A DNA stretch of 64,000 nt from Streptomyces sp. NBC_00224 (GTDB lineage: Bacteria; Actinomycetota; Actinomycetes; Streptomycetales; Streptomycetaceae): assembly GCF_041435195.1 (NCBI RefSeq), contig NZ_CP108106.1:6177501-6241500 (forward strand), read 5' to 3'. Under the pieces are notes generated by a model. It ran no database searches. It was not told the origin of the DNA and worked only from the letters and a program-made list of their open reading frames with translations. Below, one piece after another: positions 1-64,000 of the stretch. Each line of letters starts with the position of its first letter. The first letter of the stretch is position 1. The position numbers and the translations under genes are program-made.

Positions 1-52
1 GCCGGGACAGCGTGTGAACGTGGCGTAGTTCTTCCCCACCCCGCCCCTAGGG

Positions 53-104
53 GGTGGGGGCGCGGGGAACTGCGCGACCAGCCCCCACCGGCCCGCAGGC
101 GAAG
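53..104 (+). repeat. Intergenic GC-rich repeat, copy 1
   Basis: Contains the core GCGCGGGGAACTGCGCGA (60-77) followed by ACCAGCCCCCACCGGCCCGCA. The same block recurs near 34.8, 37.0, 37.1 and 41.7 kb, and in diverged form near 9.8 and 25.3 kb. Here it lies just 3' of the chitinase gene. It is GC-rich enough to form a strong hairpin and may end transcription. Confidence 0.75.
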
Positions 105-159
105 GGTGACACCGGGGGACGGGGACGGGCCGCCCGCCCGGTGCCGTACCAGGAGCGGG

Positions 160-2019
<1,860 letters not shown>

Positions 2020-2076
2020 GGGAAGCTCCCGAGTGAGGTCCGACGGGTGTGGGGGTGGGACCCTGCTCCGCCCGGT

Positions 2077-2108
2077 GAGCACACGGTGTCGAGGAGCACA
2101 CGGTGTCG
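2077..2108 (-). repeat. 15-bp direct repeat in the chitinase 5' leader
   Basis: GAGCACACGGTGTCG occurs at 2077-2091 and again at 2094-2108, separated by 2 bp, inside the roughly 110-nt predicted untranslated leader of chiC. Confidence 0.7.
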
Positions 2109-2135
2109 GTGGCACGCTCACACAGCAGTGCCGTG

Positions 2136-2164
2136 AGCGTAGAAAGGTCTGTACCAACCGTCAA
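2136..2164 (-). promoter_or_regulatory. chiC promoter (-35 TTGACG, -10 TACGCT)
   Basis: Read on the minus strand, TTGACG (2159-2164) and TACGCT (2136-2141) are separated by exactly 17 bp, a good match to a housekeeping-sigma promoter. The predicted start site is near 2128, leaving about 110 nt before the TTG codon. Confidence 0.75.
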
Positions 2165-2179
2165 GAGGTCCAGACCAAC
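2145..2179 (-). promoter_or_regulatory. Paired DasR-like operators over the chiC promoter
   Basis: AGGTCTGTACCAAC (2145-2158) and AGGTCCAGACCAAC (2166-2179) are direct repeats that flank and overlap the -35 box. Each resembles the DasR-responsive element (consensus around TGGTCTAGACCA), and paired 12-bp repeats of this type are known in Streptomyces chitinase promoters. DasR is a GntR-family repressor released by glucosamine-6-phosphate. The assignment is by motif only. Confidence 0.75.
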
Positions 2180-2194
2180 GGCCGGAAGCCACCT

Positions 2195-2839
2195 CTAGAC
2201 ACCCAACTCCTGTGCCAGTACGGCCGCTTGGACCCGGCTGCGCAGCTCCAGCTTCCCCAGCAACCGGCTGACATGGGTCTTCACCGTGGCCTCCGCCATC
2301 GCAAGGCGCCCCGCGATCTCGGCGTTCGACAGACCCTCGCCCAGGCACGAAAGCACCTCCCGCTCGCGGCGGGTCAGCGCGTCCAGGGCGGCCGGCGGCA
2401 CGGCGGGCGCCTTGGCCGCCGGAGCCGCGAACTCCGCGATCAGCCGGCGGGTGACGGCCGGGGCGATCAGCCCCTCGCCGCGCGCCACCGTCCGTACCGC
2501 CTCGATCAGGTCCCTCGCCTCGGTGTTCTTCAGCAGGAACCCCGCCGCGCCCGCGCGCAGCGCCCCGAAGACGTACTCGTCGAGGTCGAACGTCGTCAGG
2601 ACCAGCACATCGGCCAGTTGCTCCGCGACCACCTGACGGGTCGCCGACACCCCGTCGAGCCGGGGCATCTGCACATCCATGAGCACCAGGTCCGGGCGCA
2701 GTTCGCGGGCCAGCCGCACCGCCTCCTCGCCGTCGGCGGCCTCCCCGGCCACCTCGATGTCCGGGGCACTGCCCAGGATCAGGACCAGACCGGCCCGTAC
2801 CGACGACTGGTCCTCCGCGACCAGCACCCGGATCGTCAT
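2195..2839 (-). CDS. chiR: NarL/LuxR-family response regulator (ChiR type)
   Basis: DNA-binding partner of the histidine kinase encoded just upstream. 214 aa. The receiver domain (about 3-120) has the phospho-acceptor Asp55 in LVLMD, the switch Thr in VLTTFD and the conserved Lys in FLLKN. The LuxR-type helix-turn-helix (about 150-212) contains LTRREREVLSCLGEGLSNAEIA. Its ATG overlaps the kinase stop codon (ATGA), so the two are translationally coupled. Position immediately before the chitinase gene suggests control of chitinase, as reported for ChiS/ChiR. The target is inferred from position. Confidence 0.9.
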   Translation of the reverse strand: MTIRVLVAEDQSSVRAGLVLILGSAPDIEVAGEAADGEEAVRLARELRPDLVLMDVQMPRLDGVSATRQVVAEQLADVLVLTTFDLDEYVFGALRAGAAGFLLKNTEARDLIEAVRTVARGEGLIAPAVTRRLIAEFAAPAAKAPAVPPAALDALTRREREVLSCLGEGLSNAEIAGRLAMAEATVKTHVSRLLGKLELRSRVQAAVLAQELGV

Positions 2840-4029
2840 GTGGTCGACTCGCTTTCCTTGATGGGCAGTTCGGCCCGGACCCGCCAGATCTTGGCGCCGT
2901 CCTCGTCCGGCTCGGGGCCGGACTCGAAGCTCCCGCCGAGCAGCACGGCCCGCTCCCGCATCCCGACCAGACCCGCGCCCGAGCCCGGCGCGCGCGGCCC
3001 CGGACGCTCACCGTACGGGCTGGTCACCCGGACCGTCAGCGCCCGCCCGGTGTGCGCGAGCGCCGCCGTGACCGTGCCGGGCGAGGCGTGCTTGAGGGCG
3101 TTGGTCAGCGACTCCTGGACGATCCGGTACGCGGCCAGCTCGACCGGGGCGGGCAGCGCGGTCCCCTCGGGCCGGGTGTCGTCGAGGGCGAAGTCGAGCC
3201 CGCTGGACGCCCCGTTCGTACGGGCCTGGGCGATCAGCGCGTCGAGCCCGGCCAGCGTGGGCGCCGCGGCCGGGGCGCGCCCGGCGCCGCTGTCGCGCAG
3301 CAGCCCGATCAGCCGGCGCATCTCCGCGAGCCCGTCCACGCTGTTCGCGCGGATCACGGTGAGCGCCTGGCGGGTGGTGGCCGGGTCGTCGAGGGAGAGC
3401 GCGGCGGTGGAGTGGATGGCGATCGCCGAGAGGTGGTTGGCGACCATGTCGTGCAGTTCGCGGGCCATCCGGGCGCGCTCGGCCACCACCGCCTGGGTGC
3501 GGTCGACCTCGGCGAGCAGCGCGGTCTGTTCGGCGCGCAGGGTCGCCGCGTCGGCGGCGTCGCGGTGGTTGCGCACCAGCGCGCCGGTGGTGGCGGGCGC
3601 GAACGAGACCAGTCCGGTGATCAGGCCGATCAGCAGCGCCTCGGGCTTGTGCAGCCAGGCCACGAAGCCGATGGCAACGCCCACCGAGATCAGCCCGGTG
3701 GTGACGGGGATGCGGCGGGCGGCGGCCGGGGTGCCGTACAGGACGGCCGCGTAGACCAGATCCGTGAACATCAGGACCGTCACCACGTTGCCGAGCGTGA
3801 ACTGGTCCGCGACGATCGCGAAGGTGCCGGTGACCAGGGCGAACCGCGGGGCGGTCCGGCGTACGAGTTCGAGGGCGGCCGTCACGGCCAGCGGCAGCAG
3901 CACCCAGGCGCCGCCGAACGGATGCCCGCCCTGGGTGTGCAGCCCGAGCGCCCAGCCCGCCACGCCGGTCAGCAGGCCGACGACGGCGATGATCACGTCA
4001 TGGCGGTGCGGGCGGGGAAAACGTTTCAC
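2836..4029 (-). CDS. chiS: Sensor histidine kinase, HisKA_3 type (ChiS type)
   Basis: Membrane kinase of the pair with the downstream NarL-type regulator. About 397 aa from the GTG at 4027-4029, which is preceded by a GGGA. A second GTG at 4044 is possible, and the frame stays open further upstream without coding character. About five hydrophobic segments (residues 13-145) form a membrane sensor without a large external loop. The dimerisation helix follows with ARMARELHDMVANHL (phospho-His about 193), and a C-terminal HATPase domain has ESLTNALKHA and GAGLVGMRERA. The short loops suggest sensing within or near the membrane. The signal is unknown from sequence. Confidence 0.85.
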   Translation of the reverse strand: MKRFPRPHRHDVIIAVVGLLTGVAGWALGLHTQGGHPFGGAWVLLPLAVTAALELVRRTAPRFALVTGTFAIVADQFTLGNVVTVLMFTDLVYAAVLYGTPAAARRIPVTTGLISVGVAIGFVAWLHKPEALLIGLITGLVSFAPATTGALVRNHRDAADAATLRAEQTALLAEVDRTQAVVAERARMARELHDMVANHLSAIAIHSTAALSLDDPATTRQALTVIRANSVDGLAEMRRLIGLLRDSGAGRAPAAAPTLAGLDALIAQARTNGASSGLDFALDDTRPEGTALPAPVELAAYRIVQESLTNALKHASPGTVTAALAHTGRALTVRVTSPYGERPGPRAPGSGAGLVGMRERAVLLGGSFESGPEPDEDGAKIWRVRAELPIKESESTT

Positions 4030-4042
4030 GTTCCCATGAAAC
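4023..4042. promoter_or_regulatory. Inverted repeat GTTTCA-N8-TGAAAC at the kinase start
   Basis: GTTTCA (4023-4028) and TGAAAC (4037-4042) form a perfect inverted repeat with an 8-bp spacer, straddling the predicted GTG start of the chiS-type kinase. It is AT-richer than its surroundings and has the size of a dimeric regulator site. Confidence 0.45.
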
Positions 4043-4190
4043 ACGGGGCCGGGGGCCCGGGCCTCCACGTGCGGGGCGATCCCGCGCTCGATCGAATACG
4101 CCGAAGGATGCAGTGCCGTTTCCTCACTGCCGACGACGAGCGGGCCCGATCGCGGGCCGACGCTGGAAGGGAGTCCGAACGAGGAGCTCG

Positions 4191-4218
4191 GGAAACGGGA
4201 AACGGGAAACGGAGAACG
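4191..4218 (+). repeat. Heptad tandem repeat before a membrane-protein gene
   Basis: Three GGAAACG units followed by a diverged GAGAACG lie just before the GTG at 4228. They may include the ribosome binding region. Confidence 0.6.
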
Positions 4219-4227
4219 GGGTACGCC

Positions 4228-4788
4228 GTGATCGTCACACTGATCGTCATCTGCGAGGTCGGCTTCTGGGTGCTGCTGGCCGGGGGCCTGGCGCTGCGCT
4301 ACTTCGCGAAGATGCCCAGGACGTCGGTGGCGGTCCTGCTCTGTGAGCCGCTGCTCGAAGTGCTGCTCCTCGTCGTCACCGTGATCGACCTCAAGAACGG
4401 CGCCGAGCCGGACTGGAAGCATGGCCTCGCCGCCGTCTACATCGGGTTCTCGGTGGCGATGGGCCACTCCATGGTGAAGTGGGGCGACGCCTGGTTCGCC
4501 CACCGCTTCGCGGGCGGGCCGCGCCCCGCCAAGGCCCCGGCGGGCGGCGCGGCCCGCGCGGTCCACGAGTGGAAGACCGCCGGGCGCTGGGTGCTCGCCG
4601 CCGCGCTCGCGATCGGGCTGCTCCAGGGCGGCATCTGGTACGTGGGCGGCGACGGGGACGTCGCCTCCCTGCGGATGTGGCAGCAGCGGATGCTGTGGCT
4701 GATCGGCATCAACCTGGTCATCGCGCTGAGCTACACGCTGTTCCCCAAGCGGGTGGAGGCGGCGCGGTCGCGCAAGAGGTTGTTCTAG
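4228..4788 (+). CDS. Conserved four-helix membrane protein of unknown function
   Basis: 186 aa from GTG 4228, preceded by an ACGGGG purine run. Four hydrophobic segments are visible: IVTLIVICEVGFWVLLAGGL near the start, VAVLLCEPLLEVLLLVVTVI, a central pair near AAVYIGFSVAMG after a DLKNGAEPDWKHG motif, and WLIGINLVIALSYTLF near the end. The C-terminus is basic (RVEAARSRKRLF), so probably cytoplasmic. It is transcribed divergently from the chitinase two-component system. I recognise no catalytic motif. It looks like a conserved streptomycete integral membrane protein. Confidence 0.75.
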   Translation: MIVTLIVICEVGFWVLLAGGLALRYFAKMPRTSVAVLLCEPLLEVLLLVVTVIDLKNGAEPDWKHGLAAVYIGFSVAMGHSMVKWGDAWFAHRFAGGPRPAKAPAGGAARAVHEWKTAGRWVLAAALAIGLLQGGIWYVGGDGDVASLRMWQQRMLWLIGINLVIALSYTLFPKRVEAARSRKRLF

Positions 4789-4848
4789 CCCCCACCCCGC
4801 CCCTTCCCGAAAGCCCTCGAACGCCGGGCAGGCTGAACCCCGCAGACG

Positions 4849-5421
4849 TCAGCGCTCGCCGCCGGGTACCCACAGCACGTCCCCGGTCTCCACGTTCGCC
4901 GTCCGCGCGAGGATGAACAGCAGGTCCGACAGCCGGTTCAGATACGTGGCGGTCAGCGGATTCATCGTCTCGCCGTGCACCTCCAGCGCCGCCCACGTCG
5001 AGCGCTCGGCGCGGCGGACCACCGTGCACGCCTGGTGCAGCAGCGCCGCGCCCGGGGTGCCGCCCGGCAGGATGAAGCTGCGGAGCTTCTCCAGCCGCTC
5101 GTTGAACCGGTCGCAGTCCGCCTCAAGGCGGTCCACGTAGAACTGCTCGACCCGCAGCGGCGGGTACTTGGGGTCCTCGACCACCGGCGTGGACAGATCC
5201 GCCCCCACGTCGAACAGGTCGTTCTGGACCCGGGTGAGGACCTGCACGACCTCCTCCTCCAGACCGCCCAGCGCGATCGCCGTGCCGATCACCGCGTTCG
5301 CCTCGTTGGTGTCCGCGTACGCCGAGATCCGCAGATCCGTCTTGGGCGTACGGCTCATGTCGCCCAGGGCCGTGGTGCCCTTGTCGCCGGTACGGGTGTA
5401 GATGCGCGTCAGATTGACCAT
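4849..5421 (-). CDS. Cob(I)alamin adenosyltransferase, PduO type
   Basis: Transfers the adenosyl group of ATP to cob(I)alamin to make coenzyme B12, needed by the acyl-CoA mutase encoded at 35.3 kb. 190 aa, normal family length. The N-terminal ATP-binding signature TRTGDKGTTALG, the conserved DTNEANAVIG helix, and the C-terminal CTVVRRAERSTWAA and NRLSDLLFILAR motifs are all present, with the active-site Arg residues intact. The gene stands alone on the minus strand. A -10 hexamer 6 nt from the ATG and no ribosome binding site suggest a leaderless mRNA. Confidence 0.95.
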   Translation of the reverse strand: MVNLTRIYTRTGDKGTTALGDMSRTPKTDLRISAYADTNEANAVIGTAIALGGLEEEVVQVLTRVQNDLFDVGADLSTPVVEDPKYPPLRVEQFYVDRLEADCDRFNERLEKLRSFILPGGTPGAALLHQACTVVRRAERSTWAALEVHGETMNPLTATYLNRLSDLLFILARTANVETGDVLWVPGGER

Positions 5422-5427
5422 GGGGTC

Positions 5428-5455
5428 AGCCTAGCCACGGACATTCCCGGCCCAA
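5428..5455 (-). promoter_or_regulatory. Predicted leaderless promoter of the adenosyltransferase gene
   Basis: Minus strand TTGGGC (5450-5455), 16 bp, TAGGCT (5428-5433), then only 6 nt to the ATG at 5421. Transcription would start at or next to the start codon. No Shine-Dalgarno sequence is present. Confidence 0.5.
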
Positions 5456-5646
5456 GCCCGCCCAAGTACGCGGTACGGGACGACCGGTGGGGACCGCCGG
5501 GCCCCTCCGTGAGACGCCGCTCACCCGTCTTGGTGTGATGTCCGTCATCTGAGACGTGACGCGCATCTCTTACGGCTCCCAAGATGCCTCACGGCCGATA
5601 GCCTCCGCCGGAGAGCCGTATCAGTAAGCCGTCAAAGGGGTGTGAA

Positions 5647-6495
5647 GTGGCCAGGAAGCTCGCCGTCATCGGGGCCGGACTCATGGGTTCGGGCATCGCG
5701 CAGGTCTCGGCCCAGGCGGGCTGGGACGTGGTGCTGCGCGACGTCACCGACGCGGCGCTGGCCCGTGGCACCGACGGCATCAAGGCCTCGTACGACAAGT
5801 TCGTGAGCAAGGGCAAGCTGGCCGCCGAGGACGCGGAGGCCGCGCTCGCCCGCATCACCACCACGACCGACCTGGACGCGGCCGCCGACGTGGACATCGT
5901 CGTCGAGGCCGTCTTCGAGAAGCTGGAGGTCAAGCACGACATCTTCCGTACGCTCGACAAGATCGTGCGTCCGGACGCCGTGCTCGCCTCCAACACCTCC
6001 GCCATCCCGATCACCAAGATCGCGGCGGCCACCGAGAACCCCGAGCGGGTCGTCGGCGTCCACTTCTTCTCGCCGGTCCCGATGATGCAGCTCTGCGAGC
6101 TGGTGCGCGGCTACAAGACGAGCGACGAAACCCTGGCCACCGCCCGGGAGTTCGCCGAGTCCGTCGGCAAGACCTGCATCGTCGTCAACCGCGACGTCGC
6201 CGGTTTCGTCACCACCCGGCTGATCTCGGCGCTCGTCGTCGAGGCGGCCAAGCTGTACGAGTCGGGCGTGGCCACCGCCGAGGACATCGACCTCGCCTGC
6301 AAGCTGGGCTTCGGTCACGCGATGGGCCCGCTGGCCACCGCCGACCTCACCGGCGTGGACATCCTGCTCCACGCCACCAGCAACATCTACACCGAGTCCC
6401 AGGACGAGAAGTTCGCGCCGCCGGAGCTGATGCGCCGGATGGTTGACGCGGGTGACATCGGCCGCAAGAGCGGGCAGGGCTTCTACAAGCACTGA
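5647..6495 (+). CDS. 3-hydroxybutyryl-CoA dehydrogenase
   Basis: NAD(P)-dependent interconversion of acetoacetyl-CoA and 3-hydroxybutyryl-CoA, a step toward butyryl-CoA and crotonyl-CoA metabolism. 282 aa, the usual single-function length. The Rossmann motif GAGLMGSGIAQ sits at the N-terminus. LASNTSAIPIT and the catalytic His in VGVHFFSPVPMMQL follow. The C-terminal dimerisation domain has LGFGHAMGPLATADLTGVD. Start GTG 5647 has AAAGGGG upstream. The thiolase at 23 kb and the IcmA mutase at 35 kb act in connected acyl-CoA steps. Confidence 0.95.
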   Translation: MARKLAVIGAGLMGSGIAQVSAQAGWDVVLRDVTDAALARGTDGIKASYDKFVSKGKLAAEDAEAALARITTTTDLDAAADVDIVVEAVFEKLEVKHDIFRTLDKIVRPDAVLASNTSAIPITKIAAATENPERVVGVHFFSPVPMMQLCELVRGYKTSDETLATAREFAESVGKTCIVVNRDVAGFVTTRLISALVVEAAKLYESGVATAEDIDLACKLGFGHAMGPLATADLTGVDILLHATSNIYTESQDEKFAPPELMRRMVDAGDIGRKSGQGFYKH

Positions 6496-6527
6496 TTGAC
6501 GCACCCTCACCTCCCCTCGCCCCGGAA

Positions 6528-6543
6528 TCACTCCATGGGGTGA
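6528..6543. promoter_or_regulatory. Near-perfect palindrome TCACTCCA/TGGGGTGA
   Basis: Sixteen bases with 7 of 8 pairs complementary, between the dehydrogenase stop and the STAS gene. A second inverted repeat, ACAGAC (6563-6568) with GTCTGT (6584-6589), follows. Either could be an operator or leader hairpin for the STAS gene. Confidence 0.3.
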
Positions 6544-6654
6544 ATTAGGTATCGGTTCGCTTACAGACGGCAACTTCCCTGCGGTCTGTGCAGTCAGTTG
6601 GTGCAGTAAGAGACGACAGGCAGACAGGCATACGGAGCACTCCGGGGAGTACAT

Positions 6655-6978
6655 ATGCACATCAGGGGCGACCACGTCGAGCTGGTCGTCGGGGGCCGCC
6701 TCGACGTCCGCAGCGCGGCGGACGCCCGTACGGTCCTGCACTCGGCCGTCGACGACGGAGCCGGCGATCTGGTGCTCGACCTGACCGAGCTGGACTCCTG
6801 GGATGCCACGGGCCTCGGCGTGATCATGGGCGCCCACCGGCGGGCCGGCCGCTGCGGCCGGCGGCTCGTGCTGCGGGGCGTGCCGCCCCAGATGCAGCGC
6901 CTGCTGGTGGCGACCCGGCTGCACCGCATCCTCGCCATCGAGGGCGGCATCGCCGCGGAGGCGCTGCCGCGCGTGTGA
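6655..6978 (+). CDS. STAS-domain protein, anti-sigma factor antagonist-like
   Basis: 107 aa, a single STAS domain, the fold of SpoIIAA/RsbV/BldG proteins that bind anti-sigma kinases. The usual phosphorylation loop D-S-[ST]-G is here WDATGLGVIMG: the position of the phosphorylated Ser is Ala, followed by Thr. If the alignment holds, the protein cannot be switched by the usual Ser phosphorylation, though the Thr might serve. GGGGAG precedes the ATG by a few bases. No partner kinase gene lies next to it. It could also be a STAS module with another ligand. Confidence 0.8.
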   Translation: MHIRGDHVELVVGGRLDVRSAADARTVLHSAVDDGAGDLVLDLTELDSWDATGLGVIMGAHRRAGRCGRRLVLRGVPPQMQRLLVATRLHRILAIEGGIAAEALPRV

Positions 6979-7103
6979 GCGTGCGCGGCGCCACCGCCGT
7001 ACGAGGCTCGTACGGCCCACTTGAGCACGACCTGTGCGGCACTTGTGCAGGTGATGTGGAATCCGGTCCTCCGCACGCAATCCTCACCGGACTGTGACGC
7101 TCT

Positions 7104-7124
7104 GGGCGGGGTGGCACCCCGCCC
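7104..7124 (+). terminator. Hairpin terminator after the STAS gene
   Basis: GGGCGGGGT and ACCCCGCCC form a perfect 9-bp stem with a 3-nt loop, 125 nt after the STAS stop codon and before the next gene. There is no U-rich tail, which is common in this genus. Confidence 0.6.
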
Positions 7125-7264
7125 GTTCGGAGATACTGGGCGAAGGTTTAGGGTGCGGTCTCCCGCCGGTCGACATCCCTGCGGCGGGTACCGGACCAGA
7201 ACGACAGCGCAGTGCGTAGCGGCCGGGGGGAAGGTTACGCAGGCGCATCTGGGGGGCTTTCACC

Positions 7265-9724
7265 ATGAACCCGATGGACACCCGGGGACCGGACGAGTTC
7301 GATCACGAGCAGGGCGGACCGGGCACCGGCGCGGGCGCCGCCGCACCGCGCAAGGAGCGCGACCGCGACGCCGTCACCCCCGAGCTCGGAGCGCGCGCCG
7401 CCGCACTCGCGCGCACGGTCCAGCTCGTCTCGGGCGACTTCCTGCTCACCGTCAACCCCGTCGACGGCAGCGAGATCGAGGCCTGCCCGCCCGGCGAGAT
7501 ACCCGGCCGCCCCGAACGCCAGTCCGCCGCCGAACGCACCGACCGGGAACGGGCGCTCAAGCCGCCGGTGCCCGCCGGGCCCGCTTCGCCCGCGCCGGTC
7601 CTCCTGGAGCGCGGCGAGGAGCGCGAGCGACTGGTGCGCCTGCTCGGCCGGGGCCGCTCGGTACGGCTCACCGGGCCCGCCGGATCCGGGCGCACGGTCC
7701 TGCTCGACGCGGTGGCCGCCGACTGCGCCCGGCTCGCGCCCGACGGCGTCGTCCGCCTCAGCGGCCACCGCCGCACCCCCCAGGAACTGCTGCACGAGCT
7801 GTACGCCACGGTGTACCGCGCCCCGCTGCACCGGCCCGACCGGGCCGGGCTGCACGACCGGGTACGCGAGATCGGCGCGGTCGTCCTCGTCGACGACCTG
7901 GAGTTCGGCGGCGCCGCCCTCGAAGAGCTGCTCGCCGCGGCCCCCGAATGCGCCTTCCTGCTCGCCGCGACGCCCGAGGTGGCCGCGCCGCCCGCCGAGT
8001 CGCACCTCGAAGAGGTCTTCCTGACCGGGCTCGGGCGCAGCGCCTCCCTCGAACTCCTTGAGCAGGCCGTGGACCGGCCGCTCAGCGACGACGAGGCCAA
8101 CTGGGCGGGCGACCTCTGGTTCGAGTCGGAGGGCCTGCCGCTGCGGTTCGTCCAGGCGGGCTCGCTGCTGCGGCAGCGCGACGGGCTGCGCGGCGAGGGC
8201 GTCCCGCGCGACGAGTTCGGGCTGCCGGTCGACGAGCCCTCCGACGTCTCCGTCTTCTCGGCCGAGGGCCGCGAAGTGCCGCTGCCGTCGCTCGGCGAGG
8301 GCGCCGCACCCGCCGCGCCGCTCGCGGCCCGGCTCGGCCAGGCTTCCCGGGAGACCCTGCGGTTCGCCGTCGCGCTCGGCGGCGAGGTGCCGCACCAGGC
8401 GCATCTGCCCGCGCTCGTCGGGGACACCCACGCGGACGCCGCGCTCGGCGAACTGCTCGGCTGCGGGCTGCTCTCCCCGGTCGGTACGCGCTACCGGCTC
8501 GCGGCGGGCGTACTCACCCAGCTGGAGGCGGCCGGGTACGGGGAGGGCGCGGGGGAGCGGGCGCACACCGCCGCCCAGCACTACGCCTGGTGGACCGGGC
8601 ACCCCTCGGTCACGCCCGAGCGGGCGGCGGCCGAGGCGGACGCGGTCCTCGCGGCCCTGGGCGCGCTGGTCCCCGGCGGCGACCCCGCGCACCCCGCCAC
8701 GGCCGTCAAGCTCGCCCGCAGCGCGGCGCCCGCGTTCGCGGCCGGGCTGCACTGGGGGGCGTGGGAGCGTGCCCTGCGGATCGGCTCGGCCGCCGCCCGC
8801 CTCACCGGCGAGGTGGCGGAAGAGGCCTACTTCCACCACGAACTGGGCGTCCTGGCACTCTGCGCCGGAAACGTGGACCGCGCCCGTGCCGAACTGGAGG
8901 CGTCCATCGGCCTCAAGGGCGCGCTCTCCGACAAGCGGGGCACGGTCGCGGGGCGCCGCGCGCTGGCCCTGGTCGAGGACCGCTCGGGCGGCCCGGTGGT
9001 CTCCGGCGGCCGCACCCCGTCCGGCGACGAGGTCCCCGCCGCGCGCTACGAGGAGTCCCAGTCGCCCCCGGCCGGCGTCCCCACCCCGGACGCCACCCCC
9101 ACCGTGCTGATCCCCGGCGCGACGCCCCCGACGGCGAAGCGGACGCTCTTCACCGGCACGCGTCGCAACCTGGTGGCGGCGGGCGCGGGGGCGGTGCTCG
9201 CGGCGGTCCTGGGCACGGTGGTGACGCTGAGCGCGACGTCCGGCTCCGATGCGCCCGGCGACAAGGTCGAGCAGCAGCAGTCGGCGAACGAGGGGGGTGC
9301 CGAGGAGGGCCTCCCGGCGGACACGCCCACGCCGGAGTCCCCGCCCCGGTCCGGGGACGCTCCCGCGACCCCGACGACCCCGAGGCCGGGCACCCCGGGA
9401 ACGACCCCGTCGTCCCCGCCCAGCCCGTCGTCCCCGACTACGCCTTCGGGGAGGCCGTCTACGCCGTCGGGCAAGCCGTCGGGGCCGTCGACGTCGCCGG
9501 GTGGGCCGAAGCCGTCGGTTCCGGGGCACCCGTCGCCGACGACCAAGCCGTCGGCGACGAAGCCGCCGAGCCCGACGTCGTCGCCGCCGACTCCGACCAG
9601 TCCCGCACCGACGCCGACCGCGTCCACGCCGACGACCACGGGCGGCTCGTCCGGCGGCACGCCCCCGACCAACAGCGCGTCGGGCCCCACAACCCCAAGC
9701 CCGGCGGCGTCGCCTACGACGTAG
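7265..9724 (+). CDS. P-loop NTPase-like protein with transmembrane helix and Pro/Thr/Ser-rich tail
   Basis: 819 aa. Residues about 112-330 resemble a STAND/AAA-type ATPase: the Walker A-like GPAGSGRT (about 137-144) has Arg where Lys is normal, and VVLVDDLEF looks like Walker B. An Ala/Leu-rich helical region with a TPR-like stretch (EEAYFHHELGVLALCAGNVDRARAELEASIGL) follows to about 590. A single transmembrane segment NLVAAGAGAVLAAVLGTVV near 640 precedes about 150 residues of Pro, Thr and Ser that are probably outside the cell. The function is unknown. The architecture links a cytoplasmic nucleotide-binding module to a cell-wall-spanning tail. It lies between the STAS gene and nucS. Confidence 0.8.
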   Translation: MNPMDTRGPDEFDHEQGGPGTGAGAAAPRKERDRDAVTPELGARAAALARTVQLVSGDFLLTVNPVDGSEIEACPPGEIPGRPERQSAAERTDRERALKPPVPAGPASPAPVLLERGEERERLVRLLGRGRSVRLTGPAGSGRTVLLDAVAADCARLAPDGVVRLSGHRRTPQELLHELYATVYRAPLHRPDRAGLHDRVREIGAVVLVDDLEFGGAALEELLAAAPECAFLLAATPEVAAPPAESHLEEVFLTGLGRSASLELLEQAVDRPLSDDEANWAGDLWFESEGLPLRFVQAGSLLRQRDGLRGEGVPRDEFGLPVDEPSDVSVFSAEGREVPLPSLGEGAAPAAPLAARLGQASRETLRFAVALGGEVPHQAHLPALVGDTHADAALGELLGCGLLSPVGTRYRLAAGVLTQLEAAGYGEGAGERAHTAAQHYAWWTGHPSVTPERAAAEADAVLAALGALVPGGDPAHPATAVKLARSAAPAFAAGLHWGAWERALRIGSAAARLTGEVAEEAYFHHELGVLALCAGNVDRARAELEASIGLKGALSDKRGTVAGRRALALVEDRSGGPVVSGGRTPSGDEVPAARYEESQSPPAGVPTPDATPTVLIPGATPPTAKRTLFTGTRRNLVAAGAGAVLAAVLGTVVTLSATSGSDAPGDKVEQQQSANEGGAEEGLPADTPTPESPPRSGDAPATPTTPRPGTPGTTPSSPPSPSSPTTPSGRPSTPSGKPSGPSTSPGGPKPSVPGHPSPTTKPSATKPPSPTSSPPTPTSPAPTPTASTPTTTGGSSGGTPPTNSASGPTTPSPAASPTT

Positions 9725-9774
9725 GCCCCGCCCCGCCCCTTCCCTAAAGCCCTGGGCGGGCGGCCGGGGGCTTC

Positions 9775-10030
9775 GTCTGCGGGTGGGTGGTGGCTGGGCG
9801 CGCAGTTCCCCGCGCCCCTTAGGTAACTCCAGCCCCGGCGGCGTGCGAGGGGCGGGGCCCGGGCACATTCAGCCCCTCCGGCGTTTGAGGAGCGGGGTCC
9901 GGGGCGGAGCCCCGAAAGCGGGGTGCAGGGGCCGCAGGCCCCGCAAAAGGGGTCCGGGGGCGTAGCCCCCGGGAAGACACCCTCACCCCCACCCACCCCC
10001 GGAGGGTTAAGGGAACGGGCGGGGTGGGGG
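9775..10030. repeat. Composite intergenic repeat, copy 2
   Basis: Fills the convergent gap between the P-loop gene and nucS. Modules in order: the CGCAGTTCCCCGCGCCCC block, TTAGGTAACTCCAGCC, CCTCCGGCGTTTGAGGAGCG, GGTCCGGGGCGGAGCCCCG, GCAGGGGCCGCAGGCCCCG, GTCCGGGGGCGTAGCCCCCGG and CCCCGGAGGGTTAAGGGAACG. Several modules are self-complementary hairpins. The copy at 25.3 kb has the same order. No gene was seen in this stretch. Confidence 0.85.
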
Positions 10031-10041
10031 TCGCCCAGGGG

Positions 10042-10713
10042 TCAGAACAGGCGGAGTTTGTCGTCCTCGATGCCCCGCATCGCGTTGTAGTCCAGGACAA
10101 CGCACCCGATCCCCCGGTCCGTCGCCAGCACACGCGCCTGCGGCTTGATCTCCTGCGCCGCGAACACCCCCCGCACCGGTGCCAGATGCGGATCCCGGTT
10201 CAGCAGCTCCAGGTACCGCGTGAGCTGCTCGACCCCGTCGATCTCACCGCGCCGCTTGATCTCGACCGCCACCGTCCCGCCGGACGCGTCCCGGCACAGG
10301 ATGTCCACCGGGCCGATCGCCGTCGGGTACTCGCGGCGGATCAGCGTGTACCCCTCGCCCAGCGTCTCGATCCGGTCCGCGAGCAGCTCCTGCAGGTGCG
10401 CTTCCACGCCGTCCTTGATGAGGCCCGGGTCCACGCCCAGCTCGTGCGACGAGTCGTGGAGGATCTCCTCCATCGTGATGATGAGCTTCTCGCCCGCCTT
10501 GTTGACCACCGTCCAGACGCCGGTGTCGTCCCCGGCCCCTTCCTTGAGGGTGCAGGGCGGAGACATCCAGTTGAGGGGCTTGTACGCCCGGTCGTCCGCG
10601 TGAATGGAGACGCTGTTGTCCGCCTTCACCAGGATCAGCCGGGTGGCGGAGGGCAGATGGGCGGTGAGGCGGCCCGCGTAGTCGACGGAGCAGCGGGCGA
10701 TGACGAGACGCAT
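10042..10713 (-). CDS. nucS: Mismatch-specific endonuclease NucS/EndoMS
   Basis: Cuts both strands at DNA mismatches and provides mismatch repair in actinobacteria, which lack MutS/MutL. 223 aa from the ATG at 10711-10713, the usual family length; an in-frame start 9 nt upstream is less likely. The N-terminal dimer/DNA-binding domain begins [16 protein letters not shown]. The RecB-like nuclease core carries [10 protein letters not shown] and [22 protein letters not shown] (D...ExK...Q). The extreme C-terminus EDDKLRLF matches the sliding-clamp-binding tail. A TAGCGT hexamer ends 8 nt before the ATG with no ribosome binding site, so the mRNA may be leaderless. Confidence 0.97.
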
Positions 10714-10927
10714 GGTCGGCAACGCTACTCGAATCCCCCCGCCGAACGCGATTCGTCCGGCAAAGCACTGTTCGTTATTGGCCGGTTACGTGCCAAGTAC
10801 CTGTCGCAGCCACCATGCCGCGCCTACCGTGTAAGCGGGAGGTTGTCGGTCAGGCACGCTGCGTGGCTGACTTCGTTCCTTTCCCTGGCCGTAAGACCCC
10901 CTCCCCGGGGTCGCGAGAGGAGAAACC

Positions 10928-11320
10928 ATGTCGCTCGACGTCTCACCGGCCCTACTCGAACAGGCCGAGCGAGGCGAGGTCGACGAAGCCGATTTCGTCG
11001 ACTGCGTCCGGACCTCCCTGCCGTACGCATGGGAGATGATCAGTTCTCTGGTGGCCCAGCTGAAGGTGGACGGTGGCGAGTTCGCCGACAACCAGACGCC
11101 TCCGCCGGACGAGCAGGCGCGCGGCCAGCTCCTTCGTGCGCTCGCGAGTGACGCCATCCGCGGTTCGCTCCAGCGGCACTTCGGTGTCCGTCTGGCGTTC
11201 CAGAACTGCCACCGCGTCGCGGTGTTCCCCTTGGACCCGGCGGCCGACGAGCGGCTTGCCCGCTTCACCTCGGTCCGGGGTCAACTGCTCAACCAGTCCC
11301 CGGAGTTGAGGGACTGCTGA
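10928..11320 (+). CDS. Conserved actinobacterial protein (SCO5389-like)
   Basis: 130 aa, soluble. It starts MSLDVSPALLEQAERGEVDEADFVDCVRTSLPYAWE, with a GAGAGGAG ribosome binding site just upstream of the ATG. By gene order and sequence character it matches what I recall as the SCO5389 family, a small conserved protein encoded next to nucS. No catalytic motif is visible. It ends in ...SPELRDC, and a 15-bp-stem hairpin begins 7 nt after the stop. Confidence 0.8.
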   Translation: MSLDVSPALLEQAERGEVDEADFVDCVRTSLPYAWEMISSLVAQLKVDGGEFADNQTPPPDEQARGQLLRALASDAIRGSLQRHFGVRLAFQNCHRVAVFPLDPAADERLARFTSVRGQLLNQSPELRDC

Positions 11321-11327
11321 CGTCTTC

Positions 11328-11374
11328 GCCGCCGCTCCGCATCGCGGGAGGTGCAACTGATGCGGAGCGGCGGC
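11328..11374 (+). terminator. Strong hairpin terminator (15-bp stem)
   Basis: GCCGCCGCTCCGCAT (11328-11342) pairs perfectly with ATGCGGAGCGGCGGC (11360-11374) across a 17-nt loop and is followed by CTCTTG. It sits between two convergent genes and could serve both. Confidence 0.8.
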
Positions 11375-11428
11375 CTCTTGTGGGGCCCCGGGTCCCCGCG
11401 CCCCTCCGGCGCCGTCCCCCCTCGGGCC

Positions 11429-12460
11429 TCACCCCAGCAGCGGCAGCACTTCCGCGCCCAGCCTTCGTACGTTCTCCTCCGTCGCGGTCAGGTCTCCCGA
11501 TCCCTCCACCAGGAAGGCGAAGCGCGTGATGCCCGTCTTCTCCGAGGTCGCCGCGATACGGTCCGCCGCCTGGCGCGGGGTGCCGACCGGGTGGAGGCTG
11601 CACAGCAGTTCTGTGTACAGCACCGGGTCGCGCATCGCGCGGTGCCGGCCGTCGACCGTCACATGCGCGTCGAGGCCCTGCTTCAGCCAGCCGGGCATCG
11701 CCTTGAGCAGTGTCTCGCTGGCCCGGGCGCGGTGGTCCTCGATCTGCGCCACCCCGGCCGACACATGCGGCGCGGCCGCCACCGCCTCCGGTGAGACGCC
11801 GGACGCCAGCGCGTGCGACCGCCACAGCGCGACCATCTCCGCCTTCTCCTCGTCACCGCAGTGCATCCCGAGCAGCATCGGCAGACCCCGCTCGGCGGCC
11901 AGCTTGACGCTCTTCGGCGAGGTGCACGCCACGATGACCTCGGGGCCCGCGGGACCGTCCGAGAGCAGCTCGTCGGGCCTCGGCACCACCGGGACCTCCC
12001 GGAAGGCGAAACGTTCGCCCAGACTCGCCACCCGGGGTTCGGTCAGCCACCGCAGCAGCAGATCGAGGGACTCCGGGAACCCCTCCTCGTACGCCCGCAG
12101 ACCCGAGCCGAAGACCTCCAGGTCGACCCAGGGTCCGCCGCGGCCCACTCCCAGCGAGAACCGGCCGCCGGACGTCAGGTGCAGCAGCGCCGCCTGTTCG
12201 CCCAGCGCCACCGGGTGCGCGCTGGGCAGCACGCTGACCGCCGTGCCGACGCGGATCCGGCGCGTGCGCCCGAGCAGCAGTGCCGCCAGCGTCACCGCCG
12301 ACGGGCACACCCCGTACGGAACGAAGTGGTGCTCGGCGAGCCACACCGCGTCCAGGCCCGCTTCCTCGGCCACCTCGGCGGACCGCACCGCTCTGTGCAG
12401 TGCCTCCCCCTGGCCCTGGCCCGGAAATTGGGCTGCCAGTACAAAAGTTCCGACGCGCAT
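11429..12460 (-). CDS. LLM-class flavin-dependent oxidoreductase (luciferase-like)
   Basis: 343 aa from ATG 12460, with AGGAGG about 9 nt upstream; the longer frame to 12511 only adds leader codons. Luciferase-like monooxygenase fold: the N-terminal strand MRVGTFVLAAQFPGQ, DAVWLAEHHF, the flavin-binding GTAVSVLPSAHPVALGEQAALLHLTSGGRFSLGVGRGGPW, and a C-terminal helix-rich region. The substrate cannot be read from sequence. F420 or FMN are both possible cofactors in this superfamily. It is monocistronic and convergent with the small gene at 10.9 kb. Confidence 0.85.
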   Translation of the reverse strand: MRVGTFVLAAQFPGQGQGEALHRAVRSAEVAEEAGLDAVWLAEHHFVPYGVCPSAVTLAALLLGRTRRIRVGTAVSVLPSAHPVALGEQAALLHLTSGGRFSLGVGRGGPWVDLEVFGSGLRAYEEGFPESLDLLLRWLTEPRVASLGERFAFREVPVVPRPDELLSDGPAGPEVIVACTSPKSVKLAAERGLPMLLGMHCGDEEKAEMVALWRSHALASGVSPEAVAAAPHVSAGVAQIEDHRARASETLLKAMPGWLKQGLDAHVTVDGRHRAMRDPVLYTELLCSLHPVGTPRQAADRIAATSEKTGITRFAFLVEGSGDLTATEENVRRLGAEVLPLLG

Positions 12461-12675
12461 CGCCTTCTGCCTCCTCGCGGCCGACGCGGCTCCCCCTCTT
12501 ACCGGCAACAACGCCTGACAAGTGCCAAGGGCACGGCCCGGCGGAATCTTCTTGCGATAGTCCGGTAAAAGTCCCTCGTACGAGTTACCGTCCCACGCTC
12601 GTGCGGTTCGGGTACCCGGGCCATGTGGCCCTACGCTGGAGTCAGTCCGTCAGCCCGGCCCCGTGAGGTGTTTCC

Positions 12676-13002
12676 GTGTCCCCGCGCCGCAACCGCCCCA
12701 AGGGCGGCGACCAGCCGACCGAACCGACCGGCGGGGCGGGGGAGCGCTACGGCCTCCAGCGCACCGAGACCTACCAGGGCGAGGAGTGGTCCGTCCGGCA
12801 TGTGAGCGGCGCGAGCGCGCAGGGCAAGCGCTACCGCTGCCCGGGGTGCGACCAGGAGATCCCCTCCGGTGTCCCGCACGTGGTGGCCTGGCCGGAGTTC
12901 GGCGGAGTGGACGACCGCAGGCACTGGCACAAGGCCTGCTGGAACGCGAAGGACCGCCGCACCAGCAGGGTGCAGCGGTCCAGGAACGCGCCCAGGTACT
13001 AG
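12676..13002 (+). CDS. Small zinc-ribbon-like conserved protein
   Basis: 108 aa from GTG 12676 with GAGG 8 nt upstream. The N-terminus is basic and low-complexity. The C-terminal half contains a probable metal site: CPGCDQEI (two Cys) and, about 30 residues later, HWHKACW (His/Cys). Homologues are often labelled ATP/GTP-binding, but no nucleotide motif is visible here. The gene is convergent with the ABC permease at 13.0 kb, with only 16 bp between stops. Confidence 0.75.
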   Translation: MSPRRNRPKGGDQPTEPTGGAGERYGLQRTETYQGEEWSVRHVSGASAQGKRYRCPGCDQEIPSGVPHVVAWPEFGGVDDRRHWHKACWNAKDRRTSRVQRSRNAPRY

Positions 13003-13018
13003 CGGGCTCAGGTCGCGG

Positions 13019-13855
13019 TCACACGTCCCGGTTGTTCAGCGCCGCGAACGCGCCGCCGAGCGCGGCGGCCGTGACTGCCCCCAGGATCAGCAGCGGCGTC
13101 CAGCCGGTCGGGCCCGAGTCGTTCACCGTCTGGCCGTAGAACACGGCCAGTTGGCTCGGGATCGAGTACTCGAACAGGGCCTCGCGGACCGATTCGAGCG
13201 ACGGCGCGAACATGAACAGCGCGAGCACCAGCGGCAGCAGGACCACGCCGATCATGACCGTGATCGCGCCGGCCGAGTGCCGGATCAGCGCGCCGACCGC
13301 GAGCGAGAGCAGGCCGAGCGTCGAGACGTAGAGGCTGACGCCGACCGTCGCCTTGAACAGCTCGGAGCCGGTCGGCTGGTTGACGGCGTCCACCATCCCG
13401 GTCTGCAGCATCGCCACCAGGCCGGTGGAGAGCGTCAGGATGACGAACGACAGCAGGAAGAAGACGATCGACTTGGCGGCGAGGATCCGGGCCCGGCTGG
13501 GGCACGCGGTCAGCGTCGTACGGATCATCCCCGTGCCGTACTCGGAGGCGATGGTCAGCACGCCGAGCGTGATCACGCAGATCGAGCCGAGCAGCACGCC
13601 GTAGAAGCCGAGGACGAGCAGCGGGGTGTCGCCCATGTCGGCGTCGGAGGCGTTGACCGCGACCGCCGCGAGGAGCCCGATGCCGAGCACGAGCACGACG
13701 AGCACGCCCAGCGTCCACATCGTGGAGCGCACCGAGCGGATCTTGGTCCACTCGGAGGCGAGCGCGTCGCCGAGCGAGGCGGGCCGCACCGGGATCGGCG
13801 AGGTGTACGTCCCGAAGGGCGCACCCGGTGCCTGCTGCTGGTAGGGGGTGGTCAT
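13019..13855 (-). CDS. ABC-2 type transporter permease
   Basis: 278 aa with six hydrophobic segments. The N-terminal cytoplasmic part has ASEWTKIRSVRSTMWTL, the typical lead-in of streptomycete ABC-2 permeases. The amphipathic loop after helix 2 has ASEYGTGMIRTTLTACPSR. Its start codon overlaps the end of the ATPase gene (4-bp ATGA), so they are one translationally coupled export unit. The exported substrate is unknown. Confidence 0.9.
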   Translation of the reverse strand: MTTPYQQQAPGAPFGTYTSPIPVRPASLGDALASEWTKIRSVRSTMWTLGVLVVLVLGIGLLAAVAVNASDADMGDTPLLVLGFYGVLLGSICVITLGVLTIASEYGTGMIRTTLTACPSRARILAAKSIVFFLLSFVILTLSTGLVAMLQTGMVDAVNQPTGSELFKATVGVSLYVSTLGLLSLAVGALIRHSAGAITVMIGVVLLPLVLALFMFAPSLESVREALFEYSIPSQLAVFYGQTVNDSGPTGWTPLLILGAVTAAALGGAFAALNNRDV

Positions 13856-15072
13856 CGGGCGTCCTCGGGCTTGGTCAGGGCGGGGGCGGGCGCGGCGGCG
13901 GGATGGGTGGCCGGGGGAGCGGCGGAGGCGGCCGGAGCGGGCTGCGGGGCCATGGCCGGGGCCTGTGGCACGGGCGCCTGCGCCGGGGCCGCGGGGGCGC
14001 CCTGCGGGGCCGGTGGGGCCTGTCCGGGGGCCTGGGGGGCCGCGTACGGGTTCGCTCCGGGCGGCGGCGGGGCGTACCAGCCCTGCGTCGGCACCTCGGG
14101 GATCACCTGCGGCGGCTGGTACCCGAGCGGCGCGGGCTGCATCAGACCGGCCTTCTGGTCGGCGGTGGAGCGGTAGTCCACCGCGCCCTGCGTCATCCGC
14201 ATGTACGCCTCCTCAAGGGAGGCCTGGTGCGGCGACAGCTCCCACAGGCGTACGTCCGCGCCGTGCGCGAGGTCGCTGATGCGCGGCAGCGCGAGGCCGG
14301 TCACCCGCAGGGCGCCGTCCGGCTCCGGCATGACCTGGCCGCCGGCCTCGGTCAGCGCGGCCGTCAGCTTCTCCCGGCCGGTGTGCTCGGGCGTCCGCAC
14401 GCGCGCGAAGTCGGCGGAGTTGTGCGAGATGAAGTCCTTGACGCTCATGTCGGCGAGCAGCTGGCCGCGGCCGATCACGATGAGGTGGTCGGCGGTCAGC
14501 GCCATCTCGCTCATCAGGTGCGAGGAGACGAAGACGGTGCGGCCCTCGGCGGCGAGCCGCTTCATGAGGTTGCGCACCCACAGGATGCCCTCGGGGTCGA
14601 GGCCGTTGACCGGCTCGTCGAAGAGCAGCACCTGGGGGTCGCCGAGGAGGGCCGCGGCGATGCCGAGCCGCTGGCCCATGCCGAGCGAGAACCCCTTGGA
14701 GCGCTTGCCCGCGACCTCCTGGAGGCCGACGACGCCGAGCACCTCGTCGACCCGGCGGGCCGGGATGCCGGAGAGCTGGGCGAGTGAGAGCAGGTGGTTG
14801 CGGGCGCTGCGGCCGCCGTGCACGGCCTTGGCGTCGAGCAGCGCGCCGACCTGGCGGGGCGCGTTGGGGAGCGTACGGAAGGGGTGGCCGCCGATGGTGA
14901 CATGGCCGGAAGTGGGCTGGTCCAGGCCGAGGATCATGCGCATGGTCGTCGACTTGCCGGAGCCGTTGGGCCCCAGGAAGCCGGTGACGGCGCCCGGCCT
15001 CACCTGGAAGGAAAGGTTGTACACGGCTGTCTTGGCGCCGTAGCGCTTCGTCAGGCCGACTGCCTCGATCAT
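13852..15072 (-). CDS. ABC transporter ATP-binding protein with Pro/Ala-rich tail
   Basis: 406 aa. Nucleotide-binding domain about 1-225: Walker A GPNGSGKST, signature LGMGQRLGIAAAL, Walker B VLLFDEPVNGLDPEG, H-loop SSHLMSE. The region to about 300 is the DrrA-type C-terminal domain. The last 90 residues or so are almost only Pro, Ala, Gln and Gly, an unusual extension absent from the paralogue at 16.0 kb. It powers the coupled permease downstream. Confidence 0.92.
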   Translation of the reverse strand: MIEAVGLTKRYGAKTAVYNLSFQVRPGAVTGFLGPNGSGKSTTMRMILGLDQPTSGHVTIGGHPFRTLPNAPRQVGALLDAKAVHGGRSARNHLLSLAQLSGIPARRVDEVLGVVGLQEVAGKRSKGFSLGMGQRLGIAAALLGDPQVLLFDEPVNGLDPEGILWVRNLMKRLAAEGRTVFVSSHLMSEMALTADHLIVIGRGQLLADMSVKDFISHNSADFARVRTPEHTGREKLTAALTEAGGQVMPEPDGALRVTGLALPRISDLAHGADVRLWELSPHQASLEEAYMRMTQGAVDYRSTADQKAGLMQPAPLGYQPPQVIPEVPTQGWYAPPPPGANPYAAPQAPGQAPPAPQGAPAAPAQAPVPQAPAMAPQPAPAASAAPPATHPAAAPAPALTKPEDAR

Positions 15073-15218
15073 TCTCCAGCCCCATCGACGGTGTGGGTCG
15101 TCGGGGCGGTGGCCGATCGCCAGGGTGCCCCCGTATGAGTGAGGAGCTTATCCAGGAGTTTACGGTTCCGGCCAAGCGATGAGACGTACGTTACGTAGGG
15201 TTTTGTCCGGTGTATGGA

Positions 15219-15998
15219 CTAGGCGTCGCGCTTCTTGAGGACGAGGTAGCCGCCCGCGAGCGCCGCGACGACCCACAGCGCCATGATCCCGAGCCCGGCC
15301 CAGGGGCCGTACGGCGGCGGCTCGGTGTTCATCGCGTTGGGCACCACCTGCATGATCTTGGAGCCCGCCTGGTCGGGGAAGTAGCGGGCCACCTTCTTGG
15401 CGCCCGGCACCGCCGACAGGATCTGCGAGATCAGGAAGAAGAACGGCATCAGGATGCCGAGCGAGAGCATCGAGCTGCGCAGCATCGTGGCCACGCCCAT
15501 CGAGAAGAGCGCGATCAGCGCCATGTAGAGGCCCGCCCCGAAGACCGCGCGCAGCACATTGGGCTCGCCGATGGTGGTGCGGTGCGGGCCGAGCAGCGCC
15601 TGGCCGAGGAAGAACGACAGGAAGCTGGTCGCCAGGCCCACGACCAGCGCGAGCACGGTGGCGACCAGGAGCTTGGAGAAGAGGAAGGTGGCCCGCTGCG
15701 GCACGGCGGCGAGCGAGGTGCGGATCATCCCCGAGCTGTACTCGGTGCCGACCACCAGGACGCCGAACACCACCATCGCCAGCTGGCCGAGCACCATCCC
15801 GGAGAAGCTGATGAAGGTCGGGTCGAAGGTCAGCCGCTCGGCCGGCTTGAGGTCGTCGAACTGCGACTTCATCAGCGCGCACAGGGCCGCGCTCACCGCG
15901 ACCGTGACGACGAGCGCGCAGACCAGCGTCCAGGAGGTGGAGGAGACCGAACGGATCTTGGTCCACTCGGACTTGAGGACCGCGGGTACCGATGCCAT
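15219..15998 (-). CDS. ABC-2 type transporter permease, second pair
   Basis: 259 aa with about six membrane segments, paralogous to the permease at 13.0 kb: LKSEWTKIRSVSSTSWTLV at the N-terminus and GTEYSSGMIRTSLAAVPQR in the first loop. It follows its ATPase by 3 bp. The two ATPase-permease pairs look like a tandem duplication of an export module. Confidence 0.9.
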   Translation of the reverse strand: MASVPAVLKSEWTKIRSVSSTSWTLVCALVVTVAVSAALCALMKSQFDDLKPAERLTFDPTFISFSGMVLGQLAMVVFGVLVVGTEYSSGMIRTSLAAVPQRATFLFSKLLVATVLALVVGLATSFLSFFLGQALLGPHRTTIGEPNVLRAVFGAGLYMALIALFSMGVATMLRSSMLSLGILMPFFFLISQILSAVPGAKKVARYFPDQAGSKIMQVVPNAMNTEPPPYGPWAGLGIMALWVVAALAGGYLVLKKRDA

Positions 15999-16001
15999 GG
16001 G

Positions 16002-16994
16002 TCAGACCCCCTCGCCGTCGCCCCGGGCCTTCGCCCGGTAGTTCTCGCCCCAGTCGGCGGCGGGCGCCGGGGGCGGCCCGTGGCCGGTGTCCGAGTGCGC
16101 GTGGTACTCCACCGATCCGGCCGTCATCCGCATGAACGCCTCCTCCAGCGAGGCCTGCTGGCCGGAGAGCTCGTGCAGCACGATCTGGTACTGCGCGGCC
16201 AGCTCGCCGAGCCGCTCGATCCGGCCGTTGTCGACCTCCAGGGCGCCGTCGGCGGTCTGGGTCACGGGGACCCCGGCCCGCGCCAGCACATCGAGCAGGT
16301 GTTCCCATTGCGGTGAGCGCAGCCGTACGAAACTCCGCGAATTCTGCCGAATGAAATCCGCCATCGATGTATCGGCGAGCAGTCGGCCCTGGCCGATGAC
16401 GATCAAATGATCCGCCGTCAGCGCCATTTCGCTCATCAGGTGAGACGAGACGAAGATCGTTCTGCCCTCCGCCGCGAGGGCTTTCATGAGATTGCGGATC
16501 CAGTGAATTCCCTCGGGGTCCAGACCATTGACGGGTTCGTCGAACATCAGGATCTCGGGGTCGCCGAGCAGTGCGGAGGCGATTCCGAGGCGCTGGCCCA
16601 TGCCGAGCGAGAACCCCTTCGACTTCTTCTTCGCCACGGCCGTCAGACCGACCGTGTCCAGCACCTCCGCGACCCGGCGCTCGGGGATCCGGTTCGACTG
16701 CGCCAGGCACAGCAGGTTGTTGTACGCGCTGCGGCCGCCGTGCATCGACTTGGCGTCGAGCAGCGCGCCGATGTACTTCAGCGGCTCGTCGAGGTCGCGG
16801 TAGTGCCGGCCGTCGATGCGCACGGTGCCGCTGGTCGGGTTGTCGAGATCGAGCATCATGCGCATGGTGGTGGACTTGCCGGCGCCGTTCGGGCCCAGGA
16901 AGCCGGTCACCACACCCGGTCTGACCTGGAACGACAGGTCGTCGACCGCGGTCTTGGAACCGAAGCGCTTGGTGAGACCGGCTAGCTCGATCAT
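16002..16994 (-). CDS. ABC transporter ATP-binding protein, second pair
   Basis: 330 aa with Walker A GPNGAGKST, signature LGMGQRLGIASAL, Walker B ILMFDEPVNGLDPEG and H-loop SSHLMSE. It is very similar to the ATPase at 13.9 kb across the nucleotide-binding domain but lacks its long Pro/Ala tail. First gene of a two-gene operon with the permease. A stem-loop at 17018-17047 separates it from filP upstream. Confidence 0.92.
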   Translation of the reverse strand: MIELAGLTKRFGSKTAVDDLSFQVRPGVVTGFLGPNGAGKSTTMRMMLDLDNPTSGTVRIDGRHYRDLDEPLKYIGALLDAKSMHGGRSAYNNLLCLAQSNRIPERRVAEVLDTVGLTAVAKKKSKGFSLGMGQRLGIASALLGDPEILMFDEPVNGLDPEGIHWIRNLMKALAAEGRTIFVSSHLMSEMALTADHLIVIGQGRLLADTSMADFIRQNSRSFVRLRSPQWEHLLDVLARAGVPVTQTADGALEVDNGRIERLGELAAQYQIVLHELSGQQASLEEAFMRMTAGSVEYHAHSDTGHGPPPAPAADWGENYRAKARGDGEGV

Positions 16995-17017
16995 GTCGCC
17001 ACGCTAAAGGCGGACAA

Positions 17018-17047
17018 AGCCCCCCGCCACCGGAGTGGCGAGGGGCT
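17018..17047 (-). terminator. Terminator after filP
   Basis: Read on the minus strand: AGCCCC-T-CGCCAC, loop TCCG, GTGGCG-G-GGGGCT, then TTTGTCC. A 12-bp stem with one mismatch, a 4-nt loop and a short T run, 52 nt after the filP stop. Confidence 0.8.
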
Positions 17048-17098
17048 CTCGACCGTACGAACGCAGCCCACGGGGGAGGAGCTGCGGCACCAACGGGA

Positions 17099-18037
17099 CT
17101 AGCGGGACTGCTGTGCCGGGACGCCGCGCGAGACGGGCTCGTCGTCGACCGGGGAGCCGGCCGCCGCGACCGCCGCACCCGTCAGGGTCGCCAGCATCTC
17201 GCGGACGTTGGTCAGCTGCGCGTTGATCGAGTCGCGGCGGTTGGTGAGCGCCGCCAGCTCGCGCTCGGATTCCGAACGGATGCGGTCGGCCTTGGCGTTG
17301 GCGTCCGCCACGATGTCCTCGGCCTGGCGCTGGGCCGTCTCGACCGTCTGACGGGCCCGGCGCTCCGCGTCCGTACGCAGCTTCTCGGCCTCCAGGCGCA
17401 GCTGCTCGGCGCGGTGCTCGATCTCGGCGAGACGCTTCTCCGCCTTGGCCTGACGCGACGCCAGGTCGCGCTCGGACTGCTCGCGGCGCTTGGCGAGGTT
17501 CGTCTCGAAGTCCGCGGCGGCCTGGGCGGCCTTGGCGCGGGTCTCCTCGAAGAGGGCGTCCGCCTCCTCGCGCTTGGACTGCGCGTCCTTCTGCGCCTCG
17601 GAACGCAGCGTGGAGGCGTCACCCTTCGCCTTCTCGACGATCCGGACGCCCTCGTCCTCCGCCTTCGACTTGCGCTCGGCAGCAAACGATTCAGCGTCGT
17701 TGCGCACCTGCTGGGCCGCCGACTCGGCCAGCTCGCGGTGCTGTTCGGCAGCGCGGCGGGCCTCCTCGCGCAGGTCCTTCGCCTCTTCCTCGGCGAGCCG
17801 CAGGATCTTTTCGACCCGCGCGCCGAGGCCCGCGTACGACGGCTCCGCGTCGCTCACCTGGGCCTGGGCGTTCTGCGTTTCGAGGTGCAGTTCCTCGATG
17901 CGCTTTTCCAGAGAAGTGATCCGTGCGAGAGCGCTGTCGCGGTCGGAGACGATCTTGGTAATGCGGTCGTCCACCTGACCGCGGTCGTAACCACGCCGCA
18001 CGAGCTCGAAGCCGAAGGGGGAGGAAGTGTCGCTCAT
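17099..18037 (-). CDS. filP: Intermediate-filament-like coiled-coil protein FilP
   Basis: Forms cytoskeletal filaments behind hyphal tips and contributes to cell stiffness and tip organisation with DivIVA and Scy. 312 aa, close to the known FilP/AbpS length. A short N-terminal head (SSPFGFELVRRGYDRGQVDDRI) precedes a nearly continuous coiled coil rich in Glu, Arg, Ala and Lys with heptad and hendecad spacing to about 285. The tail is short and non-helical. The next gene upstream on the same strand encodes the partner Scy. Size and neighbour leave little doubt. Confidence 0.95.
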   Translation of the reverse strand: MSDTSSPFGFELVRRGYDRGQVDDRITKIVSDRDSALARITSLEKRIEELHLETQNAQAQVSDAEPSYAGLGARVEKILRLAEEEAKDLREEARRAAEQHRELAESAAQQVRNDAESFAAERKSKAEDEGVRIVEKAKGDASTLRSEAQKDAQSKREEADALFEETRAKAAQAAADFETNLAKRREQSERDLASRQAKAEKRLAEIEHRAEQLRLEAEKLRTDAERRARQTVETAQRQAEDIVADANAKADRIRSESERELAALTNRRDSINAQLTNVREMLATLTGAAVAAAGSPVDDEPVSRGVPAQQSR

Positions 18038-18076
18038 GGGGTTCCTGTCGAATGAGACCGGTGAGGTGATAGGGGA

Positions 18077-18103
18077 ATCCTAGGGGCCCAGGCGGCGTGT
18101 CAT
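18077..18103 (-). promoter_or_regulatory. Possible filP promoter
   Basis: Minus strand ATGACA (18098-18103), 15 bp, TAGGAT (18077-18082). The -10 is good, but the spacer is short. It would give a 5' leader of about 35 nt with AGGAA before the ATG. Confidence 0.35.
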
Positions 18104-18150
18104 CGAGCGTATGCCCGTTTGATCTGGAGAATGTCCAGCCTTTTGAGTGG

Positions 18151-21100
18151 CTACCCCTCCGAAGACTTGCCACTCGAACGGGTTCCGCCGGCCGCCGCGC
18201 CCGCCTTGGCGGCCTCCTTACCGCCGGAGGACGGTGTCTCGAAAGATTCCAACGCCTCAAGTACGTCCTGGACACGGGAGATCTCGGCATTGATGTCCGC
18301 GCGGCGCCGGACCAGCACGTCCAGTTCGTGCTTGCCCTCGTCGACCGTGCGCCGGGCCTCCGCCGCCGCTTCGTCGCGCAGCTTCGTCGCCTCGCGGATC
18401 AGCTCGGCCTTCTTGGTCTCCGCCTCCTTGAGCAGCGCCTCGGCCTTCTTCACGGCCGCGATACGCACCTTGCTCGCCTCGGAGTTGGCGTCCGAAAGAA
18501 GCTCCTTGGCCTTCGTCTCGGCCTGCGTCGTCTGCTCGGTGGCGGCCGTGACCAGCTTGTCGACGCGCTCGCCCGCCGTCTTCATCTGCTCGGCGCTCTC
18601 CCGCCGGGCCCGCTCGTGCAGTTCCTCGATCTCCGACTCGGTCCGCGCGCGCACCTCCTCGGTGCGCTCCCTTATGGCCGTCGCGTCCGCGCGCGCCCCG
18701 GCCAGCAGCTCGTCCGCGTCCGTACGGGACTTCTCCACCAGGGAGTTGCCGTCCACGGTCGCCTCGGCGACGATCCGCTCGGCCTCCTTGCGGGCCGCGC
18801 CGACCATCGTGTCGGCCTGCTCCTCGGCCAGTGTGGCCGCGAGCAGCGCCTCCTCCTGGGCCTTGGCGATGAGCTGGTCCGCCTGCTCGGCCGCGTCCGA
18901 ACGGCGCTTGGCCGCCGCCGTACGCGTCTCGTCGAGCAGCCGGTCGGACTCCTCGCGGGCCTCGGTACGGGTCTTCTCGGCGGCCTCCTCGGCCCGGGCA
19001 CGGCTCTTCTCGGCTTCCGCGCGGATCCGCGTCGAGGCCTGCTGGGCGGAGCCCACGGTCTCGGCGGCCTCGGCGCGCAGCCGCTCCGCCTCCCCGTTCG
19101 CCTCGGTGAGCACCCGCTCGGCCTCGCTGCTCGCCTCGGCGATGAGCTGGTCCGCCTGCTCGGCCGCGTCCGAACGGCGCTTGTCGGCGGCCTGGCGGGC
19201 CTCGTCGAGCAGCCGCTCGGACTCCGTACGCGCCTCGGTGAGGATCTGCTCGCCCTGCTCGCGGGCGTCCGCGACCGTCTGCTCGGCCTCGGCGGCCGCG
19301 GCGCTCAGGACCGAACTCGCGTCCGCGCGCGCCTCGGTGGTGACGAGCTCCGCGTACGTGTCGGCCTCGGACGTGGTGCGCTCGGCGTGGGCGGTGGCCT
19401 CCGCGAGCAGCCGGTCGTGCTCCGACTGGCCCTCGTCGTGCAGCTGCTGAGCCTGAGCCACCAGCCGCTCGGCCGTGGCCGTCGACTCGGCGGCGAGCCG
19501 CTCGGCCTCCGCGGTCGCCTCGGTGACCAGGCGGTCGGCCTGGCTCGCGGCGTCGTTCCGGATGCGGTTGGCGTCCTCGCGGGCGTCCGCCCGGGTGCGC
19601 GAGGCGTCCTGCTCGGACGAGGCCAGCGCGTCGGAGGCCTCGGTGCGCATCCGCTGCGCGTACTCCGACGCGTCCGAACGCGCCTTGTCCGCCTCGGCGA
19701 TGGCGTCCGCGACGGTCCGCTCGGCCAGCTCCCTGGCGGCCTCCGACTCCTCCTGCGCCCGGGTGCGGATGCGCTGGGCGTCCTCCGCGGCGCGCTCGCG
19801 CTCGGAGTGCGCGTCGGCGCGGAGCCGGTCCGCCTCCTCCTGCGCCTCCGTCTTCGTACGCTCCGCCACGTGCTCGGCCGTCGAGCGCAGCCCGGAGATC
19901 TCCTGCTCGGCCTCCTCGCGCAGCCCCGACACCGAGTCCCGCACCTGCTGGGCGGTCTGCTCGGCGGCCGCCACCAGCTCGGTGGCGCGCCGGTCGGCCT
20001 CCTCGCCGAGCCGCTGCGCCTCGGCCTGCGCCTCCTCCACCCGCTTGCGGGCGGAGGCCAGCAGCTCCTCGCTCTGCTCGCGGGCCTGCGCCCGCTCCGA
20101 ACCGGCCTCGGTACGCGCCGAGTCCAGCGTCTCCTCCGCCTCGCGGCGCCGGCGCGCGGCCTCCTCCTGGGCGGCGGCGAGCGCCTCGGCGGCCTCGGCG
20201 CCCACCCGCTCGGCGGCGGCCGCGGCCTCCGCGCGCATCCGGTCGGCGGTGTCCTGCGCCTCGGACTTGAGGCGCTCGGCCTCCGCGGCCGCCTCGGACC
20301 GCAGCCGTACGGCCGCGCCCTCCGCCTCGGCGCGGGCGGTCGAGGAGTCGGCGGCCGCCTCGGTGCGCAGCCGCTCGGCCTCCTGCTCGGCCTGCGCCTG
20401 GAGCGTACGGACGCGCTCGGCGGCCTCCGTACGGAGCCGCTCGGTCTCCTCGCCGGCCTCGCGCCGGATCCGCTCGCTCTCGCCGCGCGCCTCGGTCAGC
20501 GCCTGCTCGGCGGAGGCGTGCCGCTGCTCGGCCTCGGTGTGCAGCCGCGTCAACTCGTCGGCGGCGTCCGCCTGGCGGGCGGCGACGGCCCGCTCGGTCT
20601 CCGCGCGCAGCTTGGCGGAAGCCTGCTCGGCGGCCGTCCTGACCGCCTCGGCCTGCTCCTCGGCCTCCGCGCGCAGCCGCTCGGCCTCGGCCCGGGTGCG
20701 CTCCAGGGTCTCCTCGGCCTGCTTGCGCAGCGTCGTCGCGCGCTCCATGGCCTCGCCGCGGACCCGCTCCGACTCCGCCCCGGCGGAGGTGCGCAGCTCC
20801 TCCGCGTCGGACTTCGCCTTGGTCAGCAGCTCCTCGGCGGTCCTGGCCGCCTCCTCGATCTGCTGGACGCCCTCGCGGCGGGCCTCGCCGCGGATGCGCT
20901 CGCCCTCGGCGACCGCCTCGGCCCGCAGCTGCTCGGCCTCGCCGCGCAGCCTGCGCGCCTCCTCCTGCAGCTCGACCGTCTTGGCCCGGTACTCCTTGGT
21001 GTCGTCCTTCGCCGCGCCCTTGAGCTCGTCGGCTCGCTCCTCGGCCTGCGAGCGCAGCCGGTCCGCCTCGGCGTCCGCCTCGCGGCGGATCCGCTCGGCC

Positions 21101-22278
21101 TCCTCGGACGCCTTGCGGGTGGTCTCCTGGGCGTCCGCGGACGCCTTGGTGAGCACCTCCTCGGCGGCCCGGGCGGCCTTGGCGAGCTGGGCGGCGGTGT
21201 CCTCGGCCGCGCTGGTACGAGCCTTCTCGGCGGCCTCGGAGACCAGCCCCTCGGCCTTGGCGCGCGCGTCGGCGAGCGCCTGCTCGGCCTCCGACTTGAG
21301 CGCCTCGGAGTCCTTGGTCGCCTCGGCGACGAGCCGGGCGATCTCGGTCCTGGCGGTACGGGTGCGCTGCTCGTTGGCGGACTCGGCGCCCGCGAGCTGC
21401 TTGGCCGCCGACTCCTTCGCCTCGGCCAGCACCTTCTCGGCCTCGGCGCGCGCCTCGCGCAGCGCCGACTCGGCCTCCTGCATCCGCTGCTCGGCGGTCC
21501 GGCTCAGCTCGGCCGCCTGCTGGCGCGCCTGGTCGGACTCGGCGGTGGTGGACGAGCGCAGCTGCTCGGCGTGGGAGGTGGCCTCCTGGGCCTGCGTGGA
21601 GGCGGCGTTGAGGAGCCGCTCGGCGTCCTTGCGGGCGCGCAGCAAGGTCGCTTCGGCTTCCGTACGGGCCGACTCGGCCTCGGAGCCGAGCCGTTGCCTG
21701 GTCTCCTCGGCGACCCGGGCGGCCTCCGCGCGGGCGGCGGCCAGCGCCGCCTCGCTCTCGGCGCGCGACTCTTCGAGCAGGCGCCGGGCCTGCGCCTCGG
21801 TCCTCGCCCGCAGCTGCTCGGCCCACGCCACGTTCTCGTTGACGTGCGACTCGACGGTCGCACGCCGCTCGGCCAGCTCCTGGTCGAGCCGCTGGCGGCG
21901 GGTGACCGCCTCCGTGTGCAGCTCGGCCTGGAGCCGGGCCTGGTGCTCGGCGTGCTCCTGGAGGATGCGCTGGGTCTGGGCACGGGCGTCGCGCAGCTCG
22001 CGCTCGGCGTCCGTGCGCAGCTGTTCGGCCTGCATCTGCGCGTTGCGCAGCAGCTGTTCGGCCTGGTAGCCGATGTCCGCGGCATCGTAGGCAGGGCGCG
22101 TCGCGAGGTTGCGGCGCGCCTCGTGCAGCTTGGCGCGCAGCACCTCGACCTGGTAGCCGAGGTCCTCGGCGTGCTGGACGGCCTTCTCCCGCTCGGTCTT
22201 CAGCCGGTCCATCTCGGCCTCGAACCGCGAGAGGTGGTCGTCAGGCCGGTGGCTGTCCTGGCGTTCGTAGCCCCGCAC
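18151..22278 (-). CDS. scy: Polarity scaffold protein Scy, giant coiled coil
   Basis: Organises the tip-located multiprotein assembly that sets polar growth and branching, with DivIVA and FilP. 1375 aa; the S. coelicolor protein is about 1326 aa, so this one is slightly longer. The N-terminal 40 residues or so (RQDSHRPDDHLSRFEAEMDRLK) lead into a short canonical coiled coil. The remaining 1200 residues or more are Ala/Glu/Arg-rich repeats of the long-period type described for Scy, with few Pro or aromatic residues. A 46-bp exact duplication lies within the coding sequence. The ATG at 22278 is followed by an intergenic region of 169 bp. Confidence 0.95.
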   Translation of the reverse strand: MRGYERQDSHRPDDHLSRFEAEMDRLKTEREKAVQHAEDLGYQVEVLRAKLHEARRNLATRPAYDAADIGYQAEQLLRNAQMQAEQLRTDAERELRDARAQTQRILQEHAEHQARLQAELHTEAVTRRQRLDQELAERRATVESHVNENVAWAEQLRARTEAQARRLLEESRAESEAALAAARAEAARVAEETRQRLGSEAESARTEAEATLLRARKDAERLLNAASTQAQEATSHAEQLRSSTTAESDQARQQAAELSRTAEQRMQEAESALREARAEAEKVLAEAKESAAKQLAGAESANEQRTRTARTEIARLVAEATKDSEALKSEAEQALADARAKAEGLVSEAAEKARTSAAEDTAAQLAKAARAAEEVLTKASADAQETTRKASEEAERIRREADAEADRLRSQAEERADELKGAAKDDTKEYRAKTVELQEEARRLRGEAEQLRAEAVAEGERIRGEARREGVQQIEEAARTAEELLTKAKSDAEELRTSAGAESERVRGEAMERATTLRKQAEETLERTRAEAERLRAEAEEQAEAVRTAAEQASAKLRAETERAVAARQADAADELTRLHTEAEQRHASAEQALTEARGESERIRREAGEETERLRTEAAERVRTLQAQAEQEAERLRTEAAADSSTARAEAEGAAVRLRSEAAAEAERLKSEAQDTADRMRAEAAAAAERVGAEAAEALAAAQEEAARRRREAEETLDSARTEAGSERAQAREQSEELLASARKRVEEAQAEAQRLGEEADRRATELVAAAEQTAQQVRDSVSGLREEAEQEISGLRSTAEHVAERTKTEAQEEADRLRADAHSERERAAEDAQRIRTRAQEESEAARELAERTVADAIAEADKARSDASEYAQRMRTEASDALASSEQDASRTRADAREDANRIRNDAASQADRLVTEATAEAERLAAESTATAERLVAQAQQLHDEGQSEHDRLLAEATAHAERTTSEADTYAELVTTEARADASSVLSAAAAEAEQTVADAREQGEQILTEARTESERLLDEARQAADKRRSDAAEQADQLIAEASSEAERVLTEANGEAERLRAEAAETVGSAQQASTRIRAEAEKSRARAEEAAEKTRTEAREESDRLLDETRTAAAKRRSDAAEQADQLIAKAQEEALLAATLAEEQADTMVGAARKEAERIVAEATVDGNSLVEKSRTDADELLAGARADATAIRERTEEVRARTESEIEELHERARRESAEQMKTAGERVDKLVTAATEQTTQAETKAKELLSDANSEASKVRIAAVKKAEALLKEAETKKAELIREATKLRDEAAAEARRTVDEGKHELDVLVRRRADINAEISRVQDVLEALESFETPSSGGKEAAKAGAAAGGTRSSGKSSEG
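18865..19183 (-). repeat. 46-bp exact direct repeat inside scy, offset 273 bp
   Basis: The same 46 bases occur at 18865-18910 and 19138-19183. The offset is 273 bp, exactly 91 codons. Both encode KRRSDAAEQADQLIA. Flanking codons are also similar. Confidence 0.9.
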
Positions 22279-22447
22279 TGCGCGGTCCCATCCGTCCCCT
22301 GGTCGCGAACACTGCCCGTACGAGCACCGTCCGACGACGGACGGGCCCCCGGTGAATGGTGTCAGATCGACAAGGGGGCGTGGGTCCCAGGCCCCGACCC
22401 GACCCCGGCCCGGAACCGCCCACTGTACCGGCCCCGGAATCCCGGGG
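22279..22447. other. Intergenic region upstream of scy
   Basis: Holds a short inverted repeat, CCGTCC (22327-22332) with GGACGG (22339-22344), about 50-65 bp before the scy start. I could not pick a convincing promoter. No gene is seen. Confidence 0.4.
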
Positions 22448-22876
22448 TCAGTGCTCGGCTGCCGAGGTGACCAGTTCGGTCAGTACGCCGTGGCAGTCCT
22501 TGGGATGCAGGAACGTGATGCGGGACCCCATCGAGCCGGTGCGGGGCTCGTCGTAGAGGACCCGGACGCCCTTGCCGCGGATGGCCTCGGCGTCCCCGTC
22601 GACGTCGGCGGTGCCGAAGGCGATGTGGTGGACGCCCTCGCCGTTCTTGGCCAGCCACTTCCCGACCGCGGAGTCCTCGCGGGTGGGCTCCAGGAGCTGG
22701 AGGTAGGAGGCGCCGCCGTCCGAAGTACCGTTGATCTTGAGCATGGCCTCCCGTACGCCCTGCTCCTCGTTGATCTCGGAGTGGAACACCTCGAATCCGT
22801 ACGTAGCACGATAGAACTCGACGGTCTTGTCGAGGTCGAAACAGGCGATCCCGATGTGGTCGATGCGCGTCAGCAT
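22448..22876 (-). CDS. mce: Methylmalonyl-CoA epimerase
   Basis: Interconverts (2R)- and (2S)-methylmalonyl-CoA, linking the B12 mutase to propionyl-CoA carboxylase and polyketide extender supply. 142 aa, normal length. VOC-fold signatures: DHIGIACFDLDKTVEFYRATYGFE at the N-terminus (metal His), YLQLLEP, GVHHIAFGTADVD (second His) and ITFLHPKDCHGVLTELV (metal Glu). It is divergent from the thiolase gene with 138 bp between starts, so the two may share regulation. Confidence 0.95.
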   Translation of the reverse strand: MLTRIDHIGIACFDLDKTVEFYRATYGFEVFHSEINEEQGVREAMLKINGTSDGGASYLQLLEPTREDSAVGKWLAKNGEGVHHIAFGTADVDGDAEAIRGKGVRVLYDEPRTGSMGSRITFLHPKDCHGVLTELVTSAAEH

Positions 22877-23014
22877 GGGACCAGTGCAGCGCGCCGGAGG
22901 TGGTTACGCAACGTGCGCGCGATCACACCGGCTGGCCGGTGACGCCGCCGGTACCGCTCAGTACATTTCCAGTAAACCCTCGTTCACTTCTCACCTCCCA
23001 AGGGGCTGTGCCTC

Positions 23015-24217
23015 ATGTCTGGAACGACCGGTACCACTTCAGTGATCGTCGCGGGCGCCCGCACGCCCATGGGCCGACTGCTCGGCTCCCTCAAGTCCTT
23101 CTCGGGCGCCGACCTCGGCGGCGTCGCCATCAAGGCCGCGCTCGACCGGGCCGGCATCGGCGGCGACCAGGTCCAGTACGTGATCATGGGCCAGGTGCTC
23201 CAGGCCGGCGCGGGCCAGATCCCGGCCCGCCAGGCGGCCGTCAAGGCCGGCATCCCGATGAGCGTGCCCGCGCTCACGATCAACAAGGTCTGTCTCTCGG
23301 GCCTCGACGCGATCGCGCTCGCCGACCAGCTGATCCGCGCCGGCGAGTTCGACGTGGTGGTGGCCGGCGGCCAGGAGTCGATGACCAACGCCCCGCACCT
23401 GCTGCCGAAGTCCCGCGAGGGCTACAAGTACGGCGCGATCGAGATGCTCGACGCGATGGCGTACGACGGTCTGACCGACGCCTTCGAGAACATCGCCATG
23501 GGCGAGTCCACCGAGAAGCACAACGCCCGCCTCGGCATCGAGCGCGCCCCGCAGGACGAGATCGCGGCGCTGTCCCACCAGCGCGCCGCCGCCGCCCAGA
23601 AGAACGGGCTCTTCGAGGCCGAGATCACCCCGGTCGAGATCCCGCAGCGCAAGGGCGAGCCGGTGATCTTCGCCAAGGACGAGGGCATCCGCGCGGAGAC
23701 GACCGCCGAGTCCCTCGGCAAGCTGCGCCCGGCCTTCGCCAAGGACGGCACGATCACGGCCGGCACCTCCTCGCAGATCTCGGACGGCGCGGCCGCGGTC
23801 GTGGTCATGTCCAAGGCGAAGGCCGAGGAGCTGGGCCTGGAGTGGATCGCGGAGATCGGCGCCCACGGCAACGTGGCGGGCCCCGACAACTCCCTCCAGT
23901 CGCAGCCGTCCAATGCCATCAAGCACGCCCTGGGCAAGGAGGGCCTGGAGGTCTCGGACCTCGACCTCATCGAGATCAACGAGGCGTTCGCGGCGGTCGC
24001 GGTCCAGTCAATGAAGGACCTCGGGGTCACCCCGGAAAAGGTGAACGTCAACGGCGGCGCGATCGCCCTTGGCCACCCCATCGGCATGTCGGGCGCGCGC
24101 GTGGTGCTCCACCTGGCCCTTGAGCTCAAGCGGCGTGGCGGCGGTACGGGTGCGGCGGCGCTGTGCGGCGGCGGCGGCCAGGGCGACGCCCTGATCATCA
24201 AGGTCCCGGGCAAGTAG
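23015..24217 (+). CDS. Acetyl-CoA C-acetyltransferase (thiolase)
   Basis: Condenses two acetyl-CoA to acetoacetyl-CoA or cleaves it. 400 aa. Catalytic residues: the nucleophilic Cys in [12 protein letters not shown] (most thiolases have CGSG or CASG; Leu here is a variant), His in [12 protein letters not shown] and the C-terminal Cys in [11 protein letters not shown]. Acetoacetyl-CoA could be reduced by the hydroxybutyryl-CoA dehydrogenase at 5.6 kb. It is followed at 60 bp by meaB on the same strand, probably an operon. Confidence 0.95.
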
Positions 24218-24277
24218 GCGCTGTTCCCGGCGGTACGTACGCACTGATCACTGGTCACTGAACCGAACGGAGCGGCA

Positions 24278-25234
24278 ATGGTGGACGTCCCCGAACTGGT
24301 GGCACAGGCGAGGGAGGGCCGGCCGCGCGCCGTTGCCCGGCTGATCTCGCTGGTCGAGGGGGCGTCCCCGCAACTGCGCGAGGTGATGGCGCAGTTGGCT
24401 CCGCTGACGGGCGGGGCGTACGTGGTGGGCCTCACGGGCTCCCCGGGTGTCGGCAAGTCGACATCGACGTCGGCGCTGGTGACGGCGTACCGGCGGGCCG
24501 GGAAGCGGGTCGGGGTCCTTGCCGTCGACCCCTCCTCGCCGTTCTCCGGGGGCGCCCTGCTGGGCGACCGGGTCCGTATGTCGGACCACGCCTCCGACCC
24601 CGGCGTCTACATCCGCTCGATGGCCACCCGGGGGCACCTGGGCGGCCTCGCCTGGTCGGCTCCGCAGGCGATCCGCGTCCTGGACGCGGCGGGCTGCGAG
24701 GTGATCCTGGTGGAGACGGTCGGCGTCGGCCAGTCCGAGGTCGAGATCGCCTCCCAGGCGGACACCTCGGTGGTCCTGCTCGCCCCCGGCATGGGCGACG
24801 GCATCCAGGCGGCGAAGGCGGGAATCCTGGAGATCGGCGACGTATACGTCGTCAACAAGGCGGACCGCGACGGCGCGGACGCGACCGCCCGCGAGCTCAA
24901 CCACATGCTGGGGCTCGGCGAGGCGCGCGGTGCGGGTGACTGGCGCCCGCCCATCGTCAAGACGGTGGCGGCCCGGTCCGAGGGCATCGACGAACTCGTG
25001 GAGGCGCTGGAGAAGCACCACGCGTGGATGGCGGAGCGGGGGGTGCTGGGGGAGCGGCGGCTGGCTCGCGCGGCGCGGGAGGTCGAGACGATCGCGGTCA
25101 CGGCCCTGCGCGAACGCATCGGCGACCTCCACGGCGACCGCCGCCTGGACGCGCTGGCGTCCCGCATCATCGGGGGCGAGCTGGACCCGTACGCGGCGGC
25201 GGACGAGCTGGTGGCGGGGCTCACGGGCGAGTAG
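24278..25234 (+). CDS. meaB: Methylmalonyl-CoA mutase-associated GTPase MeaB
   Basis: G-protein chaperone that loads and protects adenosylcobalamin-dependent acyl-CoA mutases. 318 aa. Walker A GSPGVGKST, switch regions around VRMSDHASDPGVYIRSMATRGHLGGL, Walker B ILVETVGVGQSE, base-specificity NKAD, and a C-terminal dimerisation helix region. ACGGAG lies upstream of the ATG. The client is probably the IcmA-type mutase at 35.3 kb or the mutAB products elsewhere. Confidence 0.97.
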   Translation: MVDVPELVAQAREGRPRAVARLISLVEGASPQLREVMAQLAPLTGGAYVVGLTGSPGVGKSTSTSALVTAYRRAGKRVGVLAVDPSSPFSGGALLGDRVRMSDHASDPGVYIRSMATRGHLGGLAWSAPQAIRVLDAAGCEVILVETVGVGQSEVEIASQADTSVVLLAPGMGDGIQAAKAGILEIGDVYVVNKADRDGADATARELNHMLGLGEARGAGDWRPPIVKTVAARSEGIDELVEALEKHHAWMAERGVLGERRLARAAREVETIAVTALRERIGDLHGDRRLDALASRIIGGELDPYAAADELVAGLTGE

Positions 25235-25239
25235 GTGCC

Positions 25240-25590
25240 CGGCGGGTGATCTCCCGGGGGCTGCGTCCCCGGACCCCGTTGCGGGGCTTCGCCCCGGGCC
25301 CCGTGTTCACCCGCGGGTTCGGTGGGGGCTGGTCGCGCAGTTCCCCGCGCCCCTTAGGTAACTCCAGCCTCTCCGGTGTGCGAGAAACGGGGCGCGGGTA
25401 AATCCAGCCCCTCCGGCGTTTGAGGAGCGGGGTCCGGGGCGGAGCCCCGAAGCGGGGTGCAGGGGCCGCAGGCCCCGCAAGCGGGTGCAGGGGCGCAGCC
25501 CCGCCCGGGGGTCCGGGGGCGCAGCCCCCGGGAAACCCACCTCACCCCCCACCCACCCCCGGAGGGTTAAGGGAACGGGCGGGGAGGGGC
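25240..25590. repeat. Composite intergenic repeat, copy 3
   Basis: Fills the convergent gap between meaB and the MarR gene. It repeats the module order of copy 2 (CGCAGTTCCCCGCGCCCC block, TTAGGTAACTCCAGCC, CCTCCGGCGTTTGAGGAGCG, GC-rich hairpins, CCCCGGAGGGTTAAGGGAACG), with extra hairpin units at both ends. No gene was seen. Confidence 0.85.
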
Positions 25591-25596
25591 AAAACC

Positions 25597-26073
25597 TCAG
25601 AGCTTGCCGCGGTGCCCGCGCAGATGCTCCGCCACCGGCGTCAGCGACGCCCGCAGATCCGACAGCGCCTCACTCGACAGCAAGTCGATGAAGTGCTTGC
25701 GCACCGACGCCACATGGTGCGGCGCCACCTTCCCCATCGTCTCCACCCCCGCCTCGGTCAGCACCGCGAACAGCCCCCGCCGGTCGGACTCGCAGTTCTC
25801 CCGGCGGACCAGACCCGCGTTCTCCATCCGCGTGATCTGGTGCGAAAGGCGGCTCTTGGACTGAAGGGTCGCGGCGGCGAGGTCGCTCATACGCAGCCGC
25901 TGCCCCTCGGCCTCCGAGAGGTTGACCAGGATCTCGTAGTCGTTGTTGGTCAGGCCGAACGGCTGCAGGTCCTTTTCCATCTGGTGCGTCAGCATCCTGT
26001 TGACGTCCAGATAGGTACGCCAGGCGCACTGCTCGCTATCGGTCAGCCAGTTGGTGGCCGTCTCGGTCTCCAT
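25597..26073 (-). CDS. MarR-family transcriptional regulator
   Basis: 158 aa. Winged helix-turn-helix: QPFGLTNNDYEILVNLSEAEGQRLRMSDLAAATLQSKSRLSHQITRMENAGLVRRENCESDRRGLFAVLTEAG shows the recognition helix and wing, with flanking dimerisation helices. The ATG at 26073 has no ribosome binding site but has a -10 hexamer 6 nt before it. A 21-bp inverted repeat covers that promoter, so it probably represses itself. The physiological signal is unknown. Confidence 0.92.
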   Translation of the reverse strand: METETATNWLTDSEQCAWRTYLDVNRMLTHQMEKDLQPFGLTNNDYEILVNLSEAEGQRLRMSDLAAATLQSKSRLSHQITRMENAGLVRRENCESDRRGLFAVLTEAGVETMGKVAPHHVASVRKHFIDLLSSEALSDLRASLTPVAEHLRGHRGKL

Positions 26074-26079
26074 ATGTGG

Positions 26080-26100
26080 ATTCTACCTAAGAAGTTGAAT
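26080..26100 (-). promoter_or_regulatory. MarR operator overlapping a leaderless promoter
   Basis: ATTCTAC-CTAAGAA-GTTGAAT is an inverted repeat with 6 of 7 pairs matching. The minus-strand -10 TAGAAT (26080-26085) lies within the left arm and ends 6 nt before the ATG. Repressor binding would block transcription start directly. Confidence 0.55.
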
Positions 26101-26230
26101 TCTGAACGAAGCCTGGGAGTGTGACGCCTCGCACGCACCGGCACAAGGGTGCGTCAGCGGCCCAGCCCAGGTCGTGGTCAGCGCCTGGCAAGGGTGCACG
26201 CGTTCGACGTCACACTCCGCAGACTACCGC

Positions 26231-27028
26231 TCACAGGCCGAAGCGACGCTGGAGGTCTCCGAGCTGGCCGGGAAGACGCGGTGCCGAACCCGCCGCCCCG
26301 CCCGCCCCGGCCGGCACTCCGCCGCCCGGAACGCCCGGCTCCGCGGGTACTTGCCCCGTCATCTGCTCGGCCATCAGCACCTCGGTGGACTGGAGCAGCA
26401 CCGTACCCGCGCCCACGAACTCGAACTGGTGCTCCTCGCCCGACGTCCCCCCGAGCCCCGTCAGTGACCGGATTCCGCCCAGTACGCCCGTCATGTAGCC
26501 GTGATCGTAGTGGTGGCAGGGCGACGGACAGTCCGCCCAGCCCACCAGCGCCTGCGGGTCCACCCGGATCGGCGGCTCCATGAACACCACCGGTCCGTTG
26601 GACGCCGCCACGAACTTCCCGGTTCCGATCAGCGTCAGGAAACCCGGCACGATCGACTGCTTGAGCGCCAGCGTCGGTTGGTAGGCCAGCAGGTTCCCGG
26701 CCCGGATGGTGAGGTTGCCGTCCTCCAGGTCGTACGAGTTGACGTCGAAGGCCCGGTCCGCGAGCAGCATCTTGCCGGAGCCGTCCGCGACCACCCAGTC
26801 GCTCGCGTGCAGCGGCGAGTGGAAGCTGGTGCGCAGCAGCCGGTCGAGGCGACCGTGGCCGATGCCGTTGAACTCGATGCGCCCGTAGTAGGCGATCATC
26901 TTGCCCTTCTGCAGGAACCACTGGCTCGATTTGAGCTCCACGCAGAAGGTGTACTTGTTGACGTTGTCGTCCGCGGGCAGGGAGTGCGGGTCAAAGATCG
27001 ACGGCCCTCCGGGCAGGGGGGTACTCAC
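26231..27028 (-). CDS. AIM24-family protein, third of three in tandem
   Basis: 265 aa from the GTG at 27026-27028, which overlaps the stop of the upstream gene by 4 bp (GTGA). It belongs to the AIM24/TIGR00266-like beta-rich family: repeated short strand segments such as GKMIAYYGRIEF, LTIRAGNLLAYQPTL and EEHQFEFVGAGTVLLQSTEVL. It differs from the two upstream paralogues by a His/Cys-bearing insert (WADCPSPCHHYDHGYM) and a Gly/Pro/Ala-rich C-terminal tail. Cellular role unknown. A longer frame upstream to 27403 is only an overlap with the neighbour. Confidence 0.85.
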   Translation of the reverse strand: MSTPLPGGPSIFDPHSLPADDNVNKYTFCVELKSSQWFLQKGKMIAYYGRIEFNGIGHGRLDRLLRTSFHSPLHASDWVVADGSGKMLLADRAFDVNSYDLEDGNLTIRAGNLLAYQPTLALKQSIVPGFLTLIGTGKFVAASNGPVVFMEPPIRVDPQALVGWADCPSPCHHYDHGYMTGVLGGIRSLTGLGGTSGEEHQFEFVGAGTVLLQSTEVLMAEQMTGQVPAEPGVPGGGVPAGAGGAAGSAPRLPGQLGDLQRRFGL

Positions 27029-27675
27029 AGCTTCTCCTCCGAGGCCTGGACGTACACCGCGCCGTTGCCGGACAGTTCGAGTTGGAAGGCCTCTCCCGAG
27101 CCCCGGCCCACCATGTCCCGCCAGCCCAGCGCCGTGGACAGCTTGTTGCGTACGTCGCCGTGGTGGGCCACGTACGCCTGCGGGTCGACGTGGACCGGGC
27201 GCTGCGGGGTGATCGGCAGCTCGATCACGCCGCCGTGCGCCATCACGGCGACCGCGCCGTGGCCCTTGAGCGTGGTGGTGAACAGGCCCTGGCCCGTCAC
27301 CTGGCCCCGGACCATGCCCATGACGCCGCCCTGCGAGCCCATGAACATCGTGCCCTGCTGGAGGGTGCCGTCGAAGGCGAGCAGCCGGTCCGCCTCCACG
27401 CACAGGGTGTCCCCGCCGAGGTTGATGACCTGGATGTGGTGGCCGCCGTGGCCGAACATCACCGTGCCGCTGCCCTCGACCGTCATCAGCGGCGTCGCCT
27501 CGTTGGCCACCCGCCGGCCGATCATCGACATCAGCCCGCCCTGGCCGCCCTGCATGTTGGGCGTGAACGACACCTCGCCCTTGTACGCGAGCATCGCGCC
27601 GCGCTGGCTGAACATCTTCTGGCCGGGGGCCACCGTGGCCTCGACCATCTTGGAGTTGATCTCGCGGAAGGGCAT
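27025..27675 (-). CDS. AIM24-family protein, second of three in tandem
   Basis: 216 aa. N-terminal MPFREINSKMVEATVAPGQKMFSQRGAMLAYKGEVSF, then Gly-rich strand repeats and a C-terminal SGEAFQLELSGNGAVYVQASEEKL, the same closing motif as the first paralogue. The beta-barrel-like fold of this family has no known enzymatic residues. The ATG overlaps the stop of the first gene (ATGA). Confidence 0.88.
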   Translation of the reverse strand: MPFREINSKMVEATVAPGQKMFSQRGAMLAYKGEVSFTPNMQGGQGGLMSMIGRRVANEATPLMTVEGSGTVMFGHGGHHIQVINLGGDTLCVEADRLLAFDGTLQQGTMFMGSQGGVMGMVRGQVTGQGLFTTTLKGHGAVAVMAHGGVIELPITPQRPVHVDPQAYVAHHGDVRNKLSTALGWRDMVGRGSGEAFQLELSGNGAVYVQASEEKL

Positions 27676-28313
27676 CAGACGTCCCCGCCGATCGTGTTGC
27701 GCTCGCTGGGCTGCACGTACACCAGTCCCTCGCCCTCGAAGCGGATCTGGAACGCCTCCCCCGAGCCCTCCCCGAGCAGGGTGCGGAAGGTCACCCCGGA
27801 CTGGAAGTGCTGCTGGAGGTTGCCCTGGTGGGCGATGTACGCGCCCGGGTCCACCTGCAACGGGTACTGCGCGGAGACCCGCAGCACCACGGCCGGGCCG
27901 TCCGAGACGATCGCCGCCTGGCCGTGGCCCTCGACCGTGGTCGTGAACAGGCCGTTGCCCTGGGTCGCCCCGCGCAGTCCGGTGAAGGTGGTGCCGGTGC
28001 GCAGCCCCGCGTCGGTGGCGAGCAGATTGCTCGCCTCGACCCAGAGCTTGTCGCCCTGGAGCGAGACCAGGTTGATCTCGGAGGCGCGGTCGGCGAAGTA
28101 GCAGGTGCCGTTGCCCTTCACCTCCATCACGGTCATGGATTCGCCGGTCAGCCGGCGGGTCACCATGCCGCGGATGCCCTCACCGCCGCCGGACATCTTC
28201 TTGAAGGCCATCTGGCCGTCGTAGGCGACCATCGAGCCGTTCTTCGCCTTTACGGCGTCCCCGGCCATGTCGACGGCCAGCACTTTGCTGCCTTGGAGTC
28301 GGAACGTTGCCAC
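27675..28313 (-). CDS. AIM24-family protein, first of three in tandem
   Basis: 212 aa. MATFRLQGSKVLAVDMAGDAVKAKNGSMVAYDGQMAF is followed by strand repeats. SGEAFQIRFEGEGLVYVQPSERN closes the domain, nearly identical in pattern to the second paralogue. First gene of a tightly overlapping three-gene operon. The yeast homologue is a mitochondrial inner-membrane assembly factor; the bacterial function is not established. No signal peptide is visible. Confidence 0.88.
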   Translation of the reverse strand: MATFRLQGSKVLAVDMAGDAVKAKNGSMVAYDGQMAFKKMSGGGEGIRGMVTRRLTGESMTVMEVKGNGTCYFADRASEINLVSLQGDKLWVEASNLLATDAGLRTGTTFTGLRGATQGNGLFTTTVEGHGQAAIVSDGPAVVLRVSAQYPLQVDPGAYIAHQGNLQQHFQSGVTFRTLLGEGSGEAFQIRFEGEGLVYVQPSERNTIGGDV

Positions 28314-28442
28314 GGGCTGACGTTAGCGGCCCCGTCCCCGCCCGACCAGGCCCTTGGGTGCCGGGCCCCGAACCCCGCCGGGGTCCGCGGGGACCCCCGC
28401 CAAGATCCCGGCGCCGCCGATGTCACAATGGAGAACGTTTGT

Positions 28443-28458
28443 GCTTGCGTTCACAAGC
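28443..28458. promoter_or_regulatory. Inverted repeat GCTTG-N6-CAAGC before the DUF3817 gene
   Basis: Perfect 5-bp arms around a 6-bp spacer, about 35 bp before the GTG start and within a locally AT-richer patch. Possible operator or promoter-proximal site. Confidence 0.35.
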
Positions 28459-28492
28459 AACACCCTCCGACCCTCCCACCGAAGGTGCCCCC

Positions 28493-28837
28493 GTGGACAT
28501 CAAGACCGCATCCGCCTTCCACCGCCTCCGGCTGGTCTCGGCCCCGGAAGCCGTCTCTTTCCTGCTGCTGCTCGTCTGCTCGGTGCTGAAGCGGACGACC
28601 GACGTCAACGCCGTCCCGGTGATGGGCGCGATCCACGGCATCCTCTTCATCCTGTACGTGGTCTTCTGGGCCGACGCCTGGAACAAGGCGAAGTGGCCGG
28701 TGAAGACCGCCGCCCTGTACTTCGTCCTGTCCGTGCTGCCGTTCGGCGGCTTCGTGGCCGAGCGCAAGCTCAAGCGCCAGGCCGAGGACGCCCTGATCGC
28801 CGCCCGCGCCCGCAAGGAAGGCGTGGTCGGAGCGTGA
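28493..28837 (+). CDS. DUF3817 membrane protein, copy A
   Basis: 114 aa from GTG 28493 with GAAGG upstream. Three membrane segments: [34 protein letters not shown] and [23 protein letters not shown]. The motif GAIHG...D.W.KAKWP...FGGF..ERK is typical of DUF3817 (the YdzA-like family). A paralogue sits at 34.9 kb. Function unknown. Its stop overlaps the next start by 4 bp. Confidence 0.85.
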
Positions 28838-29127
28838 TCGTCGCCTTCTCGGTCACCCCGCTGGGCGTCGGCGAGGACGTGGGGGAGTACGTGGCCGACG
28901 CCGTACGCGTCGTACGCGAGTCCGGGCTGCCGAACCGCACCGACGCCATGTTCACCTCGATCGAGGGGGAGTGGGACGAGGTGATGGACGTCGTCAAGCG
29001 CGCCGTCGCCGCCGTCGAGGCCCGTGCCCCGCGCGTCTCGCTCGTCCTGAAGGCGGACGTCCGCCCGGGCGTCACCGACGGGCTCACCTCCAAGGTGGAG
29101 ACGGTGGAGCGCCACCTCTCCGCCTGA
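28834..29127 (+). CDS. MTH1187-type thiamine-binding family protein (YqgV/DUF77)
   Basis: 97 aa from the GTG at 28834, overlapping the DUF3817 stop (GTGA). [39 protein letters not shown]-like [21 protein letters not shown] and [12 protein letters not shown] match this small tetrameric family, some members of which bind thiamine or its precursor. It is translationally coupled to a membrane protein, so a transport-linked role is possible but unproven. Confidence 0.88.
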
Positions 29128-29139
29128 GAGCCGCTGTCC

Positions 29140-29174
29140 GAGCCCCCGGCCGCCCCGCGCGGCACCGGGGGCTC
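29140..29174 (+). terminator. Hairpin terminator
   Basis: GAGCCCCCGG (29140-29149) pairs perfectly with CCGGGGGCTC (29165-29174), followed by TTCC, 13 nt after the thiamine-binding-family gene. It separates that operon from cslA. Confidence 0.75.
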
Positions 29175-29250
29175 TTCCGTGCCGTGAGCCGGGTCAAACC
29201 GCTCGAACAAGAACCGCTCACTCGGAGTACTCCAGTCGACACACCGAAGA

Positions 29251-29270
29251 ATCTCCACTTTTGTGGGGAT
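29251..29270 (+). promoter_or_regulatory. Hairpin/operator ATCTCCAC-TTTT-GTGGGGAT before cslA
   Basis: Eight-base arms (seven Watson-Crick pairs, one G-T) around TTTT, ending about 30 bp before the likely cslA start. It could be a regulator site or a leader hairpin. One possible upstream GTG start lies inside it. Confidence 0.5.
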
Positions 29271-29301
29271 ATCTACCTGGCTCGATCAGCTGGAGGGCAC
29301 A

Positions 29302-31086
29302 GTGCGGTCGGAGAGTCCGTCGGAGCAGTACGACTACGAGACCCACAGCCGGCTCGCCGGACCGCTCACAAAGCCGGACGGGGCGGCCTACCGGGTGCGG
29401 TACCGAAGTCTCCTCTCCGCCGAACCCCGCCGAATACGCGCCGTACTCCTGATGACGCTGGCGCCCGTGCTCACCGCGGTCCTCCTCGTCTACCTCGTCT
29501 GGCCCACCCACTGGGTGGAGCGCGAGGGCGGCGACGAATGGCTCGTCGGCCTCGACATCGCGATGCTCGTCGCGATCGGCCTGATCGAGCTCTTCATGGT
29601 CGCCAACGTCGTCTCGATCGCGCACGCCACCATGGTCGCCAGGGACCCCATACCGGTGTACCCCGAGCCCGGCACCCGGGTCGCCTTCCTCACCACCTGG
29701 GTGCCCGGCAAGGAGCCCATAGCCATGGTCCGGGCCACCCTGGAGGGCGCCGTCCGCCTCCACCACCCCGGCCCCCTCGACGTCTGGCTCCTGGACGAGG
29801 GCGACGACGAACGGGCCAAGGCGCTCTGCGAGGAGCTGGGGGTGCGCCACTTCACCCGCAGCGGCGTCCCCGAGTGGAACCGCAAGAAGGGCCCGCACAA
29901 GGCCCGTACCAAGCACGGCAACTACAACGCCTGGCTCGCCATGCACGGCGCCGGCTACGACTTCTTCGCCTCCGTCGACACCGACCACGTGCCGCTCCCC
30001 AACTTCCTGGAGCGGATGATGGGCTACTTCCGCGACCCCGACGTCGCGTTCGTGGTCGGCCCCCAGGTCTACGGGAACTACGACTCGCCCGTCACCAAGG
30101 CCGCCGAGTCCCAGCAGTTCCTCTTCCACGCGCTGATCCAGCGGGCCGGCAACCGCTACCGCGCCCCCATGTTCGTCGGCACCAACAACATCGTCCGGAT
30201 CACCGCACTGCGCCAGGTCGGCGGGCTCTACGACTCGATCACCGAGGACATGGCCACCGGCTTCGAGCTGCACCGCCGCAAGAACCCCAGGACCGGCCAC
30301 TTCTGGAGGTCCGTCTACACCCCGGACGTGCTCGCCGTCGGCGAGGGCCCGGAGTCCTGGACCGACTTTTTCACCCAGCAGACGCGCTGGTCGCGCGGCA
30401 CGTACGAGACGCTGTTCAAGCAGTACTGGAAAGCGCTCTTCCGGGTCCCGCCCGGGCGGCTCCTCTCGTACACCCTGATGCTCGTCTACTACCCGATGAC
30501 CGCCGTCAACTGGCTGCTCGGCATCGTCAGCTGCGTCCTGTTCCTCTGGTTCGGCGCCTCCGGCACGCAGGTCTCCGCCTCCGTCTGGCTGATGCTCTAC
30601 AGCGACGCGGCCGCCCTCCAGATCGGGCTCTACCTCTGGAACCGCCGCCACAACGTCTCGCCCCACGAACCCCAGGGCTCCGGCGGGCTCGCCGGCATGG
30701 GGATGTCCGCGCTCTCCGCGCCCATCTACCTCAAGTCGCTCTGCTCGGCAGTGCTGCGCACCCGCGGCCGGTTCGTCGTCACCCCCAAGGGCGGTGAAGC
30801 CAGCCCCGACCGGCTGTGGACCTTCCGCATCCACCTCTTCTGGGCCGCGGTGCTCGTCGTGTCCCTTGCCGCCTCGGTCCACTACGGCCACACCCATGTG
30901 GCGATGCGGACCTGGGCCGTCCTCGCCCTGGCCATCGCGCTGGCCCCCGTCGCCGTCTGGTCCTGGACCGCCCGGCGCGAGCGCGCGGCCGCCAGGCAGC
31001 GGGCCCTGGCCCGGCCCGCCGAGCCCGAGGGGACGGAGGCCGCACTGGCCGCCGCACCGGCTGCCACGACGACCGGAGGGAACTGA
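29302..31086 (+). CDS. cslA: Cellulose synthase-like glycosyltransferase CslA
   Basis: Makes a beta-glycan at hyphal tips, needed with GlxA for normal development. 594 aa from GTG 29302, which has GGAGGG 4-5 nt upstream; an in-frame GTG at 29263 has no ribosome binding site. GT2 motifs: FLTTWVPGKEP, LLDEGDDE, SVDTDHVPLPNFLERM (metal and substrate Asp), TEDMATGFELHRR (TED base) and QQTRWSRGTYE (QxxRW). Two transmembrane helices precede and several follow the catalytic domain, consistent with a processive synthase channel. glxA starts 3 nt after its stop codon. Confidence 0.95.
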   Translation: MRSESPSEQYDYETHSRLAGPLTKPDGAAYRVRYRSLLSAEPRRIRAVLLMTLAPVLTAVLLVYLVWPTHWVEREGGDEWLVGLDIAMLVAIGLIELFMVANVVSIAHATMVARDPIPVYPEPGTRVAFLTTWVPGKEPIAMVRATLEGAVRLHHPGPLDVWLLDEGDDERAKALCEELGVRHFTRSGVPEWNRKKGPHKARTKHGNYNAWLAMHGAGYDFFASVDTDHVPLPNFLERMMGYFRDPDVAFVVGPQVYGNYDSPVTKAAESQQFLFHALIQRAGNRYRAPMFVGTNNIVRITALRQVGGLYDSITEDMATGFELHRRKNPRTGHFWRSVYTPDVLAVGEGPESWTDFFTQQTRWSRGTYETLFKQYWKALFRVPPGRLLSYTLMLVYYPMTAVNWLLGIVSCVLFLWFGASGTQVSASVWLMLYSDAAALQIGLYLWNRRHNVSPHEPQGSGGLAGMGMSALSAPIYLKSLCSAVLRTRGRFVVTPKGGEASPDRLWTFRIHLFWAAVLVVSLAASVHYGHTHVAMRTWAVLALAIALAPVAVWSWTARRERAAARQRALARPAEPEGTEAALAAAPAATTTGGN

Positions 31087-31089
31087 ACC

Positions 31090-33045
31090 ATGGCCTACCG
31101 GCCCTCCCCGCGCACCAAGAAGACGCTCCTCGGCGGCGGCGCGGTCGTGCTGCTCGCCGGGCTCAACGCCCCGGCCGCGCTCTCCTTCGCCGAGGAGCAG
31201 TACCACGCGTACCAGATCCGCCAACCCGACTACATGCGCAAGTACGGCGCCTGGGACACCGTCGACATCCCCGCGAAGTACCGCACCAACGCGATCCACG
31301 CGGCCCTGCTGCACACCGGCAAGGTCCTGATCGTCGCCGGGTCGGGCAACAAGCAGGAGAAGTTCGACGCCGGCTCCTTCGACACCGTGCTGTGGAACCC
31401 GAAGGACAACACCTTCAAGAAGGTCCCCACCCCCGAGGACTTCTTCTGCTCCGGCCACGCCCAGCTCCCCGACGGCCGCCTCCTGGTGGCGGGCGGCACC
31501 GCCCGCTACGAGGTCCTGGACGCCCAGGTGAAGCGGGCCGGCGGCGGGATGCGGGTCAAGAACGAGAACCCGGACAAGCCCGTCACCATCAAGAAGGGCA
31601 CCCGGTTCCGCTCCCCTTCGGGCGTCGAGTACGTCTCCAAGTTCGACGTCACCGTGCCCCGGGCCAAGCGCGAGTTCGTGGTCAGCTACTACGCGACCGG
31701 CCAGATGAAGCCGTGGAAGACCAAGGTCACCGCGGCCGAGGCCCGCGTCTTCGTGGAGGCCGCCGCCGAGGGCCCGAAGTTCGTGGCCACCGACCAGGCC
31801 CAGTACGAGATCGAGGGCCTCAAGGGCGACGACGCCGACAACACGTACGGCCTCGCCGAGAAGATCACCATGGACAAGCAGGACTTCCAGGGCATCCGGG
31901 CGGCCTACGAGTTCGACCCGAAGGCGGAGAAGTACCTACCCGTCGCCCCGATGCAGGAGGCCCGCTGGTACCCGACGCTCACCACCCTCCAGGACGGCAA
32001 GGTCCTCGCCGTCTCCGGGCTCGACGACGTGGGCACGATCCTCACGGGCGAGAACGAGATCTACGACCCCAGGACGAAGAAGTGGGCCAAGGGGCCCTTC
32101 CGGTACTTCCCCACGTACCCCTCGCTCTTCCTCACCAAGAGCGGCAAGCTCTTCTACTCGGGCGCCAACGCGGGCTACGGGCCCGCCGACAAGGGCCGCG
32201 AGCCGGGGCTGTGGGACATCGCCACCAACACCTTCACCAAGATCAACGGCCTGGGCGACGGCGACCAGCTCGAAACGGCCAGCTCGCTGCTGCTCCCGCC
32301 CGCCCAGGAGCAGAGGTTCATGCTGCTGGGCGGCGGCGGGGTCGGCGAGTCCAAGAAGTCCACGCCCCGCACCGCGCTGATCGACCTCAAGCAGGACAGC
32401 CCCGCTTTCAAGACCGGCCCCGTGCTCCCGCAGGGCACCCGCTACCTGAACAGCGTGATCCTGCCCGACGACTCCGTCTTCACCAGCGGCGGCTCCGAGG
32501 ACTACCGGGGCCGCGGCTCCAGCAACATCCTCAAGGCTCAGTTCTACGACCCCGCCGCCAACGCCTTCCGTGAGGCCGCCGACCCCACGGTCGGGCGCAA
32601 CTACCACTCCGAGGCGCTGCTGCTGCCCGACGGCAGGGTCGCCACCTTCGGCTCCGACTCGCTCTTCGGCGACAAGGACAACACCAAGCTCGGCAAGTTC
32701 GAGCAGCGCATGGAGATCTACACCCCGCCCTACCTCTACCGTGACAAGGACAGGCGCCCCGCCCTCGGCGACGGCCCGCAGGCGGTCGGCCAGGACCGCC
32801 GCGCCACCTTCCCCGCCGCCCACCCCGAGCGGATCGCCAGGGCCCGGCTGATGCGGCCGAGCGCGGTCACCCACACCACGGACGTCGAGCAGCGCTCGAT
32901 CGACGTGCGGCTGACCAAGGACCGGAACTCGGTGACGGTCGAGGTGCCGCGCGACAAGGCCCTCGTCCCGCCCGGCTGGTACATGCTCTTCGTCACGGAC
33001 GCCGAGGGCACGCCGTCCGAGGCGAAGTGGCTGTTGATCGACTGA
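31090..33045 (+). CDS. glxA: Mono-copper radical oxidase GlxA, galactose oxidase-like
   Basis: Extracytoplasmic copper oxidase that acts on the glycan made by CslA. 651 aa. A single N-terminal membrane anchor (TLLGGGAVVLLAGLNAPAAL) is followed by a kelch-type propeller and a C-terminal Ig-like domain. Copper/radical residues are all present: Cys in EDFFCSGHAQL (about 120, Tyr-Cys cross-link), Trp-Tyr in EARWYPTLT, Tyr-His in GRNYHSEALLLPDG and His in VTHTTDVEQR. It is the second gene of the cslA operon. Confidence 0.96.
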   Translation: MAYRPSPRTKKTLLGGGAVVLLAGLNAPAALSFAEEQYHAYQIRQPDYMRKYGAWDTVDIPAKYRTNAIHAALLHTGKVLIVAGSGNKQEKFDAGSFDTVLWNPKDNTFKKVPTPEDFFCSGHAQLPDGRLLVAGGTARYEVLDAQVKRAGGGMRVKNENPDKPVTIKKGTRFRSPSGVEYVSKFDVTVPRAKREFVVSYYATGQMKPWKTKVTAAEARVFVEAAAEGPKFVATDQAQYEIEGLKGDDADNTYGLAEKITMDKQDFQGIRAAYEFDPKAEKYLPVAPMQEARWYPTLTTLQDGKVLAVSGLDDVGTILTGENEIYDPRTKKWAKGPFRYFPTYPSLFLTKSGKLFYSGANAGYGPADKGREPGLWDIATNTFTKINGLGDGDQLETASSLLLPPAQEQRFMLLGGGGVGESKKSTPRTALIDLKQDSPAFKTGPVLPQGTRYLNSVILPDDSVFTSGGSEDYRGRGSSNILKAQFYDPAANAFREAADPTVGRNYHSEALLLPDGRVATFGSDSLFGDKDNTKLGKFEQRMEIYTPPYLYRDKDRRPALGDGPQAVGQDRRATFPAAHPERIARARLMRPSAVTHTTDVEQRSIDVRLTKDRNSVTVEVPRDKALVPPGWYMLFVTDAEGTPSEAKWLLID

Positions 33046-33049
33046 TTGC

Positions 33050-34084
33050 TCAGGCGGTCGAGCGGCGGGCCAGGCCCAGGGCGTAATCCGGCCACCAGGC
33101 GCCCGCCGCGGGCCCGCCCCGGCAGGTCCCGTCCGAGTCGCCGGGCCGCTTGATCCACAGATACGCGTCGAGCCGCTGGTCGCCGGTGCTGGTGGTCGGC
33201 GGGGTGCCGAGGGCCCGGCCGGGCGGGTTGCACCAGGCCTGGCCGGGGTCGTCGAGCAGCGGCCCGGCCCCGTTGCGGCTGGTGTCGATCACGAAGTGCT
33301 TGCCGCCGAGCCCCTGCGAGACCCTGGTGCCGTACGCCCGTACGGCGTCGTCGGTCTGGAAGTTGGAGACGTTCAGTGCGAACCCGTCCGCCCGGACGAC
33401 CCCGGCCCGGGTCAGCGGCTCGACCAGCTTGACCGGGTCGGGGATCCACGCCGGGTTGCCCGCGTCCAGGTACACCTGGGTGTTCGGCAGCTTCTTGAAG
33501 TGGTCGATCGCCTCGTTGAGCAGCTGGTAGCGCTCGTCCCAGTGCTCGGGCGTGGTGCAGCCGTCGATCATGTGGGCCACCGCGTCCGGCTCCAGGACCA
33601 CGATCGCCTTGGCGTCCCCGATCGCCTCGGCGAACATGCCGAACCAGGTGCGGTACGCGGCCGTGTCCGCGGCCCCGCCCGCCGAGAGCCCGCCGCAGTC
33701 GCGGTGCGGGATGTTGTACGCCACGAGCAGGATCGTGCGCTGGTCCTTGGCGGCGCCCGCCACGGCCCGGCGGATCCCGGGCCCCGGGTTGTCCCACGCG
33801 GGCCAGTCCGCCATCGGCCGGTCCGCGATCCGCCGCAGCGCCTCGGCGTCGGCGGTGCGCCCCTGCCCCTCCCAGATCTTGATCTGCTTGGCGGCGCTGC
33901 TGTCCGGGTCGACCCAGAAGGGCCCGCCGGGCGCCGGTTCGGCGCCCTCGCCCGTGGAGTGGCGCCGGCCTTCGGTCGAGGTGGCGCCGGGATCCGGGTC
34001 GGGGGAGCCCGAGCAGCCGACCGCCAGGGTGAGCAGGGCGGCGGCGAGCAGGATGCGGTGCCGGGCGGTTCCGTGCCGGGACAT
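33050..34084 (-). CDS. Glycoside hydrolase family 6, secreted lipoprotein
   Basis: Endoglucanase-type enzyme, probably trimming the CslA/GlxA polymer. 344 aa from ATG 34084, with AGGGAG just upstream. Basic N-terminus and hydrophobic run ending LTLAVGCSG give a type II signal with an imperfect lipobox (Ala at -3). GH6 motifs: YNIPHRDCGGLSAGGA, the acid Asp in AIVVLEPDAVAHM, VYLDAGNPAWIPDP, DTSRNGAGP, and WCNPPGRALG with C-terminal WIKRPGDSDGTC. It is convergent with glxA with 4 bp between the stops. It corresponds to the gene often called cslZ beside cslA-glxA. Confidence 0.93.
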   Translation of the reverse strand: MSRHGTARHRILLAAALLTLAVGCSGSPDPDPGATSTEGRRHSTGEGAEPAPGGPFWVDPDSSAAKQIKIWEGQGRTADAEALRRIADRPMADWPAWDNPGPGIRRAVAGAAKDQRTILLVAYNIPHRDCGGLSAGGAADTAAYRTWFGMFAEAIGDAKAIVVLEPDAVAHMIDGCTTPEHWDERYQLLNEAIDHFKKLPNTQVYLDAGNPAWIPDPVKLVEPLTRAGVVRADGFALNVSNFQTDDAVRAYGTRVSQGLGGKHFVIDTSRNGAGPLLDDPGQAWCNPPGRALGTPPTTSTGDQRLDAYLWIKRPGDSDGTCRGGPAAGAWWPDYALGLARRSTA

Positions 34085-34244
34085 ACGGCTCCCTGGGGTC
34101 ACAGGGCGTACACAGGACGCGAACAATCCTGACATATTGGTCACTCTCCGCAGTGGAGCGCCACGGGCCGGGGCGCGGGCAGTTGTGTGGGCCGAAGTGT
34201 GAGACGGGGCTGACCGGCATGTGACCAGTCGGTAAGGTCAATGC

Positions 34245-34754
34245 GTGCCGAAGCCGCTCAGCCTCCCGTTCGACCCCATCGCCCGCGCCGACGAACTCTG
34301 GCAGCAGCGCTGGGGGCCGGTCCCCTCCATGGGGGCGATCACCTCGATCATGCGCGCGCACCAGATCCTGCTCGCCGAGGTCGACGCGCTCGTCAAGCCG
34401 TACGGGCTGACCTTCGCGCGGTACGAGGCGCTGGTGCTGCTCACCTTCTCCAAGGCGGGTGAGCTGCCGATGTCCAAGATCGGCGAGCGACTGATGGTCC
34501 ACCCCACCTCGGTGACGAACACCGTGGACCGCCTGGTGCGGTCCGGGCTCGTCGACAAGCGCCCCAACCCCAACGACGGGCGGGGCACGCTGGCGTCCAT
34601 CACGGACAAGGGCCGCGAGGTCGTCGAGAACGCGACGCGGGATCTGATGGAGATGGATTTCGGGCTGGGTGCGTACGACGCGGAGGAGTGCGGGGAGATC
34701 TTCGCGCTGCTGCGGCCGCTGCGCGTTGCCGCGGGCGATTTCGCGGACGGGTGA
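34245..34754 (+). CDS. MarR-family transcriptional regulator
   Basis: 169 aa from GTG 34245 with AAGG 9 nt upstream. PLSLPFDPIARADELWQQRWGPVPSMGAITSIMRAHQILLAEVDALVKPYGLTFARYEALVLLTFSKAGELPMSKIGERLMVHPTSVTNTVDRLVRSGLVDKRPNPNDGRGTLASITDKG contains a full winged HTH. It stands before a DUF3817 gene and icmA, and could control the acyl-CoA mutase operator at 35.26 kb. That link is inferred from proximity only. Confidence 0.92.
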   Translation: MPKPLSLPFDPIARADELWQQRWGPVPSMGAITSIMRAHQILLAEVDALVKPYGLTFARYEALVLLTFSKAGELPMSKIGERLMVHPTSVTNTVDRLVRSGLVDKRPNPNDGRGTLASITDKGREVVENATRDLMEMDFGLGAYDAEECGEIFALLRPLRVAAGDFADG

Positions 34755-34799
34755 GAGCTCGGTCCTGGCCGTGATTTTGCCGGGTGCGGGTCGTTCTGG

Positions 34800-34825
34800 G
34801 CTGGTCGCGCAGTTCCCCGCGCCCC
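34800..34825 (-). repeat. Intergenic repeat, 26-bp arm only
   Basis: GCTGGTCGCGCAGTTCCCCG plus CGCCCC, identical to the left arm of the inverted repeat at 37.0 kb. Here it lies between two co-directional genes. Confidence 0.8.
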
Positions 34826-34862
34826 TTCAGGGGCCCGGGCAAGATCGCCCGGAACGGGCCGT

Positions 34863-34868
34863 TACGCT
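34863..34868 (+). promoter_or_regulatory. -10 hexamer of a leaderless DUF3817 transcript
   Basis: TACGCT ends 7 nt before the ATG at 34876, with no ribosome binding site between. No good -35 was found, so this is tentative. Confidence 0.35.
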
Positions 34869-34875
34869 CGTGGGC

Positions 34876-35214
34876 ATGAAAAAGAGCGTGCTCACCCGCT
34901 ACCGGATCATGGCTTACGTCACCGGTGTCCTCCTCGTCCTGCTCGCCCTTGGCGTGATCGCCAAGTATCTGCTGGACATGGACGGCGCGGCCGACTTCAC
35001 CAAGATCGTGGGCATCGCGCACGGCTGGCTGTACGTCCTGTACCTCGTCTGCGCCTTCGACCTCGGCTCCAAGGCGAAGTGGCCGGTCGGCAAGCAGCTC
35101 TGGGTCCTGCTCGCGGGCACCATTCCCACCGCCGCGTTCTTCGTCGAGCGCAAGGTCTCCCGCGAGGTCGAGGCCCTGGTCACGGACCCGGAGCCGGCCG
35201 CGGCCCAGGCGTAA
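34876..35214 (+). CDS. DUF3817 membrane protein, copy B
   Basis: 112 aa. Three membrane segments (IMAYVTGVLLVLLALGVIAKYL, IVGIAHGWLYVLYLVCAFDL, LWVLLAGTIPTAAFFVERKV) with the family motif GIAHG...D...KAKWP...FFVERK. Paralogue of the protein at 28.5 kb. Function unknown. The ATG at 34876 is preceded by TACGCT at leaderless distance. It follows the MarR gene on the same strand. Confidence 0.87.
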   Translation: MKKSVLTRYRIMAYVTGVLLVLLALGVIAKYLLDMDGAADFTKIVGIAHGWLYVLYLVCAFDLGSKAKWPVGKQLWVLLAGTIPTAAFFVERKVSREVEALVTDPEPAAAQA

Positions 35215-35250
35215 CCCCACCGCCCGCGGAGAACCGTGGGCGGCTGGCCA

Positions 35251-35287
35251 TCGACATTTACTAGGACGTCCTAGTAAATTCGAAGGT
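35251..35287 (+). promoter_or_regulatory. icmA promoter with 24-bp perfect palindromic operator
   Basis: The sequence runs TCGACA (35251-35256, -35), 18 bp, TAAATT (35275-35280, -10), 7 nt, then ATG. The perfect palindrome at 35256-35279 (arms ATTTACTAGGAC and GTCCTAGTAAAT) fills the whole spacer and the -10. A bound dimeric regulator would exclude RNA polymerase. No ribosome binding site fits the ATG, so the mRNA is probably leaderless. Confidence 0.7.
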
Positions 35288-36988
35288 ATGGACGCTGACG
35301 CCATCGAGGAAGGCCGCCGACGCTGGCAGGCCCGTTACGACAAGGCCCGCAAGCGGGACGCGGACTTCACCACGCTCTCCGGGGACCCGGTCGACCCGGT
35401 CTACGGGCCCCGCCCCGGCGACACCTACGAGGGCTTCGAGCGGATCGGATGGCCCGGCGAGTACCCGTACACCCGCGGTCTCCACGCGACCGGCTACCGG
35501 GGCCGGACCTGGACCATCCGGCAGTTCGCCGGGTTCGGCAACGCCGAGCAGACCAACGAGCGCTACAAGATGATCCTCGCGGCGGGCGGCGGCGGCCTCT
35601 CCGTCGCCTTCGACATGCCGACCCTGATGGGCCGCGACTCCGACGACCCGCGCGCGCTGGGCGAGGTCGGCCACTGCGGTGTCGCCATCGACTCGGCCGC
35701 CGACATGGAGGTCCTGTTCAAGGACATCCCGCTCGGTGACGTCACGACGTCGATGACGATCAGCGGTCCCGCCGTGCCGGTGTTCTGCATGTACCTGGTC
35801 GCCGCCGAGCGGCAGGGCGTCGACCCGGGCATCCTCAACGGCACGCTCCAGACCGACATCTTCAAGGAGTACATCGCGCAGAAGGAGTGGCTCTTCCAGC
35901 CCGAGCCGCACCTGCGCCTCATCGGCGACCTGATGGAGCACTGCGCGGCCGGCATTCCCGCCTACAAGCCGCTGTCCGTCTCCGGGTACCACATCCGCGA
36001 GGCCGGGGCGACGGCCGCGCAGGAGCTGGCGTACACCCTGGCCGACGGCTTCGGATACGTGGAGCTCGGCCTCTCGCGCGGTATGGACGTGGACGTCTTC
36101 GCGCCCGGCCTCTCCTTCTTCTTCGACGCGCACCTCGACTTCTTCGAGGAGATCGCCAAGTTCCGCGCCGCGCGCCGGATCTGGGCCCGCTGGATGAAGG
36201 AGGTGTACGGGGCGAAGTCCGACAAGGCGCAGTGGCTGCGCTTCCACACCCAGACGGCCGGTGTCTCGCTGACCGCCCAGCAGCCGTACAACAACGTGGT
36301 GCGCACGGCCGTGGAGGCGCTCTCCGCGATCCTCGGCGGCACCAACTCGCTGCACACCAACGCCCTGGACGAGACGCTCGCCCTGCCCAGCGAGCAGGCG
36401 GCCGAGATCGCGCTGCGCACCCAGCAGGTGCTGATGGAGGAGACGGGTGTGGCCAATGTGGCCGACCCGCTCGGCGGTGCCTGGTACGTGGAGCAGCTCA
36501 CCGACCGCATCGAGGCCGAGGCCGAGAAGATCTTCGACCAGATCAAGGAGCGCGGGACGCGGGCGCACCCCGACGGCAAGCACCCGATCGGCCCGATCAC
36601 CTCCGGCATCCTGCGCGGCATCGAGGACGGCTGGTTCACCGGCGAGATCGCCGAGTCGGCGTTCGAGTACCAGCGGTCCCTGGAGAAGGGTGACAAGCGG
36701 GTCGTGGGCGTCAATGTGCACCACGGGTCCGTCACCGGTGACCTGGAGATCCTGCGGGTCAGCCATGAGGTGGAGCGGGAGCAGGTGCGGGTTCTGGCGG
36801 ACCGCAAGGGTGCGCGCGACTCGGCGCGCGTGAAGGCCGCTCTGGACGCGATGCTCTCCGCCGCGCGCGACGGTTCGAACATGATCGCGCCGATGCTGGA
36901 CGCGGTGCGGGCCGAGGCGACCCTGGGTGAGATCTGCGGGGTGCTGCGGGACGAGTGGGGCATCTACACGGAGCCGGCGGGGTTCTGA
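35288..36988 (+). CDS. icmA: Isobutyryl-CoA mutase large subunit (IcmA type)
   Basis: Coenzyme B12-dependent rearrangement of isobutyryl-CoA and n-butyryl-CoA. 566 aa, the known IcmA length, with only the TIM-barrel substrate domain and no C-terminal cobalamin-binding domain. Two residues separate IcmA from methylmalonyl-CoA mutase: Phe80 ([14 protein letters not shown]) instead of Tyr, and Gln198 (EYIAQKEW) instead of Arg. Both are at those exact positions here. The small B12-binding subunit IcmB must be encoded outside the window. The adenosyltransferase at 4.8 kb and MeaB at 24.3 kb serve the same enzyme class. Confidence 0.95.
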
Positions 36989-37028
36989 GCGCGGTACCGG
37001 GTTGTTGTTCGGGTGCGGGTGGACTGCG

Positions 37029-37131
37029 GCTGGTCGCGCAGTTCCCCGCGCCCCTGAATGCGCCCCTTCGGAGCGCCCAAGGGATTGCCGCGCAGCGGCA
37101 TTTAAGGGGCGCGGGGAACTGCGCGACCAGC
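37029..37131. repeat. Long inverted repeat with perfect 26-bp arms
   Basis: Left arm 37029-37054 (GCTGGTCGCGCAGTTCCCCG + CGCCCC) is the exact reverse complement of the right arm 37106-37131. The 51-nt loop holds a smaller hairpin, TGCCGC-GCA-GCGGCA (37086-37100). It lies between convergent icmA and a histidine kinase gene, and is probably a bidirectional terminator built from two opposite copies of the window's intergenic repeat. Confidence 0.9.
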
Positions 37132-37179
37132 CCCCACCGGCCCGCAGCCGAGATCCGTGAACTCCCCGCGAAAGCGGGG

Positions 37180-38556
37180 CTACGTGGACCACGTCACGCG
37201 GAACTCCGCACCCCCGCCCGCCGCGTTCCGGACCGACAGTTCCGCCCCGTGCGCCCGGGCGATCTGGCGGGCCATCGCCAGGCCCAGGCCCGAACCCGGT
37301 AGGGCTCGGGCGCGGTCGGCCCGGTAGAAGCGGTCGAAGACGTACGGGAGGTCCTCCTCCGCGATGCCGGGGCCGTGGTCCCGTACCGTCAACTCGCGGG
37401 CCGAGAGCGTCACTTCGATCTCCGCGCCCGGTGGGCTGAACTTCGCCGCGTTGTCCAGGAGGTTGGACAGCAGCCGGGCCAGGCGGGCCGGGACGCCCGG
37501 GAGCGTGGCGGACGCGTCCGCCAGGTCCAGGCGGAACGGGGTGGACGGCCAGTGCGCGCGGGCCGTGTCCACCGTGTGCGCCACCAGCGGGGCGAGGCGC
37601 ACCTCCTCCAGGAGCGGGGTGGGCTCCTCGTCCCTGGCCAGGTCGATCAGGTCGTTCACCATGACCGTGACCTCCCGGATCTGGCGGCCCAGTGCTGAGG
37701 ACGCCCGAGTGCGCTGAGCCTCCGTCAGGCGATCGGCGCGGGCGAGGAGTTCGGCGTTGGTGCGCAGTGCGGTGAGCGGGGTGCGCAGCTCGTGGGAGGC
37801 GTCCGCGACCAGCCTGCGCTGGGCGGTCACCGACTGCTCCAGCTCGCCCAGCATGGTGTTGAAGGACGCGGCGAGCCGGGTCACCTCGTCCTCCTTGCCC
37901 GACGGGCCCGGCGGCAGCTCGATGCGGTGGCTGGGGTCCCGGGTGGCCGCGATGTGCTCGGCGGTCGCGGTGAGCCGGGCGACCGGGGCGAGGCCGGTGC
38001 GCGAGACCCAGTAGCCGAGTCCGGCGGCGAGCAGCACCCCGGCCGCGCCGACCCCGGTGAGCAGCTGGGCCGCCTGCCGTACGCCCTCTTCCACCGTGTC
38101 GGCGCGCAGGGCGACCTGGAGCGCCTCGCCGTGCGGCAGCGTGGTGGTGAGCATGCGGGCCGGGTGGCCGGAGATCCTGATGTTGGTGAAGTACGGGCGG
38201 CGCTGCCCGGCCGCCACCTGGCGGGCCTGGGGCGGGACCGGCAGCAGATACGGCTTGGCCGGGTCCTTCGCCGGGTCCTTCGGGACGATCTGGGCGCAGG
38301 CCGGGGAGGAGAGGAAACGGCACTCGCCGTTGAGCACGCCGGGTGCCTCGCCCCGGTTCCGCTGGGCGGCCAGGGTCGCGGACTGGGTGAGGTTCAGATT
38401 GAGCTGGTGGAACAGCTCGTAGCGGATCACGAAGAACGCGGCCGCGCAGACGCCGAGCGCGACCAGCGCCACCGCCGCCGAGGCGGCCACGGCGAGCCGG
38501 GTGCGCAGCGGACGGCGGCGCCGCCAGCGGGCGCCGAGGCGGTGGCGGGCGCTCAC
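37180..38556 (-). CDS. Sensor histidine kinase with extracytoplasmic domain
   Basis: 458 aa. First transmembrane helix about 22-45, an extracytoplasmic segment about 46-165 with two Cys ([13 protein letters not shown]), second helix about 166-188, HAMP, then HisKA with [16 protein letters not shown] (phospho-His) and a HATPase domain with [34 protein letters not shown] and [12 protein letters not shown]. Its GTG overlaps the stop of the response regulator gene (GTGA). Divergent from MurG-like and dehydratase genes, so an envelope-related signal is plausible. Confidence 0.93.
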
Positions 38557-39260
38557 GCGGTGTCCAGCCGGTAGCCGACGCCGTGGACGGTGTGGACGAG
38601 CCGGGGCTCGCCGCCCGCCTCCAGCTTGCGGCGCAGATAACCCACGTACACCGCGAGGGAGTTGGAGTCCGGACCGAAGTCGCGGCCCCAGACGAGCTCC
38701 AGGATCATCTCGCGCGGCAGGACCTGGCCGGGGTGGCGCATGAGCAGTTCGAGCAGGGCGGACTCGGTGCGGCTGAACTCCAGCGGGCGTCCGGCGCGGT
38801 GGCCGGTCCTGGTGGCGGGGTCGAGGACCAGGTCCGCGAAGACCAGCCGCTCCGGATCCGGCTCCTCGGGCGCCGCCCTGCGCAGCAACGCCCTTACCCG
38901 CGCGATGAGTTCGTCCAGTGCGAACGGCTTGACGAGGTAGTCGTCGGCGCCCGCCTCCAGGCCGTCGACGCGTTCGCTCACCGAGTCGAGCGCGGTCAGT
39001 ACGAGGACGGGGGTGCGGTCACCGAGCGCCCGCAGCTGACGGCAGACCGCCAGCCCGTCCAGGACCGGCATCATCACATCGAGGACCACCGCGTCCGGCT
39101 GCCAGGCGGCGATCTCGGCGAGCGCCGCGAGCCCGTCGGCGGCGCCCCGCACCTCGTACCCCTCGACGGCGAGGCCGTCCTCCACGGCGGCCCGCACCTC
39201 CGGCTCGTCGTCGACGACGAGGATGCGGGCCGGGGGCCGGGTGTGTGCGCTGCTGCTCAT
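38553..39260 (-). CDS. OmpR/PhoB-family response regulator
   Basis: 235 aa from ATG 39260; a TTG two codons upstream is less likely. Receiver: [16 protein letters not shown], phospho-Asp in [21 protein letters not shown], and the Lys in [17 protein letters not shown]. The C-terminal winged helix has [72 protein letters not shown]. It partners the kinase gene it overlaps. An 11-bp-spaced direct repeat upstream is a likely binding site. Confidence 0.94.
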
Positions 39261-39282
39261 GGGCAAAGAGTGCCAAACACCG

Positions 39283-39299
39283 CTCTTAGAAGCCTCTTA
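39283..39299. promoter_or_regulatory. Direct repeat CTCTTA, 11-bp spacing, between divergent genes
   Basis: CTCTTA at 39283-39288 and 39294-39299, one helical turn apart, in the 63-bp gap between the response regulator and MurG-like genes. OmpR-family regulators bind such tandem half-sites, so it is a candidate autoregulatory and target site. Confidence 0.55.
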
Positions 39300-39323
39300 A
39301 GCCACCCCGCGAACCTTCGGGGC

Positions 39324-40472
39324 ATGCGCACACCACTCTCTGTCGTGATCGGTGCGGGCGGCACCGGCGGCCACATCTACCCCGGGCTCGCGCTCGCCGA
39401 GGCGCTGCGCCGGGCCGTCCCGGACGCGGTGATCTCTTTCGTCGGTACGGAGCGGGGCCTGGAGGGCGAGCTCATCCCCGCCGCCGGGTACCGGCTGCAC
39501 ACCGTCGACATGATCCCCTTCGACCCGGCGCTCGGCGCCCGCCGCTATCTGCTGCCCGCCGCGCTGCTGAAGTCCGGCGCGCAGTGCCGGGCGATCCTGC
39601 GGGCGCAGGGCGCGCAGGTCGCCGTGGGGATGGGCGGCTATCCCAGCGCGCCCGTCATCGTCGGCGCCAGACTCGCCGGACTGCCCAGCCTGATCCACGA
39701 GTCCAACGCGGTGCCGGGCCGGGCCAACCAGTTCGCGGCCCGGCTCACCCGGAACATCGCGGTCGCCTTCGACCGCAGCCGGGCGCACCTGGCGGGCGGC
39801 GCCGACGCCGTCACCACCGGGATGCCGATCTCCTCGGCGCTGGCCCGGCTCGACCGGCCGTCGCTGCGGGCCGAGGCCCGGCGGGCGCTGGACGTGCCGC
39901 CCGGGGCGCGGCTCGTGCTCGTCAACGGCGGCAGTCTGGGCGCGGCCCGGCTCACCGAGGCGGCGGTCGGACTGGCCCGGCGCTGGCAGGGGCGCGACGA
40001 CGTCCACCTGCTGATCAAGACCGGTCCCGCGGCGCTCGACGAGACCCGGCGGCGGCTGACCGGGCTGTGGGGCGCGCGGGCCGTGCCGTACCTCGACCGG
40101 ATGGACCTCGCGTACGCGGCCGCCGATCTGGTGGTGTGCCGGGCCGGTTCGGCGACGGTCGCGGAACTGGCCAGCACGGGCGTACCGGCGGTCCTCGTCC
40201 CGTATCCGCACGCGCCCGGCGACCACCAGACGCACAACGCGCGGGTGCTCTCGGACGCCGGGGCGGGGCTGCTGCTCCCGGACGCCGAGACCACCGCCGA
40301 CCGGCTGGCCGAGCTCGTCGAGCCGCTGCTCGCCGACCCGGCGCGGCTCGCCGCGATGGCGGGGGCGGCGGATCCCGGGTGCCATGCGCGGGCGGCGGAG
40401 CTGCTGGCGGCGCGGGTGCTCGAACTGGCCGCACACACGACGATTTCTTCCATGAAGGAGCACGCAGTATGA
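39324..40472 (+). CDS. MurG-like GT28 glycosyltransferase (paralogue)
   Basis: 382 aa from ATG 39324. MurG-type signatures: GAGGTGGHIYPGLALAEAL (acceptor/Gly-rich loop), PSLIHESNAVPGRANQFAAR, VLVNGGSLGAARLTEA and the donor-site VVCRAGSATVAELASTGVPAVLVPYPHAPGDHQTHNA. Housekeeping MurG adds GlcNAc to lipid I and normally lies in the division/cell wall cluster. Here the gene is isolated and paired with a sugar-nucleotide dehydratase and divergent from a two-component system, so it is probably a stress-induced or specialised paralogue. The frame is open further upstream but overlaps the regulator gene. Confidence 0.88.
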   Translation: MRTPLSVVIGAGGTGGHIYPGLALAEALRRAVPDAVISFVGTERGLEGELIPAAGYRLHTVDMIPFDPALGARRYLLPAALLKSGAQCRAILRAQGAQVAVGMGGYPSAPVIVGARLAGLPSLIHESNAVPGRANQFAARLTRNIAVAFDRSRAHLAGGADAVTTGMPISSALARLDRPSLRAEARRALDVPPGARLVLVNGGSLGAARLTEAAVGLARRWQGRDDVHLLIKTGPAALDETRRRLTGLWGARAVPYLDRMDLAYAAADLVVCRAGSATVAELASTGVPAVLVPYPHAPGDHQTHNARVLSDAGAGLLLPDAETTADRLAELVEPLLADPARLAAMAGAADPGCHARAAELLAARVLELAAHTTISSMKEHAV

Positions 40473-41452
40473 GCTGGAACAACCGGACCGTCCTGGTCAC
40501 CGGAGCCGAGGGCTTCATCGGCTCGACCCTCGTCGACCTGCTGGTCGAACAGGGCGCGCGGGTGCGGGCGTTGGTGCACTACAAGCCGTACGCGGAGAAG
40601 GGCTACCTCGCGCATCTGCTCGACCACCCGGCGGTCGAGATGATCGCGGGCGACGTGCGCGACGCCGGGCGGGTCTCGGACGCGGTCGCCGGATGCGACA
40701 CCGTCTTCCACCTCGCCGCGCTGATCGGCATCCCGTACAGCTACGACTCGCCGGGCGCGTACGTCCAGACGAACGTCGTCGGCACGGAGAACATCGCGGA
40801 GGCCTGCCGCCGGCACTCGGTGCGGCGGCTTGTGCACACCTCGACGAGTGAGGTGTACGGGACGGCGCGGACGGTGCCGATCGCGGAGGACCACCCGCTC
40901 CAGCCGCAGTCGCCGTACTCCGCGTCGAAGATAGGCGCGGACATGATGGCGCTGTCCCACTGGCACGCCTTCGAGCTGCCGGTGACGGTGGTGCGGCCGT
41001 TCAACACGTACGGCCCCCGGCAGTCGGCGCGGGCGGTGATCCCGACGATCCTGTCCCAACTCCACGCGGGGGTGAAGGAGATCCGGCTCGGCTCGCTCAC
41101 TCCGACGCGTGACTTCACGTACGTGACGGACACCGCGCGGGGGTTCCTGGCGGTGGCGTCGTGCGACCGGGCGGTGGGGGAGGTGGTGAACCTGGGGTCG
41201 GGCCGGGAGATCTCGATCGGGGACCTGGCGGAGTCCCTCATCGCGGCGTCCGGCCGGTCCGCGCGGATCGTGGTCGACCCGGCGCGGCTGCGGCCCTCGG
41301 GCAGCGAGGTGGAACGCCTGCTGTCCGACAACTCGCGGGCGCGGGAGTGGGCGGGGTGGGAGCCGGAGGTGTCCCTGGGGGAGGGGCTGAAGCGGACGTC
41401 CGAGTGGGTGGAGGCGAATCTGGGGGCGTTTGGGGGCGGGTACGCGGTGTGA
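40469..41452 (+). CDS. NAD-dependent epimerase/dehydratase (extended SDR, sugar nucleotide type)
   Basis: 327 aa. The ATG overlaps the glycosyltransferase stop (ATGA), with AAGGAG 9 nt upstream. Rossmann TGAEGFIGSTLVDLL, then VRALVHYKPYAEKGYL, FHLAALIGIPYSY, LVHTSTSEVYGTA and the catalytic SPYSASKIGADMMAL (Tyr-x3-Lys), VVRPFNTYGPRQSARAVIP. The pattern is closest to UDP-GlcNAc 4,6-dehydratases of the LegB type, as judged from memory of the family. It may supply a modified sugar for the coupled GT28 enzyme. Confidence 0.88.
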   Translation: MSWNNRTVLVTGAEGFIGSTLVDLLVEQGARVRALVHYKPYAEKGYLAHLLDHPAVEMIAGDVRDAGRVSDAVAGCDTVFHLAALIGIPYSYDSPGAYVQTNVVGTENIAEACRRHSVRRLVHTSTSEVYGTARTVPIAEDHPLQPQSPYSASKIGADMMALSHWHAFELPVTVVRPFNTYGPRQSARAVIPTILSQLHAGVKEIRLGSLTPTRDFTYVTDTARGFLAVASCDRAVGEVVNLGSGREISIGDLAESLIAASGRSARIVVDPARLRPSGSEVERLLSDNSRAREWAGWEPEVSLGEGLKRTSEWVEANLGAFGGGYAV

Positions 41453-41458
41453 CCCCCA

Positions 41459-41815
41459 CCCCGCCCGTTCCCGCTGAGACATTTGCGGCTCCGCCGCGTG
41501 GCCTCCGGGGGTGGGTGGGGGTGGAGGTGGGTTTCCCGGGGGCTACGCCCCCGGACCCCCTGGCGGGGCCTGCGGCCCCTGCACCCCGCTTCGGGGCTCC
41601 GCCCCGGACCCCGCTCCTCAAACGCCGGAGGGGCTGAATTTTCCCGGGCCCCGCTCCTCGTACACCGGAGCGGCTGGAGTTACCTAAGGGGCGCGGGGAA
41701 CTGCGCGAGCAACCACAGCCGACCCGCAGACGAACACCGGGCCGAAAAGGGGCGCGGGGAACTGCGCGACCAGCCCCCACCGGCCCGCAGGTGAACAGGG
41801 GTTCGGGGGCGTAGC
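41459..41815. repeat. Composite intergenic repeat, copy 4 (inverted)
   Basis: Fills the convergent gap between the dehydratase and TetR genes. It is the reverse complement of the copy 2/3 order: GGGGCTACGCCCCCGG hairpin, CGCTCCTCAAACGCCGGAGG, GGCTGGAGTTACCTAA, then two GCGCGGGGAACTGCGCGA blocks. No gene was seen. Confidence 0.85.
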
Positions 41816-41829
41816 CACCGAGGGTGGGA

Positions 41830-42456
41830 TCAGGCCGTCGCCTGCAAGCCCGTGCAGATCAGCAGCGTGAACTCCCGCGCCCACTCCCGATCCACCGGCT
41901 CCGCGCTCACCAGCGCCCGATGCACCACCGCCCCCGCCACCACATCGAAGATGAGGTCGGCATGGCGCGCGGAGGTCGCCGGGTCGTCCTCGTACGGGAG
42001 TTCCCCCCGCACCTGCGCCCGCTCGCGGCCGATCAGTACGAGCCGTTTCTGGCGGTCCACGATCGCCGAGCGGATCCGGCCGCGCAGGGCGTCGTCGCGG
42101 GTGGATTCGGCGACCACGGCCATCAGGGCCGTCTGGGTCTCGGGGCGCTCCAGGATGGACGCGAACTGGAGCACCACGCCCTCCACGTCCGCCGCGAGGC
42201 TGCCGAGGTCGGGGAGTTCGAGCTCGTCGAAGAGGACCGCCACCGCGTCCACGACCAGCTCGTTCTTGCCCGCCCAGCGCCGGTACAACGTCGTCTTGGC
42301 GACGCCCGCGCGGGTCGCCACATCCCCCATCGTCAGTTTCGACCAGCCCAGCTCGACCAGCGCCTGCCGGGTCGCCAGCAGGATCGCCGCGTCCGCCTCG
42401 GGGCTGCGGGGGCGGCCGGGGCGCGCGGTTCTGCCGGGGCTGGATTCGGAACACAT
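41830..42456 (-). CDS. TetR-family transcriptional regulator
   Basis: 208 aa. N-terminal HTH: AILLATRQALVELGWSKLTMGDVATRAGVAKTTLYRRWAGKNELVVDAV, with the typical KTTLYRRW recognition helix end. The C-terminal ligand domain is helical and without obvious motifs. A near-perfect 18-bp palindrome sits 10 bp before the start codon, consistent with autorepression. No obvious target enzyme is adjacent; the next gene upstream is the divergent thioredoxin-domain gene. Confidence 0.93.
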   Translation of the reverse strand: MCSESSPGRTARPGRPRSPEADAAILLATRQALVELGWSKLTMGDVATRAGVAKTTLYRRWAGKNELVVDAVAVLFDELELPDLGSLAADVEGVVLQFASILERPETQTALMAVVAESTRDDALRGRIRSAIVDRQKRLVLIGRERAQVRGELPYEDDPATSARHADLIFDVVAGAVVHRALVSAEPVDREWAREFTLLICTGLQATA

Positions 42457-42465
42457 GACGTACGA

Positions 42466-42483
42466 CCATACCGGCCGGTAAGG
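42466..42483. promoter_or_regulatory. TetR operator candidate CCATACCGGCCGGTAAGG
   Basis: The core TACCGGCCGGTA (42469-42480) is a perfect 12-bp palindrome, extended to 18 bp with one mismatched pair, just upstream of the TetR start codon. Confidence 0.6.
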
Positions 42484-42732
42484 AATGCGCTGTGGGAGAG
42501 ATCACGGCGCGTTCGGGGCCGTCCCGTACCGACTCCAGTTACGCTACGACTCGTAGCGAAAGGCTCCAGCGGCCTTTGAGCGACGACCACGAAGCAGTGA
42601 CAAAACAACAGGAGACGCAGCAGCGGACGCAGCTGCGCACGCAGGGCCGCAGGCGCCGGGTGGGGACCCGGGTGCGCCGGGATCCTGCCACCGGTTGACC
42701 ACACACGCGCGCGGAAGGGGGAGGATGTACGC

Positions 42733-43707
42733 ATGCAGCCTAGGAACATGTCCATGAGCGGCGTCGTCGACCTCGCCGCGGTGAAGGCGGCCGGTGAGGC
42801 CAAGGCCAAGGCGGAGCAGGCCCGAGTCGAGGCCGCCCGCCAGGGCGGGGGCGCGGCCGTACCGCCGTCGGCCCTCGTGATCGATGTCGACGAGGCCGGA
42901 TTCGAGCGCGACATCATCCAGCGTTCGGCCGAGGTGCCGGTCGTCATCGACTTCTGGGCCGAGTGGTGCGAGCCGTGCAAGCAGCTCGGCCCGCTGCTTG
43001 AGCGCCTCGCGGTGGAGTACAGCGGCCGCTTCCTTCTGGCCAAGATCGATGTCGACGCCAACCAGATGCTGATGCAGCAGTTCGGGATCCAGGGGATCCC
43101 GGCGGTCTTCGCGGTGGTCGCCGGGCAGGCGCTGCCCCTGTTCCAGGGCGCGGCCCCCGAGGCGCAGATCCGCGAGACCCTCGACCAGCTGATCCAGGTC
43201 GCCGAGGAGCGCTTCGGTCTCACCGGCATCGCCGTCGACGCGGACGCGAACGAGGACTCCGCGCAGGCCCCCGCCGCGGTCGCGGCCGGTCCTTATGACG
43301 CCCTGCTCGAAGCGGCCGTGACGGCCCTGGACTCCGGCGACCTGGCCGGCGCGGTCCAGGCGTACAAGAACGTGCTCGCCGACGACCCCGGCCACCCCGA
43401 GGCCAAGCTCGGCCTCGCCCAGGCCGAACTGCTGCGGCGCGTCCAGGACATGGACCCGCAGCAGGTCCGCAAGGACGCGGCGGAGAAGCCGGCGGACGTC
43501 ACCGCCCAGATCGCCGCGGCGGATCTGGACCTGGTGGGCGGACACGTCGAGGACGCGTTCGGCCGGCTCGTCGAGGCCGCCCGGGTCACCTCGGGCGACG
43601 ACCGCGACGCGGCGCGGATGCGCCTGCTCGAACTCTTCGAAGTGGTCGGTTCCGACGACCCGCGGGTGACCAAGGCGCGGAGCGCGCTGGCGCGAGTTCT
43701 TTACTGA
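42733..43707 (+). CDS. Thioredoxin-domain protein with TPR-like C-terminus (YbbN type)
   Basis: 324 aa with GGAGG before the ATG. After a charged N-terminal helix, a thioredoxin fold (about 48-155) has FWAEWCEPCKQLGPLLERLA (active site C79-E-P-C82 rather than CGPC), KIDVDANQMLMQQFGIQGIPAVFAV with the cis-Pro. The C-terminal third (about 180-320) is helical with TPR-like AVTALDSGDLAGAVQAYKNVLADDPGHPEAKLGLAQAEL. E. coli YbbN/CnoX with this layout is a chaperone-redox protein. The Glu in the active site may lower redox activity. Confidence 0.92.
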   Translation: MQPRNMSMSGVVDLAAVKAAGEAKAKAEQARVEAARQGGGAAVPPSALVIDVDEAGFERDIIQRSAEVPVVIDFWAEWCEPCKQLGPLLERLAVEYSGRFLLAKIDVDANQMLMQQFGIQGIPAVFAVVAGQALPLFQGAAPEAQIRETLDQLIQVAEERFGLTGIAVDADANEDSAQAPAAVAAGPYDALLEAAVTALDSGDLAGAVQAYKNVLADDPGHPEAKLGLAQAELLRRVQDMDPQQVRKDAAEKPADVTAQIAAADLDLVGGHVEDAFGRLVEAARVTSGDDRDAARMRLLELFEVVGSDDPRVTKARSALARVLY

Positions 43708-43799
43708 ACCAGGGGCCCGAGTGCGGGCCGCTCCAGGGCCGCTGAGCTGTCATCGCGTGCATGTGCACCGCTGACGATTTGGCGACACGGAGACAAGCG

Positions 43800-43837
43800 G
43801 CGACCGCGCTTTACCAAAACTTGGTAAACGCGGTCGC
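43800..43837 (+). terminator. Long hairpin, 17-bp stem with one bulge
   Basis: GCGACCGCG-c-TTTACCAA, loop AAC, TTGGTAAA-CGCGGTCGC. A single bulged C is the only flaw. It lies 93 nt after the thioredoxin-domain gene. Terminator is the simplest reading; the AT-rich inner arms would also suit an operator. Confidence 0.65.
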
Positions 43838-43839
43838 TG

Positions 43840-43852
43840 TTACTGGCAGTAA
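43840..43852. promoter_or_regulatory. Palindrome TTACTG-G-CAGTAA
   Basis: Perfect 13-bp palindrome directly after the hairpin. It shares the TTACTGGCA core with the site at 43967. Confidence 0.5.
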
Positions 43853-43966
43853 ATTGAACCGCTTCTTACGTCCGTATTGAGACGTCTAAATCCCCTTCTG
43901 TCCAGTGACTTGGGGGTACCAAGTGTGGCGGCCCGATGCCGGGCTGTCGCGCCACGGTTATCCCTC

Positions 43967-43984
43967 CGTTACTGGCAAGTAACG
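43967..43984. promoter_or_regulatory. Inverted repeat CGTTACT-GGCA-AGTAACG
   Basis: Perfect 7-bp arms around GGCA. With the site at 43840 it makes a pair of related sites 127 bp apart upstream of the DUF6230 cluster, suggesting a dimeric regulator. Confidence 0.55.
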
Positions 43985-44345
43985 AACCCCCTTGCGCCCC
44001 TCCTCCGAATGGACCACGATCGGCCACGCTCGGTCCAATAACGAACCAGCCCGACAGCCACTCGGGGCTGGGCGTTTCCTGGGTCCCCACCGAGCCGGTC
44101 GACGGCCCTGCCGTCGACTGTGGACAGGGGGGTCTCCGCTCATCGGCGGGGCCTGTCCAGCAGGTTGTGCGTGATACGCGTCAGGCGCGACCAGTGGTTG
44201 TCGCTCGGGGGTGATCGCCGGTGATTCGGACGCGGTACGCGCCTGAGACTCGGGCGCTCCTTCCCGAGGGCGTAGCACTTCTCCCATCCCTGGACAGCCT
44301 GCGAGGGTCCGTCCCGGAGATGTACGTCCGAGAAGGAGGAAAGTC

Positions 44346-45017
44346 ATGGAGTCCCAAGTTCGTGGCGGGACCAGATGGAAGCGGTTCGCGCTGGTCATGG
44401 TGCCCAGCGTGGCTGCCACGGCGGCGATAGGCATCGGGCTCGCCCAGGGTGCGCTGGCGGCGTCGTTCAGTGTGTCCGGGGTCGACTTCAAGGTCACGGC
44501 GGACCAGCTGGTCGGCCACAACATGCTTCAGTACGGGTCGATCGACAGCGGCGCGGGCAAGAACCACCCAGTGGTCGTGTCCGGCTTCAACCACGCCGAG
44601 ATCACCAACATGTGCCAGTCCGTTGTGACGCCGCTCCCGTTCGATATCCCGGGCATCGGCAAGGCCGTCACGATGAAGATCGAGGCGGGCACGGAGGCGG
44701 GCAAGCCCGTCGTAGCGGACAACATCTACCTTGATGTGACCCAGCTCGACACCGACGCGACGTTCAAGAACATCGACATCGGTGTCGCGGCGGGCGAGGG
44801 TCAGGGCACGGGCGACGAACGCGTCGAGATCCAGCCCGGCAAGAAGGGCACGCCGGGCGAGAGCCCCAGCCAGTACGGCTTCGCGCAGCGCGCCAAGGAG
44901 GTCGTTCTGGACAAGGTGCAGCAGCGTGCGTGGGCAACCACAGCGGCCAGCTTCAAGCTCAATGGCCTCAAGCTGCGGCTGTCCGGTGGCTCCAACGAGT
45001 GCGAGTTGAAGCACTAG
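44346..45017 (+). CDS. DUF6230 family secreted/anchored protein
   Basis: 223 aa with AAGGAGG 6 nt before the ATG. A cytoplasmic lead GGTRWKRF is followed by a hydrophobic segment (ALVMVPSVAATAAIGIGLAQ) and a cleavage-like GALAAS. The mature part is beta-rich, with SFSVSGVDFKVTADQLVG, a single Cys pair (ITNMCQSV...GGSNECELKH) and repeated Asp-rich strands. Relatives were historically mislabelled cholesterol esterase; no Ser-His-Asp motif is visible. First gene of a three-gene cluster. Confidence 0.85.
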   Translation: MESQVRGGTRWKRFALVMVPSVAATAAIGIGLAQGALAASFSVSGVDFKVTADQLVGHNMLQYGSIDSGAGKNHPVVVSGFNHAEITNMCQSVVTPLPFDIPGIGKAVTMKIEAGTEAGKPVVADNIYLDVTQLDTDATFKNIDIGVAAGEGQGTGDERVEIQPGKKGTPGESPSQYGFAQRAKEVVLDKVQQRAWATTAASFKLNGLKLRLSGGSNECELKH

Positions 45018-45114
45018 CAGGCACCTCACCCGGTGGCCGACGGAGTATGGCTCTCTCGGCCGCCGGGAAACTCTTTCTTCTTACAGCAACAGCGGTACCA
45101 GGGAGCTGTTTTCC

Positions 45115-45669
45115 ATGAGCGCCGAGACCACAGGTTCCCGAGGGTTCACCTACTGGCGGCTTCGTTACCGGGCCTGGCGGGGCAGCCGGCCGTTCTGGGC
45201 AGGGCTGTTCACCATCGCGGGCGGCGTGCCCATCATGTACTTCCCGTACGCCAACATGCACCTGGGCAACATCACGCTGGCCATGTCGACCACGGCCGGG
45301 GCGGGTTCGCTGATCATCGGCGTACTTCTGGTGACGCTGGGCGTGACGATGTGGTTCCACCACATTGTCCGGGTGTTCGCCGGTATCGCGTCCATCCTGC
45401 TGGCGCTGATCTCCCTGCCCGTCGCGAACTTCGGCGGCTTCGTCATCGGCTTCCTGTTTGCTCTGTTCGGCGGGGCGCTCGCAGTTGCGTGGGTGCCCGC
45501 AAAGCCCAAACGGCGTGATCTCCGCGGCAAGGCCGCCGAGCCCTCGGGCGATGAGCCGGACGCACTCCCGGAAGAGGGAAGCGTCCCCGGCCCGCGCGAG
45601 GAGGGGCACGGAACCGCCATCACCGAAACGACAGTCGACGCCAATGGCGGGAGGAACAGTGCGGGGTGA
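45115..45669 (+). CDS. DUF6114 integral membrane protein
   Basis: 184 aa. GGGAG lies 9 nt before the ATG. Four membrane segments between about 28 and 120: FWAGLFTIAGGVPIMYFPYA, ITLAMSTTAGAGSLIIGVLLVTLGVTMW, IVRVFAGIASILLALISLPVA and FGGFVIGFLFALFGGALAVAW. The C-terminus is a cytoplasmic, charged Pro/Glu-rich tail. It always seems to travel with DUF6230 genes in streptomycetes, from memory. Function unknown. The next gene starts 11 bp before its stop codon. Confidence 0.85.
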   Translation: MSAETTGSRGFTYWRLRYRAWRGSRPFWAGLFTIAGGVPIMYFPYANMHLGNITLAMSTTAGAGSLIIGVLLVTLGVTMWFHHIVRVFAGIASILLALISLPVANFGGFVIGFLFALFGGALAVAWVPAKPKRRDLRGKAAEPSGDEPDALPEEGSVPGPREEGHGTAITETTVDANGGRNSAG

Positions 45670-46975
45670 CGAGACGCGGCTGGACTCGACCGGAGGCGGC
45701 GACTCCCGTGAGAGAGGCGGGCCGCGCCACGCGGCTCCGAGGAAGTCGCTGCTGACCAAGCTGCACATGCCCGCGGGGAAGGCGATGGCGCTGGCCGCCA
45801 TGCCGACGGCCATGTTCGTCGGGATGAGCCTCACGCCCAAGTTGGCGATGGCGGACGACAAGACGGACATCCCGTTCGCGCCGGGCCCCTGTGTGACGCG
45901 CTCCGACCAGCCGAGCGAGTCGCCCAGCCCGTCGTCGAGCAAGTCGACCACGCCGACGCCGAGCCCGTCGTCTTCTGCTTCTCCCTCGTCCTCGGACAAG
46001 GCCAAGGAGCCGACCCCGACGACCATTCCGTCGGCGGACAAGGCGCAGCAGCAGTCCGGCTCCTCGGGGAAGACCTCCACGCAGGCGCCCACGACGAAGC
46101 CGTCCACGACGCCTCCGGCACCGGCACCCACCAAGTCCACGAACCCGCTGGACCCGTTGGGCCTGGGGGACGTACTGGGCGACATCCTGGGCGTGAACCC
46201 GAGCAAGTCGTCGACACCGGTGACCCCGAAGCCGTCCTCGACCGCGACGTCCACGCCGACGGCGAAGCCGACCACCAAGGCTCCGACACCGAAGACGACG
46301 CCGAGCAAGACGGCGACGAAGTCGGCCACGAAGCCCGTGGACAAGACGGCCGACGCGATCCGTGACGCGGCCAAGCAGGCGGGCCAGAAGGTCGAGGACC
46401 TGGCGGACAACGCGAAGGGCCTGGACGCCAAGAAGGACACCAACGTCCCCGACGGCGCCAAGCAGCCCTTCCCGTGCCCCACGGCGGACCCGAAGGCCCT
46501 GGCCAACGCCAAGCTGGCCGCGGACGTCCCGCTGCTGCCGGACCAGCCGTGGATCCTGAAGACTTCCAAGCTGACCCTCGGCGGCCTGAACTACGAGGGC
46601 ATCGTTGAGGTCAAGACGGGCAGCGGCAAGGTCAAGAAGGTCCTGAAGTTCACGGCGAAGACGGTGGACATCGACAACCTGCACCAGCTGGTGTACGGCC
46701 CGGAGGTGAACGGCAAGCCGACCACCGCCCACGTCAAGGCGCGCGCGGGCTCGACGTCGGAGATCCGCAACGGCACGGTGACGATGTACACGGAGGAGCT
46801 GAAGGGCAACCTCTTCGGCCTCATCCCGATCACGTTCAGCCCGCAGACCCCGCCGCCCCTGAACATCCCGTACGTGTTCTTCACGAATGCGACGGTCCAT
46901 CAGGCGGGCCAGTTCGGCGGCACGCTGACGGTCCCGGGTCTGCAGAACTACTACACGGACGGCAGCCCCGAGTAG
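45659..46975 (+). CDS. Secreted protein with long Ser/Thr/Pro/Lys linker, third gene of DUF6230 cluster
   Basis: 438 aa from GTG 45659 with GGGAGG just upstream; an ATG at 45644 is an alternative. Hydrophobic segment AMALAAMPTAMFVGMSL with LAMAD resembles a signal peptide placed after a 40-residue cytoplasmic lead. Residues about 75-230 are an STPK-rich linker fit to cross the peptidoglycan. The C-terminal domain (about 270-438) is beta-rich, with WILKTSKLTLGGLNYEGIVEVKTGSGKVKKVLKFTAKTVDIDNLHQLV, and echoes the DUF6230 strand pattern. No enzymatic motif is visible. Confidence 0.8.
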   Translation: MRGDETRLDSTGGGDSRERGGPRHAAPRKSLLTKLHMPAGKAMALAAMPTAMFVGMSLTPKLAMADDKTDIPFAPGPCVTRSDQPSESPSPSSSKSTTPTPSPSSSASPSSSDKAKEPTPTTIPSADKAQQQSGSSGKTSTQAPTTKPSTTPPAPAPTKSTNPLDPLGLGDVLGDILGVNPSKSSTPVTPKPSSTATSTPTAKPTTKAPTPKTTPSKTATKSATKPVDKTADAIRDAAKQAGQKVEDLADNAKGLDAKKDTNVPDGAKQPFPCPTADPKALANAKLAADVPLLPDQPWILKTSKLTLGGLNYEGIVEVKTGSGKVKKVLKFTAKTVDIDNLHQLVYGPEVNGKPTTAHVKARAGSTSEIRNGTVTMYTEELKGNLFGLIPITFSPQTPPPLNIPYVFFTNATVHQAGQFGGTLTVPGLQNYYTDGSPE

Positions 46976-47017
46976 CTGCACCGTCTCAAGATCCCTTCCG
47001 GGAGCCGCAGTTAGGCA

Positions 47018-47050
47018 GTGGGCCCACACCGATGGCCGGTGTGGGCCCAC
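47018..47050 (+). terminator. Terminator of the DUF6230 cluster
   Basis: GTGGGCCCACACC (47018-47030) and GGTGTGGGCCCAC (47038-47050) form a perfect 13-bp stem with a 7-nt loop, 43 nt after the stop, followed by GGCTGTTTG. Confidence 0.88.
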
Positions 47051-47060
47051 GGCTGTTTGA

Positions 47061-47597
47061 TGGCCAGGGAGAAGTTCACAACTGGCTCAAAAGGCAGCCG
47101 ACGAGGCGATTTCGGTCGGATCCCCTTACCAGGACCTCGATGCCTCGGCCGCCTTTGCCGTCCTCGTCGGCCAGAGTTCCAAGACGCTGGCCGAACAGCA
47201 GGCATCGGCAGCCGAGGCCAAGAGCAAGGAGGCTGCGAAGGCCGCTGCAGATGCCAAGGCTCTTGCGGAGAAGGCTGTTGGAGATGCCAAGATCGCAGCC
47301 CAGGCAGCAGCGACAGCAGCAGCCGATGCGGCTAGGGCAGTGGCGGCGGCAGCTGCCCGCGTATCGGCAGCGGAAGCCGATACGGCGGCCAAAGCCGCTA
47401 AGAAGGCCGATGACAAGGCCCAGAACTATGCCGTGCAGGCTGGCACCGACGCACTGTATGCGGGTATGGCCGCGAATGACGCGAGCAAGGCCGCAGTTCA
47501 GGCAGACCGTGACGCCACAGACGCCGAGAAGGACGCCGCCAGCGCCAACTCGGCTGCCACGGCCGCTGAGTCCGACGCGGCCAGTGCCCGCGACAGG
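47061..47597 (+). pseudogene. Remnant of a large Ala-rich (ALF-repeat-like) secreted protein
   Basis: An open frame with no usable start begins right after the terminator and reads AQKAADEAISVGSPYQDL..., then about 130 residues of Ala/Asp/Lys/Glu helix (KEAAKAAADAKALAEKAVGDAK, ADTAAKAAKKADDKAQNYAVQ, DATDAEKDAASANSAATAAESDAASARD). This is the style of the long helical regions of streptomycete ALF-repeat and polymorphic-toxin-like proteins. Its 5' end and any C-terminal domain are missing. Codon use (GCA, GCT, AAG with more A/T) differs from neighbours, suggesting transfer and decay. After about 47597 the sequence changes character and no further domain is recognisable. Confidence 0.6.
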
Positions 47598-47912
47598 GGT
47601 CGGTCTCCGAGATTTGGTTGTGGTTTTGGAGGCCGACGTCGGAATTTGGGGATGGCGCCGAACGTCGATGCGTCCGGCCGTGGGCTTCCGCGGTTCCCGG
47701 ATGAGTGGGGCACGGTCGATGGCCGGGCGCGGGCCCGTTTACAGCTTCAACTATGCGGGGCTGCCCACGTCGACCAGGTCAATTCCGGTCGGACGTCATC
47801 CCTGTGCCAACTGTGGAGGTACCTGGGAACGACTGTCGCCCGTACCCCGTACCCTGTGGCGCGTTGTTGGTCCCGAAAGCTCTCGCTCGAAGGGGACAGC
47901 CAGGGCTGGCCC
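47598..47912. other. Stretch without a recognisable gene
   Basis: Lower GC than most of the window and no convincing frame on either strand. Probably decayed mobile or toxin-related DNA between the Ala-rich remnant and the DUF397 gene. Confidence 0.5.
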
Positions 47913-48134
47913 TCACCTGTGGCTGCGGTGTTCCGCCCGTATACCAGTGAGAAACGCGCCCCAACCCCCAGCCGCGAACAGCAGAGCCGGTCCGGTCGGC
48001 CGCTTCGAGTCGCGTACCGCGAAGCGGCCGTCGTCGAGTGTGGCGGCTTGGACGCAGTCGTTGCCCCCGCCGCTGTACGAGGAAGTGACCCATCGGGCCC
48101 GCAGGGTCTCGGCGTTGGGGACGTGCGTCGTCAT
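47913..48134 (-). CDS. DUF397 domain protein
   Basis: 73 aa from ATG 48134 with AAGGA upstream; the ATG overlaps the stop of the XRE gene (ATGA). WVTSSYSGGGNDCVQAATLDDGRFAVRDSKRPTGPALLF is the DUF397 signature. In streptomycetes such small proteins pair with DUF5753-type XRE regulators (the WhiJ-like arrangement) and probably modulate them. The C-terminus (GIRAEHRSHR) is somewhat divergent and may have been altered by the adjacent decayed DNA. Confidence 0.9.
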   Translation of the reverse strand: MTTHVPNAETLRARWVTSSYSGGGNDCVQAATLDDGRFAVRDSKRPTGPALLFAAGGWGAFLTGIRAEHRSHR

Positions 48135-49000
48135 GAGAGTTCCTTTGCCGCCTTCTTGAGCAGGGTCACGGAGGCGCGAGGTGAGGCCGCGATCGCTGTG
48201 AGTTGGTTGAAGGCCCACTGGTAGCGGCGTAGTTCGCGCTTGTCCTCGAAGTAGAGGCTACTCGTGAGGTTCTCCGTGAGCACCACGTCCGGATCGTCAT
48301 CGCCGGCGAAGCCGAGGATGGTGAAGGGGCCGTTGAGGCCAGGGTGCGCGCCGGCGGCGTTCGGGAGTACTTGCAGAGTGACGTTGGGCTTGCGGGCGAC
48401 CTCGACCAAGCGGTTCAGCTGTGCCTCCATGGTCTTCTGGCTGCCGATGCGCTGTTGGAGGACCGCCTCGCACAGGATGACCTTCAAGCCGACCGGTTCG
48501 TCCCGGGTGATCAACTCCTGGCGGAGCGTGCGGACCTCGACGAGGCGCTCCACCTGCTCCGGTCCCTCTGTGTCCCAGGCCTCCGTGATGACCGCGCGTG
48601 CGTAATCCGGAGTCTGAAGCAGGCCGGGAACCAGGATGGTCTGGAAGCTGTTCAGTCGGGCCGCGTCCGCTTCCAGGCCGATGAAGTCCGCGTACGCCGG
48701 TGGAATCACGCCTGTGTAGGACTGCCACCAGCCTTGGGTCTTGGCGCTGCGAGAGAGTTTGATCAGCGCGGCTCGGCGCTGTTCGTCCTGGAGTCCGTAC
48801 AGGTCGAGCATCGCCTCCAGATCTAGGCGCTTTATGGGGGACTGGCCCAGTTCGATGCGGCTGATCTTCGAGATGTGGCAGTCGAGCCGCTCGGCCACCT
48901 GCTCGGCGGTCACCTTGCTCTCATCCCGCAGTCGTCGCAGTTCAGAACCCAGGCGCCGCTGTCGGACAGTCGGCTGGAGTGCGTACCGTGAGCGAGGCAA
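48131..49000 (-). CDS. XRE-family regulator with DUF5753 domain (WhiJ-like)
   Basis: 289 aa from TTG 49000. HTH_31 domain near residues 15-75: LGSELRRLRDESKVTAEQVAERLDCHISKISRIELGQSPIKRLDLEAMLDLYGL. The DUF5753 effector domain spans about 100-285: LEADAARLNSFQTILVPGLLQTPDYARAVI, VILCEAVLQQRIGS, NVTLQVLPNAAGAHPGLNGPFTILGF and VVLTENLTSSLYFED. Divergent from an ATPase-like gene and coupled to a DUF397 gene: a standard streptomycete three-gene regulatory module. Confidence 0.92.
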   Translation of the reverse strand: MPRSRYALQPTVRQRRLGSELRRLRDESKVTAEQVAERLDCHISKISRIELGQSPIKRLDLEAMLDLYGLQDEQRRAALIKLSRSAKTQGWWQSYTGVIPPAYADFIGLEADAARLNSFQTILVPGLLQTPDYARAVITEAWDTEGPEQVERLVEVRTLRQELITRDEPVGLKVILCEAVLQQRIGSQKTMEAQLNRLVEVARKPNVTLQVLPNAAGAHPGLNGPFTILGFAGDDDPDVVLTENLTSSLYFEDKRELRRYQWAFNQLTAIAASPRASVTLLKKAAKELS

Positions 49001-49029
49001 GGGAACCGTAAGCGCCCTCCGAGGTCGCC

Positions 49030-49470
49030 ATGCCAGAGCAAACCCCCCACCGCGAAGAGGAGTTCACCCGACTCTTCACCTCCACGCGCAGAGGCGCTCA
49101 CCTCGCCCGTGCCAGCGCTACCCAGCACCTGGCCACCTGGGGATACTCGACCGACGCAGCCACGCTCGTCGTAGCCGAACTCGCGGCCAACGCGGTCGCC
49201 CACGGCAGCGCCTCCAGCCAGGACTTCCTTCTCCATGTCGCGGTACATCCCGATCGCCCAGCCACCGTCCGGGGCGAGGTATCCGACGCTTGCGCCGACC
49301 AGCACCCGCAGCCGCATCCGTGCCTCCCGGACAACGATGCCGAGAGTGGCCGAGGCTTGGTGCTCGTCGAGGCTCTTGCCCTCGCGTGGGGCGTCGCCTC
49401 CCGTCCGTACGGCAAGACGGTCTGGGCCGTCGTCGCGCTCGGGTGGGGCTTCGATGTCGAGGATCGGTGA
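49030..49470 (+). CDS. HATPase-domain protein, anti-sigma regulatory kinase-like
   Basis: 146 aa. FTSTRRGAHLARASATQHLATWGY and the N-box VVAELAANAVAHGS match the RsbW/AbaA-like HATPase_c_2 family, followed by a G-box remnant DNDAESGRGLVLVEALALAWGV. It sits divergent from the XRE-DUF397 pair by only 29 bp, so the three are probably co-regulated. Confidence 0.9.
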   Translation: MPEQTPHREEEFTRLFTSTRRGAHLARASATQHLATWGYSTDAATLVVAELAANAVAHGSASSQDFLLHVAVHPDRPATVRGEVSDACADQHPQPHPCLPDNDAESGRGLVLVEALALAWGVASRPYGKTVWAVVALGWGFDVEDR

Positions 49471-49649
49471 GACGGCTGGATCCTGTGGCAGCTTCCCGAC
49501 GGCCGCTACCCTGGACGACCTGCGCCGCCGGCGCACCCGCAGCCGTCAAGACGGCTGAACAGGGCCTCGACCCGGCAGTCGGGACCGCCCCAAGACAGCA
49601 GCCGCCTGGCAGGCCACACTGGTCAGTGCCACGCGAGGAGGAGGAAGGA

Positions 49650-50219
49650 ATGAGTGTTGCCAGCTTTACGCACCACAACGGGCCCTGGACCGTCGTCGAC
49701 GTCCTGGCCCTGCCCGAAGACCGCAAAGTGCGCTACGAACTGGTCGGGGAGTCGCTCGTGATGTCTCCCGCCCCCGGGCTGCGCCACCAGAGGGCCAGCC
49801 GCCGGCTCGCGAACCTCCTGGAGGCTGCGGCTCACGCTTCCGGCGCACCGGTCGAGGTCCTCGAAGCCATCAACGTCACCCTGCCCAGCGGCCTCGTGGT
49901 CCCCGACATCGTCGTCGCCGACCAGGGCGCGACCATCGAGGACGCCGTCAGCATCGACGCGGAAGCGGTCCAGCTCGTCATCGAGCTGGTCTCACCCGGC
50001 AACAAGACCATGGACCGCAAACTCAAGCCGCTGCTGTACGCGGAGGCCGCGATCCCGCACTACTGGCGCCTGGAATTCGACCCGGCCCCCCGGCTGATCG
50101 TCAGCGAGCTCGATGCCGGCCGGTACACCGAGACCACCATCGCGCTCCCCGGGGTCGTCACCCGGATCGAGGCGCCGTTCCTCCTTGAGATCGACCCTGC
50201 CGGGCTCGCCCGGCAGTAG
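49650..50219 (+). CDS. Uma2 family (DUF820) PD-(D/E)XK nuclease-like protein
   Basis: 189 aa with GGAAGGA right before the ATG. Core: VRYELVGESLVMSPAPGLRHQRASRRLANLL, LVVPDIVVAD (Asp), VQLVIELVSPGNKTMDRKLKPLLYAEAAIPHYWRLE (Glu and Lys of the nuclease site). Family members are widespread in Streptomyces and cyanobacteria; the role is unknown. It sits in the accessory patch at 47-50 kb. Confidence 0.9.
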   Translation: MSVASFTHHNGPWTVVDVLALPEDRKVRYELVGESLVMSPAPGLRHQRASRRLANLLEAAAHASGAPVEVLEAINVTLPSGLVVPDIVVADQGATIEDAVSIDAEAVQLVIELVSPGNKTMDRKLKPLLYAEAAIPHYWRLEFDPAPRLIVSELDAGRYTETTIALPGVVTRIEAPFLLEIDPAGLARQ

Positions 50220-50230
50220 TGCCCGGCCCC

Positions 50231-51454
50231 CTAGACGCGCCTCCGCTTAACCGGCCGCCTCTTCAGCACCACATAAGCCACCCCCGCCGCGACCGCCGCT
50301 CCCGCGCCCAGCCCCGTCCAGCCCAGGACGCCCATCCCGGACGAGTCCGTGGTCGCCGCCGCCGTGCCCTTCGGCTGGGACGGGGTGGTCGGCTTCGGCG
50401 CGTCCAGCGTGCCCACCGGCTTTGCCTTGCCGACCGCCGCGAACCCCCAGTCCAGCAGCGCGCGCGTCTCCGTGTAGACCTTGTCGTGCTTGTTCTCCTG
50501 GGGGTTCATCACCGTCACCAGGATGGTGTGGCCGTCGCGGGTGGCGGCCTCCGCGAGGGTGTTGCCCGCGTGGGTCGTGTAGCCGTTCTTGCCGCCGATC
50601 AGGCCGGGGTACTTGGCCACGCCGCCGATGCCGGACAGCATGCGGTTGGTGTTGGAGATGCCGAACGGCTTGCCCTTGGTGTTCGGGCCGCCCGGGAACT
50701 TCGCGTCCGCCGTCGCGCAGTACTCCTTGAAGTCCTTGTTCTTCAGGCCCGAGCGGAGGAACAAGGACAAGTCGTACGCGGACGACACCTGGCCCTCCGC
50801 GTCGTAGCCGTCGGGGCTGCGGACGTGGGTGTCCTTCGCGCCCAGCGCGTCCGCCTTCGCCTGCATGTCCGTCACGGTCTTCGGTACGCCGCCGTTCATC
50901 GACGCCAGCACGTGCACCGCGTCGTTGCCCGAGCGCAGGAACACGCCCCGCCACAGGTCCGCGCCCAGATATGTCTGGCCCGGGACGATGCCCACCGCGC
51001 TGCTGCCGTCGCCCATGCCGGTGAGCTCCGCCGGCTCCACCTTGTGGCTCGCCGTGCCCGGCACCACGGGCAGCACCGTGTCCGCGAAGAGCATCTTCAG
51101 GGTGGAGGCGGGCGGCAGCGGCCAGTGGGCGTTGCTGGCGGCAAGGACCTGGCCGGTGTCCGCGTCCGCGACCATCCAGGCGAGGGCGGACAGGCCCGCG
51201 GGCAGCGCGGGGGCGCCCTCGCCGGTCTGCGGGCCCGGGAGGCCCAACCGCGCGCCGCCGAGCGTGGACATGGACGCCGGGGGCTGCTTGGGGGCTCCGG
51301 CGCGCGGTACCCCGGGGCTCGGCTTCCCGGGCGACGGCGTGCCCGGCTTCACTGGGTGGGCCGCCGCGGGGGCGACACCGGAGACCACCGCCGCCGCGGT
51401 GAGGGCCGCGATGGCCAGCGGGCGGCTGAACTGCACAGTTATCGGGGCACGCAT
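50231..51454 (-). CDS. D-alanyl-D-alanine carboxypeptidase (S11, PBP5 type)
   Basis: Trims the terminal D-Ala of peptidoglycan stem peptides. 407 aa from ATG 51454. Signal peptide (FSRPLAIAALTAAAVVSGVAPAAA), Pro/Lys-rich linker, then catalytic motifs PPASTLKMLF (SxxK), FLRSGNDAV (SxN) and IGGKNGYTTHAG, where the third motif is KNG rather than KTG. A C-terminal Thr/Pro linker leads to a membrane helix (VLGWTGLGAGAAVAAGVAYVVL) and basic tail RRPVKRRRV, anchoring the enzyme outside the membrane. Confidence 0.94.
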   Translation of the reverse strand: MRAPITVQFSRPLAIAALTAAAVVSGVAPAAAHPVKPGTPSPGKPSPGVPRAGAPKQPPASMSTLGGARLGLPGPQTGEGAPALPAGLSALAWMVADADTGQVLAASNAHWPLPPASTLKMLFADTVLPVVPGTASHKVEPAELTGMGDGSSAVGIVPGQTYLGADLWRGVFLRSGNDAVHVLASMNGGVPKTVTDMQAKADALGAKDTHVRSPDGYDAEGQVSSAYDLSLFLRSGLKNKDFKEYCATADAKFPGGPNTKGKPFGISNTNRMLSGIGGVAKYPGLIGGKNGYTTHAGNTLAEAATRDGHTILVTVMNPQENKHDKVYTETRALLDWGFAAVGKAKPVGTLDAPKPTTPSQPKGTAAATTDSSGMGVLGWTGLGAGAAVAAGVAYVVLKRRPVKRRRV

Positions 51455-51553
51455 GAACGCGAACGTACCCCACGGAATGTGTAGATCCTGTTGCGGGCAC
51501 TCCGCGACTGGGCAACGGACTTCGGACGACGGTCCCCGGTTGCCCATACGCGA

Positions 51554-51587
51554 GGGCGGCACCTCGGAGGAATCCGTGGTGCCGCCC
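51554..51587 (-). terminator. Terminator after pyruvate kinase
   Basis: GGGCGGCACC (51554-51563) pairs with GGTGCCGCCC (51578-51587). After one T-T mismatch, an inner CGGA/TCCG extends the stem to 14 bp around a GGAA-type loop. It lies 29 nt past the pyk stop. Confidence 0.82.
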
Positions 51588-51615
51588 TTTACCCTCACGT
51601 ACTGCTGAGGACGCG

Positions 51616-53046
51616 TCAGCCCTGCTGGCCGCCACCCAGGTGGTGCACCCGCACCATGTTCGTGGTGCCGGGGACGCCGGGGGGCGAGCCCGCCGTGATG
51701 ACCATCGTGTCGCCCTCGTTGTACCGCTTGAGCTTCAGCAGCTCCGCGTCCACGAGGTCGACCATCGCGTCCGTGTTGTCCACGTGCGGGACGACGAAGG
51801 ACTCGACGCCCCAGCTCAGCGCCAGCTGGTTGCGGGTGCCGGCGTCCGTGGTGAAGGCCAGGATCGGCTGGGCCGCGCGGTAGCGCGAGAGGCGGCGGGC
51901 CGTGTCACCCGACTTGGTGAACGCGACCAGCGCCTTGCCGTCCAGGAAGTCCGCGATCTCGCAGGCCGCGCGGGCCACCGAACCGCCCTGCGTACGCGGC
52001 TTCTTGCCCGGGACGAGCGGCTGGAGGCCCTTGGAGAGGAGCTCCTCCTCGGCGGCCTCGACGATGCGGGACATCGTCTTGACCGTCTCGATCGGATAGG
52101 CGCCGACCGAGGACTCGGCGGAGAGCATGACCGCGTCCGCGCCGTCCAGGATGGCGTTGGCCACGTCGGAGGCCTCGGCGCGGGTCGGGCGCGAGTTGGT
52201 GATCATCGATTCCATCATCTGGGTCGCCACGATCACCGGCTTGGCGTTGCGGCGGCACAGCTCGATGAGGCGCTTCTGCACCATCGGGACCCGCTCCAGC
52301 GGATACTCGACGGCGAGGTCGCCACGGGCCACCATCACACCGTCGAACGCCATGACGACGCCCTCCATGTGCTCGACGGCCTGCGGCTTCTCGACCTTGG
52401 CGATGACCGGCACGCGGCGGCCGACCTCGTCCATGACCTTGTGGACGTCCTTGACGTCGTCGGCGTCCCGGACGAAGGAGAGGGCGACCAGGTCGCAGCC
52501 CATCCGCAGGGCGAACCGCAGGTCCTCGATGTCCTTCTCGGACAGGGCCGGGACGTTCACCGCCGCGCCGGGCAGGTTGATGCCCTTGTGGTCGGAGATG
52601 ACACCGCCCTCGATGACGATGGTCTTGACCTGGGGGCCCTCTACCGAGGTCACCTTGAGCTCGACGTTGCCGTCGTTGATCAGGATCGGGTCGCCCTTGG
52701 AGACGTCGCCCGGCAGCCCCTTGTAGGTGGTGCCGCAGATCGACTTGTCGCCCGGGACGTCCTCGGTGGTGATGACGAACTCGTCACCGCGCACCAGCTC
52801 GACGGGGCCCTCGGCGAAGGTCTCCAGGCGGATCTTCGGTCCCTGGAGGTCGGCGAGCACGCCCACCGCGCGACCGGTGTCCGCGGCGGCCTTGCGGACA
52901 CGGTCGTACCGTTCCTGGTGCTCTGCCTGGGATCCGTGGCTGAAGTTGAAGCGGGCCACGTTCATACCGGCCTCGATCAGAGCAGTCAGCTGCTCGTAGG
53001 AGTCGACGGCGGGGCCCAGTGTGCAGACGATTTTGGAACGGCGCAT
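51616..53046 (-). CDS. pyk: Pyruvate kinase
   Basis: Phosphoenolpyruvate + ADP to pyruvate + ATP. 476 aa, normal length. RRSKIVCTLGPAVDSYEQL, NFSHGSQAEH, the active-site IAKVEKPQAVEHMEGV (Lys) and GVMVARGDLAVEYPLERVP, VIVATQMMESMI, and the C-terminal allosteric domain with FTKSGDTARRLSRYR. A -10 hexamer 6 nt before the ATG and no ribosome binding site point to a leaderless mRNA. Grouped with ackA-pta and pfkA in a central-carbon cluster. Confidence 0.97.
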   Translation of the reverse strand: MRRSKIVCTLGPAVDSYEQLTALIEAGMNVARFNFSHGSQAEHQERYDRVRKAAADTGRAVGVLADLQGPKIRLETFAEGPVELVRGDEFVITTEDVPGDKSICGTTYKGLPGDVSKGDPILINDGNVELKVTSVEGPQVKTIVIEGGVISDHKGINLPGAAVNVPALSEKDIEDLRFALRMGCDLVALSFVRDADDVKDVHKVMDEVGRRVPVIAKVEKPQAVEHMEGVVMAFDGVMVARGDLAVEYPLERVPMVQKRLIELCRRNAKPVIVATQMMESMITNSRPTRAEASDVANAILDGADAVMLSAESSVGAYPIETVKTMSRIVEAAEEELLSKGLQPLVPGKKPRTQGGSVARAACEIADFLDGKALVAFTKSGDTARRLSRYRAAQPILAFTTDAGTRNQLALSWGVESFVVPHVDNTDAMVDLVDAELLKLKRYNEGDTMVITAGSPPGVPGTTNMVRVHHLGGGQQG

Positions 53047-53052
53047 GAGGCG

Positions 53053-53086
53053 ATCCTATCGGTTTGTTTCGCTCCGGAATATTCCG
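53053..53086 (-). promoter_or_regulatory. pyk promoter: TAGGAT at leaderless distance and CGGAATATTCCG palindrome
   Basis: Minus-strand -10 TAGGAT (53053-53058) ends 6 nt before the ATG. The perfect 12-bp palindrome CGGAATATTCCG (53075-53086) covers the -35 position and could be an operator. Confidence 0.55.
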
Positions 53087-53147
53087 TCTGGTGGAATGTA
53101 CAAATGGGCGGAGGGGCGCTCAGGCGTGGCCCGGGAACCGGTCCTTT

Positions 53148-54392
53148 TCAGGCGCCCGCACCGCTCGCGCCGTCACCGGACCGGACCAGCGCGTACGTCT
53201 GCGTCGCGATCTCCAGCTCCTCGTCCGTGGGTACCACCGCCACGGCCACCCGCGCGTATTCCGGCGAGATCAGCCGCGGCGCGTCGGACCGTACGGCGTT
53301 GAGCTCGCCGTCGACCGCGAGCCCCAGCTCCTCCAGACCCGTCACGGCGGCCTCGCGCACCGGCGCCGCGTTCTCGCCCACCCCGGCGGTGAAGGCGACG
53401 GCGTCCACCTTGCCGAGCACCGCGTAGTAGGCGCCGATGTACTTCTTCAGCCGGTGGATGTAGATGTCGAAGGCGAGCGCCGCGCGCTGGTCGCCCTCGT
53501 CGATCCGGCGGCGGATCTCGCGCATGTCGTTGTCGCCGCAGAGCCCGACCAGACCGCTCTTCTTGTTGAGCAGGGTGTCGATCTCGTCCGTGGACATCCC
53601 GGCGACCCGCTCCAGGTGGAAGGTCACCGCCGGGTCGATGTCGCCCGAGCGGGTGCCCATGACCAGGCCTTCGAGCGGGGTGAGCCCCATCGAGGTGTCC
53701 ACGCACGTCCCGCCCCGGACCGCCGACGCCGAGGCGCCGTTGCCCAGGTGCAGCACGATGACGTTGACCTCGGAGGGGTCCTTGCCGAGCAGCTTGGCGG
53801 TCTCGCGCGAGACGTACGCGTGCGAGGTGCCGTGGAAGCCGTAGCGGCGGATGCGGTGCGCGTCGGCGGTCTCCACGTCGATCGCGTACCGGGCCGCGTG
53901 CTCCGGCATCGTGGTGTGGAACGCGGTGTCGAAGACGGCCACCTGCGGCAGGTCCGGGCGCAGGGACTGCGCGGTGCGGATGCCGGTGATGTTCGCCGGG
54001 TTGTGCAGCGGGGCGACCGGGACGAGCCGCTCGATCTCCGCCATGACCTCCTCGGTGATGACGGTCGGCGCGCAGAACTTCAGCCCGCCGTGCACCACCC
54101 GGTGGCCGATCGCGGCGAGCTGCGGCGAGTCCAGGCCGAGCCCGTCCTTGGCGAGCTCCTCGGAGACCGCCTTCAGGGCGGCCCCGTGGTCCGCGATCGG
54201 GCCGGTCAGCTCGCGCTTGTCGCCGCCGGTCAGCGGGGTGTGCACCAGGCGGGAGGTCTCCTCGCCGATCCGCTCGACCAGGCCCACCGCGAGACGCGCT
54301 GAGTCCGCCATGTCGAGCAGCTGGTACTTCACCGACGACGAGCCGGAGTTGAGTACGAGGACGCGCGACGGAGTCGGGTCGGTGCTGGTCAT
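53148..54392 (-). CDS. ackA: Acetate kinase
   Basis: Acetyl phosphate + ADP to acetate + ATP. 414 aa from ATG 54392, which overlaps the pta stop (ATGA), with GGAGA upstream. ASKHA-fold motifs: LVLNSGSSSVKYQL, IGHRVVHGG, VAVFDTAFHTTMP, YGFHGTSHAYVS, VLHLGNGASASAV and VFTAGVGENAA-like AFTAGVGENAAPVRE. Second gene of the pta-ackA operon. Confidence 0.97.
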   Translation of the reverse strand: MTSTDPTPSRVLVLNSGSSSVKYQLLDMADSARLAVGLVERIGEETSRLVHTPLTGGDKRELTGPIADHGAALKAVSEELAKDGLGLDSPQLAAIGHRVVHGGLKFCAPTVITEEVMAEIERLVPVAPLHNPANITGIRTAQSLRPDLPQVAVFDTAFHTTMPEHAARYAIDVETADAHRIRRYGFHGTSHAYVSRETAKLLGKDPSEVNVIVLHLGNGASASAVRGGTCVDTSMGLTPLEGLVMGTRSGDIDPAVTFHLERVAGMSTDEIDTLLNKKSGLVGLCGDNDMREIRRRIDEGDQRAALAFDIYIHRLKKYIGAYYAVLGKVDAVAFTAGVGENAAPVREAAVTGLEELGLAVDGELNAVRSDAPRLISPEYARVAVAVVPTDEELEIATQTYALVRSGDGASGAGA

Positions 54393-56482
54393 GCGGAGGT
54401 CTCCTGCCCCTTTGCCTGCGCCTGGGCCTGGATGGCCGTGATGGCGACGGTGTTGACGATGTCCTGGACGAGGGCGCCGCGCGAGAGGTCGTTGACCGGC
54501 TTGCGCAGACCCTGGAGCACCGGGCCCACGGCCACGGCGCCGGCCGAGCGCTGCACGGCCTTGTAGGTGTTGTTGCCGGTGTTGAGGTCCGGGAAGATCA
54601 GGACGGTGGCCTGCCCGGCCACCTCCGAGCCCGGCAGCTTGGTCGCGGCCACCGACGGCTCCACGGCCGCGTCGTACTGGATCGGGCCCTCGATCCGCAG
54701 GTCGTCGCGTGCCTCGCGGACCAGCTTGGTGGCCTCGCGGACCTTGTCGACGTCGGCGCCCGAGCCGGAGGTGCCGGTCGAGTACGAGAGCATCGCGATC
54801 CGGGGGTCCACGCCGAACTGGGCGGCGGTGGCGGCCGCCTGGACCGCGATGTCGGCCAGCTGCTCGGCGTTCGGGTCCGGGTTGACCGCGCAGTCGCCGT
54901 ACACGAGCACCTTGTCGGCGAGGCACATGAAGAAGACGGACGACACGATCGAGGCGTCCGGCTTGGTCTTGATGATCTCGAAGGCGGGGCGGATGGTGGC
55001 GGCGGTGGAGTGCACCGAGCCGGAGACCATGCCGTCGGCCAGGCCCTCCTGGACCATCAGGGTGCCGAAGTAGTTGACGTCCGCGACCACGTCGTACGCG
55101 AGCTCCACCGTCACGCCCTTGTGCGCGCGCAACTCGGCGTAGCGCTCGGCGAAGCGCTGGCGCAGCTCCGAGGTGTGCGGGTCGATGATCTCGCACTTGG
55201 TGACGTCGATGCCGAGGTCGGCGGCCTTCTTGCGGATGACCTCGACGTCGCCGAGCAGGGTGAGCTCGCAGACGTCGCGGCGCAGCAGGACGTCGGCGGC
55301 GCGCAGCACGCGCTCCTCGGCGCCCTCGGGGAGCACGACCCGGCGGCGGTTCGCCCGGGCCTGCTCGATGAGCTCGTGCTCGAACATCATCGGGGTGACG
55401 CGGCCGCTGCGGGCCACCGACATCCGGGCCAGCAGGTCGGCGGTGTCGGTGTGCCGCTCGAAGAGGCCGAGCGCGGTCTCCGCCTTGCGCGGCGTCGAGG
55501 CGCTCAGCTTGCCTTCGAGGGCGAAGAGTTCACCGGCCGTCGGGAAGGAGCCGCCGGTCACGGCGACCACCGGGGTGCCGGGCGCGAGCCGGTCGGCGAG
55601 CTTGAGGATGGCCTCGCCGGGCCGCTCGTCCAGGGTCAGCAGGATGCCCGCTATCGGGGGCGTCCCGGCGCTGTGCGCGGCCAGCGAGCCCACCACCAGG
55701 TCGGCGCGGTCGCCCGGGGTCACCACCAGGCAGCCCGGGGTCAGGGCGTTGAGGAAGTTCGGCAGCATCGCGCCGCCGAAGACGAAGGCGAGCGCGTCCC
55801 TGGCGAGCCCGGCGTCGTCGCCGAGCAGCACCGTTCCGCCGAGCGCCGAGGTGATCTGGGCGACGGTGGGCGCGGCGAGCGCGGGCTCGTCGGGCAGTAC
55901 GTAGCAGGGCACCGGGAGACGGGCCTTGAGCCGCTCCGCGATGGCCTCGCGGTCCTGCGGGTTCACCCGGTTGACGACCATCGCGAGCACGTCGCAGCCC
56001 AGTGCCTCGTAGGCGCGGTGGGCGTTGCGCGCCTCGGCCCGCACCGACTCGGCCGGCTGGCCCTTGCCGCCGACCACCGGGATCACGGACGCGCCGAACT
56101 CGTTGGCCAGGCGCGCGTTGAGCGCCAGCTCGTCGGGGAGCTGGGTGTCGGCGAAGTCGGTGCCGAGGACCAGGACGACCTCGTAGTCGCGGGCGACCTT
56201 GTGGAAGCGCTCGACCAGCTGGGAGACCAGCTCGTCGGTGCCGCGCTCGGCCTGGAGCGCGGAGGCCTCGTGGTAGTCCATGCCGTACACGGTCGCGGCG
56301 TCCTGGGACAGCCGGTAGCGGGCGCGGAGCAGGTCGAAGAGGCGGTCCGGGCCGTCGTGCACGAGGGGACGGAAGACGCCCACCCGGTCCACTTGGCGGG
56401 TCAGGAGCTCCATGACTCCCAGCTCGACGACCTGTCGGCCGTCTCCCCGGTCGATCCCGGTCACGTACACGCTGCGCGTCAC
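54389..56482 (-). CDS. pta: Phosphate acetyltransferase, long form
   Basis: Acetyl-CoA + phosphate to acetyl phosphate + CoA. 697 aa from GTG 56482 (GGGGAG about 8 nt upstream); the frame extends upstream over pfkA only as an antisense artefact. Three parts: N-terminal P-loop-like domain (VYVTGIDRGDGRQVVELG, where the usual Lys of the loop is Arg), a central DRTGG domain, and the catalytic C-terminal domain (about 375-690) with RRVVLPEGAEERVLRAAD, MVSGSVHSTAATIRPAFEIIK and VLIFPDLNTGNNTYKAVQRS. Translationally coupled to ackA and divergent from pfkA. Confidence 0.96.
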   Translation of the reverse strand: MTRSVYVTGIDRGDGRQVVELGVMELLTRQVDRVGVFRPLVHDGPDRLFDLLRARYRLSQDAATVYGMDYHEASALQAERGTDELVSQLVERFHKVARDYEVVLVLGTDFADTQLPDELALNARLANEFGASVIPVVGGKGQPAESVRAEARNAHRAYEALGCDVLAMVVNRVNPQDREAIAERLKARLPVPCYVLPDEPALAAPTVAQITSALGGTVLLGDDAGLARDALAFVFGGAMLPNFLNALTPGCLVVTPGDRADLVVGSLAAHSAGTPPIAGILLTLDERPGEAILKLADRLAPGTPVVAVTGGSFPTAGELFALEGKLSASTPRKAETALGLFERHTDTADLLARMSVARSGRVTPMMFEHELIEQARANRRRVVLPEGAEERVLRAADVLLRRDVCELTLLGDVEVIRKKAADLGIDVTKCEIIDPHTSELRQRFAERYAELRAHKGVTVELAYDVVADVNYFGTLMVQEGLADGMVSGSVHSTAATIRPAFEIIKTKPDASIVSSVFFMCLADKVLVYGDCAVNPDPNAEQLADIAVQAAATAAQFGVDPRIAMLSYSTGTSGSGADVDKVREATKLVREARDDLRIEGPIQYDAAVEPSVAATKLPGSEVAGQATVLIFPDLNTGNNTYKAVQRSAGAVAVGPVLQGLRKPVNDLSRGALVQDIVNTVAITAIQAQAQAKGQETSA

Positions 56483-56591
56483 GCGTGCTCTCCCCTGTCT
56501 GTGTCGTCGTAGCTGGTGGGCGGCTCGGGTGGGGCCTGCGGGGGGCGGCTCCGGCGGGCGAAAAAAATCGCGACGGGGCAGCCTCGCCCTC

Positions 56592-56620
56592 TTGACAATA
56601 CCTCTGTGGGTGGTTAGAGC
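56592..56620 (+). promoter_or_regulatory. Promoter for pfkA (TTGACA-17-TAGAGC)
   Basis: A perfect -35 TTGACA (56592-56597), 17-bp spacer and TAGAGC (56615-56620). The predicted start near 56627 leaves a leader of about 195 nt. Confidence 0.6.
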
Positions 56621-56641
56621 GCCCGCCGGGCGGAGGTGTGG

Positions 56642-56680
56642 ACGAAGGTCCCGGACCAAGGGACACGAAGGTCCCGGACC
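56642..56680. repeat. 16-bp direct repeat ACGAAGGTCCCGGACC with 23-bp period
   Basis: Copies at 56642-56657 and 56665-56680. Each contains the inverted repeat GGTCC-C-GGACC, and the junction forms GGGAC-N6-GTCCC (56660-56675). It lies in the leader of pfkA and upstream of pta. Probably a tandem operator. Confidence 0.6.
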
Positions 56681-56821
56681 CAAGGGGCGAAAGGCCTCCG
56701 GCCGGAGCAGCGCGGCGGCGCTGGGAGGGCGGGGGCCGTGAGGTGCGTGTGACAATCGGGACGTCGGCCCGGTTCCTCGCGCCGGCGGGCACGGCACCAC
56801 AGAGCAGGAGACTGAGTCACG

Positions 56822-57847
56822 ATGCGCATCGGAGTCCTCACCGCGGGCGGCGACTGCCCCGGCCTGAACGCAGTGATCCGGTCGGTCGTGCACCGGGCCA
56901 TGACCGGCCACGGCGACGAGGTCATCGGCTTCGAGGACGGGTTCAAGGGCCTGCTCGACGGCCACTTCCGCCCGCTCGACCTGGACTCGGTCAGCGGCAT
57001 CCTCGCGCGCGGCGGCACCATCCTCGGCTCGGCCCGCCTGGAGCGCGCCCGGCTGCGCGAGGCCGCCGAGAACTGCGCGGAGCTGGCCCGCCGTTACGGC
57101 ATCGACGCGCTCATCCCGATCGGCGGCGAGGGCACGCTGACGGCGGCCCGGATGCTCTCCGACGCCGGGATGCCGGTGGTCGGCGTGCCGAAGACCATCG
57201 ACAACGACATCTCCGCGACCGACCGCACCTTCGGCTTCGACACGGCCGTCATGGTCGCCACCGAAGCCATCGACCGGCTGAAGACCACCGCCGAGTCGCA
57301 CCAGCGCGTGATGGTCGTCGAGGTCATGGGGCGGCACGCGGGCTGGATCGCGCTGGAGTCCGGCATGGCGGGCGGCGCCCACGGCATCTGTCTGCCCGAG
57401 CGGCCCTTCGAGGTCGAGGACCTGGTCAAGATGGTCGAGGAGCGCTTCGCGCGCGGCAAGAAGTTCGCGGTGATCTGCGTCGCCGAGGGCGCGCACCCCG
57501 CCGAGGGCGCCATGCCGTACGAGAAGGGCGCGATCGACCAGTACGGTCACGAGCGGTTCGCCGGCATCGGCAACCGGCTGGCCATCGAGCTGGAGCGGCG
57601 GCTCGGCAAGGAGGCCCGCCCGGTCATCCTCGGCCACGTCCAGCGCGGCGGCGTGCCCACCGCGTACGACCGTGTCCTCGCCACCCGGTTCGGCTGGCAC
57701 GCGGTGGAGGCGGTGCACCGGGGCGACTTCGGCAACATGACGGCGCTGCGGGGTACGGACGTGGTGATGGCGCCGCTGGCGTCGGCGGTCACCGAGCTGA
57801 AGACGGTCCCGGCGGACCGGATGTTCGAGGCGGAGTCGGTGTTCTGA
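56822..57847 (+). CDS. pfkA: 6-phosphofructokinase
   Basis: Phosphorylates fructose 6-phosphate. 341 aa. TAGGDCPGLNAVIR, IGGEGTLTAARML, VGVPKTIDNDI (active-site loop), MGRHAGWIALESG and HVQRGGVPTAYDR. Gly104 and Lys124 occur at those exact positions. Gly104 is the usual mark of ATP rather than pyrophosphate use, while Lys124 is the residue found in PPi enzymes and many actinobacterial ATP enzymes. ATP use is therefore likely. GAGGAG-like purines (AGCAGGAG) precede the ATG. Confidence 0.96.
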   Translation: MRIGVLTAGGDCPGLNAVIRSVVHRAMTGHGDEVIGFEDGFKGLLDGHFRPLDLDSVSGILARGGTILGSARLERARLREAAENCAELARRYGIDALIPIGGEGTLTAARMLSDAGMPVVGVPKTIDNDISATDRTFGFDTAVMVATEAIDRLKTTAESHQRVMVVEVMGRHAGWIALESGMAGGAHGICLPERPFEVEDLVKMVEERFARGKKFAVICVAEGAHPAEGAMPYEKGAIDQYGHERFAGIGNRLAIELERRLGKEARPVILGHVQRGGVPTAYDRVLATRFGWHAVEAVHRGDFGNMTALRGTDVVMAPLASAVTELKTVPADRMFEAESVF

Positions 57848-57904
57848 GGGTTTCCCGGGGGCTGCGCCCCCGGACCCCCTGGCGGGGCTGCGCCCCTGCA
57901 CCCC
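57848..57904. repeat. Partial composite intergenic repeat, copy 5
   Basis: GGTTTCCCGGGGGCTGCGCCCCCGGACCCCCTGGCGGGGCTGCGCCCCTGCACCCC matches hairpin modules of copies 2-4. It fills the convergent gap between pfkA and the HTH gene. Confidence 0.8.
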
Positions 57905-58588
57905 CTACACCTGCGCCAGCGCCCAGAAGTGATCCACGATCCGGTCCAGGAACTCGCGGCCCGCGTCGCCCGCCGTCGACTCGGTGGTGGAGCCGCTCGT
58001 CCCCCAGCTCATCGTCGACACCATCCGGCCCTGGTAGTCGGTGTGCAGCTGCTCCAGGACGTCCTGGAGGTGGTGGCGCGGGAGCGGCAGCAGTTTGGAC
58101 GCCGGGCGGACGTACGCCTGCCAGCGCGTGGTGACCGCGCTGCGCAGCAGCTCCGCCAGGTCCTCGTGCTGCCCGGTCGCCGTGACGTACTCGCGCAGCG
58201 ACAGGCCGAGCGCCTCGGCCAGCGCCTCGGACTGGCGCTCGTTGCCGCGCCACCGGCCCGCCTCCTCCATCCGGAGGTACGCCCCCGCGTCGAGTCCCAC
58301 GCGCCGGGCCAGGTCCTCCGGGCTGAGCCCGCGCGCCATCCGGTGCTCGCGGAGTGTGGCGGCCGCGGCCATCAGATCGCCGGGCGAGCACCACAGCACT
58401 CCCGCCAGCGCGGTCAGCTCACGGGCGTCGGGCGTTTCGAAGCCCCGTTCCCAGGAGGAGACGGTCTCGGGGGAGACCCGCAGCCCGTACTGGGCGTACA
58501 GGCCGTAGGCGACATGGCCGGGCGCCATGCCCAGCGCCTCGCGCAGACGGCGCATGGCGGGGGCGTTGAACGGCGGGGTGGGGTGCAC
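57905..58588 (-). CDS. HTH-domain transcriptional regulator with two XRE-like domains
   Basis: 227 aa from GTG 58588; in-frame GTGs at 58594 and 58636 are alternatives. First HTH: PAMRRLREALGMAPGHVAYGLYAQYGLRVSPETVSSWERGFETPDARELTALAGVLWCSPGDL. Second HTH: HRMARGLSPEDLARRVGLDAGAYLRMEEAGRWRGNERQSEALAEALGLSLREYV. The C-terminal 90 residues (LRSAVTTRWQAYVRPASKLLPLPRHHLQDVLEQLHTDYQG) have no known motif. TACGGT ends 6 nt before GTG 58588, the leaderless spacing seen elsewhere in the window. Targets are unknown. Confidence 0.8.
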   Translation of the reverse strand: MHPTPPFNAPAMRRLREALGMAPGHVAYGLYAQYGLRVSPETVSSWERGFETPDARELTALAGVLWCSPGDLMAAAATLREHRMARGLSPEDLARRVGLDAGAYLRMEEAGRWRGNERQSEALAEALGLSLREYVTATGQHEDLAELLRSAVTTRWQAYVRPASKLLPLPRHHLQDVLEQLHTDYQGRMVSTMSWGTSGSTTESTAGDAGREFLDRIVDHFWALAQV

Positions 58589-58698
58589 GCGCACACCGTA
58601 GATGCACAGGGTGACGGCTGACCACGGTGTGTTCACCCAAATCTGTCAGTCCGTAGGAAGGTACGGCTCCATTTATCGGGTGCATCACAAACCTCTCC

Positions 58699-59577
58699 TT
58701 ACCCCTTGACCGCCCCGCCCAGCGCGAAACCGCCGCCGAGGCGCTGGGCGATGACCACGTAGAGCAGCAGTACCGGCGTCGAATAGAGGATGGAGAACGC
58801 CGCCAGCTCGCCGTAGACCACCGAGCCGTAGTTGCCGAAGAAGGTGAAGATCGAGACCGAGGCGGGCAGCCGGTCCGGCGAGAGCAGCAGCATGAAGGGG
58901 ACGAAGAAGTTCCCCCACAGCATGATGAAGGTGTAGATCGTCACCACCGCCACGCCGGGACCCATCAGCGGCAGCACCACCCGCCACAGCGTCTGCGGCA
59001 TCGACGCCCCGTCCGTCCACGCCGCCTCCTCCAGGACCCTGGGCACGCCGTCCATGAAGTTCTTCATCAGCCAGATGGCGAACGGGAGCTGTGCGGTGGC
59101 CAGGAACAGGGCCGTGCCGTACACCGTGTCGATCAGGTCGACCTGCACGAAGAGCCCGTACACCGGGACCATCACCGCGGTGATCGGCAGACACGTGGTG
59201 AAGAGGATGGTGAGCAAGTAGGGGCGGGTCAGGCGGGAGCGGTAGCGCGAGAGCGGATACGCGGCGAGCACCGCGCACACCACCGTCAGGACCGTCGCGC
59301 CGCCGCACAGCACCAGGCTGTTGAGCATCGGTGTGAAGGTGATCTCGTCGGTCCACACGGCGGAGAAGTTGTCCAGGGCGGGGTTGCCCGGCACCCGCAC
59401 CCGCAGGTCCGCGTCCGTGTCGAGCGAGGAGAGCAGCAGCCACAGCAGCGGCAGCGCGAACGCGGCGGCGACCGCGAGCAGCGCGGCGTCGGCGGCCAGC
59501 CGCTCCCGGGTCCGGCGGCGCGGCCCGCGGCGGGGCACGGGGCGGGGCACGCGTCCGGGCACCGTGCGTCGGGGCAC
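58699..59577 (-). CDS. Carbohydrate ABC transporter permease (MalG type)
   Basis: 292 aa from GTG 59577 (GGAGG 7 nt upstream); GTG 59583 overlapping the previous stop is possible. Six membrane segments after a very Arg/Pro-rich N-terminus. The ATPase-contact loop EEAAWTDGASMPQTLWRVVLPLMGPG is the EAA motif of CUT1 permeases. Third gene of the sugar-importer operon. Confidence 0.93.
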   Translation of the reverse strand: MPRRTVPGRVPRPVPRRGPRRRTRERLAADAALLAVAAAFALPLLWLLLSSLDTDADLRVRVPGNPALDNFSAVWTDEITFTPMLNSLVLCGGATVLTVVCAVLAAYPLSRYRSRLTRPYLLTILFTTCLPITAVMVPVYGLFVQVDLIDTVYGTALFLATAQLPFAIWLMKNFMDGVPRVLEEAAWTDGASMPQTLWRVVLPLMGPGVAVVTIYTFIMLWGNFFVPFMLLLSPDRLPASVSIFTFFGNYGSVVYGELAAFSILYSTPVLLLYVVIAQRLGGGFALGGAVKG

Positions 59578-59579
59578 CC

Positions 59580-60437
59580 TCACACCTCCACCTTCATCAG
59601 CCGCAGATAGACGACCGAGAACAGCGCCCCCACCAGGAGCAGCAGCAGCGCCACCGCCGTCCCGTACCCGATCAGGCTCTTCAGGAACGCCTGGTCGTAC
59701 ATGAACACCGGGAGCGTCTGGCTGCGCCGGCCCGGGCCGCCCCGGGTCATCGCCCAGATCAGCCCGAACACGGAGAGCGTCTGGAGGGTGTTGAGCATCA
59801 GATTGGTGCCGATGGAGCGGCGGATCATCGGCAGCGTGATGTGCCACAGGCGGCGGAGGCCGCTCGCGCCGTCCACCTCTGCCGCCTCGGTGATCTCCTG
59901 CGGGATCTCGGCGAGCGCGGCCGAGTAGATCAGCATGGAGAAGGCGGTGCCGCGCCAGACGTTGGCGAAGGAGACGGCCAGGATGGGGAGGCTGAACAGC
60001 CAGTTCTGGGTGGGCAGATGGAGCCAGTGGAGGATGGCGTTGAGGGTGCCCTCGCGGCGGAAGAAGGCGTACAGCAGGAACGCTGCGACGATCTCCGGCA
60101 GCACCCAGGCCGCGATCACCAGCGTCCCGGTGAGCGTGCGCACCGGCCGCGAGGCGCGCCGCATCAGGGCGGCCAGGGCGAGGCCCAGGGTGTTCTGCCC
60201 GAGGATCGAGGAGAGGACGGTGAACACCACCGTCAGCCACACCGCGTTGCGGAAGCCGGGGTCGGCGAACGCCCGCCGGAAGTTGTCGAACCCGACGAAG
60301 CTGGTGCCGGACGAGCCGGTCAGCTGCATGTCGGTGAAGGCGATGTAGACGCAGTAGCCGATGGGTCCGGCGAGGAAGATCAGCAGGAGGAGGGTGGCGG
60401 GGGCGAGGGGGAGCCAGCGGGCCGGCCGGGCCCTCAC
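59580..60437 (-). CDS. Carbohydrate ABC transporter permease (MalF type)
   Basis: 285 aa from GTG 60437, overlapping the binding-protein stop by 4 bp (GTGA). Six membrane helices from APATLLLLIFLAGPIGYCVYIAF. EAA loop: EITEAAEVDGASGLRRLWHITLPMIRRS. It forms the membrane channel with the downstream MalG-type subunit. No ATPase gene is in the operon; in streptomycetes the shared ATPase MsiK usually energises such importers. Confidence 0.93.
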   Translation of the reverse strand: MRARPARWLPLAPATLLLLIFLAGPIGYCVYIAFTDMQLTGSSGTSFVGFDNFRRAFADPGFRNAVWLTVVFTVLSSILGQNTLGLALAALMRRASRPVRTLTGTLVIAAWVLPEIVAAFLLYAFFRREGTLNAILHWLHLPTQNWLFSLPILAVSFANVWRGTAFSMLIYSAALAEIPQEITEAAEVDGASGLRRLWHITLPMIRRSIGTNLMLNTLQTLSVFGLIWAMTRGGPGRRSQTLPVFMYDQAFLKSLIGYGTAVALLLLLVGALFSVVYLRLMKVEV

Positions 60438-61786
60438 CGGGTCACCGCCCCCTCGGCGATCGTCCGCAGCTGCCCGTCGTACGCCTTGGCCGCCTTCTCC
60501 GTCGACGAGTCGCCCGTGGTCACCGCCTCCATCGCCTCCCCGATCGCGGAGGAGACCTGCGGGTAGACCGGCAGCGCCGGGCGGTAGTGGGTGTACTTCA
60601 CCAGGCCGGTGAAGAAGTCGATGCCCGGCATGGACTTCAGATACGCGGGGTCCTTCGCCACGTCGTCGCGCACCGCGATCTGCGCGTCCACCACGTCCCA
60701 CTTCACCGCGTTGGCCGGGGTCTGCATCTGCTTGAGGAACTCCCAGGCCAGCTCCGGGTTCCCGGCCTTCTGCGGGATCGCCCAGGTCCAGCCGCCGGAG
60801 AGGGAGACCCGGCCGGGCGCCTGCCCGTTCTGGGTCGGCATCGCGGCCTGCCCGAGCACGGCCGGCCAGTCGGGCCACTCCTTCGCGCCCTTGGCTCCCC
60901 AGAACTGGCCCAGCCACGAGCCGTCCAGCGCGATCGCGAGCTTGCCCTCGGGCAGCCACTCGGTGGCGACGCGGGTGTTCACATTGGGGTCGAGCGCGTC
61001 GGAGACGTCCGGGCCGAGCTTCTCCCCGTACACCGTCCGTACGAAGTCCAGCGCGTCCTTGAAGCCCTGCGAGCCGGTGACCCACTTCTTGGCGGCCGGG
61101 TCGTACAGCGGGTTCTCGCCGGTTCCGTACAGCAGCATCTCGAAGCCCTGCATCACCGCCGCCTCGCCGACCGCCTTGCCGGTCAGGACGTTGAGCGGGA
61201 TGACGCCGGGGACCTTCTTCTTGACCGTACGGGCCGCGTCGAGGATGTCCGCCCAGTTCCGGGGCTGCCAGTCGACGGGCAGGCCCGCCTTGGCGAAGAG
61301 CTGCTTGTTGAACCACAGGCCCCGGGTGTCGGTGCCGTCCGGGACGCCGTAGGTCCTGCCGTCCTCCGCCTTGGCGGCCGCCTTCGCCGTGGGGACGAAG
61401 CGGCTCCAGGCGTCCCACTTGGCCAACCGGTCGTCCAGTGGTCTCAAGTACCCGGCCTTGATGTCGGAGTTGATGCGGAAGGTGTCCTCGTAGACCAGGT
61501 CCGGCGCGGTCTTCGCCGAGCGCATCATCTGCTGGGCCTTGGTGGCGTAGTCGTTGTCCGGGGCCTGGATGGGGACGAGCTTGACCTTCTTGCCGGGGTG
61601 GTCCTTCTCGAACTGCTCCTTCACCGACTCCAGGAAGGCGTCCTTGAAGCGCACCTTGCTGTCGGTGGAGCGGTTGTAGGCGATCTTGACGGTGGCGGAG
61701 TCGCCGCCGGAGCCGCCGCAGGCGGCGAGCGAACCGGCGGCGAGCGCGGTGGCGAGGACCAGCGGGGCAACGGCGGTGGGGCGCAC
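60434..61786 (-). CDS. Extracellular sugar-binding lipoprotein
   Basis: 450 aa from GTG 61786 with GAGGAGG 7 nt upstream; the longer frame to 61852 overlaps the promoter. Type II signal peptide with lipobox SLAACGG, so a membrane-anchored lipoprotein. The SBP_bac_1 fold has MRSAKTAPDLVYEDTFRIN, AKAEDGRTYGVPDGTDTRGLWFNKQLF and LPEGKLAIALDGSWLGQFW. The ligand is not predictable from sequence. First gene of the importer operon. Confidence 0.94.
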   Translation of the reverse strand: MRPTAVAPLVLATALAAGSLAACGGSGGDSATVKIAYNRSTDSKVRFKDAFLESVKEQFEKDHPGKKVKLVPIQAPDNDYATKAQQMMRSAKTAPDLVYEDTFRINSDIKAGYLRPLDDRLAKWDAWSRFVPTAKAAAKAEDGRTYGVPDGTDTRGLWFNKQLFAKAGLPVDWQPRNWADILDAARTVKKKVPGVIPLNVLTGKAVGEAAVMQGFEMLLYGTGENPLYDPAAKKWVTGSQGFKDALDFVRTVYGEKLGPDVSDALDPNVNTRVATEWLPEGKLAIALDGSWLGQFWGAKGAKEWPDWPAVLGQAAMPTQNGQAPGRVSLSGGWTWAIPQKAGNPELAWEFLKQMQTPANAVKWDVVDAQIAVRDDVAKDPAYLKSMPGIDFFTGLVKYTHYRPALPVYPQVSSAIGEAMEAVTTGDSSTEKAAKAYDGQLRTIAEGAVTR

Positions 61787-61823
61787 GGCACGACCTCCTC
61801 GGGCCACGAACGGCTGCCCGGTG

Positions 61824-61852
61824 AACGTAAAGCCGCCCCGGGGCATGGTCAA
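61824..61852 (-). promoter_or_regulatory. Promoter of the sugar ABC operon (TTGACC-17-TACGTT)
   Basis: Minus strand TTGACC (61847-61852), 17 bp, TACGTT (61824-61829). A clear housekeeping-type promoter about 40 bp before the GTG start. Confidence 0.75.
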
Positions 61853-61879
61853 TGGGGCCCGTCGGCCGCCGTGATTGCC

Positions 61880-61901
61880 TGACGGATCGTCAAGTCACTT
61901 G
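61880..61901. promoter_or_regulatory. Two abutting palindromes upstream of the sugar ABC promoter
   Basis: TGACG-GAT-CGTCA (61880-61892) and CAAGT-C-ACTTG (61891-61901) lie 28-50 bp upstream of the -35. They are candidate activator sites for the adjacent CitB-type regulator or another dimeric protein. Confidence 0.5.
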
Positions 61902-62606
61902 TCAGCGGCGGGAGTCGACCCAGCGGTACTGGAGCTCGGGGCGGCCGATCTGCCCGTACTGCGGGGTCCGCTCGGCGCGGCCCGTGGTGACCAGGTGCTC
62001 CAGATAGCGGCGTGCGGTGATGCGCGAGATGCCGACGGTCTCGGCGGCGGCCGACGCGGTGACGCCCGTCGGCGAGGACCGCAGGGTGCGGGTCACCGCC
62101 TGGAGCGTGGGCGCGCTGAGCCCCTTCGGCAGGGCCGTGGGCTGCGGGGCGCGCAGGGTGGACAGGGCCCGGTCGACCTCCTCCTGCCCGCTGGCCTCCC
62201 CGGCGGTCGCGCGGAACTCGGCGTACCGCACCAGCCGGTCGCGCAGGGTGGCGAAGGTGAAGGGCTTCAGGACGTACTGGACGACGCCGAGCGAGACGCC
62301 CTCGCGCACCATCGTCAGATCGCGGGCCGAGGTCACCGCGATGACGTCCGCGCCGTGCCCGGCGGCCCGCAGTGAGCGCACCAGCTGGAGGCCGTGCCCG
62401 TCCGGCAGATAGAGGTCGAGCAGCAGCAGGTCGACCTCGACGCGCTCAAGCACCCGCAGCGCCTCGGCCCGCGAGTGGGCGGCTCCGGCCACCGCGAAGC
62501 CGGGCACCCGGCCGACGTACAGCTGGTGCGCGTCGGCGGCGACCGGGTCGTCCTCGACGACCAGCACTCTGATGGGCCCGTCGGCGGACCCTCCGGCGGC
62601 CGTCAT
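61902..62606 (-). CDS. CitB/DcuR-family response regulator
   Basis: 234 aa. Receiver: RVLVVEDDPVAADAHQLYV, phospho-Asp in DLLLLDLYLPDGHGLQ, VTSARD, and Lys in VLKPFTFATLRDRL. The C-terminal HTH has GVTASAAAETVGISRITARRYLEHLVTTGRAERTPQYGQIGRPELQYRWV, a DcuR-like winged helix. The ATG overlaps the kinase stop (ATGA). Unusually, it stands next to a sugar importer rather than a carboxylate transporter. Confidence 0.94.
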   Translation of the reverse strand: MTAAGGSADGPIRVLVVEDDPVAADAHQLYVGRVPGFAVAGAAHSRAEALRVLERVEVDLLLLDLYLPDGHGLQLVRSLRAAGHGADVIAVTSARDLTMVREGVSLGVVQYVLKPFTFATLRDRLVRYAEFRATAGEASGQEEVDRALSTLRAPQPTALPKGLSAPTLQAVTRTLRSSPTGVTASAAAETVGISRITARRYLEHLVTTGRAERTPQYGQIGRPELQYRWVDSRR

Positions 62607-64000
62607 ACCGCGACCGCCTCGCTGCGCAGCGGCAGCCGTACGGTGAACTCGGCGCCCCCGTAAGGCCCTTGCGCCAGCTCCACGCTTCCGCCGTGCCGCG
62701 CCACCGTCATCCGCACGAGCGCCAGGCCGATGCCGCGCCCCGGGCTCTTGGTCGACCAGCCGCGCTCGAAGACGGCGTCCACGGCGGCCGGGTCGACCCC
62801 GTGCCCGCTGTCCGCGACCCGCACCACCAGCTCCTGGCCCTCGGTGGTGAGGGTGACCGCGACCCGGGCGCCGACGCTGCCCTGCGCGGCGTCCACCGCG
62901 TTGTCCACCAGGTTGCCCAGGACCGTGACCAGGTCGCGGGGTGGCACGGTGGGCGGCAGCAGCCCGTCCTCGATGGCGCTGCCCTCGGTCAGTGTCAGCT
63001 CGACGCCGTGCTCGTGGGCCTGGGCGGCCTTGCCGAGCAGCAGCGCGGCGAGCACCGGCTCGCCGACGGCGGTGACGACCTGGTCGGTGAGGGCCTGGGC
63101 GAGCTCCAGCTCGGCGGTCGCGAACTCCACGGCCTCCTCGACCCGGCCCAGTTCGATCAGCGAGACCACCGCGTGCAGCCGGTTCGCCGCCTCGTGCGCC
63201 TGCGCCCGCAGCGCCTGGGTGAACCCGCGCTCGGAGTCCAGCTCGCCCGCCAGCGACTGGAGTTCGGTGTGGTCGCGCAGGGTCACCACGGTGCCCCGGC
63301 GGCCGCCGCTGGAGACCGGGCGGGTGTTGACCACCACGATCCGGTCGGCCGTCATATGGACCTCGTCCGCCCTCGGCTCGCTCGCGAGCAGCGCCCCCGC
63401 GAGCGGCGCGGGCAGGCCGAGCCCGGCCACCGACCGGCCCACCGCGTCCTCGCCGAGCCCGAGCAGCTCCCGGCCGCCGTCGTTGATCAGCGCGATGCGG
63501 CGCTGCCCGTCCAGCATCAGCAGCCCCTCGCGCACCGCGTGCAGCGCGGCCTGGTGGTAGTCGTGCATCCGGCTGAGCTCGGCCGCGTTCATCCCGTGGG
63601 TGTGCCGCCGCAGCCGTGCGTTGATCACGTATGTGCCGAGCCCGCCGAACGCCAGCACCCCGGAGGCGACCGCGAGCAGCGCCGCCACCTGCTTGCGCAC
63701 CTGCTCGCTGATCTTGTCGATGGTGATGCCCGCGCTGACCAGGGCGGTGATCCGGCCGTGGTCGCGCACCGGCGAGACGACCCGCACGGACGGTCCGAGC
63801 ACGCCCATGTGCGTCTCGCTGAACGTCTCGCCGCGCAGCGCGGGCCGGATGTCGCCGAGGTACTTGCGGCCGATCTCGCCGGGCACCGGATGCGTCCAGC
63901 GGGTCCCGTCCGGCGCGAGGATCACCACGAAGTCGACGCCGGAGGTGTGCCGCAGGGTCTCCGCGTACGGCTGGAGGACCGCCGTCGGATCCGCGGAGCG
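62603..64000 (-). CDS. CitA/DcuS-type sensor histidine kinase, 5' end beyond the window
   Basis: At least 465 residues, still open at the right edge, so the N-terminal membrane helix is outside. Visible: part of the extracytoplasmic PAS-like sensor (RSADPTAVLQPYAETLRHTSGVDFVVILAPDGTRWTHPVPGEIGRKYLGDIRPAL), a transmembrane helix (VAALLAVASGVLAFGGLGTYVI), a cytoplasmic PAS domain (LLMLDGQRRIALINDGGRELLGL), the Spo0B-like phosphoacceptor LRAQAHEAANRLHAVVSL (His), and a HATPase with VLGNLVDNAVDAA and GRGIGLALVRMTVARHGG. PAS folds of this family usually bind di- or tricarboxylates. Confidence 0.93.
   Translation of the reverse strand, partial: RSADPTAVLQPYAETLRHTSGVDFVVILAPDGTRWTHPVPGEIGRKYLGDIRPALRGETFSETHMGVLGPSVRVVSPVRDHGRITALVSAGITIDKISEQVRKQVAALLAVASGVLAFGGLGTYVINARLRRHTHGMNAAELSRMHDYHQAALHAVREGLLMLDGQRRIALINDGGRELLGLGEDAVGRSVAGLGLPAPLAGALLASEPRADEVHMTADRIVVVNTRPVSSGGRRGTVVTLRDHTELQSLAGELDSERGFTQALRAQAHEAANRLHAVVSLIELGRVEEAVEFATAELELAQALTDQVVTAVGEPVLAALLLGKAAQAHEHGVELTLTEGSAIEDGLLPPTVPPRDLVTVLGNLVDNAVDAAQGSVGARVAVTLTTEGQELVVRVADSGHGVDPAAVDAVFERGWSTKSPGRGIGLALVRMTVARHGGSVELAQGPYGGAEFTVRLPLRSEAVAV

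Follow-up and report, generated by a model that had tools for sequence, protein, structure and literature searches.

CouR, FerC, HcaR and BadR are MarR dimers that bind short palindromes in catabolic promoters and are released by an acyl-CoA of the pathway. MarR regulators of the type represented by SCO5413 of S. coelicolor are described in print as widespread and of unknown function (title of Holley et al. 2013, as cited in the available text of PMC3737563 and PMC9739823). In literature searched by locus tags, the accessible text gave no operator, regulon or ligand for SCO5413; it appears in one published carbon catabolite table, and the available part of an NdgR ChIP-seq study assigns it as a direct NdgR target, alongside ilvB, ilvD, leuB and leuC (PMC4340878). 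In S. albus, the accessible part of PMC8176718 reports that L-valine raises isobutyryl-CoA mutase mRNA by a log2 value of 5.2 (∼36-fold) and that the top 20 of the valine response includes the genes leading from isobutyryl-CoA to methylmalonate semialdehyde. Searches of accessible text for the palindrome letters described below, for an icmA regulator and for a MarR regulator of valine breakdown returned nothing describing one.

Here we analyze a 64,000-nucleotide stretch of Streptomyces sp. NBC_00224 DNA (the window), in which a palindrome lies in the promoter of the isobutyryl-CoA mutase gene icmA. We consider it likely that this palindrome is the operator of a MarR-family protein of the SCO5413 type encoded at 34245-34754, which would repress icmA together with a valine and short-chain acyl-CoA regulon until released by an acyl-CoA; we are less confident of the identity of the ligand than of this statement overall. 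The initial annotation of this DNA did not name the likely regulator, which is encoded two genes upstream of icmA.

A palindrome in the icmA promoter

The features of the marR-icmA locus are as follows.

34245 to 34754, plus strand: gene for a MarR-family regulator, an apparent SCO5413 ortholog and the proposed binder of the palindrome (Pfam MarR, PDB 4B8X match, co-occurrence and co-location with the site)
34876 to 35214, plus strand: gene for a DUF3817 protein (PF12823), between marR and icmA
35217 to 35247, plus strand: hairpin adjoining the -35 hexamer upstream (-25.3 kcal/mol, z -4.66)
35251 to 35256, plus strand: TCGACA, the icmA -35 hexamer; at each of its positions 77 or all 78 of the 78 icmA loci agree
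35256 to 35279, no strand: 24-bp perfect palindrome, proposed MarR operator of icmA, its 18-bp core kept at icmA
35259 to 35276, no strand: conserved 18-bp core TACTAGGACGTCCTAGTA, relaxed form TASTNGGANNTCCNASTA, from column counts in 78 icmA loci; also at icmF, mmsA, HIBCH and E1-alpha
35275 to 35280, plus strand: -10 hexamer TAAATT, five of its six bases within the palindrome; AATT follows the core in 78/78 loci
35288 to 36988, plus strand: icmA, isobutyryl-CoA mutase large subunit, 566 aa (PF01642, TIGR00641)

The name icmA presumes the likeness of this protein to S. cinnamonensis IcmA and SCO5415. The palindrome has arms ATTTACTAGGAC/GTCCTAGTAAAT with no spacer, is 67% A+T and is the longest perfect palindrome within the window, the runner-up being 18 bp. 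The perfect, AT-rich 24-bp palindrome that the initial annotation placed in the icmA promoter is therefore borne out by the sequence; the span it gave, 35251-35287, corresponds to the promoter-to-ATG interval, within which the palindrome proper occupies 35256-35279. A perfect palindrome of at least 24 bp arose in 1 of 60 first-order Markov simulations of the whole window, as a 26-mer. The existence of the palindrome alone is thus unusual and not decisive; its conservation is. A second copy is absent from the window at up to three mismatches, and its 22-mer has no other copy in the genome in a 3-mismatch search.

The sole sigma-70-like promoter in 34741-35340 is TCGACA-18 nt-TAAATT, with 9/12 matches where shuffled sequences lead us to expect 0.1 such promoters. 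From these coordinates, the palindrome covers the last base of the -35 hexamer, the entire spacer and five of the six -10 bases. It comprises two 8-bp half-sites TACTAGGA flanking a 2-bp centre, an operator-type architecture of the kind that MarR proteins use, set inside the icmA promoter. Seven bases separate the -10 hexamer from the icmA ATG at 35288, and the GAAGG at 35282-35286 stops one base short of this ATG, nearer than a ribosome binding site usually lies; the earlier description of a -10 hexamer 7 nt before the ATG and of a missing ribosome binding site holds on both counts. Immediately upstream, the hairpin at 35217-35247 is possibly the end of the DUF3817 transcript. It is not among the hits of a terminator scan; in 75/80 icmA loci the 45 nt preceding the -35 hexamer fold into a stem with 7 or more pairs and a folding energy no higher than -12 kcal/mol, a count made with no shuffled control.

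We compared icmA loci in the best 80 of at least 587 relatives. The 18-bp core is present in 80/80 of them (50 exact, 29 with one mismatch, 1 with two), and its distance to the aligned ATG is 10 nt in 25 loci or 11 nt in 53, that is, in 78/80; in the two exceptions, L042 and L093, an upstream in-frame ATG stands at 11 and 10 nt. Across the 78 loci every core column is invariant save 3, 5 and 14, of which columns 5 and 14 hold only A or T, and the -35 and -10 hexamers vary little more than the core does. Genus-wide, a copy with at most two mismatches occurs in 291/295 Streptomyces genomes versus 14/295 for a reversed control. In the four genomes that lack one (G120, G156, G201 and G271), icmA is preceded by a version with three mismatches or, in G120, four; the MarR gene is present in three of the four, and the G201 contig stops ∼120 bp upstream of icmA, before the expected place of marR. 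This conservation strongly supports the operator reading of the initial annotation, which had named a palindrome unconserved before icmA as an outcome that would speak against it; the element precedes icmA in every one of the 80 loci. These comparisons indicate that the palindrome is a real, strongly conserved operator-like element that is almost invariant in Streptomyces. The fixed distance from the -10 hexamer to the ATG and the want of a well-placed ribosome binding site lend indirect support to the leaderless icmA mRNA predicted in the initial annotation, which would start at the ATG or within about a base of it.

Elsewhere in the window, a gene of the GlxA galactose oxidase-like type (PF21110) lies at 31090-33045 on the plus strand, a few genes upstream of marR-icmA. 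A TetR-family match, of the type that recurs in the flanks of icmA in other loci (see below), occurs at 41833-42441 on the minus strand, ∼4.8 kb past icmA with other genes between, and a che1 RNA (Rfam RF02935) is found at 44121-44220 on the plus strand with 96.5 bits against a gathering score of 54.1.

The upstream MarR-family protein and its association with the site

The protein encoded at 34245-34754 belongs to the MarR family by its matches to PF01047 (47.2 bits, cut-off 24.6) and PF12802 (46.3 bits, cut-off 27). A phmmer comparison aligns it with PDB 4B8X over residues 26-167 at E 8.4e-83. We take 4B8X to be SCO5413 of S. coelicolor. The molecule name of that entry, 'possible MarR-transcriptional regulator', is also the name of SCO5413 in the available text of PMC4340878. 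The near full-length match, together with the position upstream of icmA, makes the window protein an apparent member of the SCO5413 ortholog group. None of the NCBIfam equivalog models was passed by this protein, the best being NF052438 with 37.6 bits against 220. A match to it (tblastn, 1e-10) is present in 80/80 icmA loci among the best 80 of at least 587. In its own genome no copy of the site precedes the marR gene itself, so autoregulation lends no support here.

We examined whether site and protein occur together in an even draw of 396 genomes from the phylum (384 non-Streptomyces and 12 site-bearing Streptomyces), with a cut-off of E 1e-20 for the MarR protein. The strict site (TACTNGGACGTCCNAGTA, at most one mismatch) was found in 22/396 genomes, against 8 for the reversed control. 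Relatives of the window MarR protein are encoded in 65/396 genomes (67 matches), and all 22 site-bearing genomes are among these 65. Outside Streptomyces, 10/10 strict-site genomes encode the MarR protein versus 53/384 overall (Fisher 1.1e-9, kinship not corrected). Among the 140 non-Streptomyces genomes with an mmsA-family gene (TIGR01722), the site occurs in 8/39 with the MarR protein and in 0/101 without it; the site therefore tracks the regulator and not the pathway gene. The two also lie close together: no more than 10 kb separates the strict site from marR in 8 of the 10 genomes (G355, G378, G430, G452, G331, G646, G543 and G367), where the site lies at icmA, icmF or mmsA. In the other two, G344 and G400, the strict site is not near marR, and another site, scoring 13.25 and 11.5, respectively, on the scale given below, lies ∼0.5 kb from it.

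A protein-first test led to the same association. Stretches around marR, mostly of 15 kb and shorter at contig ends, were taken from 52 of the 53 non-Streptomyces genomes (G578, with the weakest best match, was left out, as were the weaker second copies of G484 and G666) and scored for the dyad, with a maximum of 14.5. A site scoring at least 12.5 of 14.5 is present in 25/52 stretches, versus a mean of 0.33 and a maximum of 7 for 200 permuted palindromes; after removal of the 10 strict-site genomes, it is still present in 16/42, versus a permuted mean of 0.26 and maximum of 6. Only the higher scores discriminate, because at a score of 11.5 the best permuted palindrome (32/52) nearly equals the observed count (33/52). 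No site of at least 12.5 was found in 27/52 stretches, so in many lineages the site has diverged or lies elsewhere. With gene names assigned by eye, the site separates marR from a mutase-type gene, lying in the gap or at the gene end, in L209-L215, L217, L219, L243, L244, L252 and L255, and before a nearby icmF or mmsA in L221, L227, L232, L234, L247, L250, L253 and L258; the sites of L213, L214 and L243 score 11.5-11.75, and that of L221 is also under 12.5. The regulators were also aligned (48 sequences, the window protein and 47 of the 52), and no argument made here rests on that alignment. From this co-occurrence and co-location, the MarR protein at 34245-34754 probably binds the palindrome.

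Genes that share the element

In a genus scan, 23 of the 30 loci fetched carry the element before icmA and 6 before icmF; the icmF product of L128, for example, scores 1932.6 bits against NF045497. The remaining site, in L118, is GC-rich with two mismatches and was set aside as probably due to chance. Within the genome that carries the window, neither an 18-mer scan at two mismatches (12 sites versus 24 for the control) nor a 16-mer scan at three (29 versus 38) gave any excess. The control counts are not split by mismatches, and we accept no more than the four sites that differ from TASTNGGANNTCCNASTA at 0-1 positions: those at icmA, at the leuB-upstream element treated below, at a 3-hydroxyisobutyryl-CoA hydrolase (HIBCH) gene (NF004127, 464 bits, cut-off 274) and at a 2-oxoacid dehydrogenase E1-alpha gene. 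The 2-mismatch sites L152-L159, including L158 before an aminotransferase-like gene, were dropped for want of an excess over the control.

The E1-alpha form of the site, TNCTTGGANNTCCAAGYA, occurs in 104/121 Streptomyces genomes and in none of the controls. Of 24 such loci that carry an identifier, 23 (L280-L302) contain the E1-alpha gene and one (L119) is icmA. TIGR03181 names the protein pyruvate dehydrogenase E1-alpha, so that 'branched-chain' is our own reading of it; in the genome of the window its site is ∼0.1 kb from the predicted start. At mmsA, the Streptomyces sites (L135 and L142, the MmsA of L142 matching TIGR01722) lie ∼0.4 kb ahead of the gene, and those in other families (L162 and L164-L166) lie close before it. 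In L177 and L178 the site precedes an acyl-CoA dehydrogenase gene, with a carboxyltransferase-type gene about one gene away. The element is also found before valine and short-chain acyl-CoA genes outside the class to which Streptomyces belongs, and most site-bearing genes act in valine breakdown and in the utilization of isobutyryl-CoA. The wider regulon foreseen in the initial annotation is hence recovered in part: related acyl-CoA genes with the element were found, an acyl-CoA dehydrogenase gene included, and mutAB and meaA are not among the annotated loci.

Some loci show further arrangements. Two exact 18-mers whose starts are 21 bp apart precede icmF in one Streptomyces genome (L132:8960-8998), and in L283:1501-1541 a second copy, ACTTGGACGTCCAAGT, follows the E1-alpha site after 5 bp; each may be a double operator. 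In Streptomyces G211, ilvE, which encodes a branched-chain aminotransferase (NF009897, 536.9 bits), is preceded at 65 bp by an 18-mer with two mismatches, TACTAGGACGTCCGAGCA (L136:8407-8424), and the same 18-mer letters occur in G131; ilvE is a possible further target.

The fourth own-genome site, TAGTAGGAAGTCCGAGTA, lies upstream of leuB (18-mer at G000:C1:6362005). It is contained in a conserved element, GTCTCAGATAGTAGGAAGTCCGAGTAATTGTGGAGACAGA (L149:1493-1532, and also L303-L326), that includes a dyad resembling the MarR site. The 18-mer pattern of this element is found in 85/121 Streptomyces genomes and in 0 controls, with GTCTC/GAGAC flanks. It stands at least ∼400 bp from the leuB start, with a leuB match in 9 of 24 fetched loci of up to 3 kb each, and L149, L303 and L134 gave no Rfam match for it. 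The dyad is imperfect and conservation extends past it (GTCTCAGA...GTGGAGACAGA); we leave leuB out of the regulon and the element unexplained.

Proposed mechanism, rival readings and known systems

In the mechanism that we propose, a MarR dimer would sit on the two half-sites, over the icmA spacer and -10 hexamer, and keep RNA polymerase off icmA. Its release would come from a valine breakdown product, for which isobutyryl-CoA or a similar short-chain acyl-CoA is the likeliest candidate. The same protein would control icmA, icmF, the mmsA operon, the 3-hydroxyisobutyryl-CoA hydrolase gene and the E1-alpha dehydrogenase operon. Repression is suggested by the position of the palindrome and by the valine response, and the repressor of icmA postulated in the initial annotation agrees with this position and with the published induction. 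That this regulator should be acyl-CoA-responsive, as had also been predicted, is plausible by analogy, the ligand being proposed from the pathway and from MarR precedents that respond to CoA thioesters.

It is improbable, in our judgment, that another regulator binds the palindrome, be it the TetR protein beside icmA, AccR, PccD or BkdR, and that the MarR protein only travels with the valine genes. TetR proteins often govern actinomycete acyl-CoA metabolism, according to the available text of PMC10933834, and that of PMC8176718 gives BkdR a key part in regulating the branched-chain dehydrogenase complex; a TetR-family gene also occurs within the 2.5-kb flanks of icmA in 59/80 loci (the best 80 of at least 587). 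The published motifs of candidate binders, however, differ from the palindrome: GTTAA-N6-TTAAC for AccR, T/ATGACGG/CTGT/CTGT/A for PccD and GAGAACSWWCGTTCTC for SAV7471 (as given in the accessible part of the review PMC10933834), and [GT]T[CT]CAC[CA][CTA][TC][GC][TC]GGAC for NdgR (from the available text on that regulator). In this comparison, made by eye and covering AccR, PccD, SAV7471 and NdgR, each published consensus is absent from the palindrome, and these four were weakened or rejected as binders; the accessible text gave no motif for BkdR, which stays a candidate. The TetR protein beside icmA is weakened as a candidate by its distribution: outside Streptomyces this TetR gene is present in 1/54 stretches and marR in 52/54, a comparison in which 52 of the stretches were chosen for marR and so lean toward it. 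In the stretches of the 10 strict-site genomes, this TetR gene occurs only in that of G378.

Some MarR proteins activate, and the window protein might bind the site mainly as an activator; at the mmsA sites of L135 and L142 and at the own-genome E1-alpha site, the distances given above leave promoter overlap not evident. The palindrome nevertheless covers the icmA spacer and -10 hexamer, a position that blocks polymerase, and valine induction fits relief of repression, and we hold activation to be very unlikely. Least credible of all is that selection on the promoter or on the leaderless start itself, with no dedicated regulator, accounts for the conservation. The -35 and -10 bases are indeed conserved like the palindrome, and the spacing to the ATG is constant; yet the dyad is maintained in distant families and at genes whose surroundings differ, a promoter spacer needs no dyad, and co-occurrence with the MarR protein would lack an explanation.

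Binding and repression by the SCO5413-type MarR protein thus remain our preferred reading, which, if true, makes this protein a likely controller of valine breakdown. The role of a structurally solved but unexplained regulator becomes directly testable, and each step of the test needs a single protein and a single 40-bp DNA fragment. A broader proposal, to which we give an even chance, is that the SCO5413-type protein is a conserved master repressor of valine and isobutyryl-CoA breakdown in more than one class of the phylum and a sensor of branched short-chain acyl-CoA; it would then set the balance of butyryl-CoA and isobutyryl-CoA for polyketide synthesis, with NdgR, through its binding upstream of the regulator gene, coupling branched-chain amino acid synthesis to degradation.

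These proposals can be set beside the known systems. NdgR, of the IclR family, is a branched-chain amino acid regulator with in vivo binding upstream of SCO5413 and leuB; it differs in its GTCCAC..GGAC-kind motif and in that the branched-chain genes in its published list are biosynthetic (PMC4340878, available text). Upstream of the window marR gene, NdgR-like motifs are found only as 3-mismatch matches. AccR and PccD, TetR proteins of actinomycetes, likewise control genes of short-chain acyl-CoA and branched-chain degradation, and they differ from the window MarR protein in protein family and in operator sequence (accessible parts of PMC8176718 and PMC10933834). CouR, FerC, HcaR and BadR act on aromatic acyl-CoA genes, whereas the genes here are those of valine and short-chain acyl-CoA metabolism and the ligand is proposed by analogy. 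The closest likeness is to SCO5413 itself (PDB 4B8X), which the window MarR protein matches over residues 26-167 with E 8.4e-83.
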